DNA of 64,000 nucleotides from Pedobacter riviphilus (GTDB taxonomy: Bacteria; Bacteroidota; Bacteroidia; Sphingobacteriales; Sphingobacteriaceae), in NCBI RefSeq assembly GCF_014692875.1, contig NZ_CP061171.1, forward strand, positions 5,704,001-5,768,000. The letters run 5' to 3'. The position numbers and the translations under genes are program-made. Positions within the stretch are counted from its first letter, which is position 1; each line of letters starts with the position of its first letter. The notes below the pieces were generated by a model. That model was not told where the DNA came from. It saw nothing but the letters and a program-made list of their open reading frames with translations, and did no database searches. Shown piece after piece: positions 1-64,000 of this stretch.

Positions 1-3
1 TAT

Positions 4-165
4 TTATTTCAGAATAAATTTTAAACAGCGCCCTGGCTTAATCGCGATTTGATGATCCGTATTTATAACATTTGATTTATAACCAACAAGGGGAGTGAAG
101 TGATCAATCATTCGAACAGCCTTCTCAGGTGTTAAAAACCTGAGGTGACTGAAAATTAAATCCAA
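4..165 (-). CDS. possible small protein, 53 aa, TTG start
   Basis: An open frame of 53 codons from a TTG at 165 to TAA at 4, starting inside the last codons of the CYTH gene. The translation is soluble and of ordinary composition, with a segment TPEKAVRMIDHFTPLVG that reads like real protein. An in-frame stop lies just upstream of the TTG, so it cannot be the tail of a longer gene on this strand unless there is a frameshift. I do not recognise the family. It would be the last gene of the GH20-CYTH transcript. It could equally be a relic or chance frame. Confidence 0.25.
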   Translation of the reverse strand: MDLIFSHLRFLTPEKAVRMIDHFTPLVGYKSNVINTDHQIAIKPGRCLKFILK

Positions 166-629
166 TCTTTAAAGGGCTTAACTGCTAAATTAGAATTATA
201 ATATTTTTCTTCTTCGGTAACTTCTCTGCTTATCCAATCTGGGAGTTCGAATATTTCGTCTTCACTGTCAAGTTCAATTTCGGCAACAATTAGTCCTTTA
301 TTATCGCCCAAAAATACATCTATCTCCCAAACCTTGCCGTTAAATGTAATTTCATAACGTGTTTTTGAAAGTTCAGTTAAGGAAAAGTGATCTAATAACT
401 CTGTGGCTTCACCAACAGGGATTTCATATTCGTATTCCATCCGGGTTGCACCAATCGTTTGACCTTTTATGGTTAAAAAACCTTTGGTTTCGGTTGCCCT
501 TACGCGCACCGTTTTATCTTGATCACTAAGTAAATAACCTTGTCTAAAAAGTTTTCCTTCTGGTTTGCTCAGGTTATTCCACTTCTGATGATCGATTAAG
601 AATTTGCGTTCTATTTCTTTTCCCATCAT
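156..629 (-). CDS. CYTH domain protein (triphosphate tunnel metalloenzyme)
   Basis: The N-terminus carries EIERKFL (residues 5-11), the ExExK signature that opens the CYTH tunnel fold. It is followed by basic and acidic strands expected to line the tunnel (VRVRATE, FLTIKG, EYEYEIP, IDVFLG, AEIELDSEDE). The family hydrolyses triphosphate compounds such as inorganic triphosphate; some members are class IV adenylate cyclases. At 157 aa it is a single-domain bacterial form without a CHAD domain, so tripolyphosphatase-like activity is the likeliest guess and the substrate is unknown. Two ATGs in a row (629 and 626) overlap the TGA of the upstream hexosaminidase gene, which suggests translational coupling. 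Confidence 0.85.
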   Translation of the reverse strand: MMGKEIERKFLIDHQKWNNLSKPEGKLFRQGYLLSDQDKTVRVRATETKGFLTIKGQTIGATRMEYEYEIPVGEATELLDHFSLTELSKTRYEITFNGKVWEIDVFLGDNKGLIVAEIELDSEDEIFELPDWISREVTEEEKYYNSNLAVKPFKDWI

Positions 630-2575
630 CTTGCCCTTTTCTGTAAATCAGCAACAGGCATGCTGATCAATCTTCCAATCGGTTGTTTCCCGCGGTAGGT
701 AATTACACGGAGCATACTGGCATCTTTTGGCACCTGTAATGCGGCTGTATATTTCGGATAAAAACGGTCGGGAGTAGAGTTATCAAAGCTATAGTAGATA
801 TCCAGACCGTCTATTTCCGTCGTTAATTCGATCATTAACTGTTTATCAGCACTGCGTTTTACTGTAAAAATCGGATCGTAAATGGCAGGCGAATATTTAA
901 TCTCTGCTAAATCTAATCGTTTGAAATGCTGTTGTGTGCGATCAACAAAATTTGTCCAGTTTTTCTTTTCAATTGGACTCCAGATCGATTCCGAAATGGC
1001 AAATGCACGTGGCCAAACCATATATTCTGCCTGGCGGAAAGTAAAAACCTGCTCTGTCCAAAGGTTGGCCTGTGCACCAATAATATACTGTGCATTTACG
1101 CCTGCTGGAACAGGGTTAAACTGGTAGGCTTTATTTAACCTTAACGAGGCATAAACTTTTGGTTCGGTAATCGGATCTGCCTGCATATAATCCAGGTATG
1201 CAAAATCAGTTGGACTCATTACCACGTTGTGCTTTTCATTCGCTGCCTGGATACCATATTTCATTCCTCTCCAGCTCATTACGGCTGCTGTTGGCGATAC
1301 ACCTCCTTCAAGAATTTCGTCCCAGCCCATAAACTTTTTGCCTTTCGAAATCACGATCTGTTCTACACGTTTTTCAAAATAAGCCTGAACTTGAGGAATA
1401 GTTTTTAAACCTTCGCGAAGCATTAAAGCTTTAACCTGATCGTTCTTTTCCCAGAAATTATGAGGGGCTTCATCACCACCCATATGAATGTATTCAAAAG
1501 GGAAAAGTTTAGCTACCTGGGTAAGCACAGAATCTAAGAACACATAAACTTTTTCGTTTGCCGGGCAAAGTGTATTATCAACCAAAGCAGTTGGTGGCGC
1601 ACCACGGCTCCAATCCATAATTTTTTCACCTGAGCGCACTTTATAATTAACGGCATCCGGCGTGCAGGATAGTTCAGGGTAAGAAGCGATAATAGCTAAA
1701 CTATGCCCTGGAACATCGATTTCTGGTAATATATTTACAAAACGTTCTTGTGCATACTGAACGAGTTCTTTAATATCTTCCTGGGTATAAAAACCACCGT
1801 AAGTACGGGGTTCATCCGCCGTTGGTGGGGTAAAATCGCCGAAAGTCCCGATTTTTTTAACGCTCCATGCACCTATTTCAGTTAATTTAGGTAAGCCTTT
1901 AATTTCAATTCTCCAGCCTTCATCATCTGCGAGGTGCAAATGCAACAGATTAAATTTATAACGCACCATGTCGTCAATAAACTGCTTTACTTCTTGCTTG
2001 GTGAAAAAGTGACGGGCTACATCGAACATCAAACCTCTCCAGCCCAATTTTGGATAATCTACCACATCAACACAAGGCGCCTTCCATTTGATATCATTTA
2101 CTAGTTCCTTGCTTTCTATTTCGGCTGGGAAAAGTTGAAGCAATGACTGAACGCCATAAAAAATCCCAGCAGGCTGGTTAGCTGTAATTACAACCTGTGT
2201 AGGATTAACATTTAATTTGTAACCTTCTTTACCGAGTTGGGTATCTTCTTGAGTATTTAAAATCAGTTTAATAGTTGGGTGACTTGAATTACTCACTGTG
2301 CTTACAAATTTACCGGTAGCGGTAGTAATCCGATCGGAAAGGTAAGCGATAGATTGTTTTAATTCTCCACTCTTAACAGTCTGGATGGTTACATTTTCTG
2401 GTAAGGTAAAAGTACCTGCCTTTTTCATTAAAGATACAGGCTCTGGTATAATAGCAATTGGTGTTTGTGCAACTGCGCTTTCGGAATCGCCGATTTCAGT
2501 TTCTGTAACAATAGATTGAGCGAAGGTATTGGCTGCAAAAAAACAGTAAGAGATAATCAGGAATATTTTTTTCAT
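626..2575 (-). CDS. beta-N-acetylhexosaminidase, GH20 family
   Basis: A 649-aa secreted protein with a signal peptide ending at about residue 20 (ANTFAQ). It has a GH20b N-terminal domain (about 40-165), then the GH20 barrel with the catalytic Asp-Glu pair D368-E369 in HMGGDEAPHNFW. The barrel also shows RGLMFDVARHF, HLADDEGWRIE and LPEIDVPGH. A C-terminal segment (about 585-640) resembles the CHB_HEX_C accessory domain. The enzyme removes terminal GlcNAc or GalNAc from glycans by substrate-assisted catalysis, probably in the periplasm or at the outer membrane. Its stop overlaps the start of the CYTH gene, so the two are co-transcribed; any functional link is unclear. Confidence 0.93.
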   Translation of the reverse strand: MKKIFLIISYCFFAANTFAQSIVTETEIGDSESAVAQTPIAIIPEPVSLMKKAGTFTLPENVTIQTVKSGELKQSIAYLSDRITTATGKFVSTVSNSSHPTIKLILNTQEDTQLGKEGYKLNVNPTQVVITANQPAGIFYGVQSLLQLFPAEIESKELVNDIKWKAPCVDVVDYPKLGWRGLMFDVARHFFTKQEVKQFIDDMVRYKFNLLHLHLADDEGWRIEIKGLPKLTEIGAWSVKKIGTFGDFTPPTADEPRTYGGFYTQEDIKELVQYAQERFVNILPEIDVPGHSLAIIASYPELSCTPDAVNYKVRSGEKIMDWSRGAPPTALVDNTLCPANEKVYVFLDSVLTQVAKLFPFEYIHMGGDEAPHNFWEKNDQVKALMLREGLKTIPQVQAYFEKRVEQIVISKGKKFMGWDEILEGGVSPTAAVMSWRGMKYGIQAANEKHNVVMSPTDFAYLDYMQADPITEPKVYASLRLNKAYQFNPVPAGVNAQYIIGAQANLWTEQVFTFRQAEYMVWPRAFAISESIWSPIEKKNWTNFVDRTQQHFKRLDLAEIKYSPAIYDPIFTVKRSADKQLMIELTTEIDGLDIYYSFDNSTPDRFYPKYTAALQVPKDASMLRVITYRGKQPIGRLISMPVADLQKRAR

Positions 2576-2909
2576 TTAAATCATTAAAACGGGTTAACCG
2601 GATAAGTATAATTCCGCAATTTATTAAAAAAGATTTTAATGGGTGGTATTTGTGCAGAAGGAAATGTGCAAGAAGCAAAGCGCGGAGCGTATAGCGGTTA
2701 GCGTTGGATAAAAATTGTAATTGAATTTATGATATTATTAGAGATTTGTCAGTCTGAGCGGAGCCGAAGAATTAGCCACAAAGTTCACAGAGAAAGTCAT
2801 CATCTGCGAAAATCTTTTTGATCTGCGGGAACAGCAATTTTGTCCCATAGTTAGCTGATTCTAAAAAAAGATTGCCCCTCGATATACTCAAGATGATATC
2901 TTTTTTAAC
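2576..2909. other. 334-bp intergenic region with repeat debris
   Basis: No convincing gene. From about 2748 it holds fragments of dispersed repeats seen elsewhere in such genomes: a TCAGTCTGAGCGGAGCCGAAG block near 2749, and a later stretch ending in CTCAAGATGATATC near 2888 that looks like the other half of a decayed palindrome. The short frame at 2496-2678 covers the hexosaminidase promoter region and is not coding-like. Confidence 0.5.
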
Positions 2910-3302
2910 TTAGACTACAAACTGTTTTAGCCATTCCATTGCTTTTTTATCGTCAGTAAATGATTTAATCGGGATAGGCGGGTTTTGAAACTTAAACAAA
3001 ATCTTCATAATTAATTGCGCCAAACCAGGTTTCGAAACCATCGCCATAGCAGTATAAATTTGCGGCAATTGCTCCGTAGAAAACTTTCGTGTTTCTTTGT
3101 CTGGAACAGGAGAATTTTTTAAGTAAATTAACAGTGGGACTTTCTTATTCCCCGTAATTTCCTTCACCAGTACAACATTGGCCGAAATATTTCCCACAGT
3201 ACGTAAAACACTTTTACTGTAGGAAATCAGTATCCCATCATCAGTTAATAAATAATCGGCAATTTCGCCTTCAATAAGCTGTTTATCGCTATCGTTTCTC
3301 AT
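2910..3302 (-). CDS. small STAS/SpoIIAA-like protein, last gene of the amine operon
   Basis: A 130-aa soluble protein without signal peptide or membrane segment. The pattern (a strand pair such as DYLLTDDGILISYSK, a helix, a central LLIYLKNSP strand, a later helix, and a C-terminal FTDDKKAMEWLKQF helix) matches the small STAS/SpoIIAA-like proteins common in Bacteroidota, where the C-terminal helix is typical. Function is unknown. It starts 4 bp after the stop of the aldehyde dehydrogenase, so it belongs to that operon, perhaps as a regulator or scaffold; this is inference. Fold assignment is moderate. Confidence 0.6.
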   Translation of the reverse strand: MRNDSDKQLIEGEIADYLLTDDGILISYSKSVLRTVGNISANVVLVKEITGNKKVPLLIYLKNSPVPDKETRKFSTEQLPQIYTAMAMVSKPGLAQLIMKILFKFQNPPIPIKSFTDDKKAMEWLKQFVV

Positions 3303-3306
3303 TCTA

Positions 3307-4680
3307 CTATCCTCTCAAATGATAACCTTTGGGTTTAGTAAAGGCCCTTAACCCCTGATGTGATAGGGTAGCGCCAATACCCGAATACTTTCTTCCGCTC
3401 CAAGGTAGTGCTGCACTTACTCGATCGCAACAATTCCAATAACCTGAGCCAGCATCTAACTGGGCTAATATTTTTTCGGCCTTGGACTGGTTGGCCGTAT
3501 AAACCGATGCGGTTAATCCATAATCGGTATCTTTCATCATACTTAGGGCCTCAGTATCATCTTTCACTTTCATTATGCCGATTATCGGTCCGAAACTTTC
3601 TTCCTGCATCACCAGCATATCGTTGGTAACATCGGTTAGCACTGTTGGTTCAAAATAATAACCTTTTCCCTCAATGGCTTTGCCACCGGTTAATAGTTTT
3701 GCACCTTTACTTAAGGCATCAGCAACTTGATTTTCCAATAGCAAAATCTGTTCTTTCCGTGTTAAGGCACCAATATATACGCCATCAGTTGTAGGTTGGC
3801 CCATTTTCCAGCTTTTAACCTCGGTAACGAAAGCATTTAAATAATTTTCGTAATTTTTCTCATGCACATATATACGTTCTACAGAACAGCAGCTTTGTCC
3901 GTTATTGTAAAAAGCGCCATCAGCCGTGCCAACTGCAGCAGAAGCAACATCGGTTACATCTTCGGCAATGTATAAGGGGTCTTTTCCGCCTAATTCCAAT
4001 TGACAGGGAACCATTTTCGATGCTACTTTTTCGTAGATGAATTTCCCCGTTTTATAAGACCCGGTGAAGAAATAACCATCAAAATCCATCTCTAATAATG
4101 CCGTTCCCGTTTCTTTCGCGCCAATAGCGATATGGAAAATATCATCAGGCACCCCCGCTTTTTTTAGCAATTTTTCAATCTCAATTCCAGTTAAGGTAGC
4201 ATACTCCGATGGTTTATACATTACGGCATTGCCGCTCAATAAGGCTGGGATAAATACATTCACGCCAACCAGATAAGGATAATTCCAAGCTGAGATATTG
4301 CACACTATACCCAATGGCTCATATTTAATGATTTCTTTCAAACTTGGTTCATCAACCATCACCTCATCACTTAAATATTTTTCAGCATTATTGAGCATCC
4401 ATTTAATACGGGTCCTCGCACCATTAATTTCATTACGCGATTGTTGTAAAGGTTTGCCTACTTCGGAGGTTAGCACCGCGGCCAGTTCTTCAATTTTAAC
4501 TTCCAGTAAATTACTGAATTGAGCGATAACCAAAATCCTTTCGCTAAGGGTTTTGTTGGCCCATTGTGGTTGAGCCTTTTTTAAAGTAGCTAATTTGGCT
4601 TGAAGCGTAGATGAGTTATCTTCCGTCAAACTGGTAATAATTTCTTCTGTTGCTGGGTTGATGATCTGCATGTTCTTCAT
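3307..4680 (-). CDS. NAD(P)+-dependent aldehyde dehydrogenase
   Basis: An ALDH-superfamily enzyme. Numbering from the upstream ATG at 4701, it shows AWNYPYLV, KPSEYATLTG, the FTGS cofactor loop (about 212-215), the general base Glu236 in ELGGKDPL, and the catalytic Cys271 in NNGQSC. The ATG at 4680 is preferred because the seven extra codons of the 4701 start fall inside a dispersed CCACGGATTTTCACGG repeat. It oxidises an aldehyde to an acid. In this operon the expected substrate is the gamma-glutamyl-aminoaldehyde made by the neighbouring iron alcohol dehydrogenase. Sequence alone does not fix substrate; the nearest named groups are succinate-semialdehyde and gamma-glutamyl-aminoaldehyde dehydrogenases. 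Confidence 0.9.
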   Translation of the reverse strand: MKNMQIINPATEEIITSLTEDNSSTLQAKLATLKKAQPQWANKTLSERILVIAQFSNLLEVKIEELAAVLTSEVGKPLQQSRNEINGARTRIKWMLNNAEKYLSDEVMVDEPSLKEIIKYEPLGIVCNISAWNYPYLVGVNVFIPALLSGNAVMYKPSEYATLTGIEIEKLLKKAGVPDDIFHIAIGAKETGTALLEMDFDGYFFTGSYKTGKFIYEKVASKMVPCQLELGGKDPLYIAEDVTDVASAAVGTADGAFYNNGQSCCSVERIYVHEKNYENYLNAFVTEVKSWKMGQPTTDGVYIGALTRKEQILLLENQVADALSKGAKLLTGGKAIEGKGYYFEPTVLTDVTNDMLVMQEESFGPIIGIMKVKDDTEALSMMKDTDYGLTASVYTANQSKAEKILAQLDAGSGYWNCCDRVSAALPWSGRKYSGIGATLSHQGLRAFTKPKGYHLRG

Positions 4681-4681
4681 T

Positions 4682-4785
4682 TTCTTGCCACGGATTTTCA
4701 CGGGACACAGATTTTATAAAGGGGTAGGACTAATATCTTAATTAGCTTACCGCTCTCTATCTGTGTTTATCCTTTTTATCTGTGG
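4682..4785. repeat. CCACGGATT/CACAGATT-type dispersed repeat halves
   Basis: Between the aldehyde dehydrogenase and the gamma-glutamyl hydrolase lie TGCCACGGATTTTCACGG with CACAGATTTTAT, then in the opposite sense ATCTGTGTTTATCC with ATCTGTGG. These words are the core of a short dispersed repeat typical of Bacteroidota intergenic DNA. A related copy is at about 47459-47489. The facing copies could form a long imperfect hairpin in the operon mRNA. Confidence 0.5.
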
Positions 4786-5489
4786 TTGATATTTAATTTT
4801 ATCGCGTTAATAAAAGCCTCGTGTATATTTTTGCTAAATGGGCTGTGCTGATCTTTTAAGCGTTCGGGATGCCATTGTACAAATAACAAAAAGGATTTTC
4901 CTTTGGGTTCAATCCGCTCCATTGCTTCCGTAACGCCATCTAGAGATATTGCGCACACCACCAAACCTTTCCCCGTTTTATCGGTGCTTTGGTGATGGTT
5001 GCTATTTACTAAGCCCTTATCGGTATTTACAATCTGGTTCAGCCACGAGGATGGGTTTACCATAATCTCGTGATAGCGATCTGATTTATCGTACATTTTA
5101 GAATGATCGAATTTTCCCCAGGTTGGGATGTCAGGAATCAAAGTTCCGCCAAAAAACACATTGCCCACTTGCATGCCTCTACAAATGCCCAAAACAGGAA
5201 CGGAATTGGCCTCAGTATAGGTTAAAACTTTAAATTCAAACTCATCACGTTCTTCATCAATATCATCATCATAACAGTAAGGATAATAGTCAGGCTGATT
5301 GTAAAAACGAGGGTGAACATCTTCACCCCCTGTTAAAACAATCCCATCGCATTTTTTGATCTCGTCGAAATTGTTGAGTTTGTACCCAAGCTGGATTACC
5401 TCCACATTTTTGTTGTAGGATAAAACCCAATCGCGATAGATGTCGAATTTGCTACAGTCGGTAACACCAATTATTATTTTATCAGACAT
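4776..5489 (-). CDS. gamma-glutamyl-compound hydrolase, class I glutamine amidotransferase family (PuuD-like)
   Basis: A 237-aa class I amidotransferase-fold hydrolase. The nucleophile is Cys103 in VLGICRGMQ, the catalytic His207 and Glu209 are in QWHPE, and LTGGEDVHP (about 52-60) forms the substrate loop typical of the peptidase C26 / PuuD group. PuuD cleaves gamma-glutamyl-GABA to release glutamate and GABA. Here the enzyme would remove glutamate from the oxidised gamma-glutamyl intermediate. It lies between the two dehydrogenase genes of the operon. With an alcohol dehydrogenase rather than an amine oxidase alongside, gamma-glutamylglycine is the more likely substrate (inference). Confidence 0.88.
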   Translation of the reverse strand: MSDKIIIGVTDCSKFDIYRDWVLSYNKNVEVIQLGYKLNNFDEIKKCDGIVLTGGEDVHPRFYNQPDYYPYCYDDDIDEERDEFEFKVLTYTEANSVPVLGICRGMQVGNVFFGGTLIPDIPTWGKFDHSKMYDKSDRYHEIMVNPSSWLNQIVNTDKGLVNSNHHQSTDKTGKGLVVCAISLDGVTEAMERIEPKGKSFLLFVQWHPERLKDQHSPFSKNIHEAFINAIKLNINHR

Positions 5490-5582
5490 ATAAATTAATT
5501 ATACTGATTTATCTTCTTTTCTTTCGGAATGATTACACCGATTTTAATAAATATCATAATCCTGTAATCGGTTAATCCTAAT

Positions 5583-6731
5583 TTATAGTGCGCTTAAGTA
5601 CAATTGTTTAAAATCTTCTCTGCTTACCGGTTTAGGATTATTTGGATGTGCAAAATCTGCAAAGGCTAAATCGGCAAGTGTTTCAATATGTTCATTTTTA
5701 ACACCAATATCACTCAATTTATGCGGAATATTCACTTTCATGTTTAAATCGAACAGATATTTTACAACAGCTTCACCATTTTCATCTTTAAGGTCTAGCG
5801 TACGGGCGATTTTTTTAAAACGGTCTTCAAAACCCGCAATATTAAACTGCATGCCGTAAGGAATATTTACGGCGTTGGCCAAACCATGGTGGGTATCTAA
5901 AAGCGACGAAAGTGGATGCGCCAGCGAGTGCACCACACCCAAACCTTTTTGAAAGGCAATAGCACCCATCATCGAAGCCATTAACATTTTACTGCGGCTT
6001 TCTAAATCAGGATTGTTGGTTGCACGTTCCAGAGAATCTTTGATCAATGAAATTCCCTCCAGCGCGATTCCATCACACATCGGGTGGAAATTCTTGGCCA
6101 GATAAGCTTCCATATTATGTGTTAAAGCATCCATACCCGTTGCAGCAGTGATAAATGGGGGTAAATCCATCGTGAGTTCCGGATCTGCAAATACGATCTG
6201 CGCCATTAATTTTGGGGAGAAAAGAATTTTTTTCTGGTGGGTTTCATCATCAGCAATAATGGCACTGCGGCCAACTTCACTTCCGGTACCAGATGTAGTT
6301 GGGATGGTGATAAAATGTGGAACAGCGTTCGTTACGTAGATATCGCCGCCGATTAAATCATCGTATTTGAATAAGTCTTCACGGTGATTAACGCGGAGCA
6401 CAATTGCACGGGCTACATCTAAAGCAGCACCACCACCAATACCTACTATACTGTCACGATTGGTAGCATCCCAAACATCGGTACCTTTGTAAACATCACT
6501 TTTTACCGGGTTTTTGTGGATGTCGCTAAAAACCTCGACAGCAATGCCCTTTGCCTTTAAATCTTCAACTATGGTTTTAAAAAACGAAAGTTGTGCAATG
6601 GTGGGGTCGGTTACAATTAGCGGTGCCTTTAAATTATTCTTGCTTAAGTAGGCAGGCAACTCTTTTACTGCGCCAGCACCAAAACGGATGGTTGTGGGGA
6701 AATTAAACTGATGGATCTTATCAAATATCAT
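5583..6731 (-). CDS. iron-containing alcohol dehydrogenase
   Basis: A 382-aa group III (Fe-dependent) alcohol dehydrogenase. It has the NAD-binding GIGGGAALDVARA segment, PTTSGTGSEVGRSAII, and the two metal-ligand signatures TGMDALTHNMEAYL and GLGVVHSLAHPL with the later DTHHGLANA. The class oxidises primary alcohols to aldehydes, or the reverse. In this operon it replaces the amine oxidase (PuuB) of the putrescine pathway, so the glutamylated substrate should carry a hydroxyl group, for example gamma-glutamylethanolamide. It is separated from the upstream ligase gene by 409 bp of repeats and from the downstream hydrolase by 93 bp. Confidence 0.92.
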   Translation of the reverse strand: MIFDKIHQFNFPTTIRFGAGAVKELPAYLSKNNLKAPLIVTDPTIAQLSFFKTIVEDLKAKGIAVEVFSDIHKNPVKSDVYKGTDVWDATNRDSIVGIGGGAALDVARAIVLRVNHREDLFKYDDLIGGDIYVTNAVPHFITIPTTSGTGSEVGRSAIIADDETHQKKILFSPKLMAQIVFADPELTMDLPPFITAATGMDALTHNMEAYLAKNFHPMCDGIALEGISLIKDSLERATNNPDLESRSKMLMASMMGAIAFQKGLGVVHSLAHPLSSLLDTHHGLANAVNIPYGMQFNIAGFEDRFKKIARTLDLKDENGEAVVKYLFDLNMKVNIPHKLSDIGVKNEHIETLADLAFADFAHPNNPKPVSREDFKQLYLSAL

Positions 6732-6747
6732 GACAATTAATTTATCT

Positions 6748-6930
6748 TTTGTTTTACCACCTTAGGTGTCTGAGCGCACCTAAGAGTGAGTTGTTATTTT
6801 ACTGTTTATAAAAAACTAACTATATACAATTAGCTAAGATGTTCTAAGGTGGCTTAGGCGATCAACATTTTAGCATGTTTTTATTTGTTTTACCTCCTTA
6901 GGCACCTGAGCTCACCTAAGCTTGGGTGTT
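6748..6930. repeat. pair of direct repeats with internal CTTAGGTG/CACCTAAG palindromes
   Basis: Two copies of a ~48-bp sequence lie at 6748-6795 and 6883-6930, about 135 bp apart. Each begins TTTGTTTTAC and contains a CACCTAAG arm. In the first copy CTTAGGTG (6761-6768) pairs perfectly with CACCTAAG (6777-6784) across 8 bases; in the second the left arm is CTTAGGCA. A further TAAGGTGGCTTAGGCG lies between them. They sit between the ligase and alcohol dehydrogenase genes of one apparent operon, and could be dispersed repeats or RNA structures tuning expression. Confidence 0.55.
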
Positions 6931-6983
6931 AAAATATTAAAATTCCGAATCACGTTACCAATCACAGATTTAAAAAAAGCGGT

Positions 6984-7068
6984 CGTCATTCCCGCGCAGG
7001 CAGGAATCTTAATGCAACCTACAAACCATGCCAAGGCATTAGGATTCCCAAGCAAGTTGGGAATGACG
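6984..7068. repeat. REP-like palindromic element (GTCATTCCC...GGGAATGAC)
   Basis: The outer arms CGTCATTCCC (6984-6993) and GGGAATGACG (7059-7068) are perfectly inverted. Inner arms GGAATCTTAATGC and GCATTAGGATTCC pair with one mismatch, giving an 85-base hairpin. It is higher in G+C than its surroundings and of a kind found scattered between Bacteroidota genes. The open frames seen on both strands across it are products of the palindrome, not genes. Confidence 0.75.
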
Positions 7069-7140
7069 ATGACTCGTATTCTCCCATCTTTAATCATTGT
7101 TTTTTCTAGAAATTTGATTTTTCAGCATGAACACTTTAGG

Positions 7141-8502
7141 CTAAATAATTTCTAAATATCTTTTTAGTTCCCAATCGGTTACAACTTTAGCATATTGCTT
7201 GCATTCCCATTCGCGGGTCATGGTAAAATGATTAACGAAATCTTCGCCTAATAATGCTGCGGCTAAGTCAGAATTTTTCATCTTTTGCGTAGCCTCAAAT
7301 AAATTGCGCGATAATACCCCATTCGAAAGATCTGTATATCCATTTCCCTTGGTAGCAGGTTGTTCGAGTTTCAGCTTATTTTTGATCCCGTACATTCCAG
7401 CGGCCAAACAGGCCGAAAGTGCCAGGTAAGGATTGGTATCAGAACCCACTATCCTGGTCTCTAAACGTGATGCCTTTTTGCTTCCGGGTAGCGCACGTAA
7501 TGCCGTTGTACGGTTATCAATTCCCCAGGTTACCGTAGTGGGTGCCCATGCGCCTTCAACTAAACGTTTGTAACTGTTTATGGTAGGGGCAATCATTGGT
7601 AAAAGGTATGGAAGGCAATGTAACTGACCAGCGATATAACTTTTCATGGTTTCGCTCATTTTATCTGCATCTTTTTTGTCGTAGAACAAGTTGGTCTTCT
7701 TATCGGCATCCCACAGGCTTTGATGTACATGACCGCTGCATCCGGGTAAATTTTCACTTATTTTGGCCATAAATGTGGCAATAATACCGTGTTTATACGC
7801 TATTTCTTTTACGGCAGTTTTAAATAATATCGCTTGATCAGCAGCTTGTAAGGCAGGCGCATATTTAATCGCAGCTTCGTAAACCCCTGGTCCGGTTTCA
7901 GTATGCAAACCTTCAATCGGGATGTCGAATTTATTCAACAGTTCGAACAGGTCGCTCATAAACTCATTCTGGTAGGTGCTTCTCAAAATGGAATAGCCAA
8001 ACATGCCGGGGCTTAAGGGTTTTAAATTGGTAAAACCTTTCTCGTGGATAGTTTCTGGTGTTTCCGAAAAATTAAACCACTCAAATTCCTGTGCAAAAAG
8101 CGGCGAAAATCCTTCATTTTCACATTCTGCAATCACTTTCTTTAGCAACTGCCTCGGACAGACATAATTTGCCTGATCCTGATCGTCAATAAAATCGCCC
8201 AAAAAGAAAGGCACTTCATTTTCCCACGGAATTTTCCGGAATGTGCTCAGATCAATTTTCACCTGGGCATCTGGATAACCAGTATGCCAACCTGTATATT
8301 TTCCGTTTTCGTAAGCTACATCGCCTGCATCCCAACCAAAAGTAACATCACAGAAACCCAGGCGACCTTCAACCAGGGATGTAAATTTTTCGGCAGCTAC
8401 ATATTTTCCCCTTAAAATACCGTCGATATCGGCAACAGCTAATTTAACTTTTCCAGAGGGATGATGTTTTACGTAATCCAGAATTTCTTTGCTCGTACTC
8501 AT
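7141..8502 (-). CDS. glutamine synthetase-like gamma-glutamyl-amine ligase (PuuA / GlnA4 type)
   Basis: A 453-aa member of the glutamine synthetase superfamily with the short N-terminal domain and the catalytic domain (AQEFEWF, HTETGPGVYEAA, GCSGHVHQSLWD, WGIDNRTTALR, RLETRIVGSDTNPYLA). The loop reads GCSGHVH where housekeeping enzymes have GSGxHxH, and the adenylylation region is absent, so it is not the nitrogen-assimilation enzyme. Relatives join glutamate to amines using ATP: PuuA (putrescine), IpuC (isopropylamine) and Streptomyces GlnA4 (ethanolamine). The start codon lies at the very end of the permease gene (about 1 bp overlap), so the two are coupled. This is the entry step of the operon's pathway. 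Confidence 0.9.
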   Translation of the reverse strand: MSTSKEILDYVKHHPSGKVKLAVADIDGILRGKYVAAEKFTSLVEGRLGFCDVTFGWDAGDVAYENGKYTGWHTGYPDAQVKIDLSTFRKIPWENEVPFFLGDFIDDQDQANYVCPRQLLKKVIAECENEGFSPLFAQEFEWFNFSETPETIHEKGFTNLKPLSPGMFGYSILRSTYQNEFMSDLFELLNKFDIPIEGLHTETGPGVYEAAIKYAPALQAADQAILFKTAVKEIAYKHGIIATFMAKISENLPGCSGHVHQSLWDADKKTNLFYDKKDADKMSETMKSYIAGQLHCLPYLLPMIAPTINSYKRLVEGAWAPTTVTWGIDNRTTALRALPGSKKASRLETRIVGSDTNPYLALSACLAAGMYGIKNKLKLEQPATKGNGYTDLSNGVLSRNLFEATQKMKNSDLAAALLGEDFVNHFTMTREWECKQYAKVVTDWELKRYLEII

Positions 8503-9815
8503 TAATCTGCCTTTTTAAAGATTTTATATAGAAGAAATATGCCTAAAACAATGCCCGAATAAATTAAACCTAATTTAAGATTATAAATCAGCATTGCGAT
8601 GAAAGAAACGCAGGAAATAATTAATGCAACTATGGGAAATAACGGATAAATTGGCATTTTGAAAGGTCTTGTCATCTCAGGTTTGTTTTTCCGCAGTACC
8701 ATGACCGAAATCATCGAGATGATATATAAAGTTAATGCCCCAAATACCGAAATGATAATAATTTCGGCAGTTTTGCCAGATAAAAGCGCGATAATACCAA
8801 TCACCATATTGCCAATTAATGCATTTGCTGGTGTTTGAAATTTTGGCGAGATTTTTCCTAGTACTGCAGGAATGCTTTTTACTCTCCCCATCTCATAAGT
8901 AGAGCGGCCTGCTGCTAAAACCAAACCGTGAAAGGAGGCTACCAAACCAAATAAGCCTACCGTAATAAGCAAGTGGTACATCAGGTGGTTATCGTCTGTG
9001 ATCATCGAAAGGGCTAATGGTAGAGGTGAATCGGAAGTTTCGCCCGATTTCCCGTTTTTATATACTATGGCTTCCCAACCACCTATGCCAATTGTGGAGA
9101 TGAAAACCAGCACACATAATACCACTAATGTAAATATACCCCAGCCAAAGCCCTTACTGATATCTCGTTGTGGGTTCTTGGTTTCTTCGGCTACATTTGC
9201 AACGCCTTCAATACCCAGAAAAAACCAGATGGCAAATGGAATGGCCGCAAAAACACCGCTCCAGCCATTTGGAAAGTTATTGTGGACCAGGTTTTCTACA
9301 TGAAATTTAGGTAATGTAATTCCTGAGAACAAGAGCAGTTCGCCGACTGCCAGAACGGTAATAATGACTTCGAATGAAGCCGCGGCTTTTACGCCATATA
9401 CATTTAGGGCAGTGAAAATAAAATAAACAGCAATTGCACTCGTAAGAATGGGTACCTGCGGGAAAAAGGCATTAAAATAAGCACCAATGGCAAAGGCTAT
9501 GGCCGGTGGGGCAAATATAAATTCGACCATTTGAGCAATACCTGCAATAAAACCGATGTTTTTGCCGAGCGCGATATTAGCATAATCGAAAACACCACCT
9601 GCCTTTGGTATAGCACAGGCAAGTTCTGCATAACTAAAACTAAAGGTAACATACATCACCATAATGGCAACTGTTGCAATGGCCATACCCAAGGTGCCAC
9701 CTTTTTCGAGGCCTAAGTTCCAGCCGAAATACATTCCCGAAATCACATATCCTACGCCAAGCCCCCATAACATAAAAGGGGTAAGTGTTTTCTTTAAGCT
9801 ATCTTTTTGTTCCAT
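8502..9815 (-). CDS. APC-family amine permease, ethanolamine-permease-like
   Basis: About 437 aa with twelve hydrophobic segments. The N-terminal WGLGVGYVISGMYFGWNLGL, the SYAELACAIPKAGG loop, and VASFHGLVLAAGRSTYEMGR around the middle match the ethanolamine permease branch of the amino acid-polyamine-organocation family better than generic amino acid permeases. The ATG at 9815 (MEQKDSLKK) is preferred over one five codons upstream. It would import the amine consumed by the adjacent gamma-glutamyl ligase. It is first in the operon, and the region upstream (9831-10025) is divergent with the M48 peptidase gene. No eutBC lyase is present in the window. Confidence 0.85.
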   Translation of the reverse strand: MEQKDSLKKTLTPFMLWGLGVGYVISGMYFGWNLGLEKGGTLGMAIATVAIMVMYVTFSFSYAELACAIPKAGGVFDYANIALGKNIGFIAGIAQMVEFIFAPPAIAFAIGAYFNAFFPQVPILTSAIAVYFIFTALNVYGVKAAASFEVIITVLAVGELLLFSGITLPKFHVENLVHNNFPNGWSGVFAAIPFAIWFFLGIEGVANVAEETKNPQRDISKGFGWGIFTLVVLCVLVFISTIGIGGWEAIVYKNGKSGETSDSPLPLALSMITDDNHLMYHLLITVGLFGLVASFHGLVLAAGRSTYEMGRVKSIPAVLGKISPKFQTPANALIGNMVIGIIALLSGKTAEIIIISVFGALTLYIISMISVMVLRKNKPEMTRPFKMPIYPLFPIVALIISCVSFIAMLIYNLKLGLIYSGIVLGIFLLYKIFKKAD

Positions 9816-9975
9816 TGGCAGGATGTACAAGATTGAAATAGGTTTATATTATTTGCTCGAAAATGATAAACTATTAGCTTCGGTATCTGATGTTTAAAGT
9901 AGTAATTATTTTCGAATCATTTTACTGTCGCTAGCAATTGCTGCAATAATTTATTATTAATTTTTTTTAAAGTGC

Positions 9976-10006
9976 TTTTGGGCATTTACCAGTTTTGTTA
10001 TCTTGC
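9976..10006 (+). promoter_or_regulatory. candidate -33/-7 promoter of the M48 peptidase gene
   Basis: TTTTG (9976-9980) is followed 18 bases later by TATCTTGC (9999-10006), close to the Bacteroidota -7 consensus TAnnTTTG. Transcription would start near 10010, about 16 bases before the ATG at 10026. Confidence 0.4.
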
Positions 10007-10025
10007 ATGACCAAACAATATCTTT

Positions 10026-12098
10026 ATGCACGAAAACGCTCTCCGGCCTTCTGAAAATTTTAAGAAGATGGCTGCCAAGTCTGTACAGGCTATTACCTTA
10101 TTCATTGCCACCTATGTAGTATTAATAATATTTACATTGGTGCTAACCGCAGCTTCCTGTTACTTGGGGATAAAGCTCATGGAATACATCAGCTCTTCCA
10201 TTACTTTTATTTTGGGCATCGGTTTGATAGGATTTGGTTTTATGATCTTATTTTTTCTGGTCAAGTTTATGTTTAAGGGCAATAAGCTGGACAGGTCTCA
10301 TTTATTGGAAATTACCAGGACCGATCAGCCTGAAATCTTTAAAATGATTGATGAAATTGTTTTAAGCGTACAAACAGATTTCCCGAAAAAAGTATATCTA
10401 TCAAATGAGGTTAATGCTGCCGTTTTTTACGATTCGAACTTTTGGAGCATGTTTTTTCCTGTGCGCAAAAACCTAATAATCGGATTTGGGCTAATCAATA
10501 CTACTACTGCTGATGAACTACGTGCAATATTGGCCCATGAGTTTGGCCACTTTTCACAAAGGAGCATGAAGGTTGGCATTTATGTATACCAGTTTAACAA
10601 AATTATTTACGATATGCTTTATGATAATGAAAGTTATGATAAAGTAACGAGGGGCATAGCGAGTGCAAGTTCTTATATTGGTATTTTTGTGTTAATTTCT
10701 GATAAGATAATCGGTTTGATGCAGCAGATCCTAGTGCGTGTTTATCAGGTTTTAAGCGAGAGTTATAGTAAACTTTCGCACGAAATGGAATTTCATGCCG
10801 ATGCAGTTGCCGCAGTAACCGTAGGTTCTAAACCGCTTATTGATTCGTTATTGCGCATGCAGCTCGCAAACCGTTCGGTGGATATTATCTGTAATTATTA
10901 CGAAAGAAAAATCGATGACTGTGTTATTTCGGCAAATATTTTTCCGCAACAGATTTTAGTAATGAACTTTTTAGCTCAAAGGAATAAACTGCCTTTCGAA
11001 AATGGATTTCCGCAGGTGAGCATTGGCTATTATAATCGCTTTAACAAATCAAAAATATCCTTTTCCAATCAATATAGTTCACATCCCGAAACCGATGAGC
11101 GTATTAAAAAATTAAATGATCTCGGAATTCCTGTTGCAAAACCATCCCACGAGATGGCAAATTCGCTACTTGTTGATCAGGAAAAAATAGCTGAAAAATT
11201 TACAGCACAGATATTTCAGCATGCGGTTTACCGAGAGCAACCATCGGTACAACAGTTGAGTGACTTTGAAGCAGATTTTTTCAAAGAAAATGATCAAAAT
11301 TCTTATCCTGATATTTTTAATGGTTATTTCGATTATAGAAATCCCTATCATCAATTTAATATAGATGCATTTGATCTGCCAACTATTCCATCTGAATTGA
11401 GCATTGAAGAGTTTTTTGATGATACCAATTTAAGCGTAATCTATGAGTTGAAGGCATTGGAAGCCGATCTGACCACGATAGATAACATAGATTCTCAGGT
11501 CATCAATGTCAAAACATTTAATTACGACGGCAAAAAGTATTCGCTGGCTGATTGTAGGGCAATGATTGATTATTTGAAGGGTGAAATAAGTAAGAAAAAT
11601 GAGCAATTGGTCCTACTCGATGCAAAGGTTTTTGAATATTTCAGGTTTTTGGCAAAAGAAAATCAAACTGAAGCAATATTTAAATCGCTTTCGATCAAAT
11701 ATAAGCAGGTAGCTGAAGAGTTTACTGTTCAAGAGAATGCTTATTTAGATCTGGCCAACGCAACAAGATTTATGCACACATCAGCATCCAAAGAAATGAT
11801 CAAAAGAAAGATGGTGGTGGTTAAAAAAGAAGAGAAAAAATTTAAGGATTGTTTGATTGCAATCGTTAACAATGATGCGTACGCCAGTTTAATAAACGAA
11901 GAGGCAAAAATAGCCCTAGCGGAGTACTTGAAACATGATTACAAGTATTTTGGGGCAGATCTTTATTTTGATGAAGAGCTTAAGGATTTATTTTTTGCGA
12001 TGAATTTTTTCGGAGGAGTAATATCCGAACGACATTTCCTTACTAAAAAAGAACTTCTGAACTTTAATGCAAAATTGATAAATCCGGTATTTAGTTAA
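10026..12098 (+). CDS. M48-family membrane metalloprotease
   Basis: A 690-aa protein with two N-terminal membrane helices (about 20-50 and 55-83). A HEXXH zinc site follows at His171-Glu172-His175 (LAHEFGHFSQRS), with a third-ligand motif ExxxD at 255-259 (EFHAD). The catalytic part resembles HtpX/Ste24-type peptidases (KVYLSNEVNAAVF, IIGFGLINTTTADELRAILA). The C-terminal 300 residues form a helical extension of unknown role, longer than HtpX. It probably acts on membrane or envelope proteins from the cytoplasmic membrane. The gene stands alone and ends at a hairpin terminator. Confidence 0.9.
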   Translation: MHENALRPSENFKKMAAKSVQAITLFIATYVVLIIFTLVLTAASCYLGIKLMEYISSSITFILGIGLIGFGFMILFFLVKFMFKGNKLDRSHLLEITRTDQPEIFKMIDEIVLSVQTDFPKKVYLSNEVNAAVFYDSNFWSMFFPVRKNLIIGFGLINTTTADELRAILAHEFGHFSQRSMKVGIYVYQFNKIIYDMLYDNESYDKVTRGIASASSYIGIFVLISDKIIGLMQQILVRVYQVLSESYSKLSHEMEFHADAVAAVTVGSKPLIDSLLRMQLANRSVDIICNYYERKIDDCVISANIFPQQILVMNFLAQRNKLPFENGFPQVSIGYYNRFNKSKISFSNQYSSHPETDERIKKLNDLGIPVAKPSHEMANSLLVDQEKIAEKFTAQIFQHAVYREQPSVQQLSDFEADFFKENDQNSYPDIFNGYFDYRNPYHQFNIDAFDLPTIPSELSIEEFFDDTNLSVIYELKALEADLTTIDNIDSQVINVKTFNYDGKKYSLADCRAMIDYLKGEISKKNEQLVLLDAKVFEYFRFLAKENQTEAIFKSLSIKYKQVAEEFTVQENAYLDLANATRFMHTSASKEMIKRKMVVVKKEEKKFKDCLIAIVNNDAYASLINEEAKIALAEYLKHDYKYFGADLYFDEELKDLFFAMNFFGGVISERHFLTKKELLNFNAKLINPVFS

Positions 12099-12104
12099 CG
12101 TAAA

Positions 12105-12132
12105 AAAGCCAGTAATTAATCTTACTGGCTTT
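12105..12132. terminator. bidirectional hairpin terminator
   Basis: AAAGCCAGTAA and TTACTGGCTTT form a perfect 11-bp stem between the convergent M48 peptidase and YiaA/B-like genes. An A-run on one side and T's on the other let it serve both strands. Confidence 0.8.
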
Positions 12133-12137
12133 AATGC

Positions 12138-12545
12138 CTATTCCGAATCGCGGTTTTTATTCACAATCTGGCTGTCTCTCGTATTTTTCTGTACCGTAAT
12201 GGCGCCGAAAAGTGAGAGTAAAAAAGCAAAGGCATAAAACCCTTTTTCGCTGGGTAGCAAGGTAGCATTCCACAAACCGATTACCAATAAAGTGATGGTG
12301 AGTAGCGTAGAAAACCAACTGATACCGTAATAAATTTCAGTAACCGGAATTCCTTCTAATTTATCGCGAACAGCTTTTTGTAAAGAGATTACGGCAAAAA
12401 GGCCAAACATCAATACAGTAAAATAATATCCTTTTTCATTGAGAAGCATATCAGAACGCCACAGGCCTACAATAAAGCCGATCATTCCGATACCTAATGC
12501 AATCCAGGCGGCCGCCACGAATGCATTCGATGGTTTTTGATTCAT
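12138..12545 (-). CDS. YiaA/YiaB-family inner membrane protein
   Basis: A 135-aa protein with four membrane helices arranged as two repeats of the YiaA/B two-helix unit. Each repeat has the pattern GLWRSDMLLNEKGYYF / GLWNATLLPSEKGFYA followed by LFAVISLQKAVRDK / LFGAITVQKNTRD. The internal duplication is clear by eye and matches the known family. Function is unknown. It is a single gene, convergent with the M48 peptidase gene. Confidence 0.88.
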   Translation of the reverse strand: MNQKPSNAFVAAAWIALGIGMIGFIVGLWRSDMLLNEKGYYFTVLMFGLFAVISLQKAVRDKLEGIPVTEIYYGISWFSTLLTITLLVIGLWNATLLPSEKGFYAFAFLLSLFGAITVQKNTRDSQIVNKNRDSE

Positions 12546-12716
12546 TGTTTTGAGATTTAATTTAATTCAATAGACAACAACGCTAAAGATTGGCAAAAGG
12601 TATAAAAATTAAAAGATAGTATTTTAAATTATTTTGGAAGATTAGCCTATCGGGTATAAAAAGCCAAACAAAATCCTATCCTTTGCATTATACCTGTATA
12701 ATCTTATCTTAGTTAT

Positions 12717-14213
12717 ATGCGAACCTTGCTTACTTCTGCCCAAATGCGTAGTGCTGATCAGTTTACGATTGCCAATAAACCCATTGCTTCTATCGATCTG
12801 ATGGAAAAAGCGGCGAGGGCCTTTGTTCAAACTTTTTTAAGAGACGAGTTCGATACCAATAAAAGTGTGGCGATAATCTGCGGAAAGGGAAATAATGGTG
12901 GCGATGGATTAGCGATTGCCCATTTGTTATTGACCAACGGTTATGAAAATATTAAAGTTTATATTGTTAACTTTAGTAAAAAGGAAAGCAACGATTTTGC
13001 GATCAACCTGCAACGGATTGAGGAATCGCACTGCAAAAAAATAGTAATCAACCAACCTTCCGATCTGAAAAGCCTAAAGGCAGATTTAATTATCGATGCC
13101 ATTTTAGGTTCGGGTTTAAACAAGGCGCTAACAGGCGACTTTGAAGAACTGGTTCAGTTTATTAACAAACAGCAAAAAAAAGTATATGCAGTTGATGTAC
13201 CTACAGGTTTTTTTGCCGAAGGAAAATTGCCTAAAGATTATAACGGTATAAAAGCTTATAAAACAATTTCTTTCCAACGTCCAAAAATTAATTTTTTCTT
13301 TCCTGAGTCAACCATGGCGACAGAAAAATATGAGGTGGTTGATATTGACCTGGATGAGGCCTTTATCCAAAAACAAGAGGCTGATTTTTATTTAGTGGAA
13401 GAAAATGATATTGAGAAGATTCTGCAGCCCCGAAAATTGTTCAGCCATAAAGGTACTTACGGCCACGCATTGATTATTGCAGGTAATAGCAATACCATGG
13501 GCGCGGCTTTGCTTTCTTCAATGGCTTGTTTACACGCAGGGTCAGGATTAACCACAGTGTGTATTCCGCAGGGTGGATTAACCGCCTTAAATGCCACTTT
13601 ACCAGAGGTAATGGCGCTGCCAAGAGATGAATACACAAGAATAGAAAACCCAAAGAAATATCAGGCAATTGCTATAGGCCCTGGCTTAGGTACCGAAGCT
13701 GAAAACGAAAAACTTCTGGAAAGTTTGATTATGGCCAACCAGGCAATGATAATCGATGCAGATGCTTTAAATATCTTGGGCGAACGGTCCGATTTGATTG
13801 ATAAAATTGTCGCAAATAGCATTATCACCCCTCATATGAAAGAGTTCGATCGGTTATTTGGCGAACATGATAATTGGTGGGACAGGGTGCAAACCGCTAC
13901 AGAACAGGCCAAAAAACAGAAGATCGTTATCGTGCTTAAAAACCAGTATACTTTTGTCTGCCTGCCTACGGGTAAGGTACTTATCAATCCTACGGGCAAC
14001 CCGGCTATGGCACAAGGCGGAATGGGCGATGTTCTTACCGGTATTATCGCAGGCTTTGTAGCACAGCGGTATTCGGCAACAGATGCCGCTATTCTGGCTT
14101 GCTACATTCATGGAAAAGCTGGCGATCATTTAGCGCACGAACAATTTGTGGTTACCGCATCGCAGGTTGCAGCCAGCATATCAAAAGAAATTAAAGCGCT
14201 CATGTCTAGATAG
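12717..14213 (+). CDS. nnr: bifunctional NAD(P)H-hydrate epimerase / ADP-dependent dehydratase
   Basis: A 498-aa fusion. The N-terminal YjeF_N epimerase domain (about 1-215) has CGKGNNGGDGLAIAH and AILGSGLNKALTGD. The C-terminal ribokinase-like dehydratase domain (about 225-495) has GSGLTTVCIP, IIDADALNIL, ITPHMKEFDRL and the anion-hole motif NPAMAQGGMGDVLTGIIAG. It repairs hydrated NADH and NADPH: the epimerase interconverts the R and S forms and the dehydratase restores the cofactor with ADP. Length and domain order match the bacterial bifunctional form. Confidence 0.95.
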   Translation: MRTLLTSAQMRSADQFTIANKPIASIDLMEKAARAFVQTFLRDEFDTNKSVAIICGKGNNGGDGLAIAHLLLTNGYENIKVYIVNFSKKESNDFAINLQRIEESHCKKIVINQPSDLKSLKADLIIDAILGSGLNKALTGDFEELVQFINKQQKKVYAVDVPTGFFAEGKLPKDYNGIKAYKTISFQRPKINFFFPESTMATEKYEVVDIDLDEAFIQKQEADFYLVEENDIEKILQPRKLFSHKGTYGHALIIAGNSNTMGAALLSSMACLHAGSGLTTVCIPQGGLTALNATLPEVMALPRDEYTRIENPKKYQAIAIGPGLGTEAENEKLLESLIMANQAMIIDADALNILGERSDLIDKIVANSIITPHMKEFDRLFGEHDNWWDRVQTATEQAKKQKIVIVLKNQYTFVCLPTGKVLINPTGNPAMAQGGMGDVLTGIIAGFVAQRYSATDAAILACYIHGKAGDHLAHEQFVVTASQVAASISKEIKALMSR

Positions 14214-14346
14214 TTTGTTTACGATTTGCTTAGCCACAATTGTTGAAAAAAAAACGCTATTAATCTACTATTGTTCTAGTTTATAATTTCTAGTTTACAG
14301 GAATATTTAAAATAACAGATATCTTAAAAACGGAAAACAAATTATT

Positions 14347-15048
14347 ATGGCACAAAGAGAATACACGCTGAATGAATTAATTCAGGAATCGGCAGAAAAC
14401 CCAAATGAAAACGATTTCTTTGAACTAGAGAAACCTGCCATGCTGGAGGTAAATCTAAAAAATCAAAAAATATTGGCAAAAGCAGGTTCGATGGTTGCTT
14501 ACATCGGGAATATCGATTTTAAAAGAGAAGGACTACTAAGCAAAGGTTTGGGCAGTTTGTTAAAGAAAGCCATATCTGGTGAAGGTACCTCACTGATGCA
14601 CGCCACTGGAACAGGCAAACTATATTTAGCCGATGAAGGTAAGAAAGTAAAGATCATCAAACTCCAAAACGAGGCGGTTTTTGTAAATGGTAATGATGTT
14701 TTAGCTTTAGAAGAGAATATTAAAAACGAAATAAAAATGCTAAAAAGCATTGCAGGGATGATGAGTGGTGGTTTATTTCAGGTTAAATTATCGGGCAGTG
14801 GCTATATTGCCATTACCACACATGGCGAACCAATTTTATTAAGAGTAACAGGTAACCAACCTGTATACACCGATCCGAATGCTACGGTAGCATGGTCAGA
14901 AAATTTAACGCCTAACATCAAAACCAATTTAACTTTCGGCTCTTTTATCGGAAGAGGAAGCGGCGAGTCGTTCCAATTAGAATTTTTTGGCGAGGGATGG
15001 GTTTTGGTACAGCCTTATGAAGAGGTGAAATACGCAGCGAAATCTTAA
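14347..15048 (+). CDS. AIM24-family protein
   Basis: A 233-aa protein matching the AIM24/TIGR00266 family: GSMVAYIGNIDFKREG, a GEGTSLMHATGTGKLYLAD block, an ALEENIKNE segment, and the C-terminal SFIGRGSGESFQLEFFGEG with VQPYEE. It is a beta-rich cytosolic fold with no known catalytic residues; the molecular function is not established. It starts 133 bp after nnr without an obvious terminator between them, so it may share that transcript. Confidence 0.88.
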   Translation: MAQREYTLNELIQESAENPNENDFFELEKPAMLEVNLKNQKILAKAGSMVAYIGNIDFKREGLLSKGLGSLLKKAISGEGTSLMHATGTGKLYLADEGKKVKIIKLQNEAVFVNGNDVLALEENIKNEIKMLKSIAGMMSGGLFQVKLSGSGYIAITTHGEPILLRVTGNQPVYTDPNATVAWSENLTPNIKTNLTFGSFIGRGSGESFQLEFFGEGWVLVQPYEEVKYAAKS

Positions 15049-15057
15049 TATAGTAAT

Positions 15058-15146
15058 CCGTCATTGCGAGGCACGAAGCAATCTTAACGCTGTGGCTATA
15101 GTAATAAGATTGCTTCGTCGGCTGAAAAGCCTTCTCGCAATGACGG
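15058..15146. repeat. REP-like palindrome (CCGTCATTGCGAG...CTCGCAATGACGG)
   Basis: The outer arms CCGTCATTGCGAG (15058-15070) and CTCGCAATGACGG (15134-15146) are perfect inverted repeats. Inner arms ACGAAGCAATCTTA and TAAGATTGCTTCGT also pair, making a long cruciform-capable element right after the AIM24 stop. The CGTCATTGCGAGG...GAAGCAATCTT core is a widespread intergenic repeat in Bacteroidota. Confidence 0.8.
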
Positions 15147-15578
15147 AACTTCTACATTTCGTTCACTCCCAGTCAAGGAAATTTATGCGTTAGTTATACA
15201 AACACTTTTTTTGGAAAGCACATGCAGAAGCATTTAGGCAACGATAGTCCTGCCATTTGCTTTACCGCTCTGCGTTCGGTGTTAGCTGCTGTCAGGTTTA
15301 GGCGGCGCGGCCATTCATCCTATTTAGGGCTGCAGGGCGCAAAACCATTGCCTACAAAGGGCAGTCGAAAGGTCAAAACCCACAGCCTCATTGTTCCTAA
15401 ACCCGGTAGTAACGGAAATCCTTTTTATTGCTTAAAATGGATTACACTAAACGTATTGCCTGACGTATTGAATTTGCAATAAAAAGATTGGAGTGTATAA
15501 CAGGACTGCAGCACCTACTGAGTTGGAACTGTTCGTTTTCTAATATAAACATCAACGAGAAATTAATGTTATAAAAAC
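15147..15578. other. intergenic GC-rich repeat-like region
   Basis: After the palindrome, 15220-15400 is G+C-richer than its surroundings (blocks AACGATAGTCCTGCC, GGCGGCGCGGCC, GGGCTGCAGGGCG). It looks like another dispersed repeat family. The 86-codon frame across it has repeat-like composition and no plausible protein features, so no gene is called. Confidence 0.5.
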
Positions 15579-15610
15579 AAAATCCCAGTATTTCTCAATA
15601 TCGGGATTTT
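15579..15610 (-). terminator. hairpin terminator after the anti-sigma gene
   Basis: AAAATCCC and GGGATTTT close an imperfect AT-rich stem downstream of the anti-sigma factor stop at 15637, with T's following on the minus strand. Confidence 0.65.
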
Positions 15611-15636
15611 AATATAATTGATTAAATTGTTTCTAT

Positions 15637-16500
15637 TTAAACACCACCCATTACGGTTAATTTATCCATTGTTGGGTTAACGCTTCCGCCCATTGGCTCT
15701 AACGTTACTGCAAAAGCCTGTGCTTCTTGAATGGCCTGCATTTTTACCAATGCCTCGTTATTGGTTGAATCCGTTTTTCCGAATACACCTAAACTTACCG
15801 GTTTGCCGTTTACCAAAGCCCAAAGCTGATATTGATGTGCTGCATCGGTTTTTGGTAAGTCCATAGCTACATAATTAATCAGTACGCTTTTATCTTTCTT
15901 GTTCCAGTAAACTTTCATTTTAGAAGTAGGGCTAAAAGCCTGACCAGCCATTCTGATGGTTGCCCATTCTTTGCTATCAGCCATGGCAGCCATATTATCT
16001 AAACCCTGGTTTTCGAACTCTAACTTGCTTACTATGCCAGCAAATTTTTGTTTATCCAGATTTAAACTCGCAATTTGGTCGTGTGCAGCATTTAGCTTGT
16101 TATACGTAATAAACAATGCCGCAGTACTTACTACCAATAAAGCTATACAGGCAACTAAGGCATAACGCAAAGTTCTCACTTTGGCATCACTTCCATCTAA
16201 ACGTATAATTCTTGGTTCTTCTGCATAAATTGGTTCGGGTTGAACATTCACATTCTCTTCAACTTCACTTATCCCCAACTTTTCGAATAATCTTGTTTCT
16301 ACATCTGCAGATGGCTCTACAGCATTTTGCATAGCATATTGTTCCATAGCTTGCTCAATAGCAGCTATTTCAGCTCTTACCTCAGGGTGTTGAGATGCCA
16401 TTTCCTCCACCTGCAACGCTTCTTCAGGTGATAAATCACCTAAAACGTACAGCTCAAGTACTCCGGATTCGATATATGCTTTTAAATTTTCCACGCTCAA
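15637..16500 (-). CDS. anti-sigma factor, RskA type
   Basis: A 287-aa single-pass membrane protein. The N-terminal cytoplasmic part (residues 1-60, ESGVLELYVLGDLSPEEA) is the sigma-binding domain of the RskA/anti-sigma-K group. A transmembrane helix lies at about 110-135, and the C-terminal domain ends in the family hallmark AVTLEPMGGSVNPTMDKLTVMG. No HxxxCxxC zinc motif is visible in the N-terminal domain, as usual for this group. Its ATG overlaps the stop of the sigma gene by 4 bp, so the pair is translationally coupled. It should hold its partner sigma inactive until released by a signal-dependent process. Confidence 0.9.
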   Translation of the reverse strand: MSVENLKAYIESGVLELYVLGDLSPEEALQVEEMASQHPEVRAEIAAIEQAMEQYAMQNAVEPSADVETRLFEKLGISEVEENVNVQPEPIYAEEPRIIRLDGSDAKVRTLRYALVACIALLVVSTAALFITYNKLNAAHDQIASLNLDKQKFAGIVSKLEFENQGLDNMAAMADSKEWATIRMAGQAFSPTSKMKVYWNKKDKSVLINYVAMDLPKTDAAHQYQLWALVNGKPVSLGVFGKTDSTNNEALVKMQAIQEAQAFAVTLEPMGGSVNPTMDKLTVMGGV

Positions 16501-17048
16501 TTAAAATTCCTTCTCAATTCAATAATAGCCAACCGGATCCGGGTTTTCACCGTACCTAATGGCAAATCTAACTTTTCTGCGGCTTCCACATGGGTAAAAC
16601 CCTTATAATAAACTAAATCAAGAACTGCTTGTAAATCTGGTTTAAGGTTATCTACAAGTTGCTTAACTCCAAGAATATCAGGGTTAAACGTTACCTTGTT
16701 TTGCTCATCAACGAAACTTACGTTATTTTCTATATCTTGGTTTTTGAGTGAATTCTTAAAGTCTTTAGAACGTAGTTTGTCGATCGATAAATTGCGTGCA
16801 ATATTCATCATCCATGTAAACAAACGTCCTTTAGTATGATCATAGTGTGCAGCAGACTGCCAGATTTTTACAAAAGTTTCTTGTAGTACATCTTCAGCAA
16901 GCTCTGTGTGAGTGATAATGCGCGAAATAACGCCATAAAGCGCTGACGAATACATGCTGTACAGTGTTTTTAGAACCGCAGGATCTTTTGATTGCAGTGC
17001 TTGAACAAGTTCTGGCTCGGTTAGGGTTAATTTTTTTAATGCAGTCAC
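16497..17048 (-). CDS. ECF RNA polymerase sigma factor (SigK-like)
   Basis: A 183-aa ECF sigma-70. Region 2 includes AEDVLQETFVKIWQSAAHYD and GRLFTWMMNIARNLSIDKLR. Region 4 has LDLVYYKGFTHVEAAEKLDLPLGT followed by VKTRIRLAIIELR, the helix-turn-helix that reads the -35 element. It is encoded immediately before, and overlapping, the RskA-type anti-sigma gene, the classic sigma/anti-sigma arrangement. The target promoters are not visible from this window. Confidence 0.93.
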   Translation of the reverse strand: MTALKKLTLTEPELVQALQSKDPAVLKTLYSMYSSALYGVISRIITHTELAEDVLQETFVKIWQSAAHYDHTKGRLFTWMMNIARNLSIDKLRSKDFKNSLKNQDIENNVSFVDEQNKVTFNPDILGVKQLVDNLKPDLQAVLDLVYYKGFTHVEAAEKLDLPLGTVKTRIRLAIIELRRNFN

Positions 17049-17083
17049 TATTGGTTACTAAGATACAACACAGAACAGCAAAA

Positions 17084-17136
17084 GCAAAAAAATGTTTTAT
17101 AAATGCATTCCGTATAGGAGTGCCTTATAAAACATT
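17084..17136 (-). terminator. lipA terminator hairpin
   Basis: Perfect 12-bp arms AATGTTTTATAA (17091-17102) and TTATAAAACATT (17125-17136), with further pairing inside (GCATTCC / GGAGTGC). On the minus strand the stem is followed by a run of T's. It lies between the lipA stop and the sigma factor start, separating the two transcripts. Confidence 0.8.
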
Positions 17137-17162
17137 TTAACAAAGGTGGGTTAATACTGTAA

Positions 17163-18056
17163 TTATGCTATCCCATCAATTGGGAAAAGGTGTTTTTCTG
17201 CATGATAAGATGAACGTACCAGTGGACCGCTCTCAACATACTTTAAACCTTTTGCCAAACCAACTTCTTTGTACATCGCAAAAGTATCAGGGTGTATCCA
17301 GTCTATAACCGGGTGGTGGTTACGTGTTGGTTGTAAGTATTGTCCTAAAGTTAAGATATGTACACCATTGGCAACTAAATCATCCATGGCTTCGAAAATA
17401 TCATCTTCAGTTTCGCCTAAGCCCAGCATAATACCTGTTTTTGTTCTTAAACCAAATTCTGAAATTCTTTTTAAAGCTTCTAAACTTCTGTCGTATTTAG
17501 CCTGGATCCTTACTTGTTTGGTTAAACGCTTAACGGTTTCCATATTGTGCGAAACCACTTCTGGCCTTTCTTCTAATACGCGGTATAAATTATCCCACTG
17601 ACCTTTGAAATCGGGGATTAAGGTTTCTAAAGTGGTAATTGGACTTTCTCTGCGGATAGCCTGCAGGGTTTCTGCCCAAATAATTGAGCCGCCATCTTTT
17701 AAATCATCGCGATCTACCGAAGTAATTACACAATGTTTAACGCCCATTAATCTTACCGAATCGGCAATGCGGTTGGGTTCGTCAACATCAACAGCCAAAG
17801 GGCGGCCCGTGGCCACGGCACAGAAAGAACAGCTACGGGTACAGATGTTACCCAAAATCATGAATGTTGCCGTGCCTGCGCCCCAACATTCGCCCATATT
17901 AGGGCAATTGCCGCTTTCGCATATGGTATGGAGCTTGTGCGTGTCTACTAAACTGCGAACTTGTGCATATTCTTTACCAACGGGTAATTTTACACGTAAC
18001 CAATCTGGTTTACGTTTTACTTCAGTTACAGCAGGTACTACCGGTAAATCAATCAT
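17163..18056 (-). CDS. lipA: lipoyl synthase
   Basis: A 297-aa radical SAM enzyme that inserts two sulfurs into octanoyl-carrier domains to make lipoate. Both cluster motifs are intact: the auxiliary cluster Cys46-Cys51-Cys57 ([12 protein letters not shown]), and the radical SAM CxxxCxxC at Cys72, Cys76 and Cys79 (CTRSCSFC). The C-terminal RSSY motif contributes the serine ligand of the auxiliary cluster. The length is normal. The gene stands alone between a leaderless-type promoter and a strong terminator. No lipB or lplA is seen in the window. Confidence 0.97.
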
Positions 18057-18060
18057 GGTA

Positions 18061-18092
18061 CAAAGTTAATGAATAGGATTGAAATGTTACAA
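18061..18092 (-). promoter_or_regulatory. lipA promoter, apparently leaderless
   Basis: Reading the minus strand, TTG (18092-18090) is followed 21 bases later by TAACTTTG (18068-18061), an exact TAnnTTTG -7 box. Only four bases separate it from the lipA ATG, so the mRNA would have little or no 5' leader. Confidence 0.5.
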
Positions 18093-18251
18093 TGCTGAAA
18101 TGTTTGAAGGTTGTAATAATTGAGATGAATTGGTTAACTGCGTATTGGCTAACTTGCGAAGTCCGGCCGGGCGGGGCGGAGCCAGATTTCACAAATTTAG
18201 CATGGACCTGCCTGTGGAGACAGATATTTCTATCTGATGCTATTGAAAAAA

Positions 18252-18683
18252 TTAAACCGCATTCATTTCGAACGCAACCTGTCGTTTATTCTCCTTAAAA
18301 CCAATCTGCTCGTAAAACCGATGACTTTCGGTGCGTTTGATGTTACACCTTACTTTTAGTTTTTTTACTTGATGTTTTTTCGCCCAAATGTTTACATTTT
18401 CAATCAACTGCTTCCCGATTTTTAGGTTTCGGTAATTTTCATCCACAATTAAGCCTCCAATTTCGACAAATGGATCGGATTCTAACCTTAAGGTGTAAAA
18501 ACCGTGAATCCAGCCTACTACTATGCCATTAACTAAAGCAACAAATGCACAGTTTTCGTTACTGTTATTTATGTGTTTAATCCTGGCTGATGTTTGCTTG
18601 ACGTCACTTTCGTAACCCAGTTGTGTAGAAAGTGTGGCTACGCTTTCGGCATCTTTTTCCGAAATTTCTCTGATCTGAACCAT
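18252..18683 (-). CDS. GNAT-family N-acetyltransferase
   Basis: A 143-aa single-domain acetyltransferase. It has an N-terminal strand-helix IREISEKDAESVATLSTQL and central strands NCAFVALVNGIVVGWIHG. The acetyl-CoA motif is LIVDENYRNLKIGKQLIE (degenerate Q/RxxGxG/A, here RNLKIG), followed by KLKVRCNIKRTESHRFYEQIGF. It acetylates an unknown small molecule or protein amine. It is monocistronic by spacing. The start MVQIREISEKDAE fits the family. Confidence 0.88.
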   Translation of the reverse strand: MVQIREISEKDAESVATLSTQLGYESDVKQTSARIKHINNSNENCAFVALVNGIVVGWIHGFYTLRLESDPFVEIGGLIVDENYRNLKIGKQLIENVNIWAKKHQVKKLKVRCNIKRTESHRFYEQIGFKENKRQVAFEMNAV

Positions 18684-19112
18684 TTATTGATGTTTGATAG
18701 GTAAACCTAAAATAAGGATTTAAATTTGTTTTACGGTTAGATGGTAACATCTGACCGCACGGGTAAGTTTTGCACGGGGTTTATAAGCCAAAAGCATCGG
18801 AATGACCAACCTAAACCCTATTGAAGCGGCAGCCTGAGCCTCTTCGGCGAAGCTACAGCGGAAAGAGGGGCTGCTGTTACCGATGAGCAGTTGCGTATTT
18901 TTTCTAATAATAAAACAATAATTTAAACCTTGCAACTATCTATGTGTGGTATTAGATATTTCTACCAGACACTTAATAAAAAAAATAAAGTGGAATTTTA
19001 CTTGAGTCAGATGATAACATCTGGCAGCACGGATAAATGTTAAAGAAAAATCATAAGCGAGGCAATGGATAACATTCCATCATTTAATCATTTTAACTTT
19101 CTAACTTAATAT
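18684..19112. repeat. intergenic region with two AGATGRTAACATCT repeat copies
   Basis: The short palindromic word AGATGGTAACATCT (near 18738) recurs as AGATGATAACATCT (near 19010). Each copy is followed by a similar GCACGGGTAA / GCACGGATAA string, so these are diverged copies of one repeat. Between them, 18820-18900 is GC-rich and contains a stem-forming GCCTCTTCGGCGAAGC block. No gene is supported here. Confidence 0.55.
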
Positions 19113-19120
19113 TACATTTG
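19113..19120 (+). promoter_or_regulatory. -7 box directly before cysS
   Basis: TACATTTG is an exact TAnnTTTG box ending four bases before the cysS ATG (19125). No convincing -33 TTTG is seen. If real, the cysS mRNA is nearly leaderless, the same geometry as lipA. Confidence 0.35.
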
Positions 19121-19124
19121 CAAT

Positions 19125-20585
19125 ATGAATACTGGCTTACAGCTTTATAATACGCTTTCGCGCAAAAAGGAACTTTTCCAACCCTTAAATGCACCCAATG
19201 TTGGGATGTATGTTTGCGGTCCTACTGTTTATAGTGATGTGCACTTGGGTAATTGTCGCACGTTTATATCTTTCGATTTAATTTTCAGGTATCTTAAATA
19301 TGCAGGTTATAAAGTGCGTTATGTACGTAATATTACCGATGCAGGCCACTTAGAAGGCGATAGGGACGAGGGAGACGATAAGTTTGCAAAACGTGCAAAA
19401 TTAGAGCAGCTTGAGCCGATGGAAATTGTACAGAAGTATACGTTGGGTTTCCATGATGTAATGCGCATGTTCAACACGCTGCCGCCAAGTATCGAACCTA
19501 CCGCTACAGGTCACATTATCGAGCAGATCGAAATGATCAAGATAATTATTGCCAATGGTTACGGTTACGAAGTTGATGGCAACGTATACTTTGATGTAGA
19601 AAAATATAGCAAAGAATACAATTATACCATTTTAACCAACCGCAATCTGGAAGATATGCTGAACAATACCCGCGAACTGGGTGGACAGGATGAGAAACAT
19701 GGGAGGTTAGATTTTGCCCTTTGGATAAAAGCAAAACCAGAAACCCTGATGCAATGGCAATCGCCATGGGGTATGGGTTTTCCGGGCTGGCATATCGAAT
19801 GCTCGGCCATGAGCGCGAAATATTTGGGTGCCGAATTTGATATTCATGGTGGTGGTATGGACTTAGCGGCAACACACCATACCAACGAAATAGCACAATC
19901 TGAAGCTTGCAGCCATAAACAGCCTGCCCGCTATTGGATGCACACCAATATGCTTACCGTAAATGGTACACGGATGTCTAAATCGGCCGGTAATGGTTTT
20001 CTTCCTTTAGAATTATTTACGGGAGATCACCCCTTATTGAAAAAAGGTTATAGCCCGATGACAGTGAAATTTTTTATGTTACAGGCGCATTATCGCAGTA
20101 CTTTAGACTTTTCTAACGATGCATTGGATGCCTCAGAAAAAGGATTCCGCCGTTTAATGTCGGCAATTGGCCTTTTGGATAAACTATCGGTTTCTGAGCA
20201 GAATGATTTTGATATTGATGCATTGAAAGAAAAATGCATTAATGCCATGAATGATGATTTTAACAGTCCGATTTTAATTGCCGAACTGTTTGAAGCGGTA
20301 AGGATTATCAATACGGTTTATGATGGTAAGGGAAAAATCTCTGCTGAAGCATTAGAAAAGTTAAAGCAACTGGTTAACGATTTCGTATTTGATATATTAG
20401 GGCTGAAAGATGAAGATGCTGGAGGTAACGACTTAAATGGCGTTTTAGAAATGGTAATTAACCTAAGAACCGAGGCAAAAGCGAATAAAGATTATGCCAC
20501 TTCTGATCGCATCCGTATTGGCCTGCAGGAATTGGGTATTCAGCTTAAAGATGGCAAAGAAGGTACAACATGGAGTAAGTCATAG
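19125..20585 (+). CDS. cysS: cysteinyl-tRNA synthetase
   Basis: A 486-aa class I synthetase that charges tRNA-Cys. It has [16 protein letters not shown] (HIGH motif as HLGN plus the first zinc cysteine), [15 protein letters not shown] and [14 protein letters not shown] (zinc ligands), and RMSKSAGN (KMSKS motif). A C-terminal DALR-type helical domain follows, with [17 protein letters not shown] near the end. Length is normal and all motifs are intact. It is followed after 24 bp by an amino-acid racemase family gene on the same strand. Confidence 0.97.
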
Positions 20586-20609
20586 TTAGCTAATTCAATA
20601 CTGTCGATA

Positions 20610-21290
20610 ATGAGAAAAATTGGTTTAATCGGTGGCATTAGCTGGGTATCGACAATAGATTATTACCGTTTCATAAATGAGGGCGTAAATGAGCGTTTGG
20701 GTGGGTTAAATTTCGCTGAGTGTTTGGTTTACTCCCTTAATTTTGGTGATGTACAGGATAAAACCTGGGAGGGATCATTTGATCTTTTGTTGAATGCCTG
20801 CGAAAGCTTAAAACGCAGTGGAGTAGAAGCCATTGTGCTTTGTGCCAATACGGCTCATCTTTTTGCCGATCAGCTACAAGAAAAAATAGCTTTACCAATT
20901 ATTCATATTGGTGCCGAAACAGCTAAAGCCATAAATGCTGCAGGAATTAAAAAAATAGGACTTTTGGGTACAGTGTTTACTATGGAAAAGGACTTTTATA
21001 TTAAAAAGCTCGAAGACTATGGGTTAAATGTTCTGGTGCCAGCCAGTAAAGAAACCCGCGATTATATACAGTTTACACTCAAAGAAGAATTAGGCCGCGG
21101 AATAATACTGGAAGAGACCAGAGCACAGTATATCAGGATAATCAATGATCTGATAGCAGATGGGGCTGAAGGGATAATCCTAGGATGTACCGAAATTCCC
21201 ATGTTGATCAGTCAGAATGATTTTGAAATCCCGGTTTTTGATACGACCAAAATTCATTGCCATGCCATTGTGGATTATATGCTTTTGTAA
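20610..21290 (+). CDS. aspartate/glutamate racemase family protein
   Basis: A 226-aa protein with the two-cysteine active site of the Asp/Glu/hydantoin racemase superfamily: Cys78 in VLCANTAHLF and Cys193 in ILGCTEIPML. The N-terminus IGLIGGISWVSTIDYYR is typical of the YgeA/RacX branch, which contains broad-spectrum amino-acid racemases. It interconverts L- and D-amino acids without PLP. The substrate is not predictable here. The 24-bp spacing implies co-transcription with cysS. Confidence 0.9.
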   Translation: MRKIGLIGGISWVSTIDYYRFINEGVNERLGGLNFAECLVYSLNFGDVQDKTWEGSFDLLLNACESLKRSGVEAIVLCANTAHLFADQLQEKIALPIIHIGAETAKAINAAGIKKIGLLGTVFTMEKDFYIKKLEDYGLNVLVPASKETRDYIQFTLKEELGRGIILEETRAQYIRIINDLIADGAEGIILGCTEIPMLISQNDFEIPVFDTTKIHCHAIVDYMLL

Positions 21291-21308
21291 CTATTCATTC
21301 ATTTCGCG

Positions 21309-21359
21309 TTCAAAGGGGGGATGGACTATTCTCTAGCATTTAATTCGTCCCCTTTTGAA
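21309..21359 (+). terminator. weak hairpin after the racemase gene
   Basis: TTCAAAGGGG (21309-21318) can pair with CCCCTTTTGAA (21349-21359) across a 30-base loop, 18 bp after the racemase stop. There is no T-run, so termination is uncertain; it may be another dispersed palindrome. Confidence 0.35.
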
Positions 21360-21413
21360 GGGGGGATGAGAGATAATTACACTACTTTGAACAATTTTCC
21401 GTTAGTTTGAATA

Positions 21414-22397
21414 ATGAATAAAAAACTTTTAATACTGTCTTTATTAGCGTTAATCGGATTTGAGGCCTGCCGAAATAGATCAAATCAAAGTGCCGGCGAA
21501 AATGAAGAAAAGAACGTAATTGCTTTATCTTCTCCTGATTTTAACGCCGATAGTGCTTATATCTATACTAAAACGCAGGTAGATTTTGGTCCGAGGATTC
21601 CGGGAACCTCAGCACATCAAAAATGTGCAGATTATTTGGTGGCAAAATTAAAGTCGTTTGGTGCCAAAGTAAGTATTGAGGGCGAAAAAACGAAAACCTA
21701 TGATGGCAAGAGCTTTCAACTGAAAAATATTGTTGCGGCTTTTAATCCAGATAAAAAGAAAAGGGTTTTAATTACTGCACACTGGGATGCCCGCCCATTT
21801 TCTGATCAGGATACCGATCCAGCAAATCATGTAAAACCTTTCGATGCGGCAAATGATGGCGCAAGTGGGGTGGCGGTGATTTTGGAAATGGCACGTCAGA
21901 TTCAGCAGAAAGAGCCAAATGTTGGAGTCGATTTTGTATTGTGGGATTTAGAAGATTATGGCAAGGCCAATGATGAAACGCCAGATGAAACTACATGGTG
22001 TTTGGGCTCTCAGTACTGGGCTAAAAAAGCAATTGCAACAGGATATAAAGCTTTGTATGGTATCAACCTCGATATGGTTGGTGGCGGTAGCGCACAGTTT
22101 ACACAGGATGAAATCTCTCGTCAAGCTGCTCCAAATGTAGTAAATCAGGTTTGGGACATTGGTAATGAAATTGGCTATGCATCTTATTTTACAAAAATTC
22201 CAAGCGGAAAATTGGTTGATGATCATTTTTGGATGAACAAAGCAGGCGTTCCTTCTATCGATATTATCCATTACAACGACAACAGTGGGTTTTATATCAA
22301 TTGGCATACGCAATTGGATAACTTAGCCAATATTGATAAAAATACTTTGAAGGCCACCGGACAAACGGTTTTAGAAACCATTTATAGAGAAAAATAA
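21414..22397 (+). CDS. M28-family lipoprotein, glutaminyl-peptide cyclotransferase-like
   Basis: A 327-aa protein with a lipobox (GFEAC, Cys19) after a hydrophobic signal, so a lipoprotein of the cell envelope. The catalytic region matches M28-fold glutaminyl cyclases of Bacteroidota: ITAHWDARPFSD, DAANDGASGVAVILEMAR, FVLWDLEDYG, NLDMVGGG and the C-terminal WHTQLDNLANID. Bacterial enzymes of this type convert N-terminal Gln of exported proteins to pyroglutamate; signal-peptidase cleavage before Gln (as in FAQ-K here) exposes such ends. An aminopeptidase role is the alternative. It is followed by a separately spaced secreted protein gene. Confidence 0.8.
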   Translation: MNKKLLILSLLALIGFEACRNRSNQSAGENEEKNVIALSSPDFNADSAYIYTKTQVDFGPRIPGTSAHQKCADYLVAKLKSFGAKVSIEGEKTKTYDGKSFQLKNIVAAFNPDKKKRVLITAHWDARPFSDQDTDPANHVKPFDAANDGASGVAVILEMARQIQQKEPNVGVDFVLWDLEDYGKANDETPDETTWCLGSQYWAKKAIATGYKALYGINLDMVGGGSAQFTQDEISRQAAPNVVNQVWDIGNEIGYASYFTKIPSGKLVDDHFWMNKAGVPSIDIIHYNDNSGFYINWHTQLDNLANIDKNTLKATGQTVLETIYREK

Positions 22398-22486
22398 GTA
22401 GCCTTGATGTGTAATTGTTAATTACTTTTAAGGCCATACATTAAAGAAAATTTTATATTCGCCAAACAATATTATATTAATTAATA

Positions 22487-23344
22487 ATGAAACAATTATT
22501 TTCAACTGCAATAGCTTCGCTTTTAGCCCTAAGTGCTTTTGCCCAAAAAAGTGACGGAACAACCAAATCTTTAGTAAATGCTGAGAAGGATTTTGCTAAG
22601 TCAATTGCCAAAAATGGAGATAAAGAAGCTTTTATAGACTATTCAACCACAAGCACTTTAGTGTTCAGACCAAATCCTGTTAATGCCAAAACTTTTTACG
22701 CGGGTAAAGCAAATGCAGAAAACGACGTAACGTGGACACCAAACCTGGCCAAAGTATCGCGCAGTGGCGATTTAGGTTTTACTACAGGGCCATATGAAGT
22801 TGGTACTTCAGAGAAAAAATACGGTCAATACTTATCGATCTGGAAACCAGAAAACGGCAGATGGAAATTAGCTATTGATTTAGGAACAGAAAGCAATAAA
22901 CCTTTGGCTAAAGTTACGCCACAATTTATCGAGCCTAAAGATCATGTTGCACCAAAGTTCTTAAATGAAAAGGAAATTAAGGCTGGGAAAGAAATTATCT
23001 TAACCACCGAGAAAACATTAAATACTTTATTAAAAACACACGGAATTGCTGCATTTGGAGGTTTTTTAACTAACGATGCACGTTTACTTTTTCCTGGCAA
23101 TGAAGCCATTGATGGAAAAGGAAAAATTATTGCATTCTATAATGGAATGATCAGTAAAATCAATTTGAAAACTACAGGTGTAGATAAAGCAATCGGTAGC
23201 GATTTGGCTTATACTTATGGTATCGCTACTATCGATTACAAGGCCGATTTACGCGAAAGTTTTAACTATGTTTTCGTTTATGAAAAAGCAGCAGATGCAA
23301 GCTGGAACTTAATTGTACAAGCCTTTGTACCAGCAGAAAGATAA
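22487..23344 (+). CDS. secreted protein with two NTF2-like (SnoaL/DUF4440-type) halves
   Basis: A 285-aa protein with a signal peptide ending at about residue 19 (LSALSAFAQK). Two similar regions follow. One (about 28-140) has EKDFAKSIAKNGDKEAF, FVDYST-like and YLSIWKPENGRWKLAIDLG segments; the other (about 165-280) has TLLKTHGIAAFGGFL, RLLFPGNEAIDGKGKI and YNYVFVYEK-like strands. The helix-then-WK/RWK-strand pattern is that of the NTF2-like fold used by SnoaL and DUF4440 proteins. No enzyme activity can be assigned. Confidence 0.7.
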   Translation: MKQLFSTAIASLLALSAFAQKSDGTTKSLVNAEKDFAKSIAKNGDKEAFIDYSTTSTLVFRPNPVNAKTFYAGKANAENDVTWTPNLAKVSRSGDLGFTTGPYEVGTSEKKYGQYLSIWKPENGRWKLAIDLGTESNKPLAKVTPQFIEPKDHVAPKFLNEKEIKAGKEIILTTEKTLNTLLKTHGIAAFGGFLTNDARLLFPGNEAIDGKGKIIAFYNGMISKINLKTTGVDKAIGSDLAYTYGIATIDYKADLRESFNYVFVYEKAADASWNLIVQAFVPAER

Positions 23345-23363
23345 ATAACAAATGTGAATTAAA

Positions 23364-23397
23364 GAGGGCTTTCCATAAAAAGAAGCCCTTTTTTTAT
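23364..23397 (+). terminator. intrinsic terminator
   Basis: AGGGCTT and AAGCCCT form a stem followed by TTTTTTTATTT, 20 bp after the NTF2-like gene stop. Confidence 0.8.
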
Positions 23398-23580
23398 TTC
23401 TATATTTTGCTCGCTTTACAGTCTGGTCTAGCGCTGATCCGATAATTATCGGATGGGGTGGTATCTTGAAGCGTAGCGAAAAGATATAACGTGAGGCAAG
23501 AAATATTAAATAGAAGCACGGTTTTTGTGATCCAAAAATCATTACCATCAATAAAATTATTCATTTTACGTTTAAAATTC

Positions 23581-24468
23581 ATGCATAAAAAATTACTTCT
23601 GCTCTCAACCCTAATTTTATTGTGTTTTCATGTTTCTGCCCAAAAAAAGAAATTTGATGTACAGGGCAAAGCTGGTGCACGTGGTATTATGCCCGAAAAT
23701 ACCATTGAGGGAATGTTAAAAGCTATCGATTTAGGCGCTACCACTTTAGAAATGGATGCCGTAATATCGAAGGATAAACAGGTAGTGCTTTCCCAAGAAC
23801 CTTATTTTAACAACGAGATTTCTCTGCTGCCCAACGGTAAGCCGATTACTTTAAAAGACCAAAAGAATTATAATATCTACAAGATGGATTATGAGGAGAT
23901 TAAAAAGTTTGATGTAGGTAGCAAAGTTCACAACCGCTTTCCCGGACAGATGAAATTTAAAGCTTACAAACCGCTGCTTTCTGAAACCATAGATGCAGTT
24001 GAGGCTTACGTTAAAGAACACAAACTCGCTAAACCCGTTTACAGTATCGAAACAAAAACGATTAAAAACGGCGACAATGAATTTCATCCGGAACCTGCTG
24101 AGTTTGTAGACTTGATTATGGACGTAGTTAATTCGAAAAAACTTGCCAAAAGAGTTATTATCGAATCGTTTGATATGCGTACGCTACAATACCTGCACGA
24201 GAAATACCCAAAAGTACAAACCTCATTATTAATTGATGAAAAAGAACCCTTTGAAGATTATATCGAGAAATTAGGTTTTAAACCGACCATTTACAGTCCT
24301 TACTCGGTATTGGTAGGTAAAGGTTTGGTAGACCGATGCCACGAAATGGGTATTAAAATTATCCCATGGACGGTTAATACGGTTAAAGAACTTAAATACT
24401 TTATGGATTTAGGTGTAGATGGTGTGCTTACCGATTATCCTAATATTATGGGACAGTTGAGTAATTAA
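23581..24468 (+). CDS. glycerophosphodiester phosphodiesterase homologue lacking catalytic residues
   Basis: The start at 23581 gives a 295-aa protein with a clean signal peptide (MHKKLLLLST..., cleavage after VSA near residue 20); the upstream ATG at 23491 adds 30 residues ahead of it. The GDPD TIM-barrel is recognisable (RGIMPENTIEG, LGATTLEMDAVISKDKQVVLS, YSIETKTIKNGD, IESFDMRTLQ, IIPWTVNT, GVDGVLTDYP). The His-Arg that normally opens the active site is Lys30-Ala31 (GKAGARG), and the second catalytic His-Asp is Gln72-Glu73 (SQEPYF). Metal ligands Glu57 and Asp59 remain. It is probably a non-catalytic or altered-function periplasmic homologue. Confidence 0.85.
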   Translation: MHKKLLLLSTLILLCFHVSAQKKKFDVQGKAGARGIMPENTIEGMLKAIDLGATTLEMDAVISKDKQVVLSQEPYFNNEISLLPNGKPITLKDQKNYNIYKMDYEEIKKFDVGSKVHNRFPGQMKFKAYKPLLSETIDAVEAYVKEHKLAKPVYSIETKTIKNGDNEFHPEPAEFVDLIMDVVNSKKLAKRVIIESFDMRTLQYLHEKYPKVQTSLLIDEKEPFEDYIEKLGFKPTIYSPYSVLVGKGLVDRCHEMGIKIIPWTVNTVKELKYFMDLGVDGVLTDYPNIMGQLSN

Positions 24469-24519
24469 ATCTATCGATCGGTGAGACACCAATCAATAGA
24501 TATTGAACATCAGATAAAC

Positions 24520-24549
24520 AAAAAAAGCGCCGATTTCAGCGCTTTTTTT
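24520..24549. terminator. bidirectional terminator
   Basis: AAAAAAAGCGC and GCGCTTTTTTT flank CGATTTCA, between the convergent GDPD homologue and small His-rich protein genes; T-runs exist on both strands. Confidence 0.85.
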
Positions 24550-24568
24550 ATTTGATCTTTACTAATGC

Positions 24569-24760
24569 CTAGTGGTGCGATTCTGGAGCTTCTGTACGGT
24601 GTGCTTCAGTTTTCTCGTGTGAAGAAGTTTCTTCACCATGGTGAAAAATTGGTCTTGTGAAAGCCACAAGCAGGATTAAAACAATAATCCATGCCGTTAA
24701 TGGCAAAGCCCAAATGCCTTTTGTTTGCTGAACCGGTGCGTGTGAATCGTGAGCTGACAT
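24569..24760 (-). CDS. small His-rich single-pass membrane protein
   Basis: A 63-aa protein: a polar N-terminus with HDSHAP, one transmembrane helix (about 17-37, WALPLTAWIIVLILLVAFT), and a C-terminal tail rich in His and Glu (HHGEETSSHEKTEAHRTE). The His-rich tail suggests metal contact, but no family is recognised. A real gene is supported by the terminator placed correctly at its 3' end and by its protein-like, biased composition. It is monocistronic. Confidence 0.6.
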   Translation of the reverse strand: MSAHDSHAPVQQTKGIWALPLTAWIIVLILLVAFTRPIFHHGEETSSHEKTEAHRTEAPESHH

Positions 24761-24889
24761 ATCGAATATTTTTGATTTAAAAATTTATGCTTTGTATTTA
24801 CGCGGTAAAGATAGTAACAAAATTAAAATAACAAGGGCAATTCGGTGAATTGTATCTTAAGATAATCCAGCTAACTAAAAGAGGACGTC

Positions 24890-25122
24890 TCAATTGATGT
24901 GACCCCAAAAAGTTGGACAGGTTACAAAATTAAGTTTTTTTGCGCTTGCTAATAATCCCTTTCTATTGCTACTTTTTCTTTTCCACGGAGCATAAAGCAG
25001 TGAAACCCGCAGTTCTGTTTAATATTTCCGAAAACCGGTTCAACATCATGACAACGTTGCTTTCGCTTATCGATGCCTTTTTCGCCGTTCAGTAATCGGT
25101 AAGTCGTTTGCTTATGTCTTAC
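24890..25122 (-). pseudogene. IS1182-type transposase C-terminal remnant
   Basis: Translating the minus strand here gives fragments RCHDVEPVFGNIKQN and GFHCFMLRGKEKVAIE, the conserved C-terminus of IS1182-family DDE transposases. A one-base deletion then shifts the frame; the restored frame continues GLLASAKKL to a stop at 24890. The N-terminal catalytic part is absent. The element end ...CCAACTTTTTGGGGTCACA is preserved on the left (24893-24917 region). It is dead insertion-sequence debris beside the accessory hydrolase/AraC pair. Confidence 0.8.
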
Positions 25123-25130
25123 AGGTTATT

Positions 25131-25967
25131 TTAATTGTTTAAAAATTTATTGCTTTGTTGAACGAAAAGTTCTTTGTACTGAAAAATTGATCCATGTCCG
25201 GAATTAGGATAGACTGACAAAAAGGAGTCATTAATTTTTGTATAGAGATCATATGCATTCTTAAGTGGAATCATTTCATCTTGATCACCGGTAACTATAA
25301 GTGTTGGTATCGAAATAGCCTTTGTGTAAACATCGTTTGATTTTCCCCAGGTAATAAAAGCTTTAACCTGAGCTTGGATAGCCTCTTGGCTGATTGCCTG
25401 ATCAGATTCAGCGAATGGGTCACCCAAACGTTTCAAAAACTGTGTTCCTGCTTCCTGGCTTTCACTCGTACTTTTAAAGAAAAGCTTTTGTTTTGGATGT
25501 TTTTGTTCCTTTTCCGCATAAGCAAAGGATTCTTGAAGAATATCCCATATCCTATCGATCCCTTTGCCCCCGGCAGCACCCGTATCAGCAAGGATTAATT
25601 TGCGAACAAGTTCTGGCCTACGGGAAATGATTATTTGAGCAATAAATCCGCCCATTGAATAGCCAAGCAAGTCTACTTTAGTAAAGCCGAGCTTATCAAT
25701 GAAATCTATCGCAACATCTGCCATTGCTTCAATCGAATCAGGAGTACTTCCACTGGATGCACCAACTCCTTTATTATCAAATGCAATTACTTTTCGCTCT
25801 TTGGCAAGTTCGTCGATGATATATGGATCCCAATCGTCGATAACTGCTGTAATATGATGGAGAAGGACAATAGGAACGGCTGTAGCCTCTCCAACTTCGC
25901 GATAGAAGATTTTTTCGCCCTGAACGTTTACTGATTTTAATTGTGATGATTTGAAATTTGCTTTCAT
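25131..25967 (-). CDS. alpha/beta-fold hydrolase
   Basis: A 278-aa cytosolic hydrolase. It shows the oxyanion region LLHHITAVIDDWDP, FDNKGVGASSGSTPDS, the nucleophile elbow GYSMGG (Ser about 105), the acid in VTGDQDEMIP, and the catalytic His in NSGHGSIFQY. It is the general esterase/haloperoxidase-like group; the substrate is unknown. It lies 259 bp downstream of an AraC regulator on the same strand and directly abuts the transposase remnant, which hints at gain by transfer. The AraC protein may control it. Confidence 0.85.
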   Translation of the reverse strand: MKANFKSSQLKSVNVQGEKIFYREVGEATAVPIVLLHHITAVIDDWDPYIIDELAKERKVIAFDNKGVGASSGSTPDSIEAMADVAIDFIDKLGFTKVDLLGYSMGGFIAQIIISRRPELVRKLILADTGAAGGKGIDRIWDILQESFAYAEKEQKHPKQKLFFKSTSESQEAGTQFLKRLGDPFAESDQAISQEAIQAQVKAFITWGKSNDVYTKAISIPTLIVTGDQDEMIPLKNAYDLYTKINDSFLSVYPNSGHGSIFQYKELFVQQSNKFLNN

Positions 25968-26226
25968 TTTTTTATTGATTTAATTAGAAAATTTATTTTA
26001 TAGAAAATATTTTTACGAGATATTATTTATCTGACAGCTACTTTATCAATGTTTTCGTTTTTTTTGTCAGATTCGCAACCATATAGGGGTGTCCTTACCC
26101 CCTTCAAGTGGTTAATTGCGTCTTTTAATTTTGACTCCGTGTGGCTACCAGCCTAATTTTGAGGTTGCCGAGCATATGCCACTGCATACATCTGTGATTA
26201 ACGCTCGTTTCATATTTGTATCTTTA

Positions 26227-27123
26227 TTAATTTAAAAATTGTTTTTTAAAATCCTTGGGAGTAAGTCCTGTTTCTTTTTTAAATAGCTTTGAGAAGTACG
26301 ACATGTTTTCAAAACCAAGTGAGTAAGCTATTTCTGAAACATTTTCACCGGATGCCCTCAACTTGTTTTTTGCCTCATTAATTAGGAAAATATGAATTAA
26401 CTCTTGTGCCGTTTTACCTGTTTCCATTTTTAAAAGGTCACTTAGGTAGCGAGGTGAGATGTGAAGAGCCGAAGCCATAGAAGTAACAGATGGCAAGCCT
26501 TCTTCAGGTAATTTATCTTCTTTTAGGTAATTATCGAGAAAATGATTAAACGCACTTACTGTTTTCCCTACAAGAGGTTTGCGATTTAAAAATTGCCTTT
26601 TGTAGTAACGCTCGGCATAATTCAACATAGCGTTTATATTGGCAATAATTATGTCCCTACTAAATTCGTCTTCATTATTCCCATATTCTGTTACCAGGGA
26701 GTCAAAAAGTCTTAGCATTGTCTTTTCCTCTTTTGGCGAAAGGTGCAATGCCTCATCAGTTTCGTAATCAAAAAAAGCATACTTATTGATTTCGCTTTGA
26801 AGAGTTGAGCCTAGAAGAAAGTCCTCGTGAAACAATAGAATATAGCCATCATTTTCAAACTCAAGATTTTTTATTTCAATGACCTGGCGTGGTTTCCAAA
26901 AAACCATCGAGCCTTTGTCGTGATCGAATCTGGTTCGTCCATAAAGCCAATGACCTGCCCGAACATTTTTTAATCCAATCATGTAAAAATCACAGGTAAA
27001 CTCGTTAAAATTCAATGTCATCCCTGGAGTGATTCTTAGTAGACTCAGCATCGGATGCTCAGGAGGTGGCACATTATTCTCCCTATGCATCTCGCTTAAA
27101 AACTTAAAATGTTTCATATTCAT
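26227..27123 (-). CDS. AraC-family transcriptional regulator
   Basis: A 298-aa regulator. The N-terminal part (about 1-180) is a cupin-like sensor region (TPGMTLNFNEFTCDFYMIG, GSMVFWKPRQVIEIK). The C-terminal 100 residues hold the two helix-turn-helix motifs of AraC/XylS: SVTSMASALHISPRYLSDLLK and VSEIAYSLGFENMSYFSKLFK, then KKETGLTPKDFKK. The inducer is unknown. The adjacent alpha/beta hydrolase gene downstream is the simplest target. Confidence 0.92.
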   Translation of the reverse strand: MNMKHFKFLSEMHRENNVPPPEHPMLSLLRITPGMTLNFNEFTCDFYMIGLKNVRAGHWLYGRTRFDHDKGSMVFWKPRQVIEIKNLEFENDGYILLFHEDFLLGSTLQSEINKYAFFDYETDEALHLSPKEEKTMLRLFDSLVTEYGNNEDEFSRDIIIANINAMLNYAERYYKRQFLNRKPLVGKTVSAFNHFLDNYLKEDKLPEEGLPSVTSMASALHISPRYLSDLLKMETGKTAQELIHIFLINEAKNKLRASGENVSEIAYSLGFENMSYFSKLFKKETGLTPKDFKKQFLN

Positions 27124-27393
27124 CTAAATTTAATTGACATAAAAATTTGCTTTCTTCTTACTTATACAAAGGTAATATGATTGTGTATCATCCCCTTTAA
27201 CACTAAATTCGGTATTACTAACACTAATTCCCGAATGCCAGTAAATCCCAAGCATTAGGTGTGAGCATTCTAGCTTTTTCGACTTAAAATAGAGAGCAAG
27301 CGATTTTTTATTTTGAGGAATCGGACATATATAAGATCAACTCTATCATTGGTATTAGACAAAAGTTTTGATGAAATATACACTTAGCCCAGG

Positions 27394-27912
27394 CTATTGT
27401 AAGTCGTAAATCATTGCTTTTGTGCTATTCATTTTGTTTTTAATACGGTTTTGGTGCTCCTGTAAAGTACTCTGTTCATCCTGAACAGCATTAAACAGTT
27501 CTGCTTTTTTGAAATAGTTCGCCGCTTCTGCAAAATTTTGCTGTTGCTCGGCATGGAGACCCAAACATTCGTAAATGTGTGCTTCATAAACACCAGGTAC
27601 TAGCAAAGCCTTTTCTGCAACCTGTTTTACCAGTTTATGCATTTTAAGCGTAATAACAAGTTCCAGATAGGGTTTATAGACCTCTGGAAAATCGGCATCC
27701 AGCTCAATGCAGCGTTTGTAATAATAACCTGCGGTTTTATAATCTTTAAAATGGTTCTGATAAATATTGCCCAACTGAAAATAAGCTCTTGCATAATCAG
27801 GGTCGAAAACAATAATTTCGTTAAAATACTGAAGCGCTTTGGGTAATTCTCCCCAGTGCAGTTCTTCAATGGCCTGTAGATATTTTTCTTCTACAGTGGT
27901 ATAAATGTCCAT
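27394..27912 (-). CDS. tetratricopeptide-repeat protein
   Basis: A 172-aa helical protein with about three or four TPR units: ELHWGELPKALQYFNEII, DYARAYFQLGNIYQNHFK, YKTAGYYYKRCIELDADFPE and the later QNFAEAANYFKKAELFN. There is no signal peptide, so it is cytosolic. TPR proteins act as protein-binding scaffolds; no partner is indicated by the neighbourhood. It is monocistronic, flanked by AT-rich intergenic DNA on both sides. Confidence 0.82.
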   Translation of the reverse strand: MDIYTTVEEKYLQAIEELHWGELPKALQYFNEIIVFDPDYARAYFQLGNIYQNHFKDYKTAGYYYKRCIELDADFPEVYKPYLELVITLKMHKLVKQVAEKALLVPGVYEAHIYECLGLHAEQQQNFAEAANYFKKAELFNAVQDEQSTLQEHQNRIKNKMNSTKAMIYDLQ

Positions 27913-28171
27913 AACGGATATAATTGATTTTGATAAGCGGTTAAATGCTTAGCAAAGGCGTAATAAATTGATTTTTAAATGTGGGTTTTGTTTGTTGAAA
28001 CTTAGAACCGCGTTAAGGGTTGGGAAGGAAATTTAAGTCAATATCCAAGCCCTTTATGCCACAAGATGGGCTAAAGCTTAATTGTTGGATATGTAGTTGA
28101 CGTAGCATTTCTGTGAATTTTGATGCAAAGATATTTATTTTCAGTGAATTGCAAATTTTAAAATAAAATTT

Positions 28172-28675
28172 CTAATGGATTACGTGCGCGAGATAAACAA
28201 TACAATAGCTCAGCAAACAGAATAGGCTATTATAATTTAACGAATGGAAGAGGTTTTCTAAACGTTGTTGAGTATCGATAATTTTAGCTGCAATGAACCA
28301 AAAAAACAATGAGATGCCAATATCAAAAAAATCGAAGTAACCATTGGTGATGTGCAATAATTGGAACAATTCGAGTGCTACAACAAATACAAGCGGGATG
28401 AAAACACAATTGATACGCTTTTTGAAAAAGTCAAAATAAAATTCCTTTGAGGTTAGGGTGATGCAGAAAACCCATAAACCCTCAGGAAGTGAATAGATCA
28501 TGTATTTGTTTAGTGGCAAGCTTGCTGTGATGGTCTGTTTTAAGCTTTGATAGGTTTTGAAGGGGATCAATTGAATGATCATCTGATTTACCAGGGTTTT
28601 ATCTGTCCGGTAAAATGCATAAATGAACAAGCTTACTATCAGCGCAAAGAAAATATACCAATAGTGCTTTTTCAA
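28172..28675 (-). CDS. VanZ-like membrane protein
   Basis: A 167-aa integral membrane protein with about five helices (7-22, 62-78, 90-106, 115-131, 145-164). YSLPEGLWVF and ELFQLLHITNGYFDFFDIGIS resemble the E-x-x-Q ... D-x-x-D pattern of VanZ-like proteins, whose role is unclear though some affect glycopeptide or lipid-linked antibiotic resistance. Its start overlaps the end of the methyltransferase gene by 4 bp, so the two are translationally coupled. The VanZ assignment is by pattern only. Confidence 0.6.
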   Translation of the reverse strand: MKKHYWYIFFALIVSLFIYAFYRTDKTLVNQMIIQLIPFKTYQSLKQTITASLPLNKYMIYSLPEGLWVFCITLTSKEFYFDFFKKRINCVFIPLVFVVALELFQLLHITNGYFDFFDIGISLFFWFIAAKIIDTQQRLENLFHSLNYNSLFCLLSYCIVYLAHVIH

Positions 28676-29259
28676 GATTTGGTGAAAATTAGAATTTTAA
28701 AATAGGAGAGTGGTTTTAAGGCGATTTCTTTTTCAAGTTTAAACTGATCTATTGCCTTAATATCTTCCATGTAAAATAAAGATTTTAAATGGAACCATCC
28801 AGAACAAAAATTAAATAGCCGATCCAAGTATTTTAGCGAATTATTTGGCGTAAAGTGGTTTAGAATTAAGAGTTGTCCACCTGGCTTTAAAACATTGTGG
28901 CATTGCATTAGTAATTTTTCAGGCTGATCTGCAACGGCAATAACATGCGATAGTACAACATAATCAAAACTATTCGCTGCAAATTCGAGTTGCTCGCCAT
29001 TCATTTGGAATAATTCGATTTCATTTGTTGCATTTTTTTTAGCCACATTTAACATCGAAGAAGAAATTTCTATCCCGGTAATTTTGTGGTTTTTATAGCG
29101 TGGGAAATGAGATCCGTTACCAACACCGATTTCGAGCAGGTTTCCATAGGGTAGTTGATTAATCTCATCGAGGAATTTTTTCTTTTGTGGTTTAAGAAAA
29201 ATATCGACCAGTGGATATAAAAATGAAAACCGGTTATAGAAATTGGTTTGAGCGCTCAA
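28672..29259 (-). CDS. class I SAM methyltransferase, PmtA (phosphatidylethanolamine N-methyltransferase)-like
   Basis: A 195-aa methyltransferase. Motif I is LLEIGVGNGSHFPRY, acidic motif II is ITGIEISSSML, then QMNGEQLEFAANSFDYVV, and the segment LKPGGQLLILNHF. The opening YNRFSFLYPLVD and the ILNHF signature match the Rhodobacter-type PmtA branch, which methylates phosphatidylethanolamine, better than UbiE. A short hydrophobic C-terminus fits membrane contact. Partner: the VanZ-like membrane protein, whose gene overlaps it. Lipid methylation is inference; other small-molecule or lipid acceptors are possible. Confidence 0.78.
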   Translation of the reverse strand: MSAQTNFYNRFSFLYPLVDIFLKPQKKKFLDEINQLPYGNLLEIGVGNGSHFPRYKNHKITGIEISSSMLNVAKKNATNEIELFQMNGEQLEFAANSFDYVVLSHVIAVADQPEKLLMQCHNVLKPGGQLLILNHFTPNNSLKYLDRLFNFCSGWFHLKSLFYMEDIKAIDQFKLEKEIALKPLSYFKILIFTKS

Positions 29260-29269
29260 TTTTTTAGTT

Positions 29270-29755
29270 TTAAGAATTAAATTTAGCTAAAGCATTTTTA
29301 ATCTGCCTCCTATGCCTTAAAATATGAACGATGGCATGCTCTAACATTTGTTCTACATCGTATTGCTGTCCCCATCTGGTGTTTATCTTTTTCGATTGAT
29401 CGAACTCCTCCATGGTAATGTCGGGATTTCTGGTAAAAAAGTTCTCATTATATTTAAGTGCTTCTCGAAGTCTTGAGATATAAGGTGTGATGTGGTCAAA
29501 CTGCAGTCGTTCCGGTCTTGTGGTTTGCAATCCGATAGAATTTTCGATATACACCGCATAGCTGAACATCGAAGCAGTTACATGAGTTAAAATAGTTTGA
29601 ATGGAAATACAGTCAGGATTTGAACTTTCTGGCTCAATTGTACGGAGCAATTGTTGCTGGTTGATTGGCTCAATTACCATAATCAATTCATCAACTGCTT
29701 TTTTATATTCATCTAACAGTGCGGCAATTGCACTGGTAAGGTTATTGGCTTCCAT
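29270..29755 (-). CDS. DinB-family protein
   Basis: A 161-aa four-helix DinB/YfiT-type protein. The three metal-binding histidines are probably His54 (ILTHVTASMF), His139 (EHAIVHILRHR) and His143. DinB-fold proteins include thiol transferases that use bacillithiol (BstA) or mycothiol. Since bshA and ypdA occur in this window, a thiol-dependent role is possible but not shown. It lies 10 bp upstream of the PmtA-like gene on the same strand and probably shares its transcript. Confidence 0.78.
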   Translation of the reverse strand: MEANNLTSAIAALLDEYKKAVDELIMVIEPINQQQLLRTIEPESSNPDCISIQTILTHVTASMFSYAVYIENSIGLQTTRPERLQFDHITPYISRLREALKYNENFFTRNPDITMEEFDQSKKINTRWGQQYDVEQMLEHAIVHILRHRRQIKNALAKFNS

Positions 29756-29793
29756 GGTTAAAACAAATATAATTGTTTGCCTGGTATTTTATG

Positions 29794-30346
29794 TTGGTCG
29801 GGATTTGTAATTCCGACCTGCGTATTGTGGATTTGCAATCCACAAATTGAAAAATTAAAAATCATTAACTCATCAAACGGGATCGTGAATCTATACTACC
29901 AAGTTTTAAGTAAATACATCAATTACCCCTATTAAGATTGGTAAAGGAATAATTGCTAAAATCACACTGAATTCCTTTCTGGATCGACCTTTGCTCACCA
30001 AAGTAAGTATAAGAAAGCTGACCAAATAGATAAATGTCAGAAATATAATGATGACCATCATACCAAAATCTGGCATGCCACATCTTGGGGTAGAGTTGGT
30101 TGGTAAGTTGTGAAAAAACATAAAACAAAACACCCAGCTGCTAATATAAAAGCCAAGAAATATTAAAGAAATAATCCTCCTCCAAATAAATGAGAATACT
30201 GATTTTACGATTTCCATATTCACTGTTTATCCTTAATACAGGCAACGTAAAAAGGTAACCAACGTAAAATATTTCTTTGGTAGAAGTTTGCAATTGCAAT
30301 CTGTGTTAGGCTTTTAATCCACTAATAAAGAATTAAAAATCCCGAC
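29794..30346. repeat. inverted repeat ends bracketing a small membrane ORF
   Basis: GTCGGGATTTGTAATTC at 29797 and its near-complement GAATTAAAAATCCCGAC ending at 30346 (about 15 of 17 positions) flank a 550-bp stretch holding one small gene. Inside the left end are two more palindromes (GGTCGGG...CCGACC and TGTGGATT...AATCCACA). The arrangement is like a small non-autonomous mobile element, though both ends also resemble a dispersed repeat and may be independent copies. Confidence 0.45.
29906..30223 (-). CDS. small integral membrane protein, unknown
   Basis: A 105-aa protein with three hydrophobic helices (about 12-37, 50-76, 85-102) and a short basic loop SKGRSRKEF. No family is recognised. 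It lies alone between inverted repeats. The reading frame is clean and the topology plausible, so it is probably a real but lineage-specific gene. Confidence 0.5.
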   Translation of the reverse strand: MNMEIVKSVFSFIWRRIISLIFLGFYISSWVFCFMFFHNLPTNSTPRCGMPDFGMMVIIIFLTFIYLVSFLILTLVSKGRSRKEFSVILAIIPLPILIGVIDVFT

Positions 30347-30352
30347 TAACTA

Positions 30353-31315
30353 CTACAATAAATCTTTAATGATTTTCTCGATTGATAAACCTTCAGCTTC
30401 TGCACGATAATTACGCACAATACGGTGACGTAAAATAGGTTCCGCTACAGCTTTAACATCTTCAATATCTGGAGAGTATTTTCCGGTTACAGCGGCGTGA
30501 CATTTTGCACCCAATACTAAAAATTGCGAAGCACGCGGTCCCGCACCCCAGCTGATGTATTTGTTGATCGTTTCAGTAGCAAACTCGCTATTCGGACGGG
30601 TTTTAGCAGCTAATTTTACTGCGTATTCCAAAACATTATCGGTAATGGGAATATCGCGTATTAGTTTCTGGAAATATTGAATATCATCTGCATGGATAAT
30701 TTTCTGCAGTGGTGTGGTTTTATTGCTCGTGGTGTTTTTAACGATATTCAATTCATCTGCAAAGGCAGGGTAATTTAACTGAATATTGAACATGAAACGA
30801 TCTAACTGCGCTTCGGGTAGGGGATAAGTTCCTTCCTGCTCAATAGGATTCTGTGTAGCGAGAACAAAAAATGGTTTTGGTAAAATATGAGTTTGCCCAG
30901 CTGCGGTAACCGATTTCTCCTGCATCGCTTCTAATAAAGCAGCCTGGGTTTTTGGCGGTGTACGGTTAATCTCATCGGCCAGGATAATATTAGAAAAAAC
31001 AGGCCCTTTTATAAATTTAAAGTGCCTGTCTTCTCCTAAAATCTCTGCGCCGATAATATCGCTCGGCATTAAATCTGGCGTAAACTGAATCCTGTTGAAA
31101 TTGAGGTCTAAAACAGAAGCTACGGTTTGTACAAGTAAAGTTTTAGCTAATCCGGGTACGCCAACCAACAGACAATGTCCGTTGCTAAATATGGCGATTA
31201 AAACAGATTTTATGATGTCATCTTGTCCAACTACTACTTTGCTTATTTCGGCTTTAATGTTGTTGAAAGATTGATGAAGGGCATCAACAGCTTCTACTTC
31301 GTTCTTATACTGCAT
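30353..31315 (-). CDS. MoxR-family AAA+ ATPase
   Basis: A 320-aa MoxR ATPase. It has Walker A GVPGLAKT, Walker B NIILADEINR with PPKTQAALLEAMQE following, sensor 1 LATQNPIEQEGTYPLPEAQLDRF, and the C-terminal lid ASQFLVLGAKCHA. MoxR proteins act as chaperones that mature metalloenzymes or membrane complexes, usually with VWA-domain partners. None is next to it here. It begins 5 bp after the stop of the SurA-like gene, so both are in one transcript, pointing to an envelope biogenesis role. Confidence 0.93.
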   Translation of the reverse strand: MQYKNEVEAVDALHQSFNNIKAEISKVVVGQDDIIKSVLIAIFSNGHCLLVGVPGLAKTLLVQTVASVLDLNFNRIQFTPDLMPSDIIGAEILGEDRHFKFIKGPVFSNIILADEINRTPPKTQAALLEAMQEKSVTAAGQTHILPKPFFVLATQNPIEQEGTYPLPEAQLDRFMFNIQLNYPAFADELNIVKNTTSNKTTPLQKIIHADDIQYFQKLIRDIPITDNVLEYAVKLAAKTRPNSEFATETINKYISWGAGPRASQFLVLGAKCHAAVTGKYSPDIEDVKAVAEPILRHRIVRNYRAEAEGLSIEKIIKDLL

Positions 31316-31320
31316 TGGTG

Positions 31321-32679
31321 TTATTTTGCGGCTGTGGTTTTAGTCCAAATTTTTAATTCATCACAGGTATTAAATTCATCGTCGATTTTAATGTAAGTGC
31401 TTTCGCGACGTTTTTGAAACCATTCGCTTAAAGTACGATTAATTTTATCACTTTGTGCAGCATCTCTGATTTTTGGAAAATCTTGAGCTAAGTTTGCTTT
31501 GTGCGGCGGAATTTTAGATTTTAAATATAAAATACGGTATCCTTGTTTTCCATCAGCTGCGGTAAACAAGTTTGGTTTGGAAATACCACCAATTTTCATG
31601 CTATCGATTACCAAAAACACCGATGGATCTAATTTATCAACCGGAATAAAGGTACTTCTTGCTTGTACATTTTCGGCATTAAGCATCATACCACCATTGT
31701 ATTTACTCTCTTTATTATCTGAATAAAGGTTTGCCGCAGCGGCGAAACTTAGTTTTTTACCGATAATATTGTTGTAAATACTATCTGCATGCAATTTTAA
31801 ACGTGTTAAACTTTCTGGTGTAGTTTTAGGCATGATTAAAATATGCCTTACGTGCACCTGCTCACCTCTACGTTCTAAAACCTGTAAAAAGTGAAAACCA
31901 TAATCTGTTTCGAATACAGGCGAAATTTCTCCCGCTTTTAGCTTAAACGCCCAGGCCGTAAATTCTTTAACCATGGTATTTCTGTCGATAAAACCATAAT
32001 CACCACCATCGGCAGCAGAACCTGGATCTTCAGAATAAGTTTTAGCTAAAACACCCATATCCTCGCCGCTTTTAACCCTCAAACGAAGGGCTTCAATTTT
32101 ATCGCGGAACTTCTGTTTTTCTGCTCTGGTTAACTGTGGATTTAAAATTACTTCACCAACTTCAACCTCGGTATTAAATTCTGGAATGCTATCGCCCAAA
32201 GATTTGAAATACTTTTCAACCTCCATTGGGGTAACGTTGATGTTTTCGGTGATTTTTTGTTGCATTTTTTGTGCAATCAACTCATCTTTTACTGATGGCC
32301 TGATCTCATCTTTGTACTGTAGTACCGATTTGTTTAAGAACTGCTCCAAACGCTCTTGGCCGCCGGCACGTTGCATGCTGTAACGCATACGCTTGTTTAC
32401 TTCATCATCAACAGCACCATCTTCAACCATTACCGAATCGATTTCAGCCTGTTGTTTAAGTAGTTTTTGGGTTAAAGTTTGTTGTAATATTTTACATTTA
32501 ATATCATTGTTGGGCTGGTTTCCCTGATAAAGATATTGTGTGTATTGTTGGTTTAAATCTGATAGCAGGATAATATTATTTCCTACAACAGCAGCAACTT
32601 TATCTACAGTATGCTTTTGAGCGAAACTGTTTAAAAACAGGCAAATTAAAGCGGTTGCTACTAAAAAAACTTTCTTCAT
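31321..32679 (-). CDS. SurA-like periplasmic peptidyl-prolyl isomerase
   Basis: The ATG at 32679 gives 452 aa with a signal peptide (MKKVFLVATALICLF...NSFAQ). A SurA N-terminal helical domain (about 25-170, DKVAAVVGNNIILLSDLNQQYTQ) is followed by two parvulin-type PPIC domains (about 175-280 with YSEDPGSAADGGDYGFI, and 285-390 with VRHILIMPK and NLYSDNKESKYNGG). It chaperones outer-membrane proteins in the periplasm. It sits in a minus-strand run: short SurA-like protein, this gene, MoxR. Confidence 0.9.
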   Translation of the reverse strand: MKKVFLVATALICLFLNSFAQKHTVDKVAAVVGNNIILLSDLNQQYTQYLYQGNQPNNDIKCKILQQTLTQKLLKQQAEIDSVMVEDGAVDDEVNKRMRYSMQRAGGQERLEQFLNKSVLQYKDEIRPSVKDELIAQKMQQKITENINVTPMEVEKYFKSLGDSIPEFNTEVEVGEVILNPQLTRAEKQKFRDKIEALRLRVKSGEDMGVLAKTYSEDPGSAADGGDYGFIDRNTMVKEFTAWAFKLKAGEISPVFETDYGFHFLQVLERRGEQVHVRHILIMPKTTPESLTRLKLHADSIYNNIIGKKLSFAAAANLYSDNKESKYNGGMMLNAENVQARSTFIPVDKLDPSVFLVIDSMKIGGISKPNLFTAADGKQGYRILYLKSKIPPHKANLAQDFPKIRDAAQSDKINRTLSEWFQKRRESTYIKIDDEFNTCDELKIWTKTTAAK

Positions 32680-32733
32680 TCTATTTGTTATATTTTGCAA
32701 ATTTAATACTTATGGTCAAAAAAATCAGGTTGG

Positions 32734-33321
32734 TTATAACTTGGCAAGCTTTTTCAACTCGTTTTCATTAATTTTGATCTGATATTTTTGTTTTAGGCTT
32801 TTTAGCCATTTTTCTTCTAAACTTAGTTGGTAATCGGCCACTACCTCTCCTCTAACTTCGCTTAAAGGTTTATTGTAATTTTGTCGGTTTTTGATGTAAA
32901 ATTCATTTATCGCCTGCTCGTCTTCCTGTGCCTTGTTCCATATTTTTTGTTCAGAAATATTGAACATTAAAACCCCTTCACGGTATTCATTCAACAAGAA
33001 ATCTTGATCTTTGCTACTGACTCCAACTTTTTTATGTGTGGCCAATGCATCCTCATAAGTTTTAATTTCTTCCTGGTAGCTTGCGTTTTTATCCAATCCC
33101 ATTTCCCGGGCATCTAAAACCTTGAGCTTAAAATTTATATACAAGTTTAAATAGGCTTGTAAAGTGTCGTACGCAGCACTAACGTTTCCGTTATGGCTTT
33201 TTTTGTATGCCCACATAAATTCCTTAACGCTTATTGATTTACCGTTTACCACAGCAACGTTTTGCGCAAACGAAATGCTATAAATAAAGCTAAAAACAAA
33301 TAAGCAGTAAGCTTTCTTCAC
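32734..33321 (-). CDS. SurA-like chaperone protein lacking a PPIase domain
   Basis: A GTG at 33321 gives about 195 aa with a standard signal peptide (VKKAYCLFVF...SISFAQ); an ATG 13 codons upstream (33360) is the alternative. After it come NVAVVNGKSISVKEFMW, NFKLKVLDAREMGLD and then EYREGVLMFNISEQKIWNKA, FYIKNRQNYNKPLSEVRGEVVADYQ. In longer Bacteroidota relatives these two parts flank PPIC domains; here they join directly, so the isomerase domain is missing. It is probably a foldase chaperone acting with the SurA-like protein encoded 55 bp downstream. Confidence 0.75.
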   Translation of the reverse strand: MKKAYCLFVFSFIYSISFAQNVAVVNGKSISVKEFMWAYKKSHNGNVSAAYDTLQAYLNLYINFKLKVLDAREMGLDKNASYQEEIKTYEDALATHKKVGVSSKDQDFLLNEYREGVLMFNISEQKIWNKAQEDEQAINEFYIKNRQNYNKPLSEVRGEVVADYQLSLEEKWLKSLKQKYQIKINENELKKLAKL

Positions 33322-33425
33322 GCAGAGCACTCTATAAATTTTAAGGGATAAAAGTAACAATTAGCGACGCTATTATAAGATATTTAACTAATTTTAACAG
33401 AAATTATTATCCAACAAAAATACGA

Positions 33426-34079
33426 ATGGAAAACCAGGTTACCAACAATGCGAACGCTTTACGTTTATTTTTTACTGAAGAGGTTTTCTTAGTAAAGGAT
33501 GAAAGCGTAGAAATTCTGCCTTTGCGTAATCCAGAGCCTGTTTTGGTTGTCGAAAATGTTTCTGTTACTGAAGTAAAAGAACCTGTATTAAAACCAGAAA
33601 TAGCACAAATTCCAGGGATTAATTCTACAAATGTACCTAAAGTTTATCCACAAGCTCCTGAAATTCCGCATATTATGGCCGAACCAGTACCCGAAAAAAC
33701 GTTTAAATTTTTAGGTGGAAATAAAAAATCTGTGCTCATTTTAGTAAACGATAGTGAGCATGATGTAAGCACCGAGCAAGGCAGAGAACTGTTGCGGAAA
33801 ATTGTTAAAGCTGTTGATTTGGGTACGCCCGATTTTGCTATTCTAAATTATTCAAATTATAGCGGAACAGATTTTGCAGAACTGCACCGGTTTTTTAAAC
33901 CTGCTATTATGTTATCTTTTGGAGTAGAGATTGCCGAACTGAAACTGAACCTCACCTGGCAGAATGAAATCATCGTTCACGAAACCACAAGAATTATCTT
34001 TGCTCCAAACCTCCATCATCTTGATAGTGATTTAACTGCTAAGAAAACACTTTGGGGGCACCTTCAGAAAATTAAATAG
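33426..34079 (+). CDS. conserved protein, resembles DNA polymerase III psi subunit (HolD-like)
   Basis: A 217-aa cytosolic protein. Residues 1-95 are a low-complexity, Pro/Val/Glu-rich linker starting MENQVTNNANALRLFF. Residues 100-217 form an alpha/beta domain: KKSVLILVNDSEHDVSTEQG, LLRKIVKAVDLGTPDFAILN, FFKPAIMLSFG, and the tail IFAPNLHHLDSDLTAKKTLWG. The order of strand, helix with a leucine pair, and the terminal PxLxxLxxxxxxKxxLW motif is that of HolD (psi). Psi links the clamp loader to SSB through chi. No chi-like gene is seen nearby. Treat this as a hypothesis. Confidence 0.55.
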   Translation: MENQVTNNANALRLFFTEEVFLVKDESVEILPLRNPEPVLVVENVSVTEVKEPVLKPEIAQIPGINSTNVPKVYPQAPEIPHIMAEPVPEKTFKFLGGNKKSVLILVNDSEHDVSTEQGRELLRKIVKAVDLGTPDFAILNYSNYSGTDFAELHRFFKPAIMLSFGVEIAELKLNLTWQNEIIVHETTRIIFAPNLHHLDSDLTAKKTLWGHLQKIK

Positions 34080-34188
34080 CAGCTTCGCAAGCGTATCAAG
34101 TATGGAGAGTTAGCATAAAGTGCTGAGATAATGGCATTTTAATGCTGCTCCAAAACCCTTAAACCCTAAACCTTTTACCCTTCTTACA

Positions 34189-34764
34189 ATGAAAAAACTT
34201 GTATTTGCTACTAATAATCAACATAAAACTGAAGAAATACGCGCTGCACTTAAAGGTAAATACGAAGTGCTAAATCTGGAAGATATTGGTTGTTTGGTTG
34301 ATATCCCTGAAACTGCTGATACCTTTGAAGGCAATGCAACTTTAAAAAGCAGCTACGTGGTTGAACATTTTAATTTAGATTGTTTTGCAGATGATAGCGG
34401 TTTGGAGGTTGAGGCTTTAAATAACGAACCTGGCGTTTACTCCGCCCGATATTCTGGCAGCCGGGATAGTTTAGAAAATATTCAAATGGTTTTGGCTAGG
34501 CTTGAAGGGAACCCCAATAGAAAAGCTAGGTTTAAAACGGTGATCTCTTTAATGCAAGAGGGTAAAAACCATATTTTTGAAGGTATAATAGAAGGAACCA
34601 TCAGAGCAGGCTTATCAGGTTCGAAAGGTTTCGGTTATGATCCTATTTTCCAGCCAGATGGTTATGATATTACTTTTGCTGAAATGGACATGGCCGAGAA
34701 GAATAAAATCAGCCATCGGGCCATTGCACTAAAAAAGATGTTGGCGTTTTTGAAGGGTATTTGA
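34189..34764 (+). CDS. rdgB: XTP/dITP diphosphatase
   Basis: A 191-aa HAM1/RdgB-family enzyme. It has LVFATNNQHKTEEIRAAL, ETADTFEGNATLKSSYV, CFADDSGLEVEALNNEPGVY with SARYSG, the GFGYDPIFQPDGYD signature, and SHRAIALKKM at the C-terminus. It hydrolyses ITP, dITP and XTP to monophosphates, keeping damaged purines out of nucleic acids. Length and motifs are complete. The upstream HolD-like gene is on the same strand 109 bp away. Confidence 0.96.
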   Translation: MKKLVFATNNQHKTEEIRAALKGKYEVLNLEDIGCLVDIPETADTFEGNATLKSSYVVEHFNLDCFADDSGLEVEALNNEPGVYSARYSGSRDSLENIQMVLARLEGNPNRKARFKTVISLMQEGKNHIFEGIIEGTIRAGLSGSKGFGYDPIFQPDGYDITFAEMDMAEKNKISHRAIALKKMLAFLKGI

Positions 34765-34767
34765 GGT

Positions 34768-34883
34768 GTCGTCATGCTGAATTTATTTTACAAGTAGAAT
34801 AGTGTTTTCAATTGTCTTGTAGCTACTATGTGGTCAGCATCTTACAGGCCACGTAGACCCTGAAATAAATTCAGGGTGACGAC
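34768..34883. repeat. REP-like palindrome between rdgB and ostA (GTCGTCATGCTGAA...TTCAGGGTGACGAC)
   Basis: Arms 34768-34788 and 34863-34883 are inverted with only two mismatches in 21 bases. The element fills the gap between convergent rdgB and the OstA-like gene and could act as a transcription terminator for both. Related copies occur at 42160, 53455 and 58174. Confidence 0.8.
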
Positions 34884-34896
34884 TATAAGAATAAAA

Positions 34897-37254
34897 CTAC
34901 ATTTTACCGCCCGTCTTTTTCACCTGAACAGCATCTTTTTTCACCTGTACTGAGTCTTTTTTCGGTAGGATGGGTTTAATGCCAAAGTTAGTGGTATCTG
35001 CCGGTTTAGCTTGAGGCATCTTCTTATCCAGGTTCAAACTGTCTTTTCCCAATGTGATTTTCGGTTTAACTGCAGTTGCCGTTGTTGACGGTTTATTTGC
35101 CGGCGCTGTGGTTTTGGCACCAGTTACAGTTTTACCCACAACCGTTTTGACCTTGGCTTTAGGTTTGCCCGAAGAGCCTATTGCATCTTTTTTTGATTTT
35201 GGGCGTTCAGTAGGTTTCCACGAAAATCCTTTTAATACATGATCTTTTGCAATCGTATTTTCGGGGTTCAAAGCCCCTTCTATTCCCTTGATATAAACAA
35301 TTTCCTCGATGGCATTTTCCTTATCCTTAAAAATGAACTTTATCCTGCTGCTTAAGGTTTGGTTCATTTCCTTGTACACCTTTGTGCTGTCATCCTGGGT
35401 ATAATAAATGCTTTCGGCATTGCCATCTACATATAGGTTCTTGAATTTTCCGTTGGTAAAGAAACCCGTCATTAACCTTCCTTTTATCTGGTTAAACCTT
35501 AATGAATCTTTTGGCGTATTTACTAAAAATGCATTCCTAAATGCCTGTAGATTATTTAATTTTTTATTCTTAAACTGAACAAATATCGTGTCGCCAACCT
35601 GTTGAGAGCCTTCTGACCAGATGATCGGGTTGCTGTAACAACGTAAAGTAGAATCGGCACTGGTATAAAACAGACTGTCGGTTTTGGCCTGTATATTCGT
35701 TTTAAAAATTTTAACACCGTGGTAAGCTTTAATGATACGCGTTTGAACAGTATCAGCCGGGTTAAATTTGGCAGTATCAGTCTTTAATACTCCGGGTTTT
35801 AAGTTTCCTAAAACTTTTGTTAAGCTATCTTTAACGCCAGATTTTGTTATCTTTTTTTGTAAACTATCAATTTTGGTTTTCGATGCATCCTTTATAATAG
35901 AACTGGTTTTGTTAGCTAACTTTTTTAGGCTATCTGTTTTAAGTTTAGGTAGGTTTTTGATAATAGAGTCGGCTTTTCCCTTTAAAAGGTTGCCCTTTTG
36001 TAAACTATCCAAATTAAGCTTAGGAAGCCCCTTGCCAAGTGAGTCTACTTTCGATTTTAAGCTATCAATGCTTTTATCTTTCAGGTTAAGCTGGTTTTCT
36101 GTTTCGGCATCGCCTTTGTTCTTTTTCTTTTTGTCGGCCTTGTTATTTCTAGCATTGCGCTTATTTCTGTCTTCTTTTTGGGCTGATTCAGCTTCAGGTT
36201 TATATTTTGGCTCCCCTTTTTCTTTTTTTCCACCATCTTCATCATCTTCACCAACCTGATTGTCGGCTTTAATGGAAATTTTAGGTATTAACTTTAAGGT
36301 TTTTTGCAGTACCATTTGGGTTTCTAAGGTGTCAGCACCCAACCACAAACTATCAGGTCTTTTTTTATTCTTCACCATTACCGAATCTTCGGTGCCTATT
36401 CCTAAATAGGCATTTCTGGTAACCAACGTCCGCTGATCTAGTTTGTAGTAATAACCTAAATCGCCGAACATTTTCATTTTATCCTTCGTATCAGAGAAAA
36501 CAATGTTTTTTACAGCCTTGCCAATGCCTTTCTTGCCGTAATAATATAAACTATCACCTTTTAAAGATCTGGTGCCTTGGGTATAAAGGTTTTTCTTCCC
36601 AAAAAAGGCATCTTCTGTCATGGTATTATACTGGCCATTTTCGGTGTAAAGATTATCGTCTTTTCCTTTGATATTGGTTGGTCCGTAAAAGAAAGTCCAT
36701 TTACTTTGCGTGTTGTAGCTCATGGTATCCGACTTTATCGTCGACTGTGGCGTAACTACAACTACATCATATTTAAAATAGGCATCATTCGAGTTGCTGA
36801 AATAATAGCCATTTTTGCTGGTCAGCGTTACTTCCTTGTTTACAATTTTGCCACCGCTGGTATAAGTTCCTATCTTACTTAAGGTATTATAATCTAAAAT
36901 ATTAGTCGTTAAAATCGATGTTGGATCGATCATCTTCACATTTCCGGTTAAATGCGCATGTTTTTTATTGCCATCGTACTCCAGTTGATCTGAATAAATA
37001 TCGGTGGTAAGCTGGTTGATATGAACGTTTTTAAAAGCTTCAAAATAGTTCCGTTCGCTATAAAATACGGCGCTGTCGCAAGTTAAAGTGGCATTGTCTT
37101 GCTGGAAAATTGGGTTTTTTAGAAGAGTCTTATTATCTTTAGTTATAACAAAAACTTTTGCAAATGAAATGACTTTAATTTTACTCCCTTGCTTTTGGGC
37201 GAAAAGAATTATGGGGGAAAAAACTAAGAAAGTAAGAATAAATAATTTTTGCAC
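34897..37254 (-). CDS. OstA-like (LptA-domain) protein
   Basis: A 785-aa secreted protein from a GTG start. The signal peptide (QKLFILTFLV...IILFAQ) is followed by OstA/LptA-type beta-repeats: NATLTCDSAVFY, NITQ-like blocks, HAHLTGNVKMIDP, SILTTNILDYN, NGYYFSNSNDAYF (residues about 30-330). A long Lys/Ser-rich spacer (about 340-500, repeats of DSLxK) and a second OstA-like segment (ADSTLRCYSNPIIWSEG, VQFKNKKLNNLQAFRNAF) follow, then an Ala/Thr/Lys-rich tail. OstA-like domains bind lipopolysaccharide in the periplasm and probably help move it to the outer membrane. Confidence 0.85.
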   Translation of the reverse strand: MQKLFILTFLVFSPIILFAQKQGSKIKVISFAKVFVITKDNKTLLKNPIFQQDNATLTCDSAVFYSERNYFEAFKNVHINQLTTDIYSDQLEYDGNKKHAHLTGNVKMIDPTSILTTNILDYNTLSKIGTYTSGGKIVNKEVTLTSKNGYYFSNSNDAYFKYDVVVVTPQSTIKSDTMSYNTQSKWTFFYGPTNIKGKDDNLYTENGQYNTMTEDAFFGKKNLYTQGTRSLKGDSLYYYGKKGIGKAVKNIVFSDTKDKMKMFGDLGYYYKLDQRTLVTRNAYLGIGTEDSVMVKNKKRPDSLWLGADTLETQMVLQKTLKLIPKISIKADNQVGEDDEDGGKKEKGEPKYKPEAESAQKEDRNKRNARNNKADKKKKNKGDAETENQLNLKDKSIDSLKSKVDSLGKGLPKLNLDSLQKGNLLKGKADSIIKNLPKLKTDSLKKLANKTSSIIKDASKTKIDSLQKKITKSGVKDSLTKVLGNLKPGVLKTDTAKFNPADTVQTRIIKAYHGVKIFKTNIQAKTDSLFYTSADSTLRCYSNPIIWSEGSQQVGDTIFVQFKNKKLNNLQAFRNAFLVNTPKDSLRFNQIKGRLMTGFFTNGKFKNLYVDGNAESIYYTQDDSTKVYKEMNQTLSSRIKFIFKDKENAIEEIVYIKGIEGALNPENTIAKDHVLKGFSWKPTERPKSKKDAIGSSGKPKAKVKTVVGKTVTGAKTTAPANKPSTTATAVKPKITLGKDSLNLDKKMPQAKPADTTNFGIKPILPKKDSVQVKKDAVQVKKTGGKM

Positions 37255-37438
37255 TAAGCAAATATCAGATTTTTATTTATTAATCCAACTAGTTAATAGT
37301 AGTTCGTAAAAAAAATGATAATTATTTATCAACATGCTTGGCTACACTCCAAATGTAATCCTGAACAATAGTCAAATATTTCATTTGGGATGTTTCTTCG
37401 ATTGCAGTTTCTAGATGGGATTCCAATAATTATCTAGA

Positions 37439-37469
37439 TATGCTTAGCACAAAGTGAGTGCTAGGCATA
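37439..37469 (-). terminator. hairpin after the first GG-leader peptide gene
   Basis: TATGCTTAGCAC and GTGCTAGGCATA pair with one wobble position across a 7-base loop, 13 bp beyond the peptide stop codon. There is no strong T-run, so it may terminate weakly or protect the transcript end. The second peptide gene has a hairpin in the same relative place. Confidence 0.6.
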
Positions 37470-37481
37470 TTTTAATTTATT

Positions 37482-37712
37482 TTATTGTGGATTGGGTAAC
37501 TGATCGCATTGATATTGTCCAGAGCAATTTGCATTTACCCAATCAATTGAAGCTTGTGCACTCCATAAGATCGCGACCTGACCATCGCATTGGCACATAT
37601 AATCCCCACTTCCACTTCCGTTTTCAAGGCCTCCCATGACTTTTTTCAGTTGAGTTCTTGATAACACTTCTGCTTTTTCAAAGGCGTTTGGCTTTAATGT
37701 TAATTTTTTCAT
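37482..37712 (-). CDS. GG-leader natural-product precursor peptide, copy 1
   Basis: A 76-aa peptide. The leader MKKLTLKPNAFEKAEVLSRT plus QLKKVMGG ends in the double glycine Gly27-Gly28, matching the GG-Bacteroidales precursor type (TIGR04149-like) cleaved by peptidase-containing ABC exporters. The core (residues 29-76) has four cysteines: Cys40, Cys42, Cys63 and Cys69, a CxC...C...C pattern shared with copy 2. No modification enzyme, C39 peptidase or exporter gene is present in the window. Its activity (signal, bacteriocin or other) is unknown. Confidence 0.8.
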   Translation of the reverse strand: MKKLTLKPNAFEKAEVLSRTQLKKVMGGLENGSGSGDYMCQCDGQVAILWSAQASIDWVNANCSGQYQCDQLPNPQ

Positions 37713-37753
37713 TTTTACGTAATTTAAATATTATTTTATTAAATGTACAAGAA

Positions 37754-37909
37754 TCATTTAATTTTATCAAAATTAAGATAAGTGGCCTTCTTTTTCATAT
37801 CGCCTGCGATGTGCTGGTAAGAAATGATTTTAATCTTCGAAGCGGGTTGCTGACCGAATAAAAATACTGGACTGATTAGAATGAATAAAAAGATAAATAG
37901 TTTTTGCAC
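37754..37909 (-). pseudogene. ostA 5' relic encoding only a signal peptide (51 aa)
   Basis: From a GTG at 37909 this frame reads QKLFIFLFILISPVFLFGQ then PASKIKIISYQHI and stops after 51 residues. It is clearly homologous to the first ~30 residues of the OstA-like protein encoded 500-650 bp away (QKLFILTFLV..., GSKIKVISFAK), down to the GTG start and its TTTTTGCAC context. It ends exactly where the upstream region of the first GG-peptide gene begins. It is the truncated copy left by tandem duplication, or less likely a small secreted protein. Confidence 0.7.
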
Positions 37910-37949
37910 AGCCAAATTTACTTAAACTATTTATGTAATGAAATATAAT

Positions 37950-37980
37950 TATAGCATGGGCTTTTTATGGCCATGCTATA
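37950..37980 (-). terminator. hairpin after the second GG-leader peptide gene
   Basis: A perfect 10-bp stem TATAGCATGG / CCATGCTATA with an 11-base loop lies 14 bp past the stop of copy 2, matching the position of the hairpin after copy 1. Confidence 0.65.
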
Positions 37981-37994
37981 TACCCATTTAAGTG

Positions 37995-38210
37995 TTATAC
38001 AGTTTGGTTCTCGCATTCATAGGTCACCTCGGTGCCACACATTACCGAACCTAAATTCTGTGCATCCTCAGAGTTATTAGCGTACAAATAACTTCCTGGT
38101 GAGCCTGTACACCAACATTTGTAAAGACCACCTTTAACTTTTTTCATTTCTGCTCTTGTTAATACTTCACCGTGGCTAAAAGCATTTGATTTTAATGTTA
38201 ATTTTTTCAT
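37995..38210 (-). CDS. GG-leader natural-product precursor peptide, copy 2
   Basis: A 71-aa paralogue of the peptide encoded at 37482-37712. The leader is nearly identical (MKKLTLKSNAFSHGEVLTRA, EMKKVKGG, Gly27-Gly28). The core has diverged strongly but keeps four cysteines (Cys32, Cys34, Cys58, Cys66) in the same CxC...C...C order, plus an aromatic SYLYA block matching AILWS of copy 1. It is divergent from tilS with a 79-bp shared upstream region. Conserved leader and variable core are the hallmark of exported, processed peptides. Confidence 0.8.
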   Translation of the reverse strand: MKKLTLKSNAFSHGEVLTRAEMKKVKGGLYKCWCTGSPGSYLYANNSEDAQNLGSVMCGTEVTYECENQTV

Positions 38211-38289
38211 TTTTGATAGATTTAAATTAAAAATATTTATTAAAAATACAATATGGGTTTATATCATCAAAATTAAATATTTTTGATGG

Positions 38290-39621
38290 ATGTTACCCGT
38301 AAAACAATTTCAGGATTTTATTGAACAGCAACAGCTGTTTGTTCGGGCTAACAAGATTCTTTTGGCCGTAAGTGGTGGAAAAGATTCGGTATTAATGTTG
38401 CATCTGTTTAAAGCAATAGGCATTGATGTTGGTGTGGCCCATTGTAATTTTAATTTAAGAGCCGATGAAGCACAACGTGATGAAAGTTTTGTAGCACTAT
38501 TGGCCAAAAATTTAGGATTACCTTTTTATGTAACGCATTTTGACACCAAAAAATATGCCGCCGAAAATAAAATTTCTACCCAGATGGCCGCACGCGATCT
38601 GCGCTATAACTGGTTTGAAGAAATTAGGTGTAAAGAAGGATACGATTATATTGCACTGGCCCAACACCAGAACGATGCGGTAGAAACCATACTCATTAAC
38701 CTTACCCGTGGTACAGGCATTAGTGGACTGCATGGTATTTTACCTAAACGTGATTTACTGATTAGACCCTTACTCTTTTTAAACCGGCAGCAGATTGATG
38801 AAATAGTAAGGATTAATAATATCAATTTTGTAGAAGATAGCTCGAACGCAAGCACGAATTATACACGGAATAAAATCAGACTGCAGGTAGTTCCGCATTT
38901 GCAGGAAATTAATCCTAATCTCGAAAAAACATTTGCCGAAAATATCGTACGCTTTGCTGAGTTGGAGGTTTTTTTAAATATCCAGGTTCAGAAACTTTCA
39001 AATAAAATCCTAAATAAAAGGAATGATGGCATTTATATCCCTTTGGAAGAAGTTTCGAAATTAAACCCACAAAAGCTCTTGCTTTACGAGTTACTTAAGC
39101 CTTTTAATTTTGGCGAAAATGTAGTGCAGGAAATTTTAGATAGTTTAAAGGCTTTAAGTGGTACACATTTTTTTAGTGCCACACATCAGGCCATTATCAA
39201 TAGAAGTGATCTGGTTATTGTTGAAAAAAACACATCAGTTACCGCTAACCAGTTTATCCATCCAACAACAGAAAACATTGTTTTTGCCAATGATGAAATT
39301 TCGCTGAGGTTTACAGATGAAGTGAAATTCGAAATTAATTCGAATAAAGCATTTGTAAATGCTGATAAATTAATTTTCCCTTTGATATTGAGGAATTGGC
39401 AAAATGGAGATAAATTTATTCCATTGGGCATGCGTAATCCCAAAAAAGTAAGCGATTATTTTATCGACGAGAAAGTTCCCCTACATTTGAAAAGCGTTAC
39501 ACCGATTTTGGTTAACGGCAATGGCGAAATTGTTTGGATTGCTGGTATGCGACAGGATAACCGATATAAATTAACTACAGCAACAAAAAAAGTTGCTATA
39601 TTCGAACTCAAAATTAAATAA
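38290..39621 (+). CDS. tilS: tRNA(Ile)-lysidine synthetase
   Basis: A 443-aa enzyme that converts the wobble C of the AUA-reading tRNA-Ile to lysidine. The PP-loop SGGKDS is at residues 28-33, followed by VGVAHCNFNLRADEAQRDE, YIALAQHQNDAVETILINL and RPLLFLNRQQI. The C-terminal domains hold LILRNWQNGDKFIPLGM, KKVSDYFIDEKVPL and WIAGMRQDNRYKLT. All motifs are present. The next gene starts directly after its stop codon, so they form one transcript. Confidence 0.96.
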   Translation: MLPVKQFQDFIEQQQLFVRANKILLAVSGGKDSVLMLHLFKAIGIDVGVAHCNFNLRADEAQRDESFVALLAKNLGLPFYVTHFDTKKYAAENKISTQMAARDLRYNWFEEIRCKEGYDYIALAQHQNDAVETILINLTRGTGISGLHGILPKRDLLIRPLLFLNRQQIDEIVRINNINFVEDSSNASTNYTRNKIRLQVVPHLQEINPNLEKTFAENIVRFAELEVFLNIQVQKLSNKILNKRNDGIYIPLEEVSKLNPQKLLLYELLKPFNFGENVVQEILDSLKALSGTHFFSATHQAIINRSDLVIVEKNTSVTANQFIHPTTENIVFANDEISLRFTDEVKFEINSNKAFVNADKLIFPLILRNWQNGDKFIPLGMRNPKKVSDYFIDEKVPLHLKSVTPILVNGNGEIVWIAGMRQDNRYKLTTATKKVAIFELKIK

Positions 39622-40110
39622 GTGGAAAGCAAATACGCCTATATCGAAAAACAGTACATCGGCCGTGATTATGTTCGTATTTTCATTAGGCTTATTATGG
39701 CTGCGTTCTGTTTTGCAGCCTACGTTTATGAGCGCGATCGTGACAATACGCAAGATTTGTTCCTTGTTGTAGGCTTCGGGATCATCGGTGTTTCGATGCT
39801 TTTGCTTTTCCTTATCCAGTACAAAATTGTGGTAGATAATGGTAGCATGATCTTGGATGGTCTTTGGACAACCAAACGTGTTAAGATTGACCTGAACAGT
39901 ATTGTTGACGTTCGTAAGGCAACTTACAGCCGTTATTTTTTCAATAATCCGGTTTACAACCTGCACACAAAAGGTACGATCCGTTTTTATTCATCTGGTA
40001 AAGATGCGGTTGTTTTAACCGATCGCGATGGCTTAGAATATTTTATTGGTACCCAAAGGCCTAACGAACTTTTCCTTGTAATAAAAGAAGAAATGCGAAA
40101 TCTCAAATAA
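39622..40110 (+). CDS. membrane-anchored PH-like domain protein
   Basis: A 162-aa protein from a GTG that directly follows the tilS TAA, so translation is probably coupled. Two adjacent transmembrane helices lie at about 20-38 and 46-68 (IRLIMAAFCFAAYVY, LVVGFGIIGVSMLLLFLI). A beta-rich bacterial-PH-like domain follows: YKIVVDNGSMILDGLW, RVKIDLNSIVDVRKATYS, GTIRFYSSGKDAVVLTD and a C-terminal helix PNELFLVIKEEM. Function unknown. Confidence 0.75.
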   Translation: MESKYAYIEKQYIGRDYVRIFIRLIMAAFCFAAYVYERDRDNTQDLFLVVGFGIIGVSMLLLFLIQYKIVVDNGSMILDGLWTTKRVKIDLNSIVDVRKATYSRYFFNNPVYNLHTKGTIRFYSSGKDAVVLTDRDGLEYFIGTQRPNELFLVIKEEMRNLK

Positions 40111-40215
40111 TAATTGGATTGCAATAATTTTCCTCTAATCTCTTATAAAATCTCTACTCAATATCTCATCTTTTTTATTGCAATAAGCCGACATGCATTA
40201 TAGATTAAAATCGGG

Positions 40216-40223
40216 TACATTTG
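40216..40223 (+). promoter_or_regulatory. -7 box upstream of bshA
   Basis: TACATTTG matches TAnnTTTG exactly and lies 22 bp before the bshA ATG (40246), followed by GCG as is usual. A matching -33 TTTG is not obvious. Confidence 0.4.
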
Positions 40224-40245
40224 CGATAACAACAATACATGTACA

Positions 40246-41388
40246 ATGAAGATAGGAATTGTTTGCTACCCCACTTTTGGCGGTAGTGGAGTAGTTGCAA
40301 CAGAACTTGGTAAAGCACTTGCTAACGAGGGTCATCAGGTTCACTTTATTACTTATAGTCAGCCCGCAAGGCTCGATTTCTTTTCTGCCAACCTGTTTTA
40401 TCACGAGGTTTCGGTAAGAGATTATCCACTTTTTGATTATGCGCCTTACGAATCGGCTCTGGCCAGCAAACTGGTAGATGTTGTCCGTTTTGAACAATTG
40501 GATGTATTACACGTTCATTATGCCATTCCACATGCTTCTGCTGCTTTTATGGCGAAGCAGATTTTGGCAAGTTATGGCATTCATATTCCGGTGGTAACTA
40601 CTTTGCACGGTACCGATATTACTTTGGTGGGTAAAGATCCAACCTACAAACCTGTGGTTACCTTTTCTATTAATCAAAGCGATGGTGTAACTACGGTGTC
40701 GGAAGATTTAAAAGAAGATACTTATAATCACTTCGAGATTACGAAAGAAATTAAGGTAATCCCAAATTTTATAGATTTTTCGCGATTCAGTTTACAGGCA
40801 AAAGGACACTTCAAAAAAGCAATTGCACCAAATAACGAACGCATTTTAATCCACACCAGTAATTTCAGGAAGGTGAAACGTACGGCTGATGTGATTAGGA
40901 TTTTCGAAAAAGTACAGGCTGTTATTCCATCAAAACTTTTAATGGTAGGCGATGGACCTGAGCGTGCTTACGATGAGCAGCTTTGCAGATCGTTAAATAT
41001 TTGTGAAAATGTAAGGTTTTTAGGTAAACAAGATGCAGTAGAAGAGATCTTATCCGTTTCAGATCTTTTCCTAATGCCATCAGAATCGGAGAGTTTTGGC
41101 TTGGCAGCATTAGAAGCAATGGCTTGTAAAGTGCCGGCAATTACTACAAATGCCGGAGGTTTGCCAGAGCTTAATGTTGACGGATTTTGTGGTTACATGA
41201 GCAATGTTGGAGATGTAGATGCGATGGCAGCCCATGCCATTGAAATATTAAAAGACGATGAAACACTGAACCGTTTCAAAGAAAATGCTTTTGCAAGGGC
41301 ACAGGATTTTGATCTGAAAAAGATCCTACCAATTTATGTTAGCTATTATAAGGAAGTAATTGAAAACTCTTTGCAAGCTAAATATTAG
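40246..41388 (+). CDS. bshA: N-acetyl-alpha-D-glucosaminyl L-malate synthase
   Basis: A 380-aa GT4 glycosyltransferase that joins GlcNAc to L-malate, the first step of bacillithiol synthesis. The start MKIGIVCYPTFGGSGVVATE, HFITYSQPARLDFF and HVHYAIPHASAAFMAKQIL are strongly BshA-like. The GT4 nucleotide-sugar site SESESFGLAALEAMACKVPA and TTNAGGLPEL is intact. The later steps (BshB deacetylase, BshC ligase) are not in the window. The bacillithiol disulfide reductase ypdA is, at 56.6 kb. Confidence 0.93.
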   Translation: MKIGIVCYPTFGGSGVVATELGKALANEGHQVHFITYSQPARLDFFSANLFYHEVSVRDYPLFDYAPYESALASKLVDVVRFEQLDVLHVHYAIPHASAAFMAKQILASYGIHIPVVTTLHGTDITLVGKDPTYKPVVTFSINQSDGVTTVSEDLKEDTYNHFEITKEIKVIPNFIDFSRFSLQAKGHFKKAIAPNNERILIHTSNFRKVKRTADVIRIFEKVQAVIPSKLLMVGDGPERAYDEQLCRSLNICENVRFLGKQDAVEEILSVSDLFLMPSESESFGLAALEAMACKVPAITTNAGGLPELNVDGFCGYMSNVGDVDAMAAHAIEILKDDETLNRFKENAFARAQDFDLKKILPIYVSYYKEVIENSLQAKY

Positions 41389-41416
41389 CCGCTAATTAGT
41401 CCATATCAAATTTTAT

Positions 41417-41456
41417 AAAAAAGTTTTGCCGTGCTTGCATCGCAAAACTTTTTTTT
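41417..41456 (+). terminator. bshA terminator
   Basis: AAAAAGTTTTGC and GCAAAACTTTTTTTT form a long stem ending in a T-run, 29 bp after the bshA stop. Confidence 0.85.
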
Positions 41457-41565
41457 GTGTAGATAATTTGAGCATTAAGAGATCTATTGAGCTGCATTAG
41501 TTGATAATGCATATTAACAATATTTAACAAATTAAACTTTCTCAAAATCAAATGATTATAAATCG

Positions 41566-41573
41566 TATCTTTG
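41566..41573 (+). promoter_or_regulatory. -7 box of the J-domain/KTSC gene
   Basis: TATCTTTG, an exact TAnnTTTG box followed by CGG, implies a start near 41578 and a 5' leader of about 68 bases before the ATG at 41646. No clear -33 TTTG is seen. Confidence 0.4.
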
Positions 41574-41645
41574 CGGCTTGAAACGGTTTGGTAGATAAAG
41601 ATTCTTAAAATCATTTCAACGAAATTAAAAAAGAGGTTATCCCAA

Positions 41646-42092
41646 ATGAAGAAAATAGTTGATTACAGAAAGCTTTTGAGTGTAGATAAAAATGCTGAGT
41701 TAAAAGAGCTTAAATCTGTGTACCGCACATTGATGAAAGATTGTCACCCTGATAAATTTCAGCAGGAAGAAGAGAAATTAGATGCAGAAGCTAGAAGTAA
41801 AGAAATTATCGAAGCTTACCATTTCCTGGTAAGTATTGCGCCTGAAACACGTGAACAGAATATCGAAACGTATACGCAGACTATTACCTTATCGAATATT
41901 CAGGACTTCGAATACAAACAACAGGTTTTAAATATCCAGTTTTTTGACGGAAGTGCTTACGAATATTTCGATGTGCCAAAAGCGATCTACGTGAAATTGG
42001 TTAACGCCGATTCTCCAGGCCGTTTTGCCCGCAGACATATCTTTAATGAATTCCCGTATCGCAATGTAGCCAGGGTTGCAGAACCGGCATAA
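41646..42092 (+). CDS. J-domain plus KTSC-domain protein
   Basis: A 148-aa protein. The N-terminal J domain (about 5-65) has DYRKLLSVDKNAELKELKSV and the invariant HPD (CHPDKFQ, about 35-37). The C-terminal KTSC domain (about 95-140) has QVLNIQFFDGSAYEYFDVPK, then LVNADSPGRFARRHI. J domains stimulate the ATPase of Hsp70; KTSC domains are small modules thought to bind nucleic acid or peptides. The fusion of the two is common in Bacteroidota. It ends at a strong terminator. Confidence 0.85.
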   Translation: MKKIVDYRKLLSVDKNAELKELKSVYRTLMKDCHPDKFQQEEEKLDAEARSKEIIEAYHFLVSIAPETREQNIETYTQTITLSNIQDFEYKQQVLNIQFFDGSAYEYFDVPKAIYVKLVNADSPGRFARRHIFNEFPYRNVARVAEPA

Positions 42093-42114
42093 TACGCGAC
42101 AGTATAGTATTTGA

Positions 42115-42147
42115 ATGGCCCCAATGAAAATCGGGGCCATTTTTTTA
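42115..42147 (+). terminator. terminator of the J-domain/KTSC gene
   Basis: TGGCCCC and GGGGCCA form a GC-rich stem followed by TTTTTTT, a textbook intrinsic terminator. Confidence 0.9.
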
Positions 42148-42159
42148 GTTTTTTCGGCT

Positions 42160-42275
42160 CGTCATACTGAACTTGTTTTAGTATCTATCATGCTATAAGA
42201 TCCTGAGTTAAACTCAGGATGACGATCGCCGGGTGAGTTCCATTGTATTGAACTTGTCCAGTATCTATCACATTA
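42160..42275. repeat. REP-like palindrome plus partial second copy
   Basis: CGTCATACTGAACTTGTTTTAG (42160-42181) pairs imperfectly with CTGAGTTAAACTCAGGATGACG (42203-42224). A second, half-length copy (TGTATTGAACTTGTCCAGTATCT) follows at about 42243-42265. It is the same family as the elements at 34768 and 58174. Confidence 0.7.
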
Positions 42276-42990
42276 AACTCAAATATTCAGACCACTTTAA
42301 TTCCTTTGGCAATATTTTGTTGCTAAACTCTAAATGAATTACCCTTCTTTTTTGATTGTTAGTTGTTCTGCCCGAACTGTGCAGGAGCAGCGGTTTCATA
42401 ATCATCACCCCGCCTCTTTTTATGTTGCAACTTATTTCTTTTTCTACATTCCAGTTGATTGTTTCGGGACGGTAAATGCTTTTACTATGCGAATTGACAA
42501 TTACTTTTAATGCGCCGTTCTCCTCGTTGGTGTCGTCGAGATGGATGCGTATGGTGAAATTGCTTTCGAGGATATCAAGCGGAGGCTGTACAGCAAACTG
42601 CTTGTGTTTGTTGGTGTACGGGCCAAATCCGGCTATTTCCACTTTCTGATTAACTGAAATTGTTAAATCCTGATGATAGGAAACAAACCAATTTGAGGTT
42701 TCTGGTTTGTCGAAATAGATCGATTTGACAAGAAAATAATCTTCGCCAAAAACCTCTTTTAAGATATGTTTGAGTTTGTGATTGAAAATAAGATCTATTG
42801 TTTCTGGAACTTCTTTTAAAAATTGACGTATGGCAAAAAGATCGTCCGATTTTCTAAAGGTTTCTTTTGTAGAATCTGCCCTGTTAATCGCCGCTAGGAT
42901 ATTTTCAATTTCTTGATCTGTAAATACATCATCTACCACCGAAAATCCTAATTCGCGAATTTCTCTTTCCTTAACCGCTAAATCCATCAC
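42268..42990 (-). CDS. phytanoyl-CoA dioxygenase family protein
   Basis: A 240-aa Fe(II)/2-oxoglutarate oxygenase-type protein. Metal ligands are the HxD pair in SYHQDLTIS and a distal His in KPLLLHSSGRTTNNQ; the 2-oxoglutarate arginine is probably in RRVIHLEFS. HLDDTNEENGALKVIVNSHSK is typical of the PhyH family. It hydroxylates an unknown substrate. The gene follows the SRPBCC gene with one base between them, so they form an operon; the pair may act on a common ligand (inference). Confidence 0.85.
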   Translation of the reverse strand: MMDLAVKEREIRELGFSVVDDVFTDQEIENILAAINRADSTKETFRKSDDLFAIRQFLKEVPETIDLIFNHKLKHILKEVFGEDYFLVKSIYFDKPETSNWFVSYHQDLTISVNQKVEIAGFGPYTNKHKQFAVQPPLDILESNFTIRIHLDDTNEENGALKVIVNSHSKSIYRPETINWNVEKEISCNIKRGGVMIMKPLLLHSSGRTTNNQKRRVIHLEFSNKILPKELKWSEYLSLM

Positions 42991-42991
42991 T

Positions 42992-43486
42992 TCAATTATT
43001 CAACATGGGCTTAAAGCGGTTATCCTTATTTCTTAAGTCCAAGCCACCTTCGTAAACAGATTTTAGATTAACCAAATAAAAACTCCAGCCGTTGTGGCAA
43101 CCTAAGCGAATATTTCTTTTTGCATGGTCATCCAAGGGAATATTCTTTTGCGTCAACTCTACAATTACGTATTCAAACTCTTCTCTGAGTTTAATCTCGA
43201 CCAAACATTCGCCTGCAAAAGTAAACTGAAGCTGATCTTTGCCATTGGCTTCAGTTATGCTTCCGTTTTCAATATCATCATAGAGATACCAGATCCATTT
43301 GTATTTATCGCCTTTCAATACGTTTTGTGTTTTGTTAAGCAATACGCTGTTTTCGTCAGAGAATTCCGCCTCACATAAAAACCATTTCTCCATTTCGCTG
43401 GCTTTTGTCCAGGCATTGTACATATCCTCAAGTTTCGCTTTAATAGCAATCTTAATGGTGAATTTGGTCCAATCGAAGTTTTCCAT
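42992..43486 (-). CDS. SRPBCC/START-like domain protein (AHSA1-type)
   Basis: A 164-aa single-domain protein with the SRPBCC helix-grip features. These include FTIKIAIKAKLEDMYNAWTK, the EKWFLCEAEF tryptophan-phenylalanine block, a GDKYKWIWYLYDD strand, LQFTFAGECLVEIKL, and a C-terminal helix HNGWSFYLVNLKSVYEGG. These proteins bind hydrophobic ligands or act in the AHSA1 group; no activity can be named. It lies 18 bp after the lactonase gene and 1 bp before the PhyH-family gene. Confidence 0.8.
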   Translation of the reverse strand: MENFDWTKFTIKIAIKAKLEDMYNAWTKASEMEKWFLCEAEFSDENSVLLNKTQNVLKGDKYKWIWYLYDDIENGSITEANGKDQLQFTFAGECLVEIKLREEFEYVIVELTQKNIPLDDHAKRNIRLGCHNGWSFYLVNLKSVYEGGLDLRNKDNRFKPMLNN

Positions 43487-43504
43487 TGGCTTAATTTTAG
43501 GTGA

Positions 43505-44614
43505 TTAATTAAAAACCAAACAAACTGGTGCGCCAACATCAATGCGTTTACCGCTATCGGTTAATTTGCCAGTGGTTTTATTTCGGCTAAAAATAACGAT
43601 GTTGTTGGTGTATTGATGGCCGATCAATAGAAATTTTCCAGTCGGATCAATCGTGAAGTTCCTTGGTCCTTTACCCAGCGTGCTTACCGTTTCGATGAAT
43701 TTCAATTTTCCGGTAGGCAGAATTGAAAAGGTAGATATGCTATTGGCATCTCCACGGTTGGTTTCGTAAAGAAATTTTCCATCAGCCGAAACATGGATAT
43801 CGGCACCATCAATTTTTCCGCTAAAATCTTTCGGCGTAGTGCCAATTTCCTGAATTTTGGTTAAGCTTCCATTCGAATAAGAGAAAACTGTTATGCGGCC
43901 ATTAAATTCATGTGCTAAATAGGCGAATTTTCCATTTGGACTAAAAGTGATGTGCCTCGGGCCAGTGCCTGCGGTGGTTTTAATTACCGACTTAAGGGTT
44001 AATATTTTTTCTTTTGAGGTAGGGTTATAATTGTAAATATAAGTTTGATCTTCGCCCAAATCATTAACAATTAAATATTTATGGTCTGGCGTAAATTTAA
44101 CCATATGTACATGTGCGCTTTCTTGCCTGCCTTTAGGATCGATGCTTTTTCCGGTATGTTTGATCGTTTGTAAAGCGTCAGTTAAAGTCCCGTCTGTTTT
44201 TCGTGAAAATACCGCCAAACTGCCGCCGCTATAATTGGCCACAATTACATTTTTGGCATCAACGGTAATAAAACATGGATCGGCACCTTGGCTATCTACT
44301 TTATTTAAAAAAGTTAAAGCGCCAGTTACTACATTGTATTTAAAAGCACTTACTGTGCTGGTAGCTCCGGTTTCATTAACGGCATAAACAAATTGATTAT
44401 CGGGTGAAACGGCTACGTAACTTGGATTAGCGGTGTTTTTTGCAATGCTTTTTACAGTAGCAGTCGCTGTTAAAACATTGAAGTTATAAGTATAAATCCC
44501 TTCGCTTTTTCCCGGTGCTGTATAGGTACCTACAATCAGGTTGTAGTTGGTTTTTTGAGCAAATGTTAAGGTAGATAGTATGGTGAGCGCAAGTAATGAA
44601 CTAAATTTTTTCAT
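43505..44614 (-). CDS. secreted lactonase-family beta-propeller protein (6-phosphogluconolactonase-like)
   Basis: A 369-aa protein with a signal peptide (MKKFSSLLAL...STLTFAQK). Seven propeller blades of the YbhE/3-carboxymuconate cyclase family are visible as repeated VAVSPDNQFVYAVNE, ITFSPNGKFAYLAHE, IHVSADGKFLYETNRG and FTIDPTGKFLLIGHQ strands. In this family cytosolic members (Pgl) hydrolyse 6-phosphogluconolactone; the signal peptide makes that unlikely here, so an extracytoplasmic lactone or a non-enzymatic role is possible. It is first of a three-gene minus-strand operon. Confidence 0.87.
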   Translation of the reverse strand: MKKFSSLLALTILSTLTFAQKTNYNLIVGTYTAPGKSEGIYTYNFNVLTATATVKSIAKNTANPSYVAVSPDNQFVYAVNETGATSTVSAFKYNVVTGALTFLNKVDSQGADPCFITVDAKNVIVANYSGGSLAVFSRKTDGTLTDALQTIKHTGKSIDPKGRQESAHVHMVKFTPDHKYLIVNDLGEDQTYIYNYNPTSKEKILTLKSVIKTTAGTGPRHITFSPNGKFAYLAHEFNGRITVFSYSNGSLTKIQEIGTTPKDFSGKIDGADIHVSADGKFLYETNRGDANSISTFSILPTGKLKFIETVSTLGKGPRNFTIDPTGKFLLIGHQYTNNIVIFSRNKTTGKLTDSGKRIDVGAPVCLVFN

Positions 44615-44704
44615 GAAACGATGATGTTGATTTTGACAAATATAAAGAAAGTTGGCTACGGAGGTACAGAAAACCCAGAAGATGGCCTCTTTTTAGCAAG
44701 CAAC

Positions 44705-44728
44705 AAAAAAGGCAGCCAATTGGCTGCC
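44705..44728 (-). terminator. terminator of the pseudouridine synthase gene
   Basis: GGCAGCCA / TGGCTGCC stem with a T-run on the minus strand, 9 bp past the gene's stop codon. Confidence 0.85.
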
Positions 44729-44736
44729 TTTTTATG

Positions 44737-46212
44737 TTATTTTATTAAGTGTTTAATCTGGATCAATTCATGATCTTCAAGATAACGCCATCTGCCACGT
44801 GGCAGGTCTTTCTTAGTCAGATTACCATATACTACACGGTCTAATTTTTCTACATTATAACCCAGGTGTTCGAAAATACGGCGAACAATTCTGTTTTTAC
44901 CACTGTGGATCTGGATGCCGATTTCTTTTTTGGTTCCGCCTGCAACATAAGAAATGTTATCGGGTTTGATCAGTCCATCTTCCAGCTCTAAACCAAAAGC
45001 AATTTTGTTTAAATCACCTTGCGATAAAGATTTATCCAATTCAACATTGTAAATTTTGGTAATCCCGTTTTTAGGATGAGATAATTTATCTGCTAAATCA
45101 CCATCGTTTGTCATCAACAATAAACCTGTTGTATTACGGTCTAAACGGCCTACCGGATAAATGCGCTCACGGCTCGCTTTGTCAACCAATTGCATTACCG
45201 TACGGCGCTCCTGCGGATCGTCGGTAGTGGTGATGTAATCTTTTGGTTTATTCAATAAAACGTAAACTTTCTTTTCACGCTTCAATAGTTCACCATTATA
45301 GCGCACTAAATCTTTTGCAGGATCAACTTTATGTCCTAATTCGGTAATGGCTTCGCCGTTTACCGTAATAATCCCGGCAGCAATTAGCTCATCAGCCTTA
45401 CGACGGGAGCAGATGCCTGCATTTGAAATATATCTGTTCAGGCGAATTAGGCCTTTATCTTCATTTGTTTTGCGGCCTTGGGTAATTACAGTACGCTGTG
45501 GGCGGTTAAATTCTGTATCTCTTGGCTGTGCCTCTTCACGTTTTCTAAACGGACGGATATCGCCATCTTTCGGTTCTCTTGGCTTTACATCTCTTGAGCT
45601 TCCGGCACTTGGTTTAAAGCCATCTGATTTACCTCTCGATTTGAAATCCTTGTATCCACCAGTTCTCGGTTTAAAATCTCTCGAATCTCCATCCTTAGAT
45701 TTGAAATCGCGTTCTCCTGTTCTTGGCTTGTAATCTCTTGCTCCACCTTCTCTTGGTTTAAAGTCTCTGTCACCTGTTCTGGGTTTATAATCTCTTGAAC
45801 CTCCTTCTCTTGATTTGAAATCTCTATCCCCGGTTCTTGGTTTATATTCTCTTGATCCATCACCTCTTGATTTGAAGCCGCGGTCTTCTAAAGTTGAACC
45901 AGTATCTTTTGATTTAAACTCACGATCGCCAAATTTGAAACTCTGTGGTTCTGAATCTTTCGATTTGAAATCACGTCCGCCTGATCTTGGTTTGAAATCT
46001 TTTTTGTCTCCGAAAGATTTTGATTTGAAATCTTTACTGTCTGTGCTTCTAGATCTGAAGCCATCCTTCGAATCGGATGATTTTTTGAATTTGCTGTCTT
46101 TGTCGTCTGATCTTCTTCTGTCAGATCCGGCCGAATTACTTCTGCCTTCTGTTCTCCGGCTGCCTGGTTTGGACTTGTCATCCCGACTGTTCCTGTTGTT
46201 TTTATTTATCAT
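44737..46212 (-). CDS. RluB/RsuA-family pseudouridine synthase with long repetitive N-terminal tail
   Basis: A 491-aa protein, about twice the usual length. Residues 1-250 are a highly charged, disordered tail with some fifteen copies of a 9-10-residue unit such as RDFKPREGG / RDYKPRTGD (strongest at 60-210). The enzyme follows: S4 RNA-binding domain (about 256-300, RLNRYISNAGICSRRKADEL) and the catalytic domain with the Asp in YPVGRLDRNTTGLLLMT, then KNRIVRRIFEHLGYNVEKLDR. It makes pseudouridine in ribosomal RNA, probably 23S position equivalent to RluB. The Lys/Arg tail probably adds RNA affinity. Confidence 0.9.
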   Translation of the reverse strand: MINKNNRNSRDDKSKPGSRRTEGRSNSAGSDRRRSDDKDSKFKKSSDSKDGFRSRSTDSKDFKSKSFGDKKDFKPRSGGRDFKSKDSEPQSFKFGDREFKSKDTGSTLEDRGFKSRGDGSREYKPRTGDRDFKSREGGSRDYKPRTGDRDFKPREGGARDYKPRTGERDFKSKDGDSRDFKPRTGGYKDFKSRGKSDGFKPSAGSSRDVKPREPKDGDIRPFRKREEAQPRDTEFNRPQRTVITQGRKTNEDKGLIRLNRYISNAGICSRRKADELIAAGIITVNGEAITELGHKVDPAKDLVRYNGELLKREKKVYVLLNKPKDYITTTDDPQERRTVMQLVDKASRERIYPVGRLDRNTTGLLLMTNDGDLADKLSHPKNGITKIYNVELDKSLSQGDLNKIAFGLELEDGLIKPDNISYVAGGTKKEIGIQIHSGKNRIVRRIFEHLGYNVEKLDRVVYGNLTKKDLPRGRWRYLEDHELIQIKHLIK

Positions 46213-46348
46213 GATACGCTTTTAACCACATTAAAAATGCGGGCTGCAAATTTATAAAAAATAGCTGAACATAACAACTTCCGGAGCGAAAAAATCGGAT
46301 AAAAAAATAACCCCTAAAGTAAGAAAAAATGGTTAAAAATCAAAATTG

Positions 46349-46384
46349 AAAATCGCTGTTTAAAGTGCTTTAAACAGCGATTTT
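46349..46384. repeat. perfect 17-bp inverted repeat between divergent genes
   Basis: AAAATCGCTGTTTAAAG (46349-46365) and CTTTAAACAGCGATTTT (46368-46384) are perfect complements with a 2-base gap and T's after. It lies upstream of both divergent genes, where a terminator has no obvious gene to end. An operator or a small transcript end are options. Confidence 0.7.
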
Positions 46385-46404
46385 TGCAGGTAATTCTGTA
46401 ACTA

Positions 46405-46475
46405 TTTGATAATGTGCTTATTATTTTTTAGCTTTGCCAACGTTTTTATATAAGTTCACCAAAAAAAGGAGGAAA
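46405..46475 (+). promoter_or_regulatory. -33/-7 promoter and Shine-Dalgarno site of the lytic transglycosylase gene
   Basis: TTTG (46405-46408), 20 bases, TAGCTTTG (46429-46436): a full Bacteroidota promoter. AAAGGAGGAAA directly precedes the ATG at 46476, an unusually strong ribosome-binding site for this group. Together they exclude an ATG at 46434, which lies in the -7 box. Confidence 0.7.
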
Positions 46476-47258
46476 ATGTTAAAGAAACACATCGTACCAT
46501 TTGCGGTAGTGGCAACACTATTTATCTTGGCAAAAGTGTTCGCTTACCAAATGCCCTTAGCACAAAAAAGTCTTTTAAAAGAAGAAAAATTAAACACTAC
46601 AATACCCAAATCTGATAGCCTAAAAGTTGAAAATGCGGAAAAGCCGCTATCTTTAATGGCACAGTTAAATTTTGCAGATGAAACCCTGCCATTAGGCGAT
46701 AAAAAGGTAGAACGCAAAATGAAAAAAATCCTTGCAGCACACACTTACGGAAACACACAAACCAATAAATTGCATGCAAAAGCTGCAAAATGGTTTCCTG
46801 TAATTGAGCCAATTCTTGCTGCCTACGGAATTCCCAACGATTTTAAGTATTTGGCCTTGGTCGAATCTGGAATGGCGGAAGGGGTTTCTCCAAAAGGTGC
46901 AGCCGGAATCTGGCAGTTTATGCCAGGCACAGCCCGTACCTATGGATTAAGAGTAAACGGGAATGTTGATGAACGCTATAACTTGCGTAAATCGACTATC
47001 GCTGCCTGCAAATACATTAAAGAAATGTATCAGGGACTAGAAAGCTGGACTTTAGTTGCTGCAGCTTACAACATTGGCGACGGACGCCTGCGCAAGCAAA
47101 TCGATAATCAAAATCAGGATAATTATTACAAAATGAAGCTGAACCGCGAAACCGGTGGCTATGTTTATAAAGTAATCTCCATGAAACAGATTATGGAACA
47201 TCCGAAACGTTACGGTTACGCAAAACCGAGAGTATTATTGGCCTACAACGGCGAATAA
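46476..47258 (+). CDS. membrane-anchored lytic murein transglycosylase (MltD/Slt-type)
   Basis: 260 aa from the ATG at 46476. An N-terminal signal anchor (HIVPFAVVATLFILAKVFAY, residues 5-24) is followed by a linker and a lytic transglycosylase domain (about 100-250). The catalytic Glu130 is in LALVESGMAE, then SPKGAAGIWQFMPGTARTYGL and VAAAYNIGDGRL. It cleaves peptidoglycan between MurNAc and GlcNAc with anhydro-ring formation. Unlike MltD of enterobacteria it has no LysM domain. It ends at a strong terminator. Confidence 0.93.
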   Translation: MLKKHIVPFAVVATLFILAKVFAYQMPLAQKSLLKEEKLNTTIPKSDSLKVENAEKPLSLMAQLNFADETLPLGDKKVERKMKKILAAHTYGNTQTNKLHAKAAKWFPVIEPILAAYGIPNDFKYLALVESGMAEGVSPKGAAGIWQFMPGTARTYGLRVNGNVDERYNLRKSTIAACKYIKEMYQGLESWTLVAAAYNIGDGRLRKQIDNQNQDNYYKMKLNRETGGYVYKVISMKQIMEHPKRYGYAKPRVLLAYNGE

Positions 47259-47290
47259 CCTAATTAAGATAAAGACAAGCATTTGGTAAG

Positions 47291-47324
47291 GCGTCCCGGT
47301 TTTTGAATCGGGACGCTTTTTTTT
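47291..47324 (+). terminator. terminator of the lytic transglycosylase gene
   Basis: GCGTCCCG / CGGGACGC stem followed by eight T's, 33 bp after the stop codon. Confidence 0.9.
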
Positions 47325-47673
47325 GAAAGTGATTACACAGATTGTTGGATTACTTGGATTTTTTGCTAATCACCTTTTCAGGAGCTACTGATAACACAGA
47401 AATTTTCCGCATCACGCTAACCAATGAACCAATTGCAAATAAACCAATGAATTTTATTGCCACGGAAGCACAGATTAACACGGAATAGTTTTACCATATA
47501 AGAAATAGAAGGTCATTTAATCACATGTGAGTCTAAATACATTGGTTGTTATCATATGTTTTTCATTATTATCAAACACAAATTTGTCTGACCAGTATTT
47601 TTCCTAAACCCTAATGATGAACTAATGACCAATGAACGATTGAACTAATAAATCAATTTCCTTTCTTTGTGTT
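47325..47673. other. 350-bp intergenic region without gene
   Basis: AT-rich DNA with degenerate dispersed-repeat words, including GCCACGGAAGCACAGATTAACACGG (47460-47484 region), related to the repeat at 4682. No open frame, RNA structure or clear promoter stands out. Confidence 0.4.
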
Positions 47674-48720
47674 ATGTTCAAACTGCGCATTAATAAAATC
47701 ATAAATCAACCTGGCGATAATATTACTTTTCAATTTGAGGAAGTAGATCAACAATACCCCAAGTATTTAGCCGGTCAGTTTATTTCGTTGGTTTTTCAGG
47801 GGAAACATAAGGAAATCAGGCGTTCGTATTCTTTTAATAGCTCTCCTGATGTGGATGAACCTTTGGCCATTACCGTAAAAAGAGTGGAAAACGGAGAAAT
47901 ATCGAGATTTTTGCACCATAAAACTTCGGTAAACGACATTCTGTTGGCGCAAGAACCACAAGGGATGTTCAGTTATTTGCCTGATGAAAACCTGGAGCGT
48001 GATCTTTTTCTGTTCGCAGCAGGAGTAGGAATCACGCCATTATTCTCGATTTTGAAAACGGCATTGGTGCGCGAGAAAAAATCGTTGGTTACATTGGTAT
48101 ATAGCAACCGATCGATGGAGGAAGCGTTGTTTTATGATGAGCTGAACGAGTGGCAAAAAAAATATCCTGAAAGGTTAAAGATTGTTTGGGTTTTTAGCAA
48201 CAGCAAGAACTTAATGACGGCCAGGCTAAATAAATTCTATATCGAAAAACTAATCAAAGAGCATTTACATTTTGATCGAAACAATGCGCTGTTTTATAGC
48301 TGCGGACCGATCGTTTATATGGATTTATGCAGGATTACTTTGCTGGGTATGGGCTTCGATATTAAACAGATTAAAAGAGAAACCTTTGTGTTGCCAGAAG
48401 ATGAGCGGGATGAAGACGACGGTTCTGCAGAAAAAGTTGTCGATAAAAATACTTACTCAATAATTTTAAACTTTAAAGGAGAAATTTATCACCTTGATAT
48501 TCCTTGGCCAAAAAGAATTCTGGATGTTGCGCTTGAAAATAAAATCAAACTACCTTATAGTTGTCGCGGGGGTGTATGCAGTACCTGTGTGGCCAATTGT
48601 ACCAAAGGTGGTGTTAGAATGGATTATAATGAAGTGCTTACCGATGATGAATTGGAAAGAGGCAGGGTTTTGGTTTGTACCGGGCACCCAACGGAGAATG
48701 AAACGACATTGGAGTGGTAG
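47674..48720 (+). CDS. FAD/2Fe-2S oxidoreductase, PaaE-like ferredoxin reductase
   Basis: A 348-aa three-domain reductase. The FAD-binding beta-barrel has RRSYSFNSSP (about 50-59). The NAD(P)H-binding domain has FAAGVGITPLFSIL and LVYSNRSMEEALF. The C-terminal plant-type [2Fe-2S] ferredoxin has the ligands CRGGVCSTC and a later Cys in VLVCTGHP. It passes electrons from NAD(P)H to an oxygenase or other acceptor. The order FAD-NAD-ferredoxin is that of PaaE, but no paaABCD oxygenase genes are near, so its partner is unknown. Single gene. Confidence 0.9.
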   Translation: MFKLRINKIINQPGDNITFQFEEVDQQYPKYLAGQFISLVFQGKHKEIRRSYSFNSSPDVDEPLAITVKRVENGEISRFLHHKTSVNDILLAQEPQGMFSYLPDENLERDLFLFAAGVGITPLFSILKTALVREKKSLVTLVYSNRSMEEALFYDELNEWQKKYPERLKIVWVFSNSKNLMTARLNKFYIEKLIKEHLHFDRNNALFYSCGPIVYMDLCRITLLGMGFDIKQIKRETFVLPEDERDEDDGSAEKVVDKNTYSIILNFKGEIYHLDIPWPKRILDVALENKIKLPYSCRGGVCSTCVANCTKGGVRMDYNEVLTDDELERGRVLVCTGHPTENETTLEW

Positions 48721-48879
48721 GTTAGTTCATTTGTTCATTGGTTAGCGTGGTGTTCAGGGTCGGATCGTCATCTCGAGCGGAGATAAACGGAGTAAAGAGA
48801 TCTTTTAAATTTGTTTAGTAGATCCCGCTTTGAGTGAAGAGCTTAAAAAATCAAAGGTAAAATTTATCTGCGTTATAGT

Positions 48880-49278
48880 TTATAAACTTCTAAGTTCAAG
48901 GTTTTCGCTTCTGATCTTATCAGAATTTAAGTCAATCAGAAGAGAAAGCCGCTCTTTAAGATTTATGTTGTTTGTCCAGAAAGCATTGTCAATTTTTAGT
49001 GCTGATTCTAACAGATCGCCTGGATAGAGGTCTCCCTCGGCCAGAATGTCTTTGTTCAAGATTTCTATTGTTATTGGTATTAGATGTTCTAAGCCTATAT
49101 CTTGGCTAATTAGTGTTCGCAATTGCTCTACAGTAAGCTCATTTATCGGTATTTTTCTATACTCATGGCATCTTTTGATAAGACTAGTTGGGTACTCGTT
49201 TTCGTCAGGCCACTTGAGGTTTTCTAAAATTTCAAGTGACTTTTGATTATAAAGTTTTTCTTGTCTGTTTTTTTTCAT
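48880..49278 (-). CDS. CdiI-type contact-dependent inhibition immunity protein, orphan
   Basis: A 132-aa soluble protein starting at MKKNRQEKLYNQK (49278); an ATG three codons upstream is possible. The middle matches the CdiI_2 immunity family: INELTVEQLRTLISQDIGLE, HLIPITIEIL, and the hallmark EGDLYPGDLLESAL with a following FW. Such proteins neutralise toxins delivered by CdiA or similar polymorphic toxins. No toxin, CdiA or T6SS gene is near, so this is an orphan immunity gene, flanked by gene-poor AT-rich DNA. Confidence 0.75.
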   Translation of the reverse strand: MKKNRQEKLYNQKSLEILENLKWPDENEYPTSLIKRCHEYRKIPINELTVEQLRTLISQDIGLEHLIPITIEILNKDILAEGDLYPGDLLESALKIDNAFWTNNINLKERLSLLIDLNSDKIRSENLELRSL

Positions 49279-49287
49279 TCTTATCAA

Positions 49288-49611
49288 ATTGCTCCAAATC
49301 TAACTTTAGTTTGTAGGCTAATATAAGTCTTTGATCTAATTAATGAATATGAAATTTGTCTCCTCAATCTTTTCTAGAAATAAAAAACAGTTACTTCATT
49401 CTCCGCGTTTATCTGATAGGACGAATTTTTTTATGCTTTTACTCTCTCTTGTTTACCTCTGGTTTCCTTAGAAATAGAAGTCTACATTATGACAATTAAT
49501 CCTTAATCAAGATTGGTTTTGACTTTCTTTTTGATAAAATTTTTAGCATTTTTGCGGATTGAAATTTTGTCTTTTTAAAGACTCGATTTTGCCTCCAACT
49601 TTAAATAAAAT
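49288..49611. other. 324-bp intergenic region
   Basis: AT-rich, with no gene supported. The last 80 bases before uvrA contain TTTTG and TTTTTGCGG words that could be its promoter, but the spacing is not convincing. Confidence 0.4.
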
Positions 49612-52527
49612 ATGAGCAACAAATCTATCGACCTCGGCGAGCAAAAAGATGTAGAAGTATATGGTGCGAGGGTACATAATTTAAAGAATATAGATGTAAG
49701 TTTTCCGCGCAACCAGCTTGTTGTTATAACAGGTTTAAGTGGTAGCGGTAAATCGTCATTGGCTTTTGATACCATTTACGCGGAAGGACAACGCCGTTAT
49801 ATGGAAACATTTAGCGCTTACAGTCGCCAGTTCATGGGTGGGATGGAACGCCCGGATGTAGATAAGGTTTCCGGTTTGAGTCCGGTTATTGCCATAGAAC
49901 AAAAAACTACCAGTAAAAACCCACGCTCTACTGTAGGTACCATTACAGAGATTTACGATTTTATGCGCTTGCTTTATGCACGTGTTGCCGATGCCTATTC
50001 GTACAATACTGGTGAAAAGATGGAGCGGATGAGCGAAGACCAGATTCTGCAGAATATCTTCAATAAATTTGATGGCGTAGCCGTAAATATTCTTGCCCCT
50101 GTTGTGAAAGGTAGAAAGGGGCATTACCGCGAACTTTTTGAACAGATCCGCAAACAGGGTTATGTTAAGGTTCGTGTAGATGGAGAAATAAAAGATATTA
50201 CCGCTAAAATGCAGGTAGATCGCTATAAAATCCACGATATCGAAGTAGTGATTGACCGTTTGATTATTGATGTGAAAGATAAAAAACGCTTGCTAGATTC
50301 GCTGCAAACTGCGATGAAAATGGGTAAGGGCGTAATCAAGATCAGTGACAAAGACAATAACGTTGCGCATTTTAGTAAGTTTTTGATGTGTCCAACTACG
50401 GGTATATCTTACGATGAGCCCCAGCCAAATAGTTTTTCATTCAACTCGCCTTATGGAGCCTGCGAACGTTGTGATGGTTTGGGTTATATCTTCGTGGTGG
50501 ACAAAGAATCGGTGATCCCGAATCCTAAACTAAGTATCTTAAACGGCGGTTTGGCGCCATTGGGCGAATATAGAGACATTTGGATGTTCCAGGTATTAAA
50601 AGCTTTGGCTAAAAAATACAGTTTCTCGCTTTCTACACCGATCGAAAAACTAAGCGATGAGATAATCAATATCATTTTAAACGGTTCGCCTGATCTGATC
50701 AAAGTTGAGGTAGAATACAACAAATGGAACGTTCAGAATTATAACATCACTTTTGATGGAATAATTAAAATGCTCGAAGAGCAAAACGAGAAGAGAAGTG
50801 AATCAGCATCTGACGATATGGACGAATTCAGAAAGCTGAAGACCTGTCCGGAATGTCATGGCGCCCGTTTAAAAAAAGAAAGCCTTCATTTTAAGGTTGA
50901 TGGAAAAAATATTTTCGAGCTTTCATCGATGGATATCAATAATCTTCATCAGTGGTTTGAAAAAGTTGATGAACGCCTTAGCGACCGTCAGAATATTATT
51001 GCCAAAGAAATTTTAAAGGAGATTAAAGCCAGGATCGGTTTTTTAACAGATGTAGGTTTAACTTATTTAACTTTAGACCGTACGGCCCGTACACTCTCAG
51101 GTGGCGAGGCACAACGTATCCGTTTGGCCACGCAGATCGGTTCGCAGTTGATGAACGTCATGTACATCCTCGATGAGCCAAGTATCGGGCTGCATCAGCG
51201 AGATAACGAGCGTTTGATCAATGCACTTAAAAACCTACGTGATCTTGGAAACACTGTTTTGGTGGTAGAGCACGATAAGGATATGATTTTGGAGGCCGAT
51301 TGGGTAATTGATGTTGGTCCTGGGGCAGGTATCCACGGCGGAACTGTAGTTGCAGAAGGAACGGCAACAGATATCCTAAAATCGAAAACCTTAACAGCCG
51401 ATTATCTGAATGGTAAAAGGAAAATTGAAACGCCAAAAAACCGCAGAAAAGGAAATGGACATAAATTGTCTATCGTAAAAGCCACCGGGCATAATTTAAA
51501 AGAAGTTTCGGTAGATTTTCCTTTGGGGAAATTTATTGCCGTAACCGGGGTTTCGGGCAGTGGTAAATCGAGTTTGATTACAGAAACATTGTATCCGATC
51601 TTAAATCATCATTTCTTCAGGGCGAAAAAACAACCTTTGCCTTACGAGAAAATTAATGGATTGAAAGAAATTGATAAGGTGATTGAAATTGATCAGGCGC
51701 CTATTGGAAGAACACCCCGTTCTAATCCATCTACTTATACGGGAGTGTTTTCTGATATCCGAAATCTGTTTGTGCAATTGCCTGAGGCAAAAATACGTGG
51801 CTATAAACCAGGCCGTTTCTCTTTTAATGTAAAAGGTGGCCGTTGCGAAACCTGCCAGGGAGCTGGTTTAAAGGTAATCGAAATGAATTTCTTGCCTGAT
51901 GTGCAGGTGCCTTGTGAAGAATGCGGTGGAAAAAGATATAATAGAGAAACCTTAGAAGTTCGTTTCCGTGGAAAATCGATCAGTGATGTGCTGGATATGA
52001 GCATCGAAGATGCCTGTAATTTCTTTGAAAATATCCCGATCATTTATAGAAAAATCAAAACATTGAAAGATGTTGGTTTAGGTTATATTACTTTAGGGCA
52101 ATCGTCGGTTACTTTATCGGGCGGTGAAGCGCAACGTGTTAAACTAGCGACAGAACTTTCCAAAAAAGATACCGGAAAAACCTTCTATATTTTAGATGAA
52201 CCTACAACAGGACTTCACTTCGAAGATATTAATGTGCTTTTAGGTGTATTGCAAGAATTGGTTGATAAAGGAAATACCATTTTGGTGATCGAACATAATT
52301 TAGATGTGGTTAAAGTAGCCGATTGGGTAATTGATTTGGGAGAAGAGGGCGGCGCTGGCGGTGGAAGGATTTTATTCGAAGGCACGCCAGAAGGTTTGAT
52401 CCAGAACCCGATCAGTTTAACCGGGAAATTTTTGAAAAAGGAAATGGAATACGGTCAGGAGTCGGAAGTCCTTAGTCCAGAGTCTGGAGTCAAAGCACAG
52501 AAAAAAAGCAAAGCTGGAAAGAAATAG
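49612..52527 (+). CDS. uvrA: excinuclease ABC subunit A
   Basis: A 971-aa UvrA, the damage sensor of nucleotide excision repair. Both ABC halves are complete: Walker [10 protein letters not shown] and GVSGSGKSS, signatures [12 protein letters not shown] and [12 protein letters not shown], Walker B DEPSIGLH and DEPTTGLH. The second zinc module is intact (CETCQGAG ... CEECGGKRY). The first lacks one cysteine (CPTTG where many UvrAs have CPxCG). The C-terminal 25 residues ([14 protein letters not shown]...) are encoded by an intergenic-type repeat and are probably dispensable. uvrB is not in the window. Confidence 0.97.
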
Positions 52528-52578
52528 AATTCCTTGTGCAGGTGTCAAGTACCGAGTATCAAGAGCAGACAAATCCAT

Positions 52579-52621
52579 CTTGATACCTGATACTTATTAC
52601 TTGATACCTATAACTTGATAC
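52579..52621 (+). repeat. CTTGATAC mini-repeats between uvrA and tatD
   Basis: Three copies of CTTGATAC at about 52579, 52600 and 52614, with ACTTATTA / ACTTAATA spacers. The same words recur before the CstB-like gene near 55049-55070. Simple degenerate intergenic repeat, no function assigned. Confidence 0.55.
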
Positions 52622-52642
52622 TTAATACTATAAAAAAAAAGC

Positions 52643-53410
52643 ATGATCTTCACCGATACCCATACCCATTTATATTACGAGCAAGATGCCGAGAAACAAG
52701 CGCAGTTGATGGAACGCTGTTTCGAGAACAACGTTAATCGTTTGTTTTTGCCTAATGTTGATGTAAAATCAATTGCCATGATAGATCATCTTGTGGCGAA
52801 ATATCCGGCAAATTGTTTTGCAATGGCGGGTTTACATCCTTGTGATGTGAAGGAAGATTATCTTGCTCAATTAGACGAAATCTACAATAGTATTTCTGGT
52901 CGGAAAATTTATGCCATTGGCGAGATCGGGATCGATTTGTATTGGGATAAAACTACCTTGGCCATTCAGCAAGATGCTTTTCGTAAACAGATTACCTGGG
53001 CAAAAGATTTAGGTTTACCAATTGTAATCCATTGTCGCGAAGCTTTCGATGAGGTTTTCGAACTTCTGGAAAGCGAAAGAGACGAAAAACTGCGTGGTAT
53101 TTTTCATTGTTTTACTGGCAATTTAGCTCAGGCTAAACAAGCCATTGATTTAAATTTCTATTTAGGTATTGGTGGGGTAGTTACCTATAAAAAAGCGGGT
53201 TTGGATCTGGTATTATCAGAAATTCCTTTAGCTAACTTAGTTTTAGAGACAGATTCGCCTTATTTGGCACCAGTTCCTTTCCGTGGCAAACCAAATGAGA
53301 GCAGTTATTTGATTTATGTTGCCCAAAAACTGGCCGATATTTACGGTGTTCCTATTGAAGAAATTGCAGATGTAACTACAGAGAATTCGAAGAAAATTTT
53401 CGGGATTTAA
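52643..53410 (+). CDS. TatD-family metal-dependent hydrolase
   Basis: A 255-aa TIM-barrel hydrolase. Metal ligands: the DTHTHLYYE start (residues 5-13), Glu in AIGEIGIDLYWD, IVIHCREAF, FHCFTGN, and Asp in LETDSPYLAP. TatD proteins are 3'-5' DNA exonucleases or related nucleases with roles in repair and DNA turnover. The family also includes YcfH and YjjV, not separable by eye. It lies 115 bp after uvrA on the same strand; co-transcription is plausible. Confidence 0.93.
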   Translation: MIFTDTHTHLYYEQDAEKQAQLMERCFENNVNRLFLPNVDVKSIAMIDHLVAKYPANCFAMAGLHPCDVKEDYLAQLDEIYNSISGRKIYAIGEIGIDLYWDKTTLAIQQDAFRKQITWAKDLGLPIVIHCREAFDEVFELLESERDEKLRGIFHCFTGNLAQAKQAIDLNFYLGIGGVVTYKKAGLDLVLSEIPLANLVLETDSPYLAPVPFRGKPNESSYLIYVAQKLADIYGVPIEEIADVTTENSKKIFGI

Positions 53411-53454
53411 ATGCGCATATTGGTCGGTAAATCGCCGGCTGCAATTTTCTACGT

Positions 53455-53537
53455 GATTGTCCTACTGAATTTAGTTCGGCATCTTTCTTATCAGGTTCTG
53501 AAACAAAACTGATAGCTATCAGATCAGGATGATGATC
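53455..53537. repeat. degenerate REP-like element
   Basis: GATTGTCCTACTGAATTTAG near 53455 and CAGATCAGGATGATGATC near 53520 form a decayed palindrome of the GTCATGCTGAA family, downstream of tatD. Confidence 0.5.
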
Positions 53538-53693
53538 GTGTGTAATTTCTTGTATTGTAAAATATGGGTGTAAAATTTATTATATTGGCAATATATTAAC
53601 GTTTTTTGGCTTTTTTATTGTTAATTTAAGAATATAGGCCAATCATTTGTAATTTTTTAGTTTCTTTGCGGTGAGCAACCTTCACCCAACCAA

Positions 53694-54713
53694 ATGACCA
53701 AAATACTTATAATTTATACCGGCGGTACCATCGGTATGGTTAACGATCCTACAAATGGGATGTTAATTCCATTTGATTTCCAGCAGATAAAAGAAAACGT
53801 TCCTGAATTGAGCCGTTTAGATTACGATTTAGATGTGCATTCCTTCAACCCCGTATTGGATTCTTCAAACATGGATCCTGAAATATGGAAAACATTAGCC
53901 GAACTTGTTTATCATAAATATGATCAGTACGATGGTTTTGTTATTCTCCACGGGTCTGATACTATGGCATTTACAGCGTCAGCATTGAGCTTTATGCTCG
54001 AAAATCTGGCTAAACCTGTTGTTTTAACCGGTTCACAGCTTCCAATTGGCGAAATCAGAACTGATGCCAAAGAGAATCTGATTACCGCTTTAGAAATTGC
54101 AGCGACCAAAGAAGACGGTAAGGCACTTTTTCCGGAGGTTTGCATTTATTTTGATGCGCAATTATTTAGGGGTAACCGATCTATAAAATACAATAGTGAA
54201 AAGTTTGAGGCTTTCCGCTCGCCAAATTATCCAATACTTGCTGAAGCAGGTGTTCACCTTCAGTTTTACAGAAATTACATTCTCAAAGCACCAAAAGGAG
54301 AATTGAAATTGCATACCAATTTTAATTCGAACATCGGTGTGCTGAAATTATATCCTGGCATAACGCCACAGGCTGTTCAGGCGATAACAGATTCGAAAGT
54401 AGATGCCATTATTTTAGAAACTTTCGGCTCTGGCAATACCACAACGGCACAATGGTTTCTAGATAGTTTGCGTCAGGCTATTTTGAATGGAAAAATTATT
54501 ATCGACATTTCTCAATGTAAAAAAGGTTCAGTTCAGCTGGGCCGTTACGAAACGAGCAGAGAACTGTTGAAAATGGGCGTATTAAGCGGCTACGATTTAA
54601 CTTTCGAAGCTACGGTAACCAAATTAATGTTCGTTATGGGCTTAGGTTTATCGGTAGAAGAAAGCCGCAAATTAATGGAAGAATCGCTTCGTGGAGAGCT
54701 AACTAAAGATTAA
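53694..54713 (+). CDS. ansA: type I (cytosolic) L-asparaginase
   Basis: A 339-aa asparaginase. The first catalytic Thr is in YTGGTIGMVND (about 9-19), the second motif is VILHGSDTMAFTASALSFML, then VLTGSQLPIGEIRTDAKENL and ETFGSGNTT. There is no signal peptide, so it is the cytosolic type I form that hydrolyses asparagine to aspartate and ammonia. Monocistronic, with a repeat-rich region on both sides. Confidence 0.95.
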   Translation: MTKILIIYTGGTIGMVNDPTNGMLIPFDFQQIKENVPELSRLDYDLDVHSFNPVLDSSNMDPEIWKTLAELVYHKYDQYDGFVILHGSDTMAFTASALSFMLENLAKPVVLTGSQLPIGEIRTDAKENLITALEIAATKEDGKALFPEVCIYFDAQLFRGNRSIKYNSEKFEAFRSPNYPILAEAGVHLQFYRNYILKAPKGELKLHTNFNSNIGVLKLYPGITPQAVQAITDSKVDAIILETFGSGNTTTAQWFLDSLRQAILNGKIIIDISQCKKGSVQLGRYETSRELLKMGVLSGYDLTFEATVTKLMFVMGLGLSVEESRKLMEESLRGELTKD

Positions 54714-54780
54714 TGTCGCAAACCTGTGAGGTTTGGAAAAGTTTAGAACCGAAAACTGTAAATTGGAAACAGCAAACTGA

Positions 54781-54884
54781 TTTGGGCGTTCCCCAAGCTA
54801 CGCAAGGGGCAGGCTTTTCAGGGCTGCGCTTCGCTCCGGTGCCGATGAAGGATCGGCACTGAACCCTTACAATCCCTAACGCAA
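54781..54884. repeat. GGGCGTT...ACAATCCCTAACGC dispersed repeat
   Basis: In the 367-bp gap between ansA and the CstB-like gene, a GC-rich block begins TTTGGGCGTTCCCC and ends TTACAATCCCTAACGC. It contains GGGCTGCGCTTCGCTCC and GCCGATGAAGGATCGGC hairpin arms. These ends are typical of an abundant intergenic repeat of Sphingobacteriaceae genomes. The rest of the gap shows no gene. Confidence 0.6.
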
Positions 54885-55080
54885 AACCACCTTTCAAAAA
54901 CCTATGAGGTATCCTAAAACTAAGAGGTCTGCCCTGGAATAAGTAAAACTTCTGCAATTATGACCATCATCATTTCGGATATAAGTATTTAGCGCTATTT
55001 TTGCTAGTAAAGAGGTACAAAGTGTAGGGGTTAAGGCGTAAGGTCATGTCTTGATACTTAATACACAATACTTATTAATC

Positions 55081-56493
55081 ATGAAAATAGAACAAATATA
55101 TACAGGGTGCCTGGCAGAAGCTGCTTATTACATCGAAAGCGACGGCGAAGCTGCAATTATTGATCCGCTAAGAGAGGTAGGAACGTACTTAAAGAAAGCT
55201 GAAAAAGCAGGGGCCACCATTAAATATATTTTTGAAACGCATTTTCACGCCGATTTTGTTTCCGGACATGTAGATCTGGCAGAGAAATCCGGTGCCGAAA
55301 TTATCTATGGCCCAACTGCTAAAACCGAATTTAAATCGCATATTGCTAAAGATGGCGAACAGTTTAAAATTGGAAAGGTAACCATTACTGCTTTACATAC
55401 ACCGGGGCATACTTTAGAATCGACAACTTACTTACTAAGCGATGAAAATGGAAAAGATTATTGCATTTTTAGTGGCGATACCTTATTTATTGGTGATGTT
55501 GGTCGCCCGGATTTAGCGCAGAAAGGTCATTTAACCATGGAAGATTTGGCCGGAATGCTTTACGATTCGTTAAATGAGAAAATAAAACCCTTAGCTGATG
55601 ATGTAATTGTTTACCCGGCGCATGGTGCAGGTTCTGCCTGTGGCAAAAGTATGAGTAAAGAAACTTTCGATACTTTAGGGCATCAGAAGGAAGTTAATTA
55701 CGCGTTAAAAGCCGAAACAAAAGAGCAGTTTATTGCAGAAGTAACAGATGGTATTTTGCCACCACCACAATATTTTGCTAAAAATGCGGCCATTAATAAA
55801 GGTGGCGTGGAAAGTATTGATGAGGTTTACGAGAAAGGGTTAAATGCTTTAACGCCTCAGCAGTTTGAAGATACTGCAAACCAAACGGGTGCAATTATGC
55901 TTGATACCCGCGATCCGCAGGTTTTTGCGAAAGGTTTTATTCCAAATTCAATCAATATTGGCCTTAACGGACAGTTTGCACCTTGGGTTGGTGCTTTAAT
56001 TACCGATTTACAGCAGCCAATTTTACTGATTACAGATCAAGGTAAGGAAGAGGAGACCATTACCCGCTTAACCCGCGTAGGGTACGATAGTACCATTGGT
56101 TATTTAGATGGTGGTTTCGAAAGATGGACAGATGCTGGCAAGGAAATCGATACGATTGAATCAATCTCTGCTGAGGCATTTGAAACAGCTAGTCTTAACG
56201 GAGAAATTACAGCACTTGATGTACGCAAGCCAGGTGAATATGAATCAGAACATCTGGAATTTACGCTGAGCCGCCCGTTAGATTTTATTAACGACTGGAC
56301 TGGCGAGATCAATCCAAAATCTACCTATTATATTCACTGTGCAGGTGGCTACCGCTCGATGATTGCTGCTTCCATCTTAAAATCGCGTGGGGTAGAAAAT
56401 GTGATCGATGTTGCAGGCGGTTACGGCGCAATTAAAAATACTGGTTTAAAAAGAACCGATTTCGCCTGCCCAAGCAAAGCAATGAAAGTTTAA
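55081..56493 (+). CDS. CstB-like persulfide dioxygenase / sulfurtransferase (MBL + two rhodanese domains)
   Basis: 470 aa from the ATG at 55081; ten extra upstream codons come from a CTTGATAC repeat. The metallo-beta-lactamase domain (1-245) has THFHADFVSGH (53-63), HTPGHT and FSGDTLFIGDVGRPDL, typical of persulfide dioxygenases. The first rhodanese domain (about 255-360) has no active-site cysteine. The second (about 370-468) has Cys420 in YYIHCAGGYRS. MBL, inactive rhodanese, active rhodanese is the CstB layout, an enzyme oxidising low-molecular-weight persulfides to sulfite and thiosulfate. ypdA follows. Confidence 0.88.
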   Translation: MKIEQIYTGCLAEAAYYIESDGEAAIIDPLREVGTYLKKAEKAGATIKYIFETHFHADFVSGHVDLAEKSGAEIIYGPTAKTEFKSHIAKDGEQFKIGKVTITALHTPGHTLESTTYLLSDENGKDYCIFSGDTLFIGDVGRPDLAQKGHLTMEDLAGMLYDSLNEKIKPLADDVIVYPAHGAGSACGKSMSKETFDTLGHQKEVNYALKAETKEQFIAEVTDGILPPPQYFAKNAAINKGGVESIDEVYEKGLNALTPQQFEDTANQTGAIMLDTRDPQVFAKGFIPNSINIGLNGQFAPWVGALITDLQQPILLITDQGKEEETITRLTRVGYDSTIGYLDGGFERWTDAGKEIDTIESISAEAFETASLNGEITALDVRKPGEYESEHLEFTLSRPLDFINDWTGEINPKSTYYIHCAGGYRSMIAASILKSRGVENVIDVAGGYGAIKNTGLKRTDFACPSKAMKV

Positions 56494-56504
56494 TAGAAAG
56501 CAAT

Positions 56505-56582
56505 TGTCACATTGAGCTTCCCGATAAATCGGGACATGTAGTCGAAATACAATTAGGGTTCTTCGACAAACTCAGAATGACA
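56505..56582. repeat. TGTCATTCTGAG-type dispersed repeat
   Basis: TGTCACATTGAG (56505-56516) and CTCAGAATGACA (56571-56582) are inverted ends, with CCGATAAATCGG and TTCGACAAACTCAGAATGAC inside. It separates the CstB-like gene from ypdA. Confidence 0.65.
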
Positions 56583-56598
56583 CCTAAGATATAACCAT

Positions 56599-57564
56599 TT
56601 GGCAAATCAAAATCATTACGACGTATTAATTATCGGTGCTGGCCCGATAGGGATGGCTTGTGCAATTGAAGCCCAAAAAGCAAATCTAAGCTATGTAATT
56701 GTAGAGAAAGGTGCTTTGGTGAACAGTCTGTTCAATTATCCTGTATTTATGACCTTCTTTTCTACTTCTCAAAAGTTAGAAATTGGAGGGGTGCCTTTTG
56801 TAACCATCAGTCCGAAGCCTAACCGTAATGAAGCGGTTGAATATTACCGTCGTGTGGCCGAAAAATTTGATTTAAATATTCATCTTTTTGAAAGCGTAAA
56901 GCAGGTGGTTAAAAACGATAGCAATGTTTTCGAAATCAATACCTCTAAAACCAACTATACAGCTAACAATGTAATTGTGGCCACTGGCTTTTATGATGTG
57001 CCTTTAGTGATGAATGTTCCAGGAGAGGATTTACCGAAAGTAACGCATTATTACAAAGATCCGCATTTATATGCTTTTCAGAATGTAGTAGTGGTTGGTG
57101 CCAATAACTCTGGCGTAGATGCTGCTTTAGAAACGTATCGGAAAGGTGCAAAGGTAACTATGGTAGTACGCAGCGGCGATCTTGGCCCTCATGTTAAATA
57201 TTGGGTACGTCCGGATATACAGAACAGGATTAAAGAAGGTGAAGTTAAGGCACTTTTCAATTCTGAACTTGTTGAAATAAGAGAAGGTGAAGTCGATATC
57301 AAAACACCAGAGGGAATAAAAACCATCCCGAACGATTTTGTAATTGCCATGACGGGTTATCAACCAGATTTTGGGATGCTGAGGAGATTTGGCGTCGAAT
57401 TGCCTGAAACGCTTTGTCCGGTTTACAACGAAGAAACAATGGAAACCAATGTAAAAGGTTTGTATTTGGCGGGTGTAGTTTGCGGTGGGTTAGATACCCA
57501 TAAACTTTTTATCGAAAACTCAAGGGTGCACGCCGAAATGATTGTGAAGAATATTCTGAGTTAA
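56599..57564 (+). CDS. ypdA: bacillithiol disulfide reductase, YpdA family
   Basis: A 321-aa flavoprotein from a TTG start (56599). FAD-binding GAGPIGMACAIEAQ (about 13-26), the family-typical EKGALVNSLFNYPVFMTFF, the NADPH-binding VVVGANNSGVDAALE, and a C-terminal LYLAGVVCGG loop are present. YpdA (Bdr) reduces bacillithiol disulfide with NADPH and uses no redox-active CxxC pair, which fits here. Together with bshA at 40.2 kb it shows that this organism uses bacillithiol. The adjacent CstB-like enzyme suggests a shared role in thiol persulfide control. Confidence 0.9.
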   Translation: MANQNHYDVLIIGAGPIGMACAIEAQKANLSYVIVEKGALVNSLFNYPVFMTFFSTSQKLEIGGVPFVTISPKPNRNEAVEYYRRVAEKFDLNIHLFESVKQVVKNDSNVFEINTSKTNYTANNVIVATGFYDVPLVMNVPGEDLPKVTHYYKDPHLYAFQNVVVVGANNSGVDAALETYRKGAKVTMVVRSGDLGPHVKYWVRPDIQNRIKEGEVKALFNSELVEIREGEVDIKTPEGIKTIPNDFVIAMTGYQPDFGMLRRFGVELPETLCPVYNEETMETNVKGLYLAGVVCGGLDTHKLFIENSRVHAEMIVKNILS

Positions 57565-57621
57565 TTTCTTACGAAGTTTAGCCTGGGGATTAATGTAGGA
57601 TAACTTCGTAAGTCTTTAAAG

Positions 57622-58134
57622 TTAATTACCCTTGTATTTTCCATATTTATAAGCCGCAAACAACATTAACGCGATGACTATAATCTGAAATAAAATGAGA
57701 AAATTGATTGGCGTTAAAAAAGTAGAAAAAAAGCCCTCATCAGGTAGTATGTCAGGGGCTGATTTTGTTTGGAGTGATAGCGGAGGGTAAATTTTCCACC
57801 CGCGCCGTGATGGGAAATTAAGAAAAGCCAATAATGGAGTTGCTCTAATTATTAAGGCCGTGAAGCTTAAACCTAAGATTGAAAAAATTAAAAATGGTAA
57901 CTTTCGATTAAAAGAATACCTCTTTTCTTTAAGGAAATAGAGTATAAAAGAGAAAACAATAAAAAACCAGATTAAAAAGTGCTGGCTAGCCACAACAAAA
58001 TAGGTGTCGTGCAGATTTAGATCAATAGAGTCGCTGAAGATTGTTTTCCCAAATAGGGCAAAACCTATAATTATTGTAAATATCGTACAGCTTAAAATCC
58101 ATAAAATTTCCTGCAGTAATGGTTTGTTTTTCAT
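57622..58134 (-). CDS. small membrane protein with heme-copper-oxidase-like motifs
   Basis: A 170-aa protein with four or five hydrophobic helices (about 10-30, 50-68, 79-98, 140-162). It contains HDTYFVVA (42-49) and GWKIYPPLS (112-120), words known from cytochrome c oxidase subunit I, but in the opposite order and without the histidines of a full heme-copper site (only His42 and His52). It cannot be an oxidase by itself. Function unknown; it may be a distant relative or assembly-linked protein. Confidence 0.65.
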   Translation of the reverse strand: MKNKPLLQEILWILSCTIFTIIIGFALFGKTIFSDSIDLNLHDTYFVVASQHFLIWFFIVFSFILYFLKEKRYSFNRKLPFLIFSILGLSFTALIIRATPLLAFLNFPSRRGWKIYPPLSLQTKSAPDILPDEGFFSTFLTPINFLILFQIIVIALMLFAAYKYGKYKGN

Positions 58135-58173
58135 AAAGAGCGTGATTTAGATTTATTTTGTAAATATGTCAGT

Positions 58174-58242
58174 CGTCATGCTGAACTTGTTTCAGCATCT
58201 AATTAGCAATAATATAGACCCTGAAATAAATTCAGAGTGACG
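58174..58242. repeat. REP-like palindrome (CGTCATGCTGAACTTG...)
   Basis: CGTCATGCTGAACTTGTTTCAG (58174-58195) and CTGAAATAAATTCAGAGTGACG (58221-58242) are imperfect inverted repeats, the same family as 34768-34883. It lies between two minus-strand genes. Confidence 0.75.
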
Positions 58243-58264
58243 AGCACCGCTTGATAAAATTTAA

Positions 58265-59257
58265 TTAATGAACCGGAACCTTTAACGTGCTCCCCACAAA
58301 ACTTTCAATGGCCCCATTTACACTAGGCAAATCTTTCGAAGTAATATATGATCCCATTACGTGATTTCCTGCGTTGGGGATAGCTACTTTTCTTTTTAAA
58401 TGAGTCGGTGTACCCAGTTCATCGAACATTTTCAGCATAGCATCTACACGCACTACAGGATCTTGCTCGAGTTCATTTTTGTAATAATAGAGCATTAAAA
58501 CGGGTTGTTTTACTTTTTGAAAAGTAGATTTTATCATACTGCTCTCGATAAATTCTTCCAGTTCTACTAAAGATTCGAGGCGGTAATTGGTATACCAGTA
58601 TTTTTTATATTCGTCAGTACGATCGTCTACTTTGCGTTCATCGCCACCCACCACTTTTCTGGCAATCTGTAAGCCCCATGGATTATTCAAAAGCCAGGCA
58701 TTTTTATCGTTAATGGCCACATTTGGCGACAATAAAATTAAACTGTTAATTTCAGGATAGGTTGCCGCTAGTTTTAAAGCGACAGTTCCACCGGTAGAAG
58801 TGCCAACTAAAATCACCTTTTTCCCTAATTTTTTACCGATGGCATAAGCTTGTTTACTGGTTTCCCAAAGGCGATCGGCGGTAAAATATTGCATAGGCGC
58901 AAGTGTATCAATGCCATGGTCGGCCAAACGCGCTAAATATAAATTAGCATTTAGTTCTTTTGCTAAATTGAGGTAAACGGGGTTTCCCTCTGTTTTTGAA
59001 GCCGAAAAACCATGGAGGTAAACAATGGCATACTCGGTTTGCTTGTGCAGGGGATCAGCCCAGATGATTTCAGCTTCGTTACCCGGTTTTATTTTGTGCA
59101 TCGATTCTATGCTGGCCACATAACGGTCTAAATCTTCCAGATCGGGAACCTGGGTGAGTTCTTTGTTATAAACTGGTTTTTTGGGTTTTGGCCCGAGTAG
59201 GTAGCCTGCAACAATTAATGCCGAAAGGCCGATAAGTACTTTGTAGCGTTTTTTCAT
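58265..59257 (-). CDS. membrane-anchored alpha/beta hydrolase
   Basis: 330 aa from the ATG at 59257 (MKKRYKVLIG), four codons after an alternative start. An N-terminal signal anchor (about 6-22, VLIGLSALIVAGYLLG) precedes an alpha/beta hydrolase domain: YLHGFSASKTEGNP, ARLADHGIDTL, the nucleophile Ser in LVGTSTGGTVAL (about 155), an acidic residue in PVLMLYYYKNELEQDP, and His in IPNAGNHVMGS. It resembles monoglyceride lipase/carboxylesterase types acting at the membrane; substrate unknown. Confidence 0.83.
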   Translation of the reverse strand: MKKRYKVLIGLSALIVAGYLLGPKPKKPVYNKELTQVPDLEDLDRYVASIESMHKIKPGNEAEIIWADPLHKQTEYAIVYLHGFSASKTEGNPVYLNLAKELNANLYLARLADHGIDTLAPMQYFTADRLWETSKQAYAIGKKLGKKVILVGTSTGGTVALKLAATYPEINSLILLSPNVAINDKNAWLLNNPWGLQIARKVVGGDERKVDDRTDEYKKYWYTNYRLESLVELEEFIESSMIKSTFQKVKQPVLMLYYYKNELEQDPVVRVDAMLKMFDELGTPTHLKRKVAIPNAGNHVMGSYITSKDLPSVNGAIESFVGSTLKVPVH

Positions 59258-59549
59258 ATTAGGCACCAAATATTGATTTAAATGTAAAATTTGAAATTAA
59301 ATAAAACTAATATTTTTGAGGAATTAATTATCGTATCTAGGGGCTTTTGTTTGCATTTGTCCATAATGTTAAACCTGATGGCACCAAATAACCCGCAGAC
59401 CGAAGCATGAGAGCGTAAACTACGGGCAGTAGCAGGAGAAAAGATGTTGAGGATTACTGTTATTGCTTTTCAAATCCTGAATAATACGAATACACATTAC
59501 CTTTTTATGGGAAATTAGCTTAAGTTTGCAATCAAAATTTTTCGACTTA

Positions 59550-60521
59550 ATGCCGGGAATCGAACAGATAAAAACACCTATTGCTGCTGATATTAAAGCG
59601 TTTGAAAAAACCTTTAAAGAATCTATGCATAGCGACGCACCGTTGCTGGATAGGATTACCCATTATATTGTAAAGCAAAAGGGTAAACAAATGCGACCAA
59701 TGTTCGTGTTTTTTGCGGCTAAGCTATGTGGTGGAATTACAGAATCAACCCATCGCGGGGCTGCTTTGGTAGAGCTTTTACATACGGCTACTTTGGTGCA
59801 TGATGATGTGGTAGACAATGCTTACGAGCGCCGTGGCTTTTTCTCTATCAATGCTTTATGGAAAAACAAGATTGCCGTTTTAGTTGGCGATTACCTGTTG
59901 GCTAAAGGATTGTTGCTTTCGGTAAACAATAACGAACACCGTTTGTTACAGATTGTATCGGAAGCGGTGAAACAGATGAGCGAGGGCGAACTTTTGCAGG
60001 TAGAAAAGGTGCGGAGGATGGATATTTCAGAAGATTTATATTTTGATGTGATCCGCCAGAAAACCGCTTCTTTAATTGCTTCTTGTTGCGCTGCGGGCGC
60101 TGCTTCGGCAGGTGCTGATGATGAAACGATAGAAAAAATGCGTCTGTTTGGCGAAAAAGTAGGAATTGCATTTCAGATTAAAGACGATACTTTCGATTTC
60201 GGGACAGATGATGTAGGCAAACCTTTGGGTATTGATATCAAAGAGAAGAAAGTAACACTGCCTTTAATTTATGCGCTGAATAAAGCCGAAAAAACTGAAC
60301 GTAAAAAAATGATTAACCTGGTGAAAAACCACCAGGACGATCCGGTTAAAATTCAGCAGATTATAGATTTCGTAAATGCCCATGAAGGTGTGTATTACGC
60401 GAACCAGAAAATGTTGGAATACCAGCATTCAGCTTTCGATATCCTGCACAGTTTTGAGGCAGGCGAAGCACGAACTGGTTTAGAACAACTTGTACTGTAC
60501 ACCACTGAACGTAAAAAATAA
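59550..60521 (+). CDS. all-trans polyprenyl diphosphate synthase
   Basis: 323 aa from the ATG at 59550 (MPGIEQIKTPI); a TTG eight codons upstream is possible. The two Asp-rich motifs bind the allylic and homoallylic diphosphates: HDDVVDNAYERRG (first) and IKDDTFDFGTDD (second), with KQKGKQMRPMFVF and KKVTLPLIYAL. It builds the long prenyl chain of menaquinone, most like octaprenyl/heptaprenyl synthases; product length cannot be read safely. It overlaps the terC-like gene by one base. Confidence 0.93.
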   Translation: MPGIEQIKTPIAADIKAFEKTFKESMHSDAPLLDRITHYIVKQKGKQMRPMFVFFAAKLCGGITESTHRGAALVELLHTATLVHDDVVDNAYERRGFFSINALWKNKIAVLVGDYLLAKGLLLSVNNNEHRLLQIVSEAVKQMSEGELLQVEKVRRMDISEDLYFDVIRQKTASLIASCCAAGAASAGADDETIEKMRLFGEKVGIAFQIKDDTFDFGTDDVGKPLGIDIKEKKVTLPLIYALNKAEKTERKKMINLVKNHQDDPVKIQQIIDFVNAHEGVYYANQKMLEYQHSAFDILHSFEAGEARTGLEQLVLYTTERKK

Positions 60522-61576
60522 TGAGTAACGAATTACTTTTTAGCTTAGGTTTTCTTCTTTTTATTGTGCTGATTCTTGCTTTAGATCTTGGTCTTTTTAG
60601 CAGAAAAGAACATGTGGTGAGCTTAAAACAGGCTGGAGTAATGAGTTTGGTCATGGTGGCTTTGGCCATCAGTTTTTACTTTATTCTGTTAACCGAAGGG
60701 CACCAGCTCCATGGAATAAAGGATTTTGCACATCTTAAAGAAATTGTAATTAGCCATCAGCATCATATTAAGCTGGTTCCTGATGATTTTGAAGGGAGTT
60801 TGGCGATTTATAGACAAAACCTCGGCTTAGAGTTTTTGACGGGTTATGTAATTGAGTATGCACTTTCGGTAGATAATATTTTTGTGATCGTACTCGTTTT
60901 CTCTGCTTTCGCTGTTGAAGAAAAATATTACCACCGTGTATTGTTCTGGGGTATTTTAGGTGCCATTATCATGCGTTTCATCTTCATTTTTGTTGGTGCA
61001 GCATTAATTGCAAAATTTGCCTGGATCCTCTATTTGTTTGGTGCTTTCCTTGTTTTTACTGGTGTAAAAATGTTCTTCAGCAAAGATGAAGATGATAAGA
61101 TTGATCCCGAAAATCATCCGGTGGTTAAATGGGCCTCGAAAATATTTTCTATTCATCCAAAGTATGAGGGTAAAAAATTCTTTGTAAAAATTAATCATAA
61201 AACATTGGTTACGCCATTGTTTTTGGTGCTGCTGATTGTTGAGTTTACCGATCTTTTATTCGCTGTAGATTCTATTCCGGCTATTTTTGCAGTGACGAAA
61301 GATCCTTACATTGTATTTTTCTCTAATATTTTTGCCATCATGGGTTTACGTTCCATGTTCTTCCTGTTGGTGAATATCATCCATAAATTCCATTATTTAA
61401 AAACCGGATTAGCCGTACTATTGGCATTTATCGGGATAAAAATGTTGGGGCATACTTATCTGGAGAAATGGGGCTTCACTACCGAGCATTCTTTGATCGT
61501 GATTCTGAGTATCTTAGTGATTAGTATAGTGGCTTCTTTGGCTTTTCCGAAGAAAAAGGCACACGTTAAGCTATAG
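60521..61576 (+). CDS. TerC-family integral membrane protein
   Basis: A 351-aa protein with about nine hydrophobic helices. TerC signatures are FLTGYVIEYALSVDNIFVIV, VLFWGILGAIIMRFIF, VEFTDLLFAVDSIPAIFAVT and NIFAIMGLRSMFFLL. TerC/Alx proteins are implicated in metal ion (manganese) export and in tellurite resistance or protein-translocation-linked metalation. No other ter genes are near. Its ATG overlaps the stop of the polyprenyl synthase gene, so they are coupled. Confidence 0.93.
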   Translation: MSNELLFSLGFLLFIVLILALDLGLFSRKEHVVSLKQAGVMSLVMVALAISFYFILLTEGHQLHGIKDFAHLKEIVISHQHHIKLVPDDFEGSLAIYRQNLGLEFLTGYVIEYALSVDNIFVIVLVFSAFAVEEKYYHRVLFWGILGAIIMRFIFIFVGAALIAKFAWILYLFGAFLVFTGVKMFFSKDEDDKIDPENHPVVKWASKIFSIHPKYEGKKFFVKINHKTLVTPLFLVLLIVEFTDLLFAVDSIPAIFAVTKDPYIVFFSNIFAIMGLRSMFFLLVNIIHKFHYLKTGLAVLLAFIGIKMLGHTYLEKWGFTTEHSLIVILSILVISIVASLAFPKKKAHVKL

Positions 61577-61750
61577 GTATTAATAGCTAAGGCTATTGTC
61601 ATTACATTTTCATGTACAAGACATTATAACCTTTAATTTCTTCTGCAATTAAATTTTTAGCCTTTACTTTTCCTCATAATCTATTAATTTAGCGCAGTAG
61701 TTATTTTATAATCGGAATGCTACTCCTACACGGCTAAATTGATCTGCATT

Positions 61751-62386
61751 ATGATACCTTTCAGTAACCTACTAGTTTTTTCTTTGGCAGCTTTGATATT
61801 GGTGATAAGTCCCGGGCCAAACATGTTGTACCTTATTTCCAGGTCTATTACCCAGGGTAAAAAAGCAGGGTTGATCTCTTTGGCCGGTGTAATCTGCGGT
61901 TTTCTTTTCCATATTGTAATGGTATCTTTTGGTTTAACAGCTGTGCTTTTCGCAGTACCCTATGCTTATGATACTTTGAGGATTCTTGGTGTTTTATACT
62001 TATTGTACCTGGCCTATCAAGCCGTTAAACCCAATAGCAAAAGTATTTTTGAAGCCCCGCAAGATTTACCACACGATAAACCGTCTAAGTTATTCAGTAT
62101 AGGTTTTTTAACCAATGTGCTAAATCCAAAAGTGGCAGTTTTTTATCTTTCGTTTTTTCCTCAATTTATAAAATCCGAATATGGTTCTGTTATGACCCAA
62201 AGTTTGCAGCTTGGTATTACGCAGGTTTTGGTAAGCTTTACCATTAATTTAATTATTGTACTATCTGCTTCAAAAGTGGCGGTATTTTTTGCCAAAAGTC
62301 CGAAATGGGTTAAAGTCCAAAAATGGTTTATGGCAAGCGTGTTAATGGGTTTGGCATTTAAAATGGCATTAAGCAAAGCAAAATAA
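61751..62386 (+). CDS. LysE/RhtB-family amino-acid exporter
   Basis: 211 aa from the ATG at 61751 (MIPFSNLLVF), four codons into the longer frame. Six helices and the family features are present: SPGPNMLYLISRSITQGKKAG in the first loop (proline-rich, typical), LAGVICGFLFH, and FLTNVLNPKVAVFYLSFFPQF. It exports an amino acid or derivative; substrate unknown. There is a gap of about 170 bp after the terC-like gene and no clear operon. Confidence 0.92.
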   Translation: MIPFSNLLVFSLAALILVISPGPNMLYLISRSITQGKKAGLISLAGVICGFLFHIVMVSFGLTAVLFAVPYAYDTLRILGVLYLLYLAYQAVKPNSKSIFEAPQDLPHDKPSKLFSIGFLTNVLNPKVAVFYLSFFPQFIKSEYGSVMTQSLQLGITQVLVSFTINLIIVLSASKVAVFFAKSPKWVKVQKWFMASVLMGLAFKMALSKAK

Positions 62387-62448
62387 GCGTTACAGCTAGT
62401 AATCTCTGGCTAAAATTTGTACTTTCAGCAACTAAACTATTATTCCTA

Positions 62449-63897
62449 ATGAAATATCTTTTCGCTTCAGCGCTTCTTTGTACCACTTTGTTTGTAAATG
62501 CCCAGGATAAATTCGGTGATGTTTTTGCCAAGATCAATGCCGATGTACAGCAAAATTCAAAAGCTTATCAAACACTTAAATATGAAACCGAAACTATCGG
62601 TCACCGTTTAACGGGTTCTACAAACGGCGCAAAAGCCGAGCAATATGCTTTTGATTTATTAAAATCTTATGGCTGCGAGGTGAAATTTCAACCTTTTGAA
62701 GTAGAAAGCTGGGCCAGAAAAACCATCAGCGTAGAAATTGGTAACGATAAAAACAACCTGACCAAAATGAAAGCGGTTACCTTAGCACATTCGCCGGTTA
62801 GTGCAGACGTTACTGGCGAAATAGTAGATGCAGGTAATGGATTGGAGGCAGACTATCAAGCCAGTCCGGAGAAGTTTAAAGGTAAAATTGCACTGATTTA
62901 TCTTGGTGTATTACCCGGTTCTCCTGCTGGGACAAAATCATTGCACCGCTCGGAAAAGACCGCTATTGCAACAAAATATGGAGCCATTGGGGTGATTATT
63001 ATCAACACCGTAAAAGATGGGGTACTTTTAACCGGAACCGCTTCGGTAACGGGTAAATTAATTTCAATCCCTGCAGTTTGTATCGGTTTAGAAGATGGTA
63101 CAGCTTTGAAGGAAAAAATTAAATCGCAGCCGCAGATCGCGCATATCGCCATGACCAATTTCTCAGGTTTGATTAAAGCTAGAAACGTAGTGGCTACTTT
63201 TAAGGGAACAGAATGGCCGAAAGATAAAATTGTTGTGGGCGGACATTTGGATAGCTGGGATTTGGCAACCGGAGCAATCGATAACGGTATAGGTTCTTTC
63301 GCCATTATGGATATGGCACGGACTTTTAAAAAACTGAATTTAAAAACCAAACGTACCGTAGAGTTTGTGCTGTTTATGGGTGAGGAACAAGGTTTGTTAG
63401 GCTCTAAAGCTTATATCGATCAGGCTAAGAAAGACAAAACATTAAGCCAGGTTAAGTTTATGTTGAACTATGACATGACCAACGATCCAAAAGGTTTTTC
63501 TACCTCACGTGCAGAAATGAAAGATTTGTTTACGGCTTGGGGAGCTGATATTGTAAAAATAGATACCGGTTTCAAAAATCTGTTTAATGCTGGTGCAGGT
63601 TTGCATAGCGATCATCAGCCATTTATGTTAGAGGGGATACCTACAGGTGGTGGTTTTGGTGGTAAACTACCAAACAATTCTGGCCCATTTTATCATTCAG
63701 ATGGCGATAGCTTTAAATTGGTAGATGAGCAAGAGCTTAAAAATACAGTGCGTTACAGCGCCATGTTAACTTACGCTTTAGCCAATACGCCGAAAATTCC
63801 GGTTGGTGTGCAGGGCGAAGAAGAATTAAGGGCTTTCTTGGAATCTCAAAACCTAAAAGAGCCGCTGAGTATTGCTGGTGAGTGGAGATGGAAATAA
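62449..63897 (+). CDS. secreted M28-family metallopeptidase with PA domain
   Basis: A 482-aa protein with a signal peptide (MKYLFASALLCTTLFVNAQ). An N-terminal helical part and a PA insert (about 130-245, GKIALIYLG ... IPAVCIGLEDG) precede the M28 di-zinc peptidase domain. Ligands appear in VVGGHLDSWDLATGAIDNG (His, Asp), the catalytic Glu in LFMGEEQGLLGS, MLNYDMTND, and the distal His in GPFYHSDGDSF. It is an aminopeptidase/carboxypeptidase Q-like enzyme of the periplasm or outer membrane. Last gene of the window; 103 bp beyond it hold no gene. Confidence 0.93.
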   Translation: MKYLFASALLCTTLFVNAQDKFGDVFAKINADVQQNSKAYQTLKYETETIGHRLTGSTNGAKAEQYAFDLLKSYGCEVKFQPFEVESWARKTISVEIGNDKNNLTKMKAVTLAHSPVSADVTGEIVDAGNGLEADYQASPEKFKGKIALIYLGVLPGSPAGTKSLHRSEKTAIATKYGAIGVIIINTVKDGVLLTGTASVTGKLISIPAVCIGLEDGTALKEKIKSQPQIAHIAMTNFSGLIKARNVVATFKGTEWPKDKIVVGGHLDSWDLATGAIDNGIGSFAIMDMARTFKKLNLKTKRTVEFVLFMGEEQGLLGSKAYIDQAKKDKTLSQVKFMLNYDMTNDPKGFSTSRAEMKDLFTAWGADIVKIDTGFKNLFNAGAGLHSDHQPFMLEGIPTGGGFGGKLPNNSGPFYHSDGDSFKLVDEQELKNTVRYSAMLTYALANTPKIPVGVQGEEELRAFLESQNLKEPLSIAGEWRWK

Positions 63898-64000
63898 TAA
63901 TTTGATGGATTTCTTGCCTTTTCCCTTCGGGGAATTGTGCTGCTAGCAGAAATAAAAAAACTCAAAACCTCGAAATAAAAAACACAGGTAAAGTTAATGG

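Follow-up and report, generated by a model that had tools for sequence, protein, structure and literature searches.

A Pedobacter operon probably encoding B12-independent catabolism of ethanolamine or a similar amino alcohol through gamma-glutamylation

The operon and its conservation

A 64,000-nucleotide stretch of Pedobacter riviphilus DNA (the window) was analysed. Checking its open reading frames (ORFs) placed six between positions 2910 and 9815, all on the minus strand, and Pfam and NCBIfam profiles assigned their products to families (Table 1). In the order of the minus strand, a permease is followed by a glutamine synthetase (GS)-like ligase, an iron-containing alcohol dehydrogenase (Fe-ADH), a class I amidotransferase hydrolase and an aldehyde dehydrogenase (ALDH); gene set, place and strand are as a first-pass annotation had given them. 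The ligase ATG overlaps the permease stop by 1 base, and from their context the genes are probably co-transcribed. The spacer between ligase and Fe-ADH, 409 bases here versus −14 to 36 in many relatives, contains a repeat (6975–7080) that matches the genome 44 times, itself included. There was no Rfam match in positions 1–14000 of the window and no tRNA in its full length.

Table 1. Features of the operon, with positions in the window
Feature	Position	Strand	Basis or remark
APC-family permease, ethanolamine permease (Eat/TIGR00908) type	8502..9815	-	ATG start; in-frame TTG at 9830 possible
GS-like gamma-glutamyl-amine ligase	7141..8502	-	PF00120, 325 bits
Ligase–ADH spacer with dispersed palindromic repeat	6732..7140	-	Repeat search; spacers of relatives
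Iron-containing (group III) alcohol dehydrogenase, proposed gamma-glutamylethanolamide dehydrogenase	5583..6731	-	PF00465/PF25137
Class I glutamine amidotransferase-like hydrolase (Peptidase_C26, PuuD-like), proposed gamma-glutamylglycine hydrolase	4776..5489	-	PF07722, 151 bits
Aldehyde dehydrogenase	3307..4680 (ATG) or 3307..4701 (GTG)	-	PF00171, 423 bits
DUF7793 protein, weakly SpoIIAA/STAS-like, accessory	2910..3302	-	Pfam

The catalytic residues named in the annotation were borne out. Cys103, His207 and Glu209 of the hydrolase are kept in all 15 other aligned proteins (13 operon hydrolases, one pTC1 amidotransferase and PuuD). The NNGQSCC stretch of the ALDH aligns with the NxGQxC motif of PuuC, and with the Ruegeria ALDH too; its catalytic-motif cysteine is Cys271, as annotated, if translation starts at the GTG at 4701, and Cys264 from the ATG. 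A glycine decarboxylase gene is present in the same genome.

From 564 confirmed relatives we took the best 80 and compared their ligase loci, a choice that tilts the counts towards close kin; some loci share a species or strain (L054 and L055 even a contig), and others are from metagenome bins. A search for the same gene set in other Sphingobacteriaceae had been suggested; all five functions occur together at 55 of these 80 loci, in Pedobacter, Chitinophaga, Solitalea, Rhodocytophaga and others, an arrangement therefore beyond chance. At 23 of the best 80 there is no such ADH within 6 kb, which we count against our main reading; in 6 of the 23 the contig stops within 1.5 kb of the ligase. Among 41 genomes, a sample in which related genomes are not independent, the ligase (at least 62%) was found in 18, the genome studied here included, and the ADH (at least 67%) in exactly the same 18. 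The permease (at least 60%) was found in those 18 and in one further genome (G025), where it is paired with a ligase of the Phaeobacter-type clade. A Photobacterium plasmid also has consecutive matches to the permease (33%), ligase, ALDH, Fe-ADH and amidotransferase.

The sixth gene had been described as STAS-like. It is present, but the SpoIIAA-like/STAS match of its product falls under the cut-off (21.8 versus 25) and the protein belongs instead to DUF7793 (66 bits; cut-off 26). The gene stands beside the ligase at only 14 of the best 80 of 564 loci, 13 from Pedobacter and one from a Sphingobacteriaceae bin, and was thus ruled out as a core part; it is a local addition to the operon. Neither a regulator nor an extra operon gene was found, no flanking family occurring at more than 22 of the 62 loci that combine ligase, ADH and ALDH. 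One family, with proteins of roughly 1,092 residues, occurs at 18 of the 62, in several genera and without a fixed position: on the same strand it is upstream in 12 and downstream in 5, and in the remaining 1 it is upstream on the opposite strand. Across 50 aligned upstream regions (45 printed) scarcely any column reached 85%; a TTATATT stretch recurs in many sequences from one Pedobacter group and from Chitinophaga.

The ligase and a kinase–phosphatase cassette

Aligned with glutamine synthetase, the ligase keeps the metal and phosphate ligands and differs at E327 (W319), Y179 (F168) and N264 (P253), so that the ammonium-site Glu and Tyr are absent; the D50 column is uncertain and reads Glu65, and loss of an ammonium residue there is unsupported. 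The GlnA equivalog profile gave 226 of 429 bits, below its cut-off. With this score, and with W and F at the Glu327 and Tyr179 positions, identity as a type I glutamine synthetase was ruled out. The operon combines, by family assignment, a non-GlnA GS-like ligase with an alcohol dehydrogenase, an ALDH and a gamma-glutamyl hydrolase.

The ligase of Pedobacter ginsenosidimutans is 96% identical to that of the window, IpuC 38–39% and the Ruegeria (Phaeobacter-type) ligase 37.6%. In the ligase tree, operon- or permease-linked ligases form their own 35-row clade (support 100/99), and the Ruegeria ligase lies in a separate clade. Midpoint roots served for drawing only, in this tree and the permease tree; long branches lead to PuuA, PuuP and the Photobacterium permease. 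An AU test rejected a group that unites the operon and Phaeobacter-type ligases but leaves out the Proteobacterial and IpuC ones (p = 0.0014); this group was picked after the tree was seen. A comparison with PuuA, IpuC and Streptomyces GlnA4 had been suggested; the tree includes the first two, IpuC in a separate clade and PuuA on a long branch, and was built without GlnA4. The nearest solved structures are 11zs and 5dm3, the latter, which we take to be the C. salexigens enzyme, scoring 801 bits with the Ruegeria ligase. The low identity to the Ruegeria ligase and the different clade count against ethanolamine as substrate, as do the other settings of its nearest families: a kinase–phosphatase cassette (26 genomes) and Proteobacterial loci, two of which (L104 and L105) have polyamine-type ABC transporters and aminotransferases.

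These two loci would fit a Puu-type pathway for putrescine or another diamine, with the ADH in a side role. E. coli Puu has the same gamma-glutamyl protection logic, and the operon's class I amidotransferase (PuuD-like) hydrolase and ALDH have counterparts there. However, Puu uses an amine oxidase (PuuB) and no ADH, and the operon holds neither an amine oxidase nor an aminotransferase; the ligase is 28% identical to PuuA and reaches 207 bits with the GGputSyn profile (cut-off 650); and the permease is of another kind, distant from PuuP in the permease tree and sharing 23.5% identity with it. We do not place the operon in the Puu pathway, and a diamine substrate is very improbable.

In 26 of 32 examined genomes of the phylum, the ligase family is located instead in an uncharacterised cassette comprising the ligase, an APH/choline-kinase-fold kinase, a HAD-IIA phosphatase and sometimes GSII. 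The cassette occurs across the phylum, and also in Balneolaceae such as Gracilimonas. Since the family is commoner there and the operon ligase lies outside the Phaeobacter-type clade, ligase similarity alone is no pointer to ethanolamine. The operon might even share the cassette's process and handle a derivative of the cassette compound rather than free ethanolamine: a kinase gene lies nearby in all 26 examined genomes that have the ligase (at least 53%) without the ADH (two more such genomes fall outside the count), the W, F and P active-site columns agree in both ligase groups, and the kinase model matches small-molecule kinases, including an aminopropanol kinase and choline kinases. Against this stand the separate clade of the operon ligases and their ethanolamine-type permease, a permease not seen in the 15 long cassette loci; we regard a shared process as improbable. 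An evolutionary suggestion, less likely than not, is that Bacteroidota built their own route by recruiting a ligase from the cassette lineage; the cassette would then carry out a second type of gamma-glutamylation of amines, for which a phosphorylated amino alcohol may be the substrate.

The permease and the EutBC alternative

The permease passes the curated ethanolamine-permease equivalog TIGR00908 (438 bits; cut-off 381.75), from which transport itself is predicted. This score and its place in the permease tree make it the candidate ethanolamine transporter of a gamma-glutamylation pathway. Permeases linked to this ligase lineage form a 29-row clade (99/99) that also contains three permeases linked to Phaeobacter-type-clade ligases, so that one permease clade accompanies two kinds of ligase operon. 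Two of the latter kind (L175 and L176) have ligase, short-chain dehydrogenase (SDR), ALDH and permease, and an amidotransferase that was found by tblastn in both and by ORF match in L176 only; PMC6529630 describes this gene set for the glnA4 cluster of Streptomyces. A single permease clade with two ligase clades and two dehydrogenase kinds (Fe-ADH and SDR) is a clean case in which to study pathway assembly from interchangeable parts.

EutBC, the ethanolamine ammonia-lyase, is a B12-dependent lyase with acetaldehyde as product. Permeases related to that of the operon (42–47%), yet outside the 29-row clade, adjoin EutB/EutC in five Bacteroidota loci (L164–L167 and L188), and relatives adjoin both genes in Thioclava and Moraxella too. 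L164–L167 are four of the eight EutB loci; the other four are without such a permease within the fetched stretch, and one permease relative adjoins a primary-amine oxidase gene, both of which we count against ethanolamine. Nevertheless, the variety of enzymes accompanying a single permease type provides the strongest evidence for ethanolamine or a closely similar amino alcohol: the permease and dehydrogenases, unlike the ligase alone, indicate ethanolamine, the best-supported substrate.

In the Pedobacter genome itself (one contig, 97.73% completeness) a PF06751 search found no EutB, in keeping with the lack of EutBC noted in the first-pass annotation, and that pathway was ruled out. Among 296 genomes sampled from the phylum, again including related and hence non-independent ones, 8 have EutB, 6 the operon's ADH and none both. 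Four of the eight (G138, G253, G288 and G230) carry the ligase family, all in the kinase cassette and none with the ADH. EutBC and the operon appear as two scarce alternative solutions, one of them B12-free.

The same chemistry could act on a different primary amino alcohol, for instance alaninol or 3-amino-1-propanol, and yield the corresponding amino acid. A primary alcohol is the sole requirement of the Fe-ADH and ALDH, the ipuC-locus hydrolase is the closest among the reference proteins compared (35%), IpuC is similarly near to the ligase, and one GS-like enzyme is described as broad in substrate in the title of PMC11335346. Yet the permease passes the ethanolamine equivalog, shares its clade with permeases of glnA4-like operons and has relatives beside EutBC, and the operon contains no P450 or other isopropylamine gene; another amino alcohol is an unlikely alternative.

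Proposed route and known systems

The operon probably encodes a catabolic route that needs no coenzyme B12 and whose substrate is ethanolamine or a primary amino alcohol much like it. We infer each reaction from the named families and from published pathways. The Eat-type permease would bring ethanolamine into the cell, where the ligase, with ATP, would link its amine to the gamma-carboxyl of glutamate. The Fe-ADH would oxidize the hydroxyl of the resulting gamma-glutamylethanolamide to an aldehyde, the ALDH would convert this to gamma-glutamylglycine, and the PuuD-like hydrolase would release glycine and regenerate glutamate. As the headgroup of a phospholipid that is very common in bacteria, ethanolamine is a widespread nitrogen and carbon source. 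The scheme suggests functions for five genes now labelled 'glutamine synthetase family' and similar in databases.

This route had been proposed by the first-pass annotation and is still the best reading, although its chemistry is already in print outside Bacteroidota. For Phaeobacter sp. MED193, PMC10132767 sets out a predicted pathway with proteomic support, citing Chromohalobacter salexigens and Agrobacterium; its named enzymes are an ethanolamine gamma-glutamylase, a dehydrogenase for gamma-glutamylethanolamide, an ALDH and an amidohydrolase for gamma-glutamylglycine. Our gene set parallels that account step by step: in Phaeobacter and C. salexigens, as here, a GS-like ligase, alcohol dehydrogenase, ALDH and amidohydrolase share one operon, with the same proposed reactions. 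Phaeobacter-type operons have a TRAP transporter in place of the Eat-type permease. A Ruegeria plasmid operon (L107) with the Phaeobacter gene order contains, besides ligase and ALDH, an alcohol dehydrogenase annotated as iron-containing, so the Phaeobacter dehydrogenase is presumably of the Fe type; unlike our operon, the Ruegeria operon has an N-formylglutamate-amidohydrolase-type hydrolase and a MurR/RpiR regulator. In line with the first-pass annotation, the literature searched yielded no account of such a route in Bacteroidota. What is new is the Bacteroidota version, whose ligase lineage falls outside the Phaeobacter-type clade and whose Fe-ADH belongs to a group of its own (37% identical to the Ruegeria counterpart), and not the chemistry itself.

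According to PMC6529630, GlnA4 of Streptomyces coelicolor is required for growth with ethanolamine, and the glnA4 cluster, like the operon, has a ligase, a dehydrogenase, an ALDH, an ethanolamine/amino acid permease and a glutamine amidotransferase; the dehydrogenase there is short-chain rather than Fe-type, and the regulator is EpuRI. The Ipu pathway, as annotated on the Paenarthrobacter aurescens TC1 plasmids, shares the GS-like ligase, ALDH and class I amidotransferase hydrolase, but includes P450, ferredoxin and SDR genes. Without P450/ferredoxin partners in the operon, and with the ligase outside the IpuC clade, an isopropylamine pathway was ruled out. Within 8 kb of ipuC, pTC2 carries an amino acid permease and a putative alcohol dehydrogenase; farther out, at roughly 22 kb, is a 'putative ethanolamine permease'.

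Layout and distribution of the operon

We find that the operon is real, conserved and catabolic. The six genes named in the first-pass annotation lie where it placed them, all on one strand (see table), and the ligase start overlaps the permease stop by 1 base. Families were called with Pfam and NCBIfam; for the four enzymes, no NCBIfam match shown reached its cut-off (for the aldehyde dehydrogenase, among the best 25 of 43 matches). The ligase-dehydrogenase spacer is 409 bases, against -14 to 36 in many relatives; part of the extra length is a palindromic dispersed repeat (6975-7080), which matches the genome at 44 places, counting its own.

Genes of the operon, in order of transcription
Gene	Position	Strand	Family	Remark
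Permease	9815-8502	minus	AA_permease_2	TIGR00908 ethanolamine permease, 438 bits (cut-off 381.75); transcribed 1st
Ligase	8502-7141	minus	Gln-synt_C	2nd
Fe-alcohol dehydrogenase	6731-5583	minus	Fe-ADH	3rd
Hydrolase	5489-4776	minus	Peptidase_C26	4th
Aldehyde dehydrogenase	4680-3307	minus	Aldedh	5th
Small protein	3302-2910	minus	DUF7793	last; 4 bases downstream of aldehyde dehydrogenase

Of 564 ligase relatives in a genome collection, the 80 nearest were scored for conservation, counting neighbours within 6 kb. The same gene set does recur in relatives: all five functions occur together at 55 loci, 54 by ORF matching and one (L064) by tblastn. The other 25 comprise L085, lacking the permease only, L095, truncated by a contig end, and 23 loci without such a dehydrogenase within 6 kb. 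Amongst these 23, the permease is beside the ligase in 17 and neither permease nor dehydrogenase is present in six; the contig ends within 1.5 kb after the ligase in six (L067, L068, L074, L077, L080 and L096). At L091, a dehydrogenase relative lies 7.9 kb downstream. Seven loci (L067, L068, L070, L072, L074, L075 and L094) have ligase and permease, with a divergent aldehyde dehydrogenase (26-29%) upstream on the opposite strand and no alcohol dehydrogenase seen nearby, some of the contigs being short. The small gene, previously counted in the operon as STAS-like, is present but belongs to DUF7793 and occurs at only 14 of the 80 loci, all in close relatives; in the flanks of 62 loci, no further gene holds a constant position from genus to genus.

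Across 41 genomes, the window's own included, the ligase (at least 62%) is found in 18 and the dehydrogenase (at least 67%) in exactly the same 18. The permease (at least 60%) is in those 18 plus G025, where it adjoins a ligase (L171) of the Phaeobacter-type clade, i.e. those grouping with a Ruegeria ligase (L107). A 47% permease next to EutB and EutC is present in G017, a genome of the same genus. EutB occurs in 8 of 296 phylum genomes, the window's not among them, in agreement with the earlier reading that EutBC is absent. The dehydrogenase (E <= 1e-100) occurs in 6 of the 296, always adjoined by the ligase, and never together with EutB in one genome.

Ancestry of the enzymes

Relative to E. 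coli glutamine synthetase, the ligase keeps the metal, phosphate and most glutamate ligands (E139, E141, E202, E209, H258, H260, R313, R336, R346, E348 and R350), whilst E327, Y179 and N264 become W319, F168 and P253. The D50 column, which is poorly aligned, reads E65. Loss of E327 and Y179 is described for GlnA4 and PauA7 (PMC6529630).

In a 68-row tree, ligases from dehydrogenase or permease contexts, plus four from neither, form one 35-row clade (100/99). Just outside are ligases of a kinase cassette, followed by Proteobacterial ligases with 44-47% identity to the window's; the Phaeobacter-type clade (nine rows, 100/99), IpuC and PuuA are all separate. Constraining the window's ligase family and the Phaeobacter-type clade together, to the exclusion of Proteobacterial and IpuC ligases, lowered the log-likelihood by 29.9 and was rejected (AU p 0.0014; PuuA left out, and the group picked after the first tree was seen). 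The kinase cassette, a conserved unit (L147-L153 and L155-L162; e.g. L151:7673-10943), comprises a ligase of the same family, a 347-aa kinase-fold protein without a Pfam match, a HAD-IIA phosphatase and sometimes a GSII-like gene.

The window's dehydrogenase is 42% identical to L173 (same phylum), 40% to Photobacterium GJ3 (L181) and 37% to Ruegeria (L107), all Fe-ADHs beside GS-like ligases, versus 32% to E. coli FucO and EutG. By sequence, it leans modestly towards the pathway relatives. The hydrolase is the operon's most variable part (identity 81-97% to close Pedobacter relatives, and 51-60% or 31-42% to other genera, depending on the genus), although the proposed Cys/His/Glu residues are kept in 15 of 15 other aligned proteins. 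At L045, L059, L062, L087 and L154 it is 31-53% identical to the window's; ligase and dehydrogenase are better conserved.

Permease, substrate and precedent

The substrate is likely to be ethanolamine. In a 40-row tree, permeases linked to the window's ligase family form one 29-row clade (99/99), which includes three linked to Phaeobacter-type ligases; these group at 100/98 and join two of the former at 81/92, on a branch that is not starred. A single permease clade thus occurs with more than one kind of ligase and of first dehydrogenase, a pattern most simply explained by a common substrate. Outside that clade, five Bacteroidota permeases linked to EutBC group by themselves (98/99). A related permease adjoins EutB at four of the eight EutB loci from the 296 genomes and is not beside it at the other four; eutB/eutC also adjoin permease relatives in Thioclava and Moraxella. 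Against exclusivity, a Paraburkholderia relative adjoins a primary-amine oxidase. Within the window's phylum, L175 and L176 carry a ligase, SDR, aldehyde dehydrogenase, amidotransferase (tblastn in both, ORF matching in L176 only) and Eat-type permease, the set listed for the Streptomyces glnA4 cluster (PMC6529630).

The chemistry itself is already known outside Bacteroidota. Phaeobacter had increased levels of the proteins assigned to each of the steps when phosphorylethanolamine served as phosphorus source; that paper labels its pathway figure as predicted and calls the genes closely related to ones shown working in C. salexigens and Agrobacterium (PMC10132767). For both S. coelicolor and C. 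salexigens, a review (PMC9397018) gives the same route. What is new is that Bacteroidota have a variant of it, whose ligases make up a clade of their own and whose dehydrogenases form a separate group; as first supposed, no paper setting it out was found, most subscription journals lying outside the search. Loci on Photobacterium plasmids (L181:6451-12645 and L102:7986-12750) have ligase, aldehyde dehydrogenase, Fe-ADH and amidotransferase in a row, preceded in GJ3 by an APC permease, and follow the window's pathway logic with other lineages.
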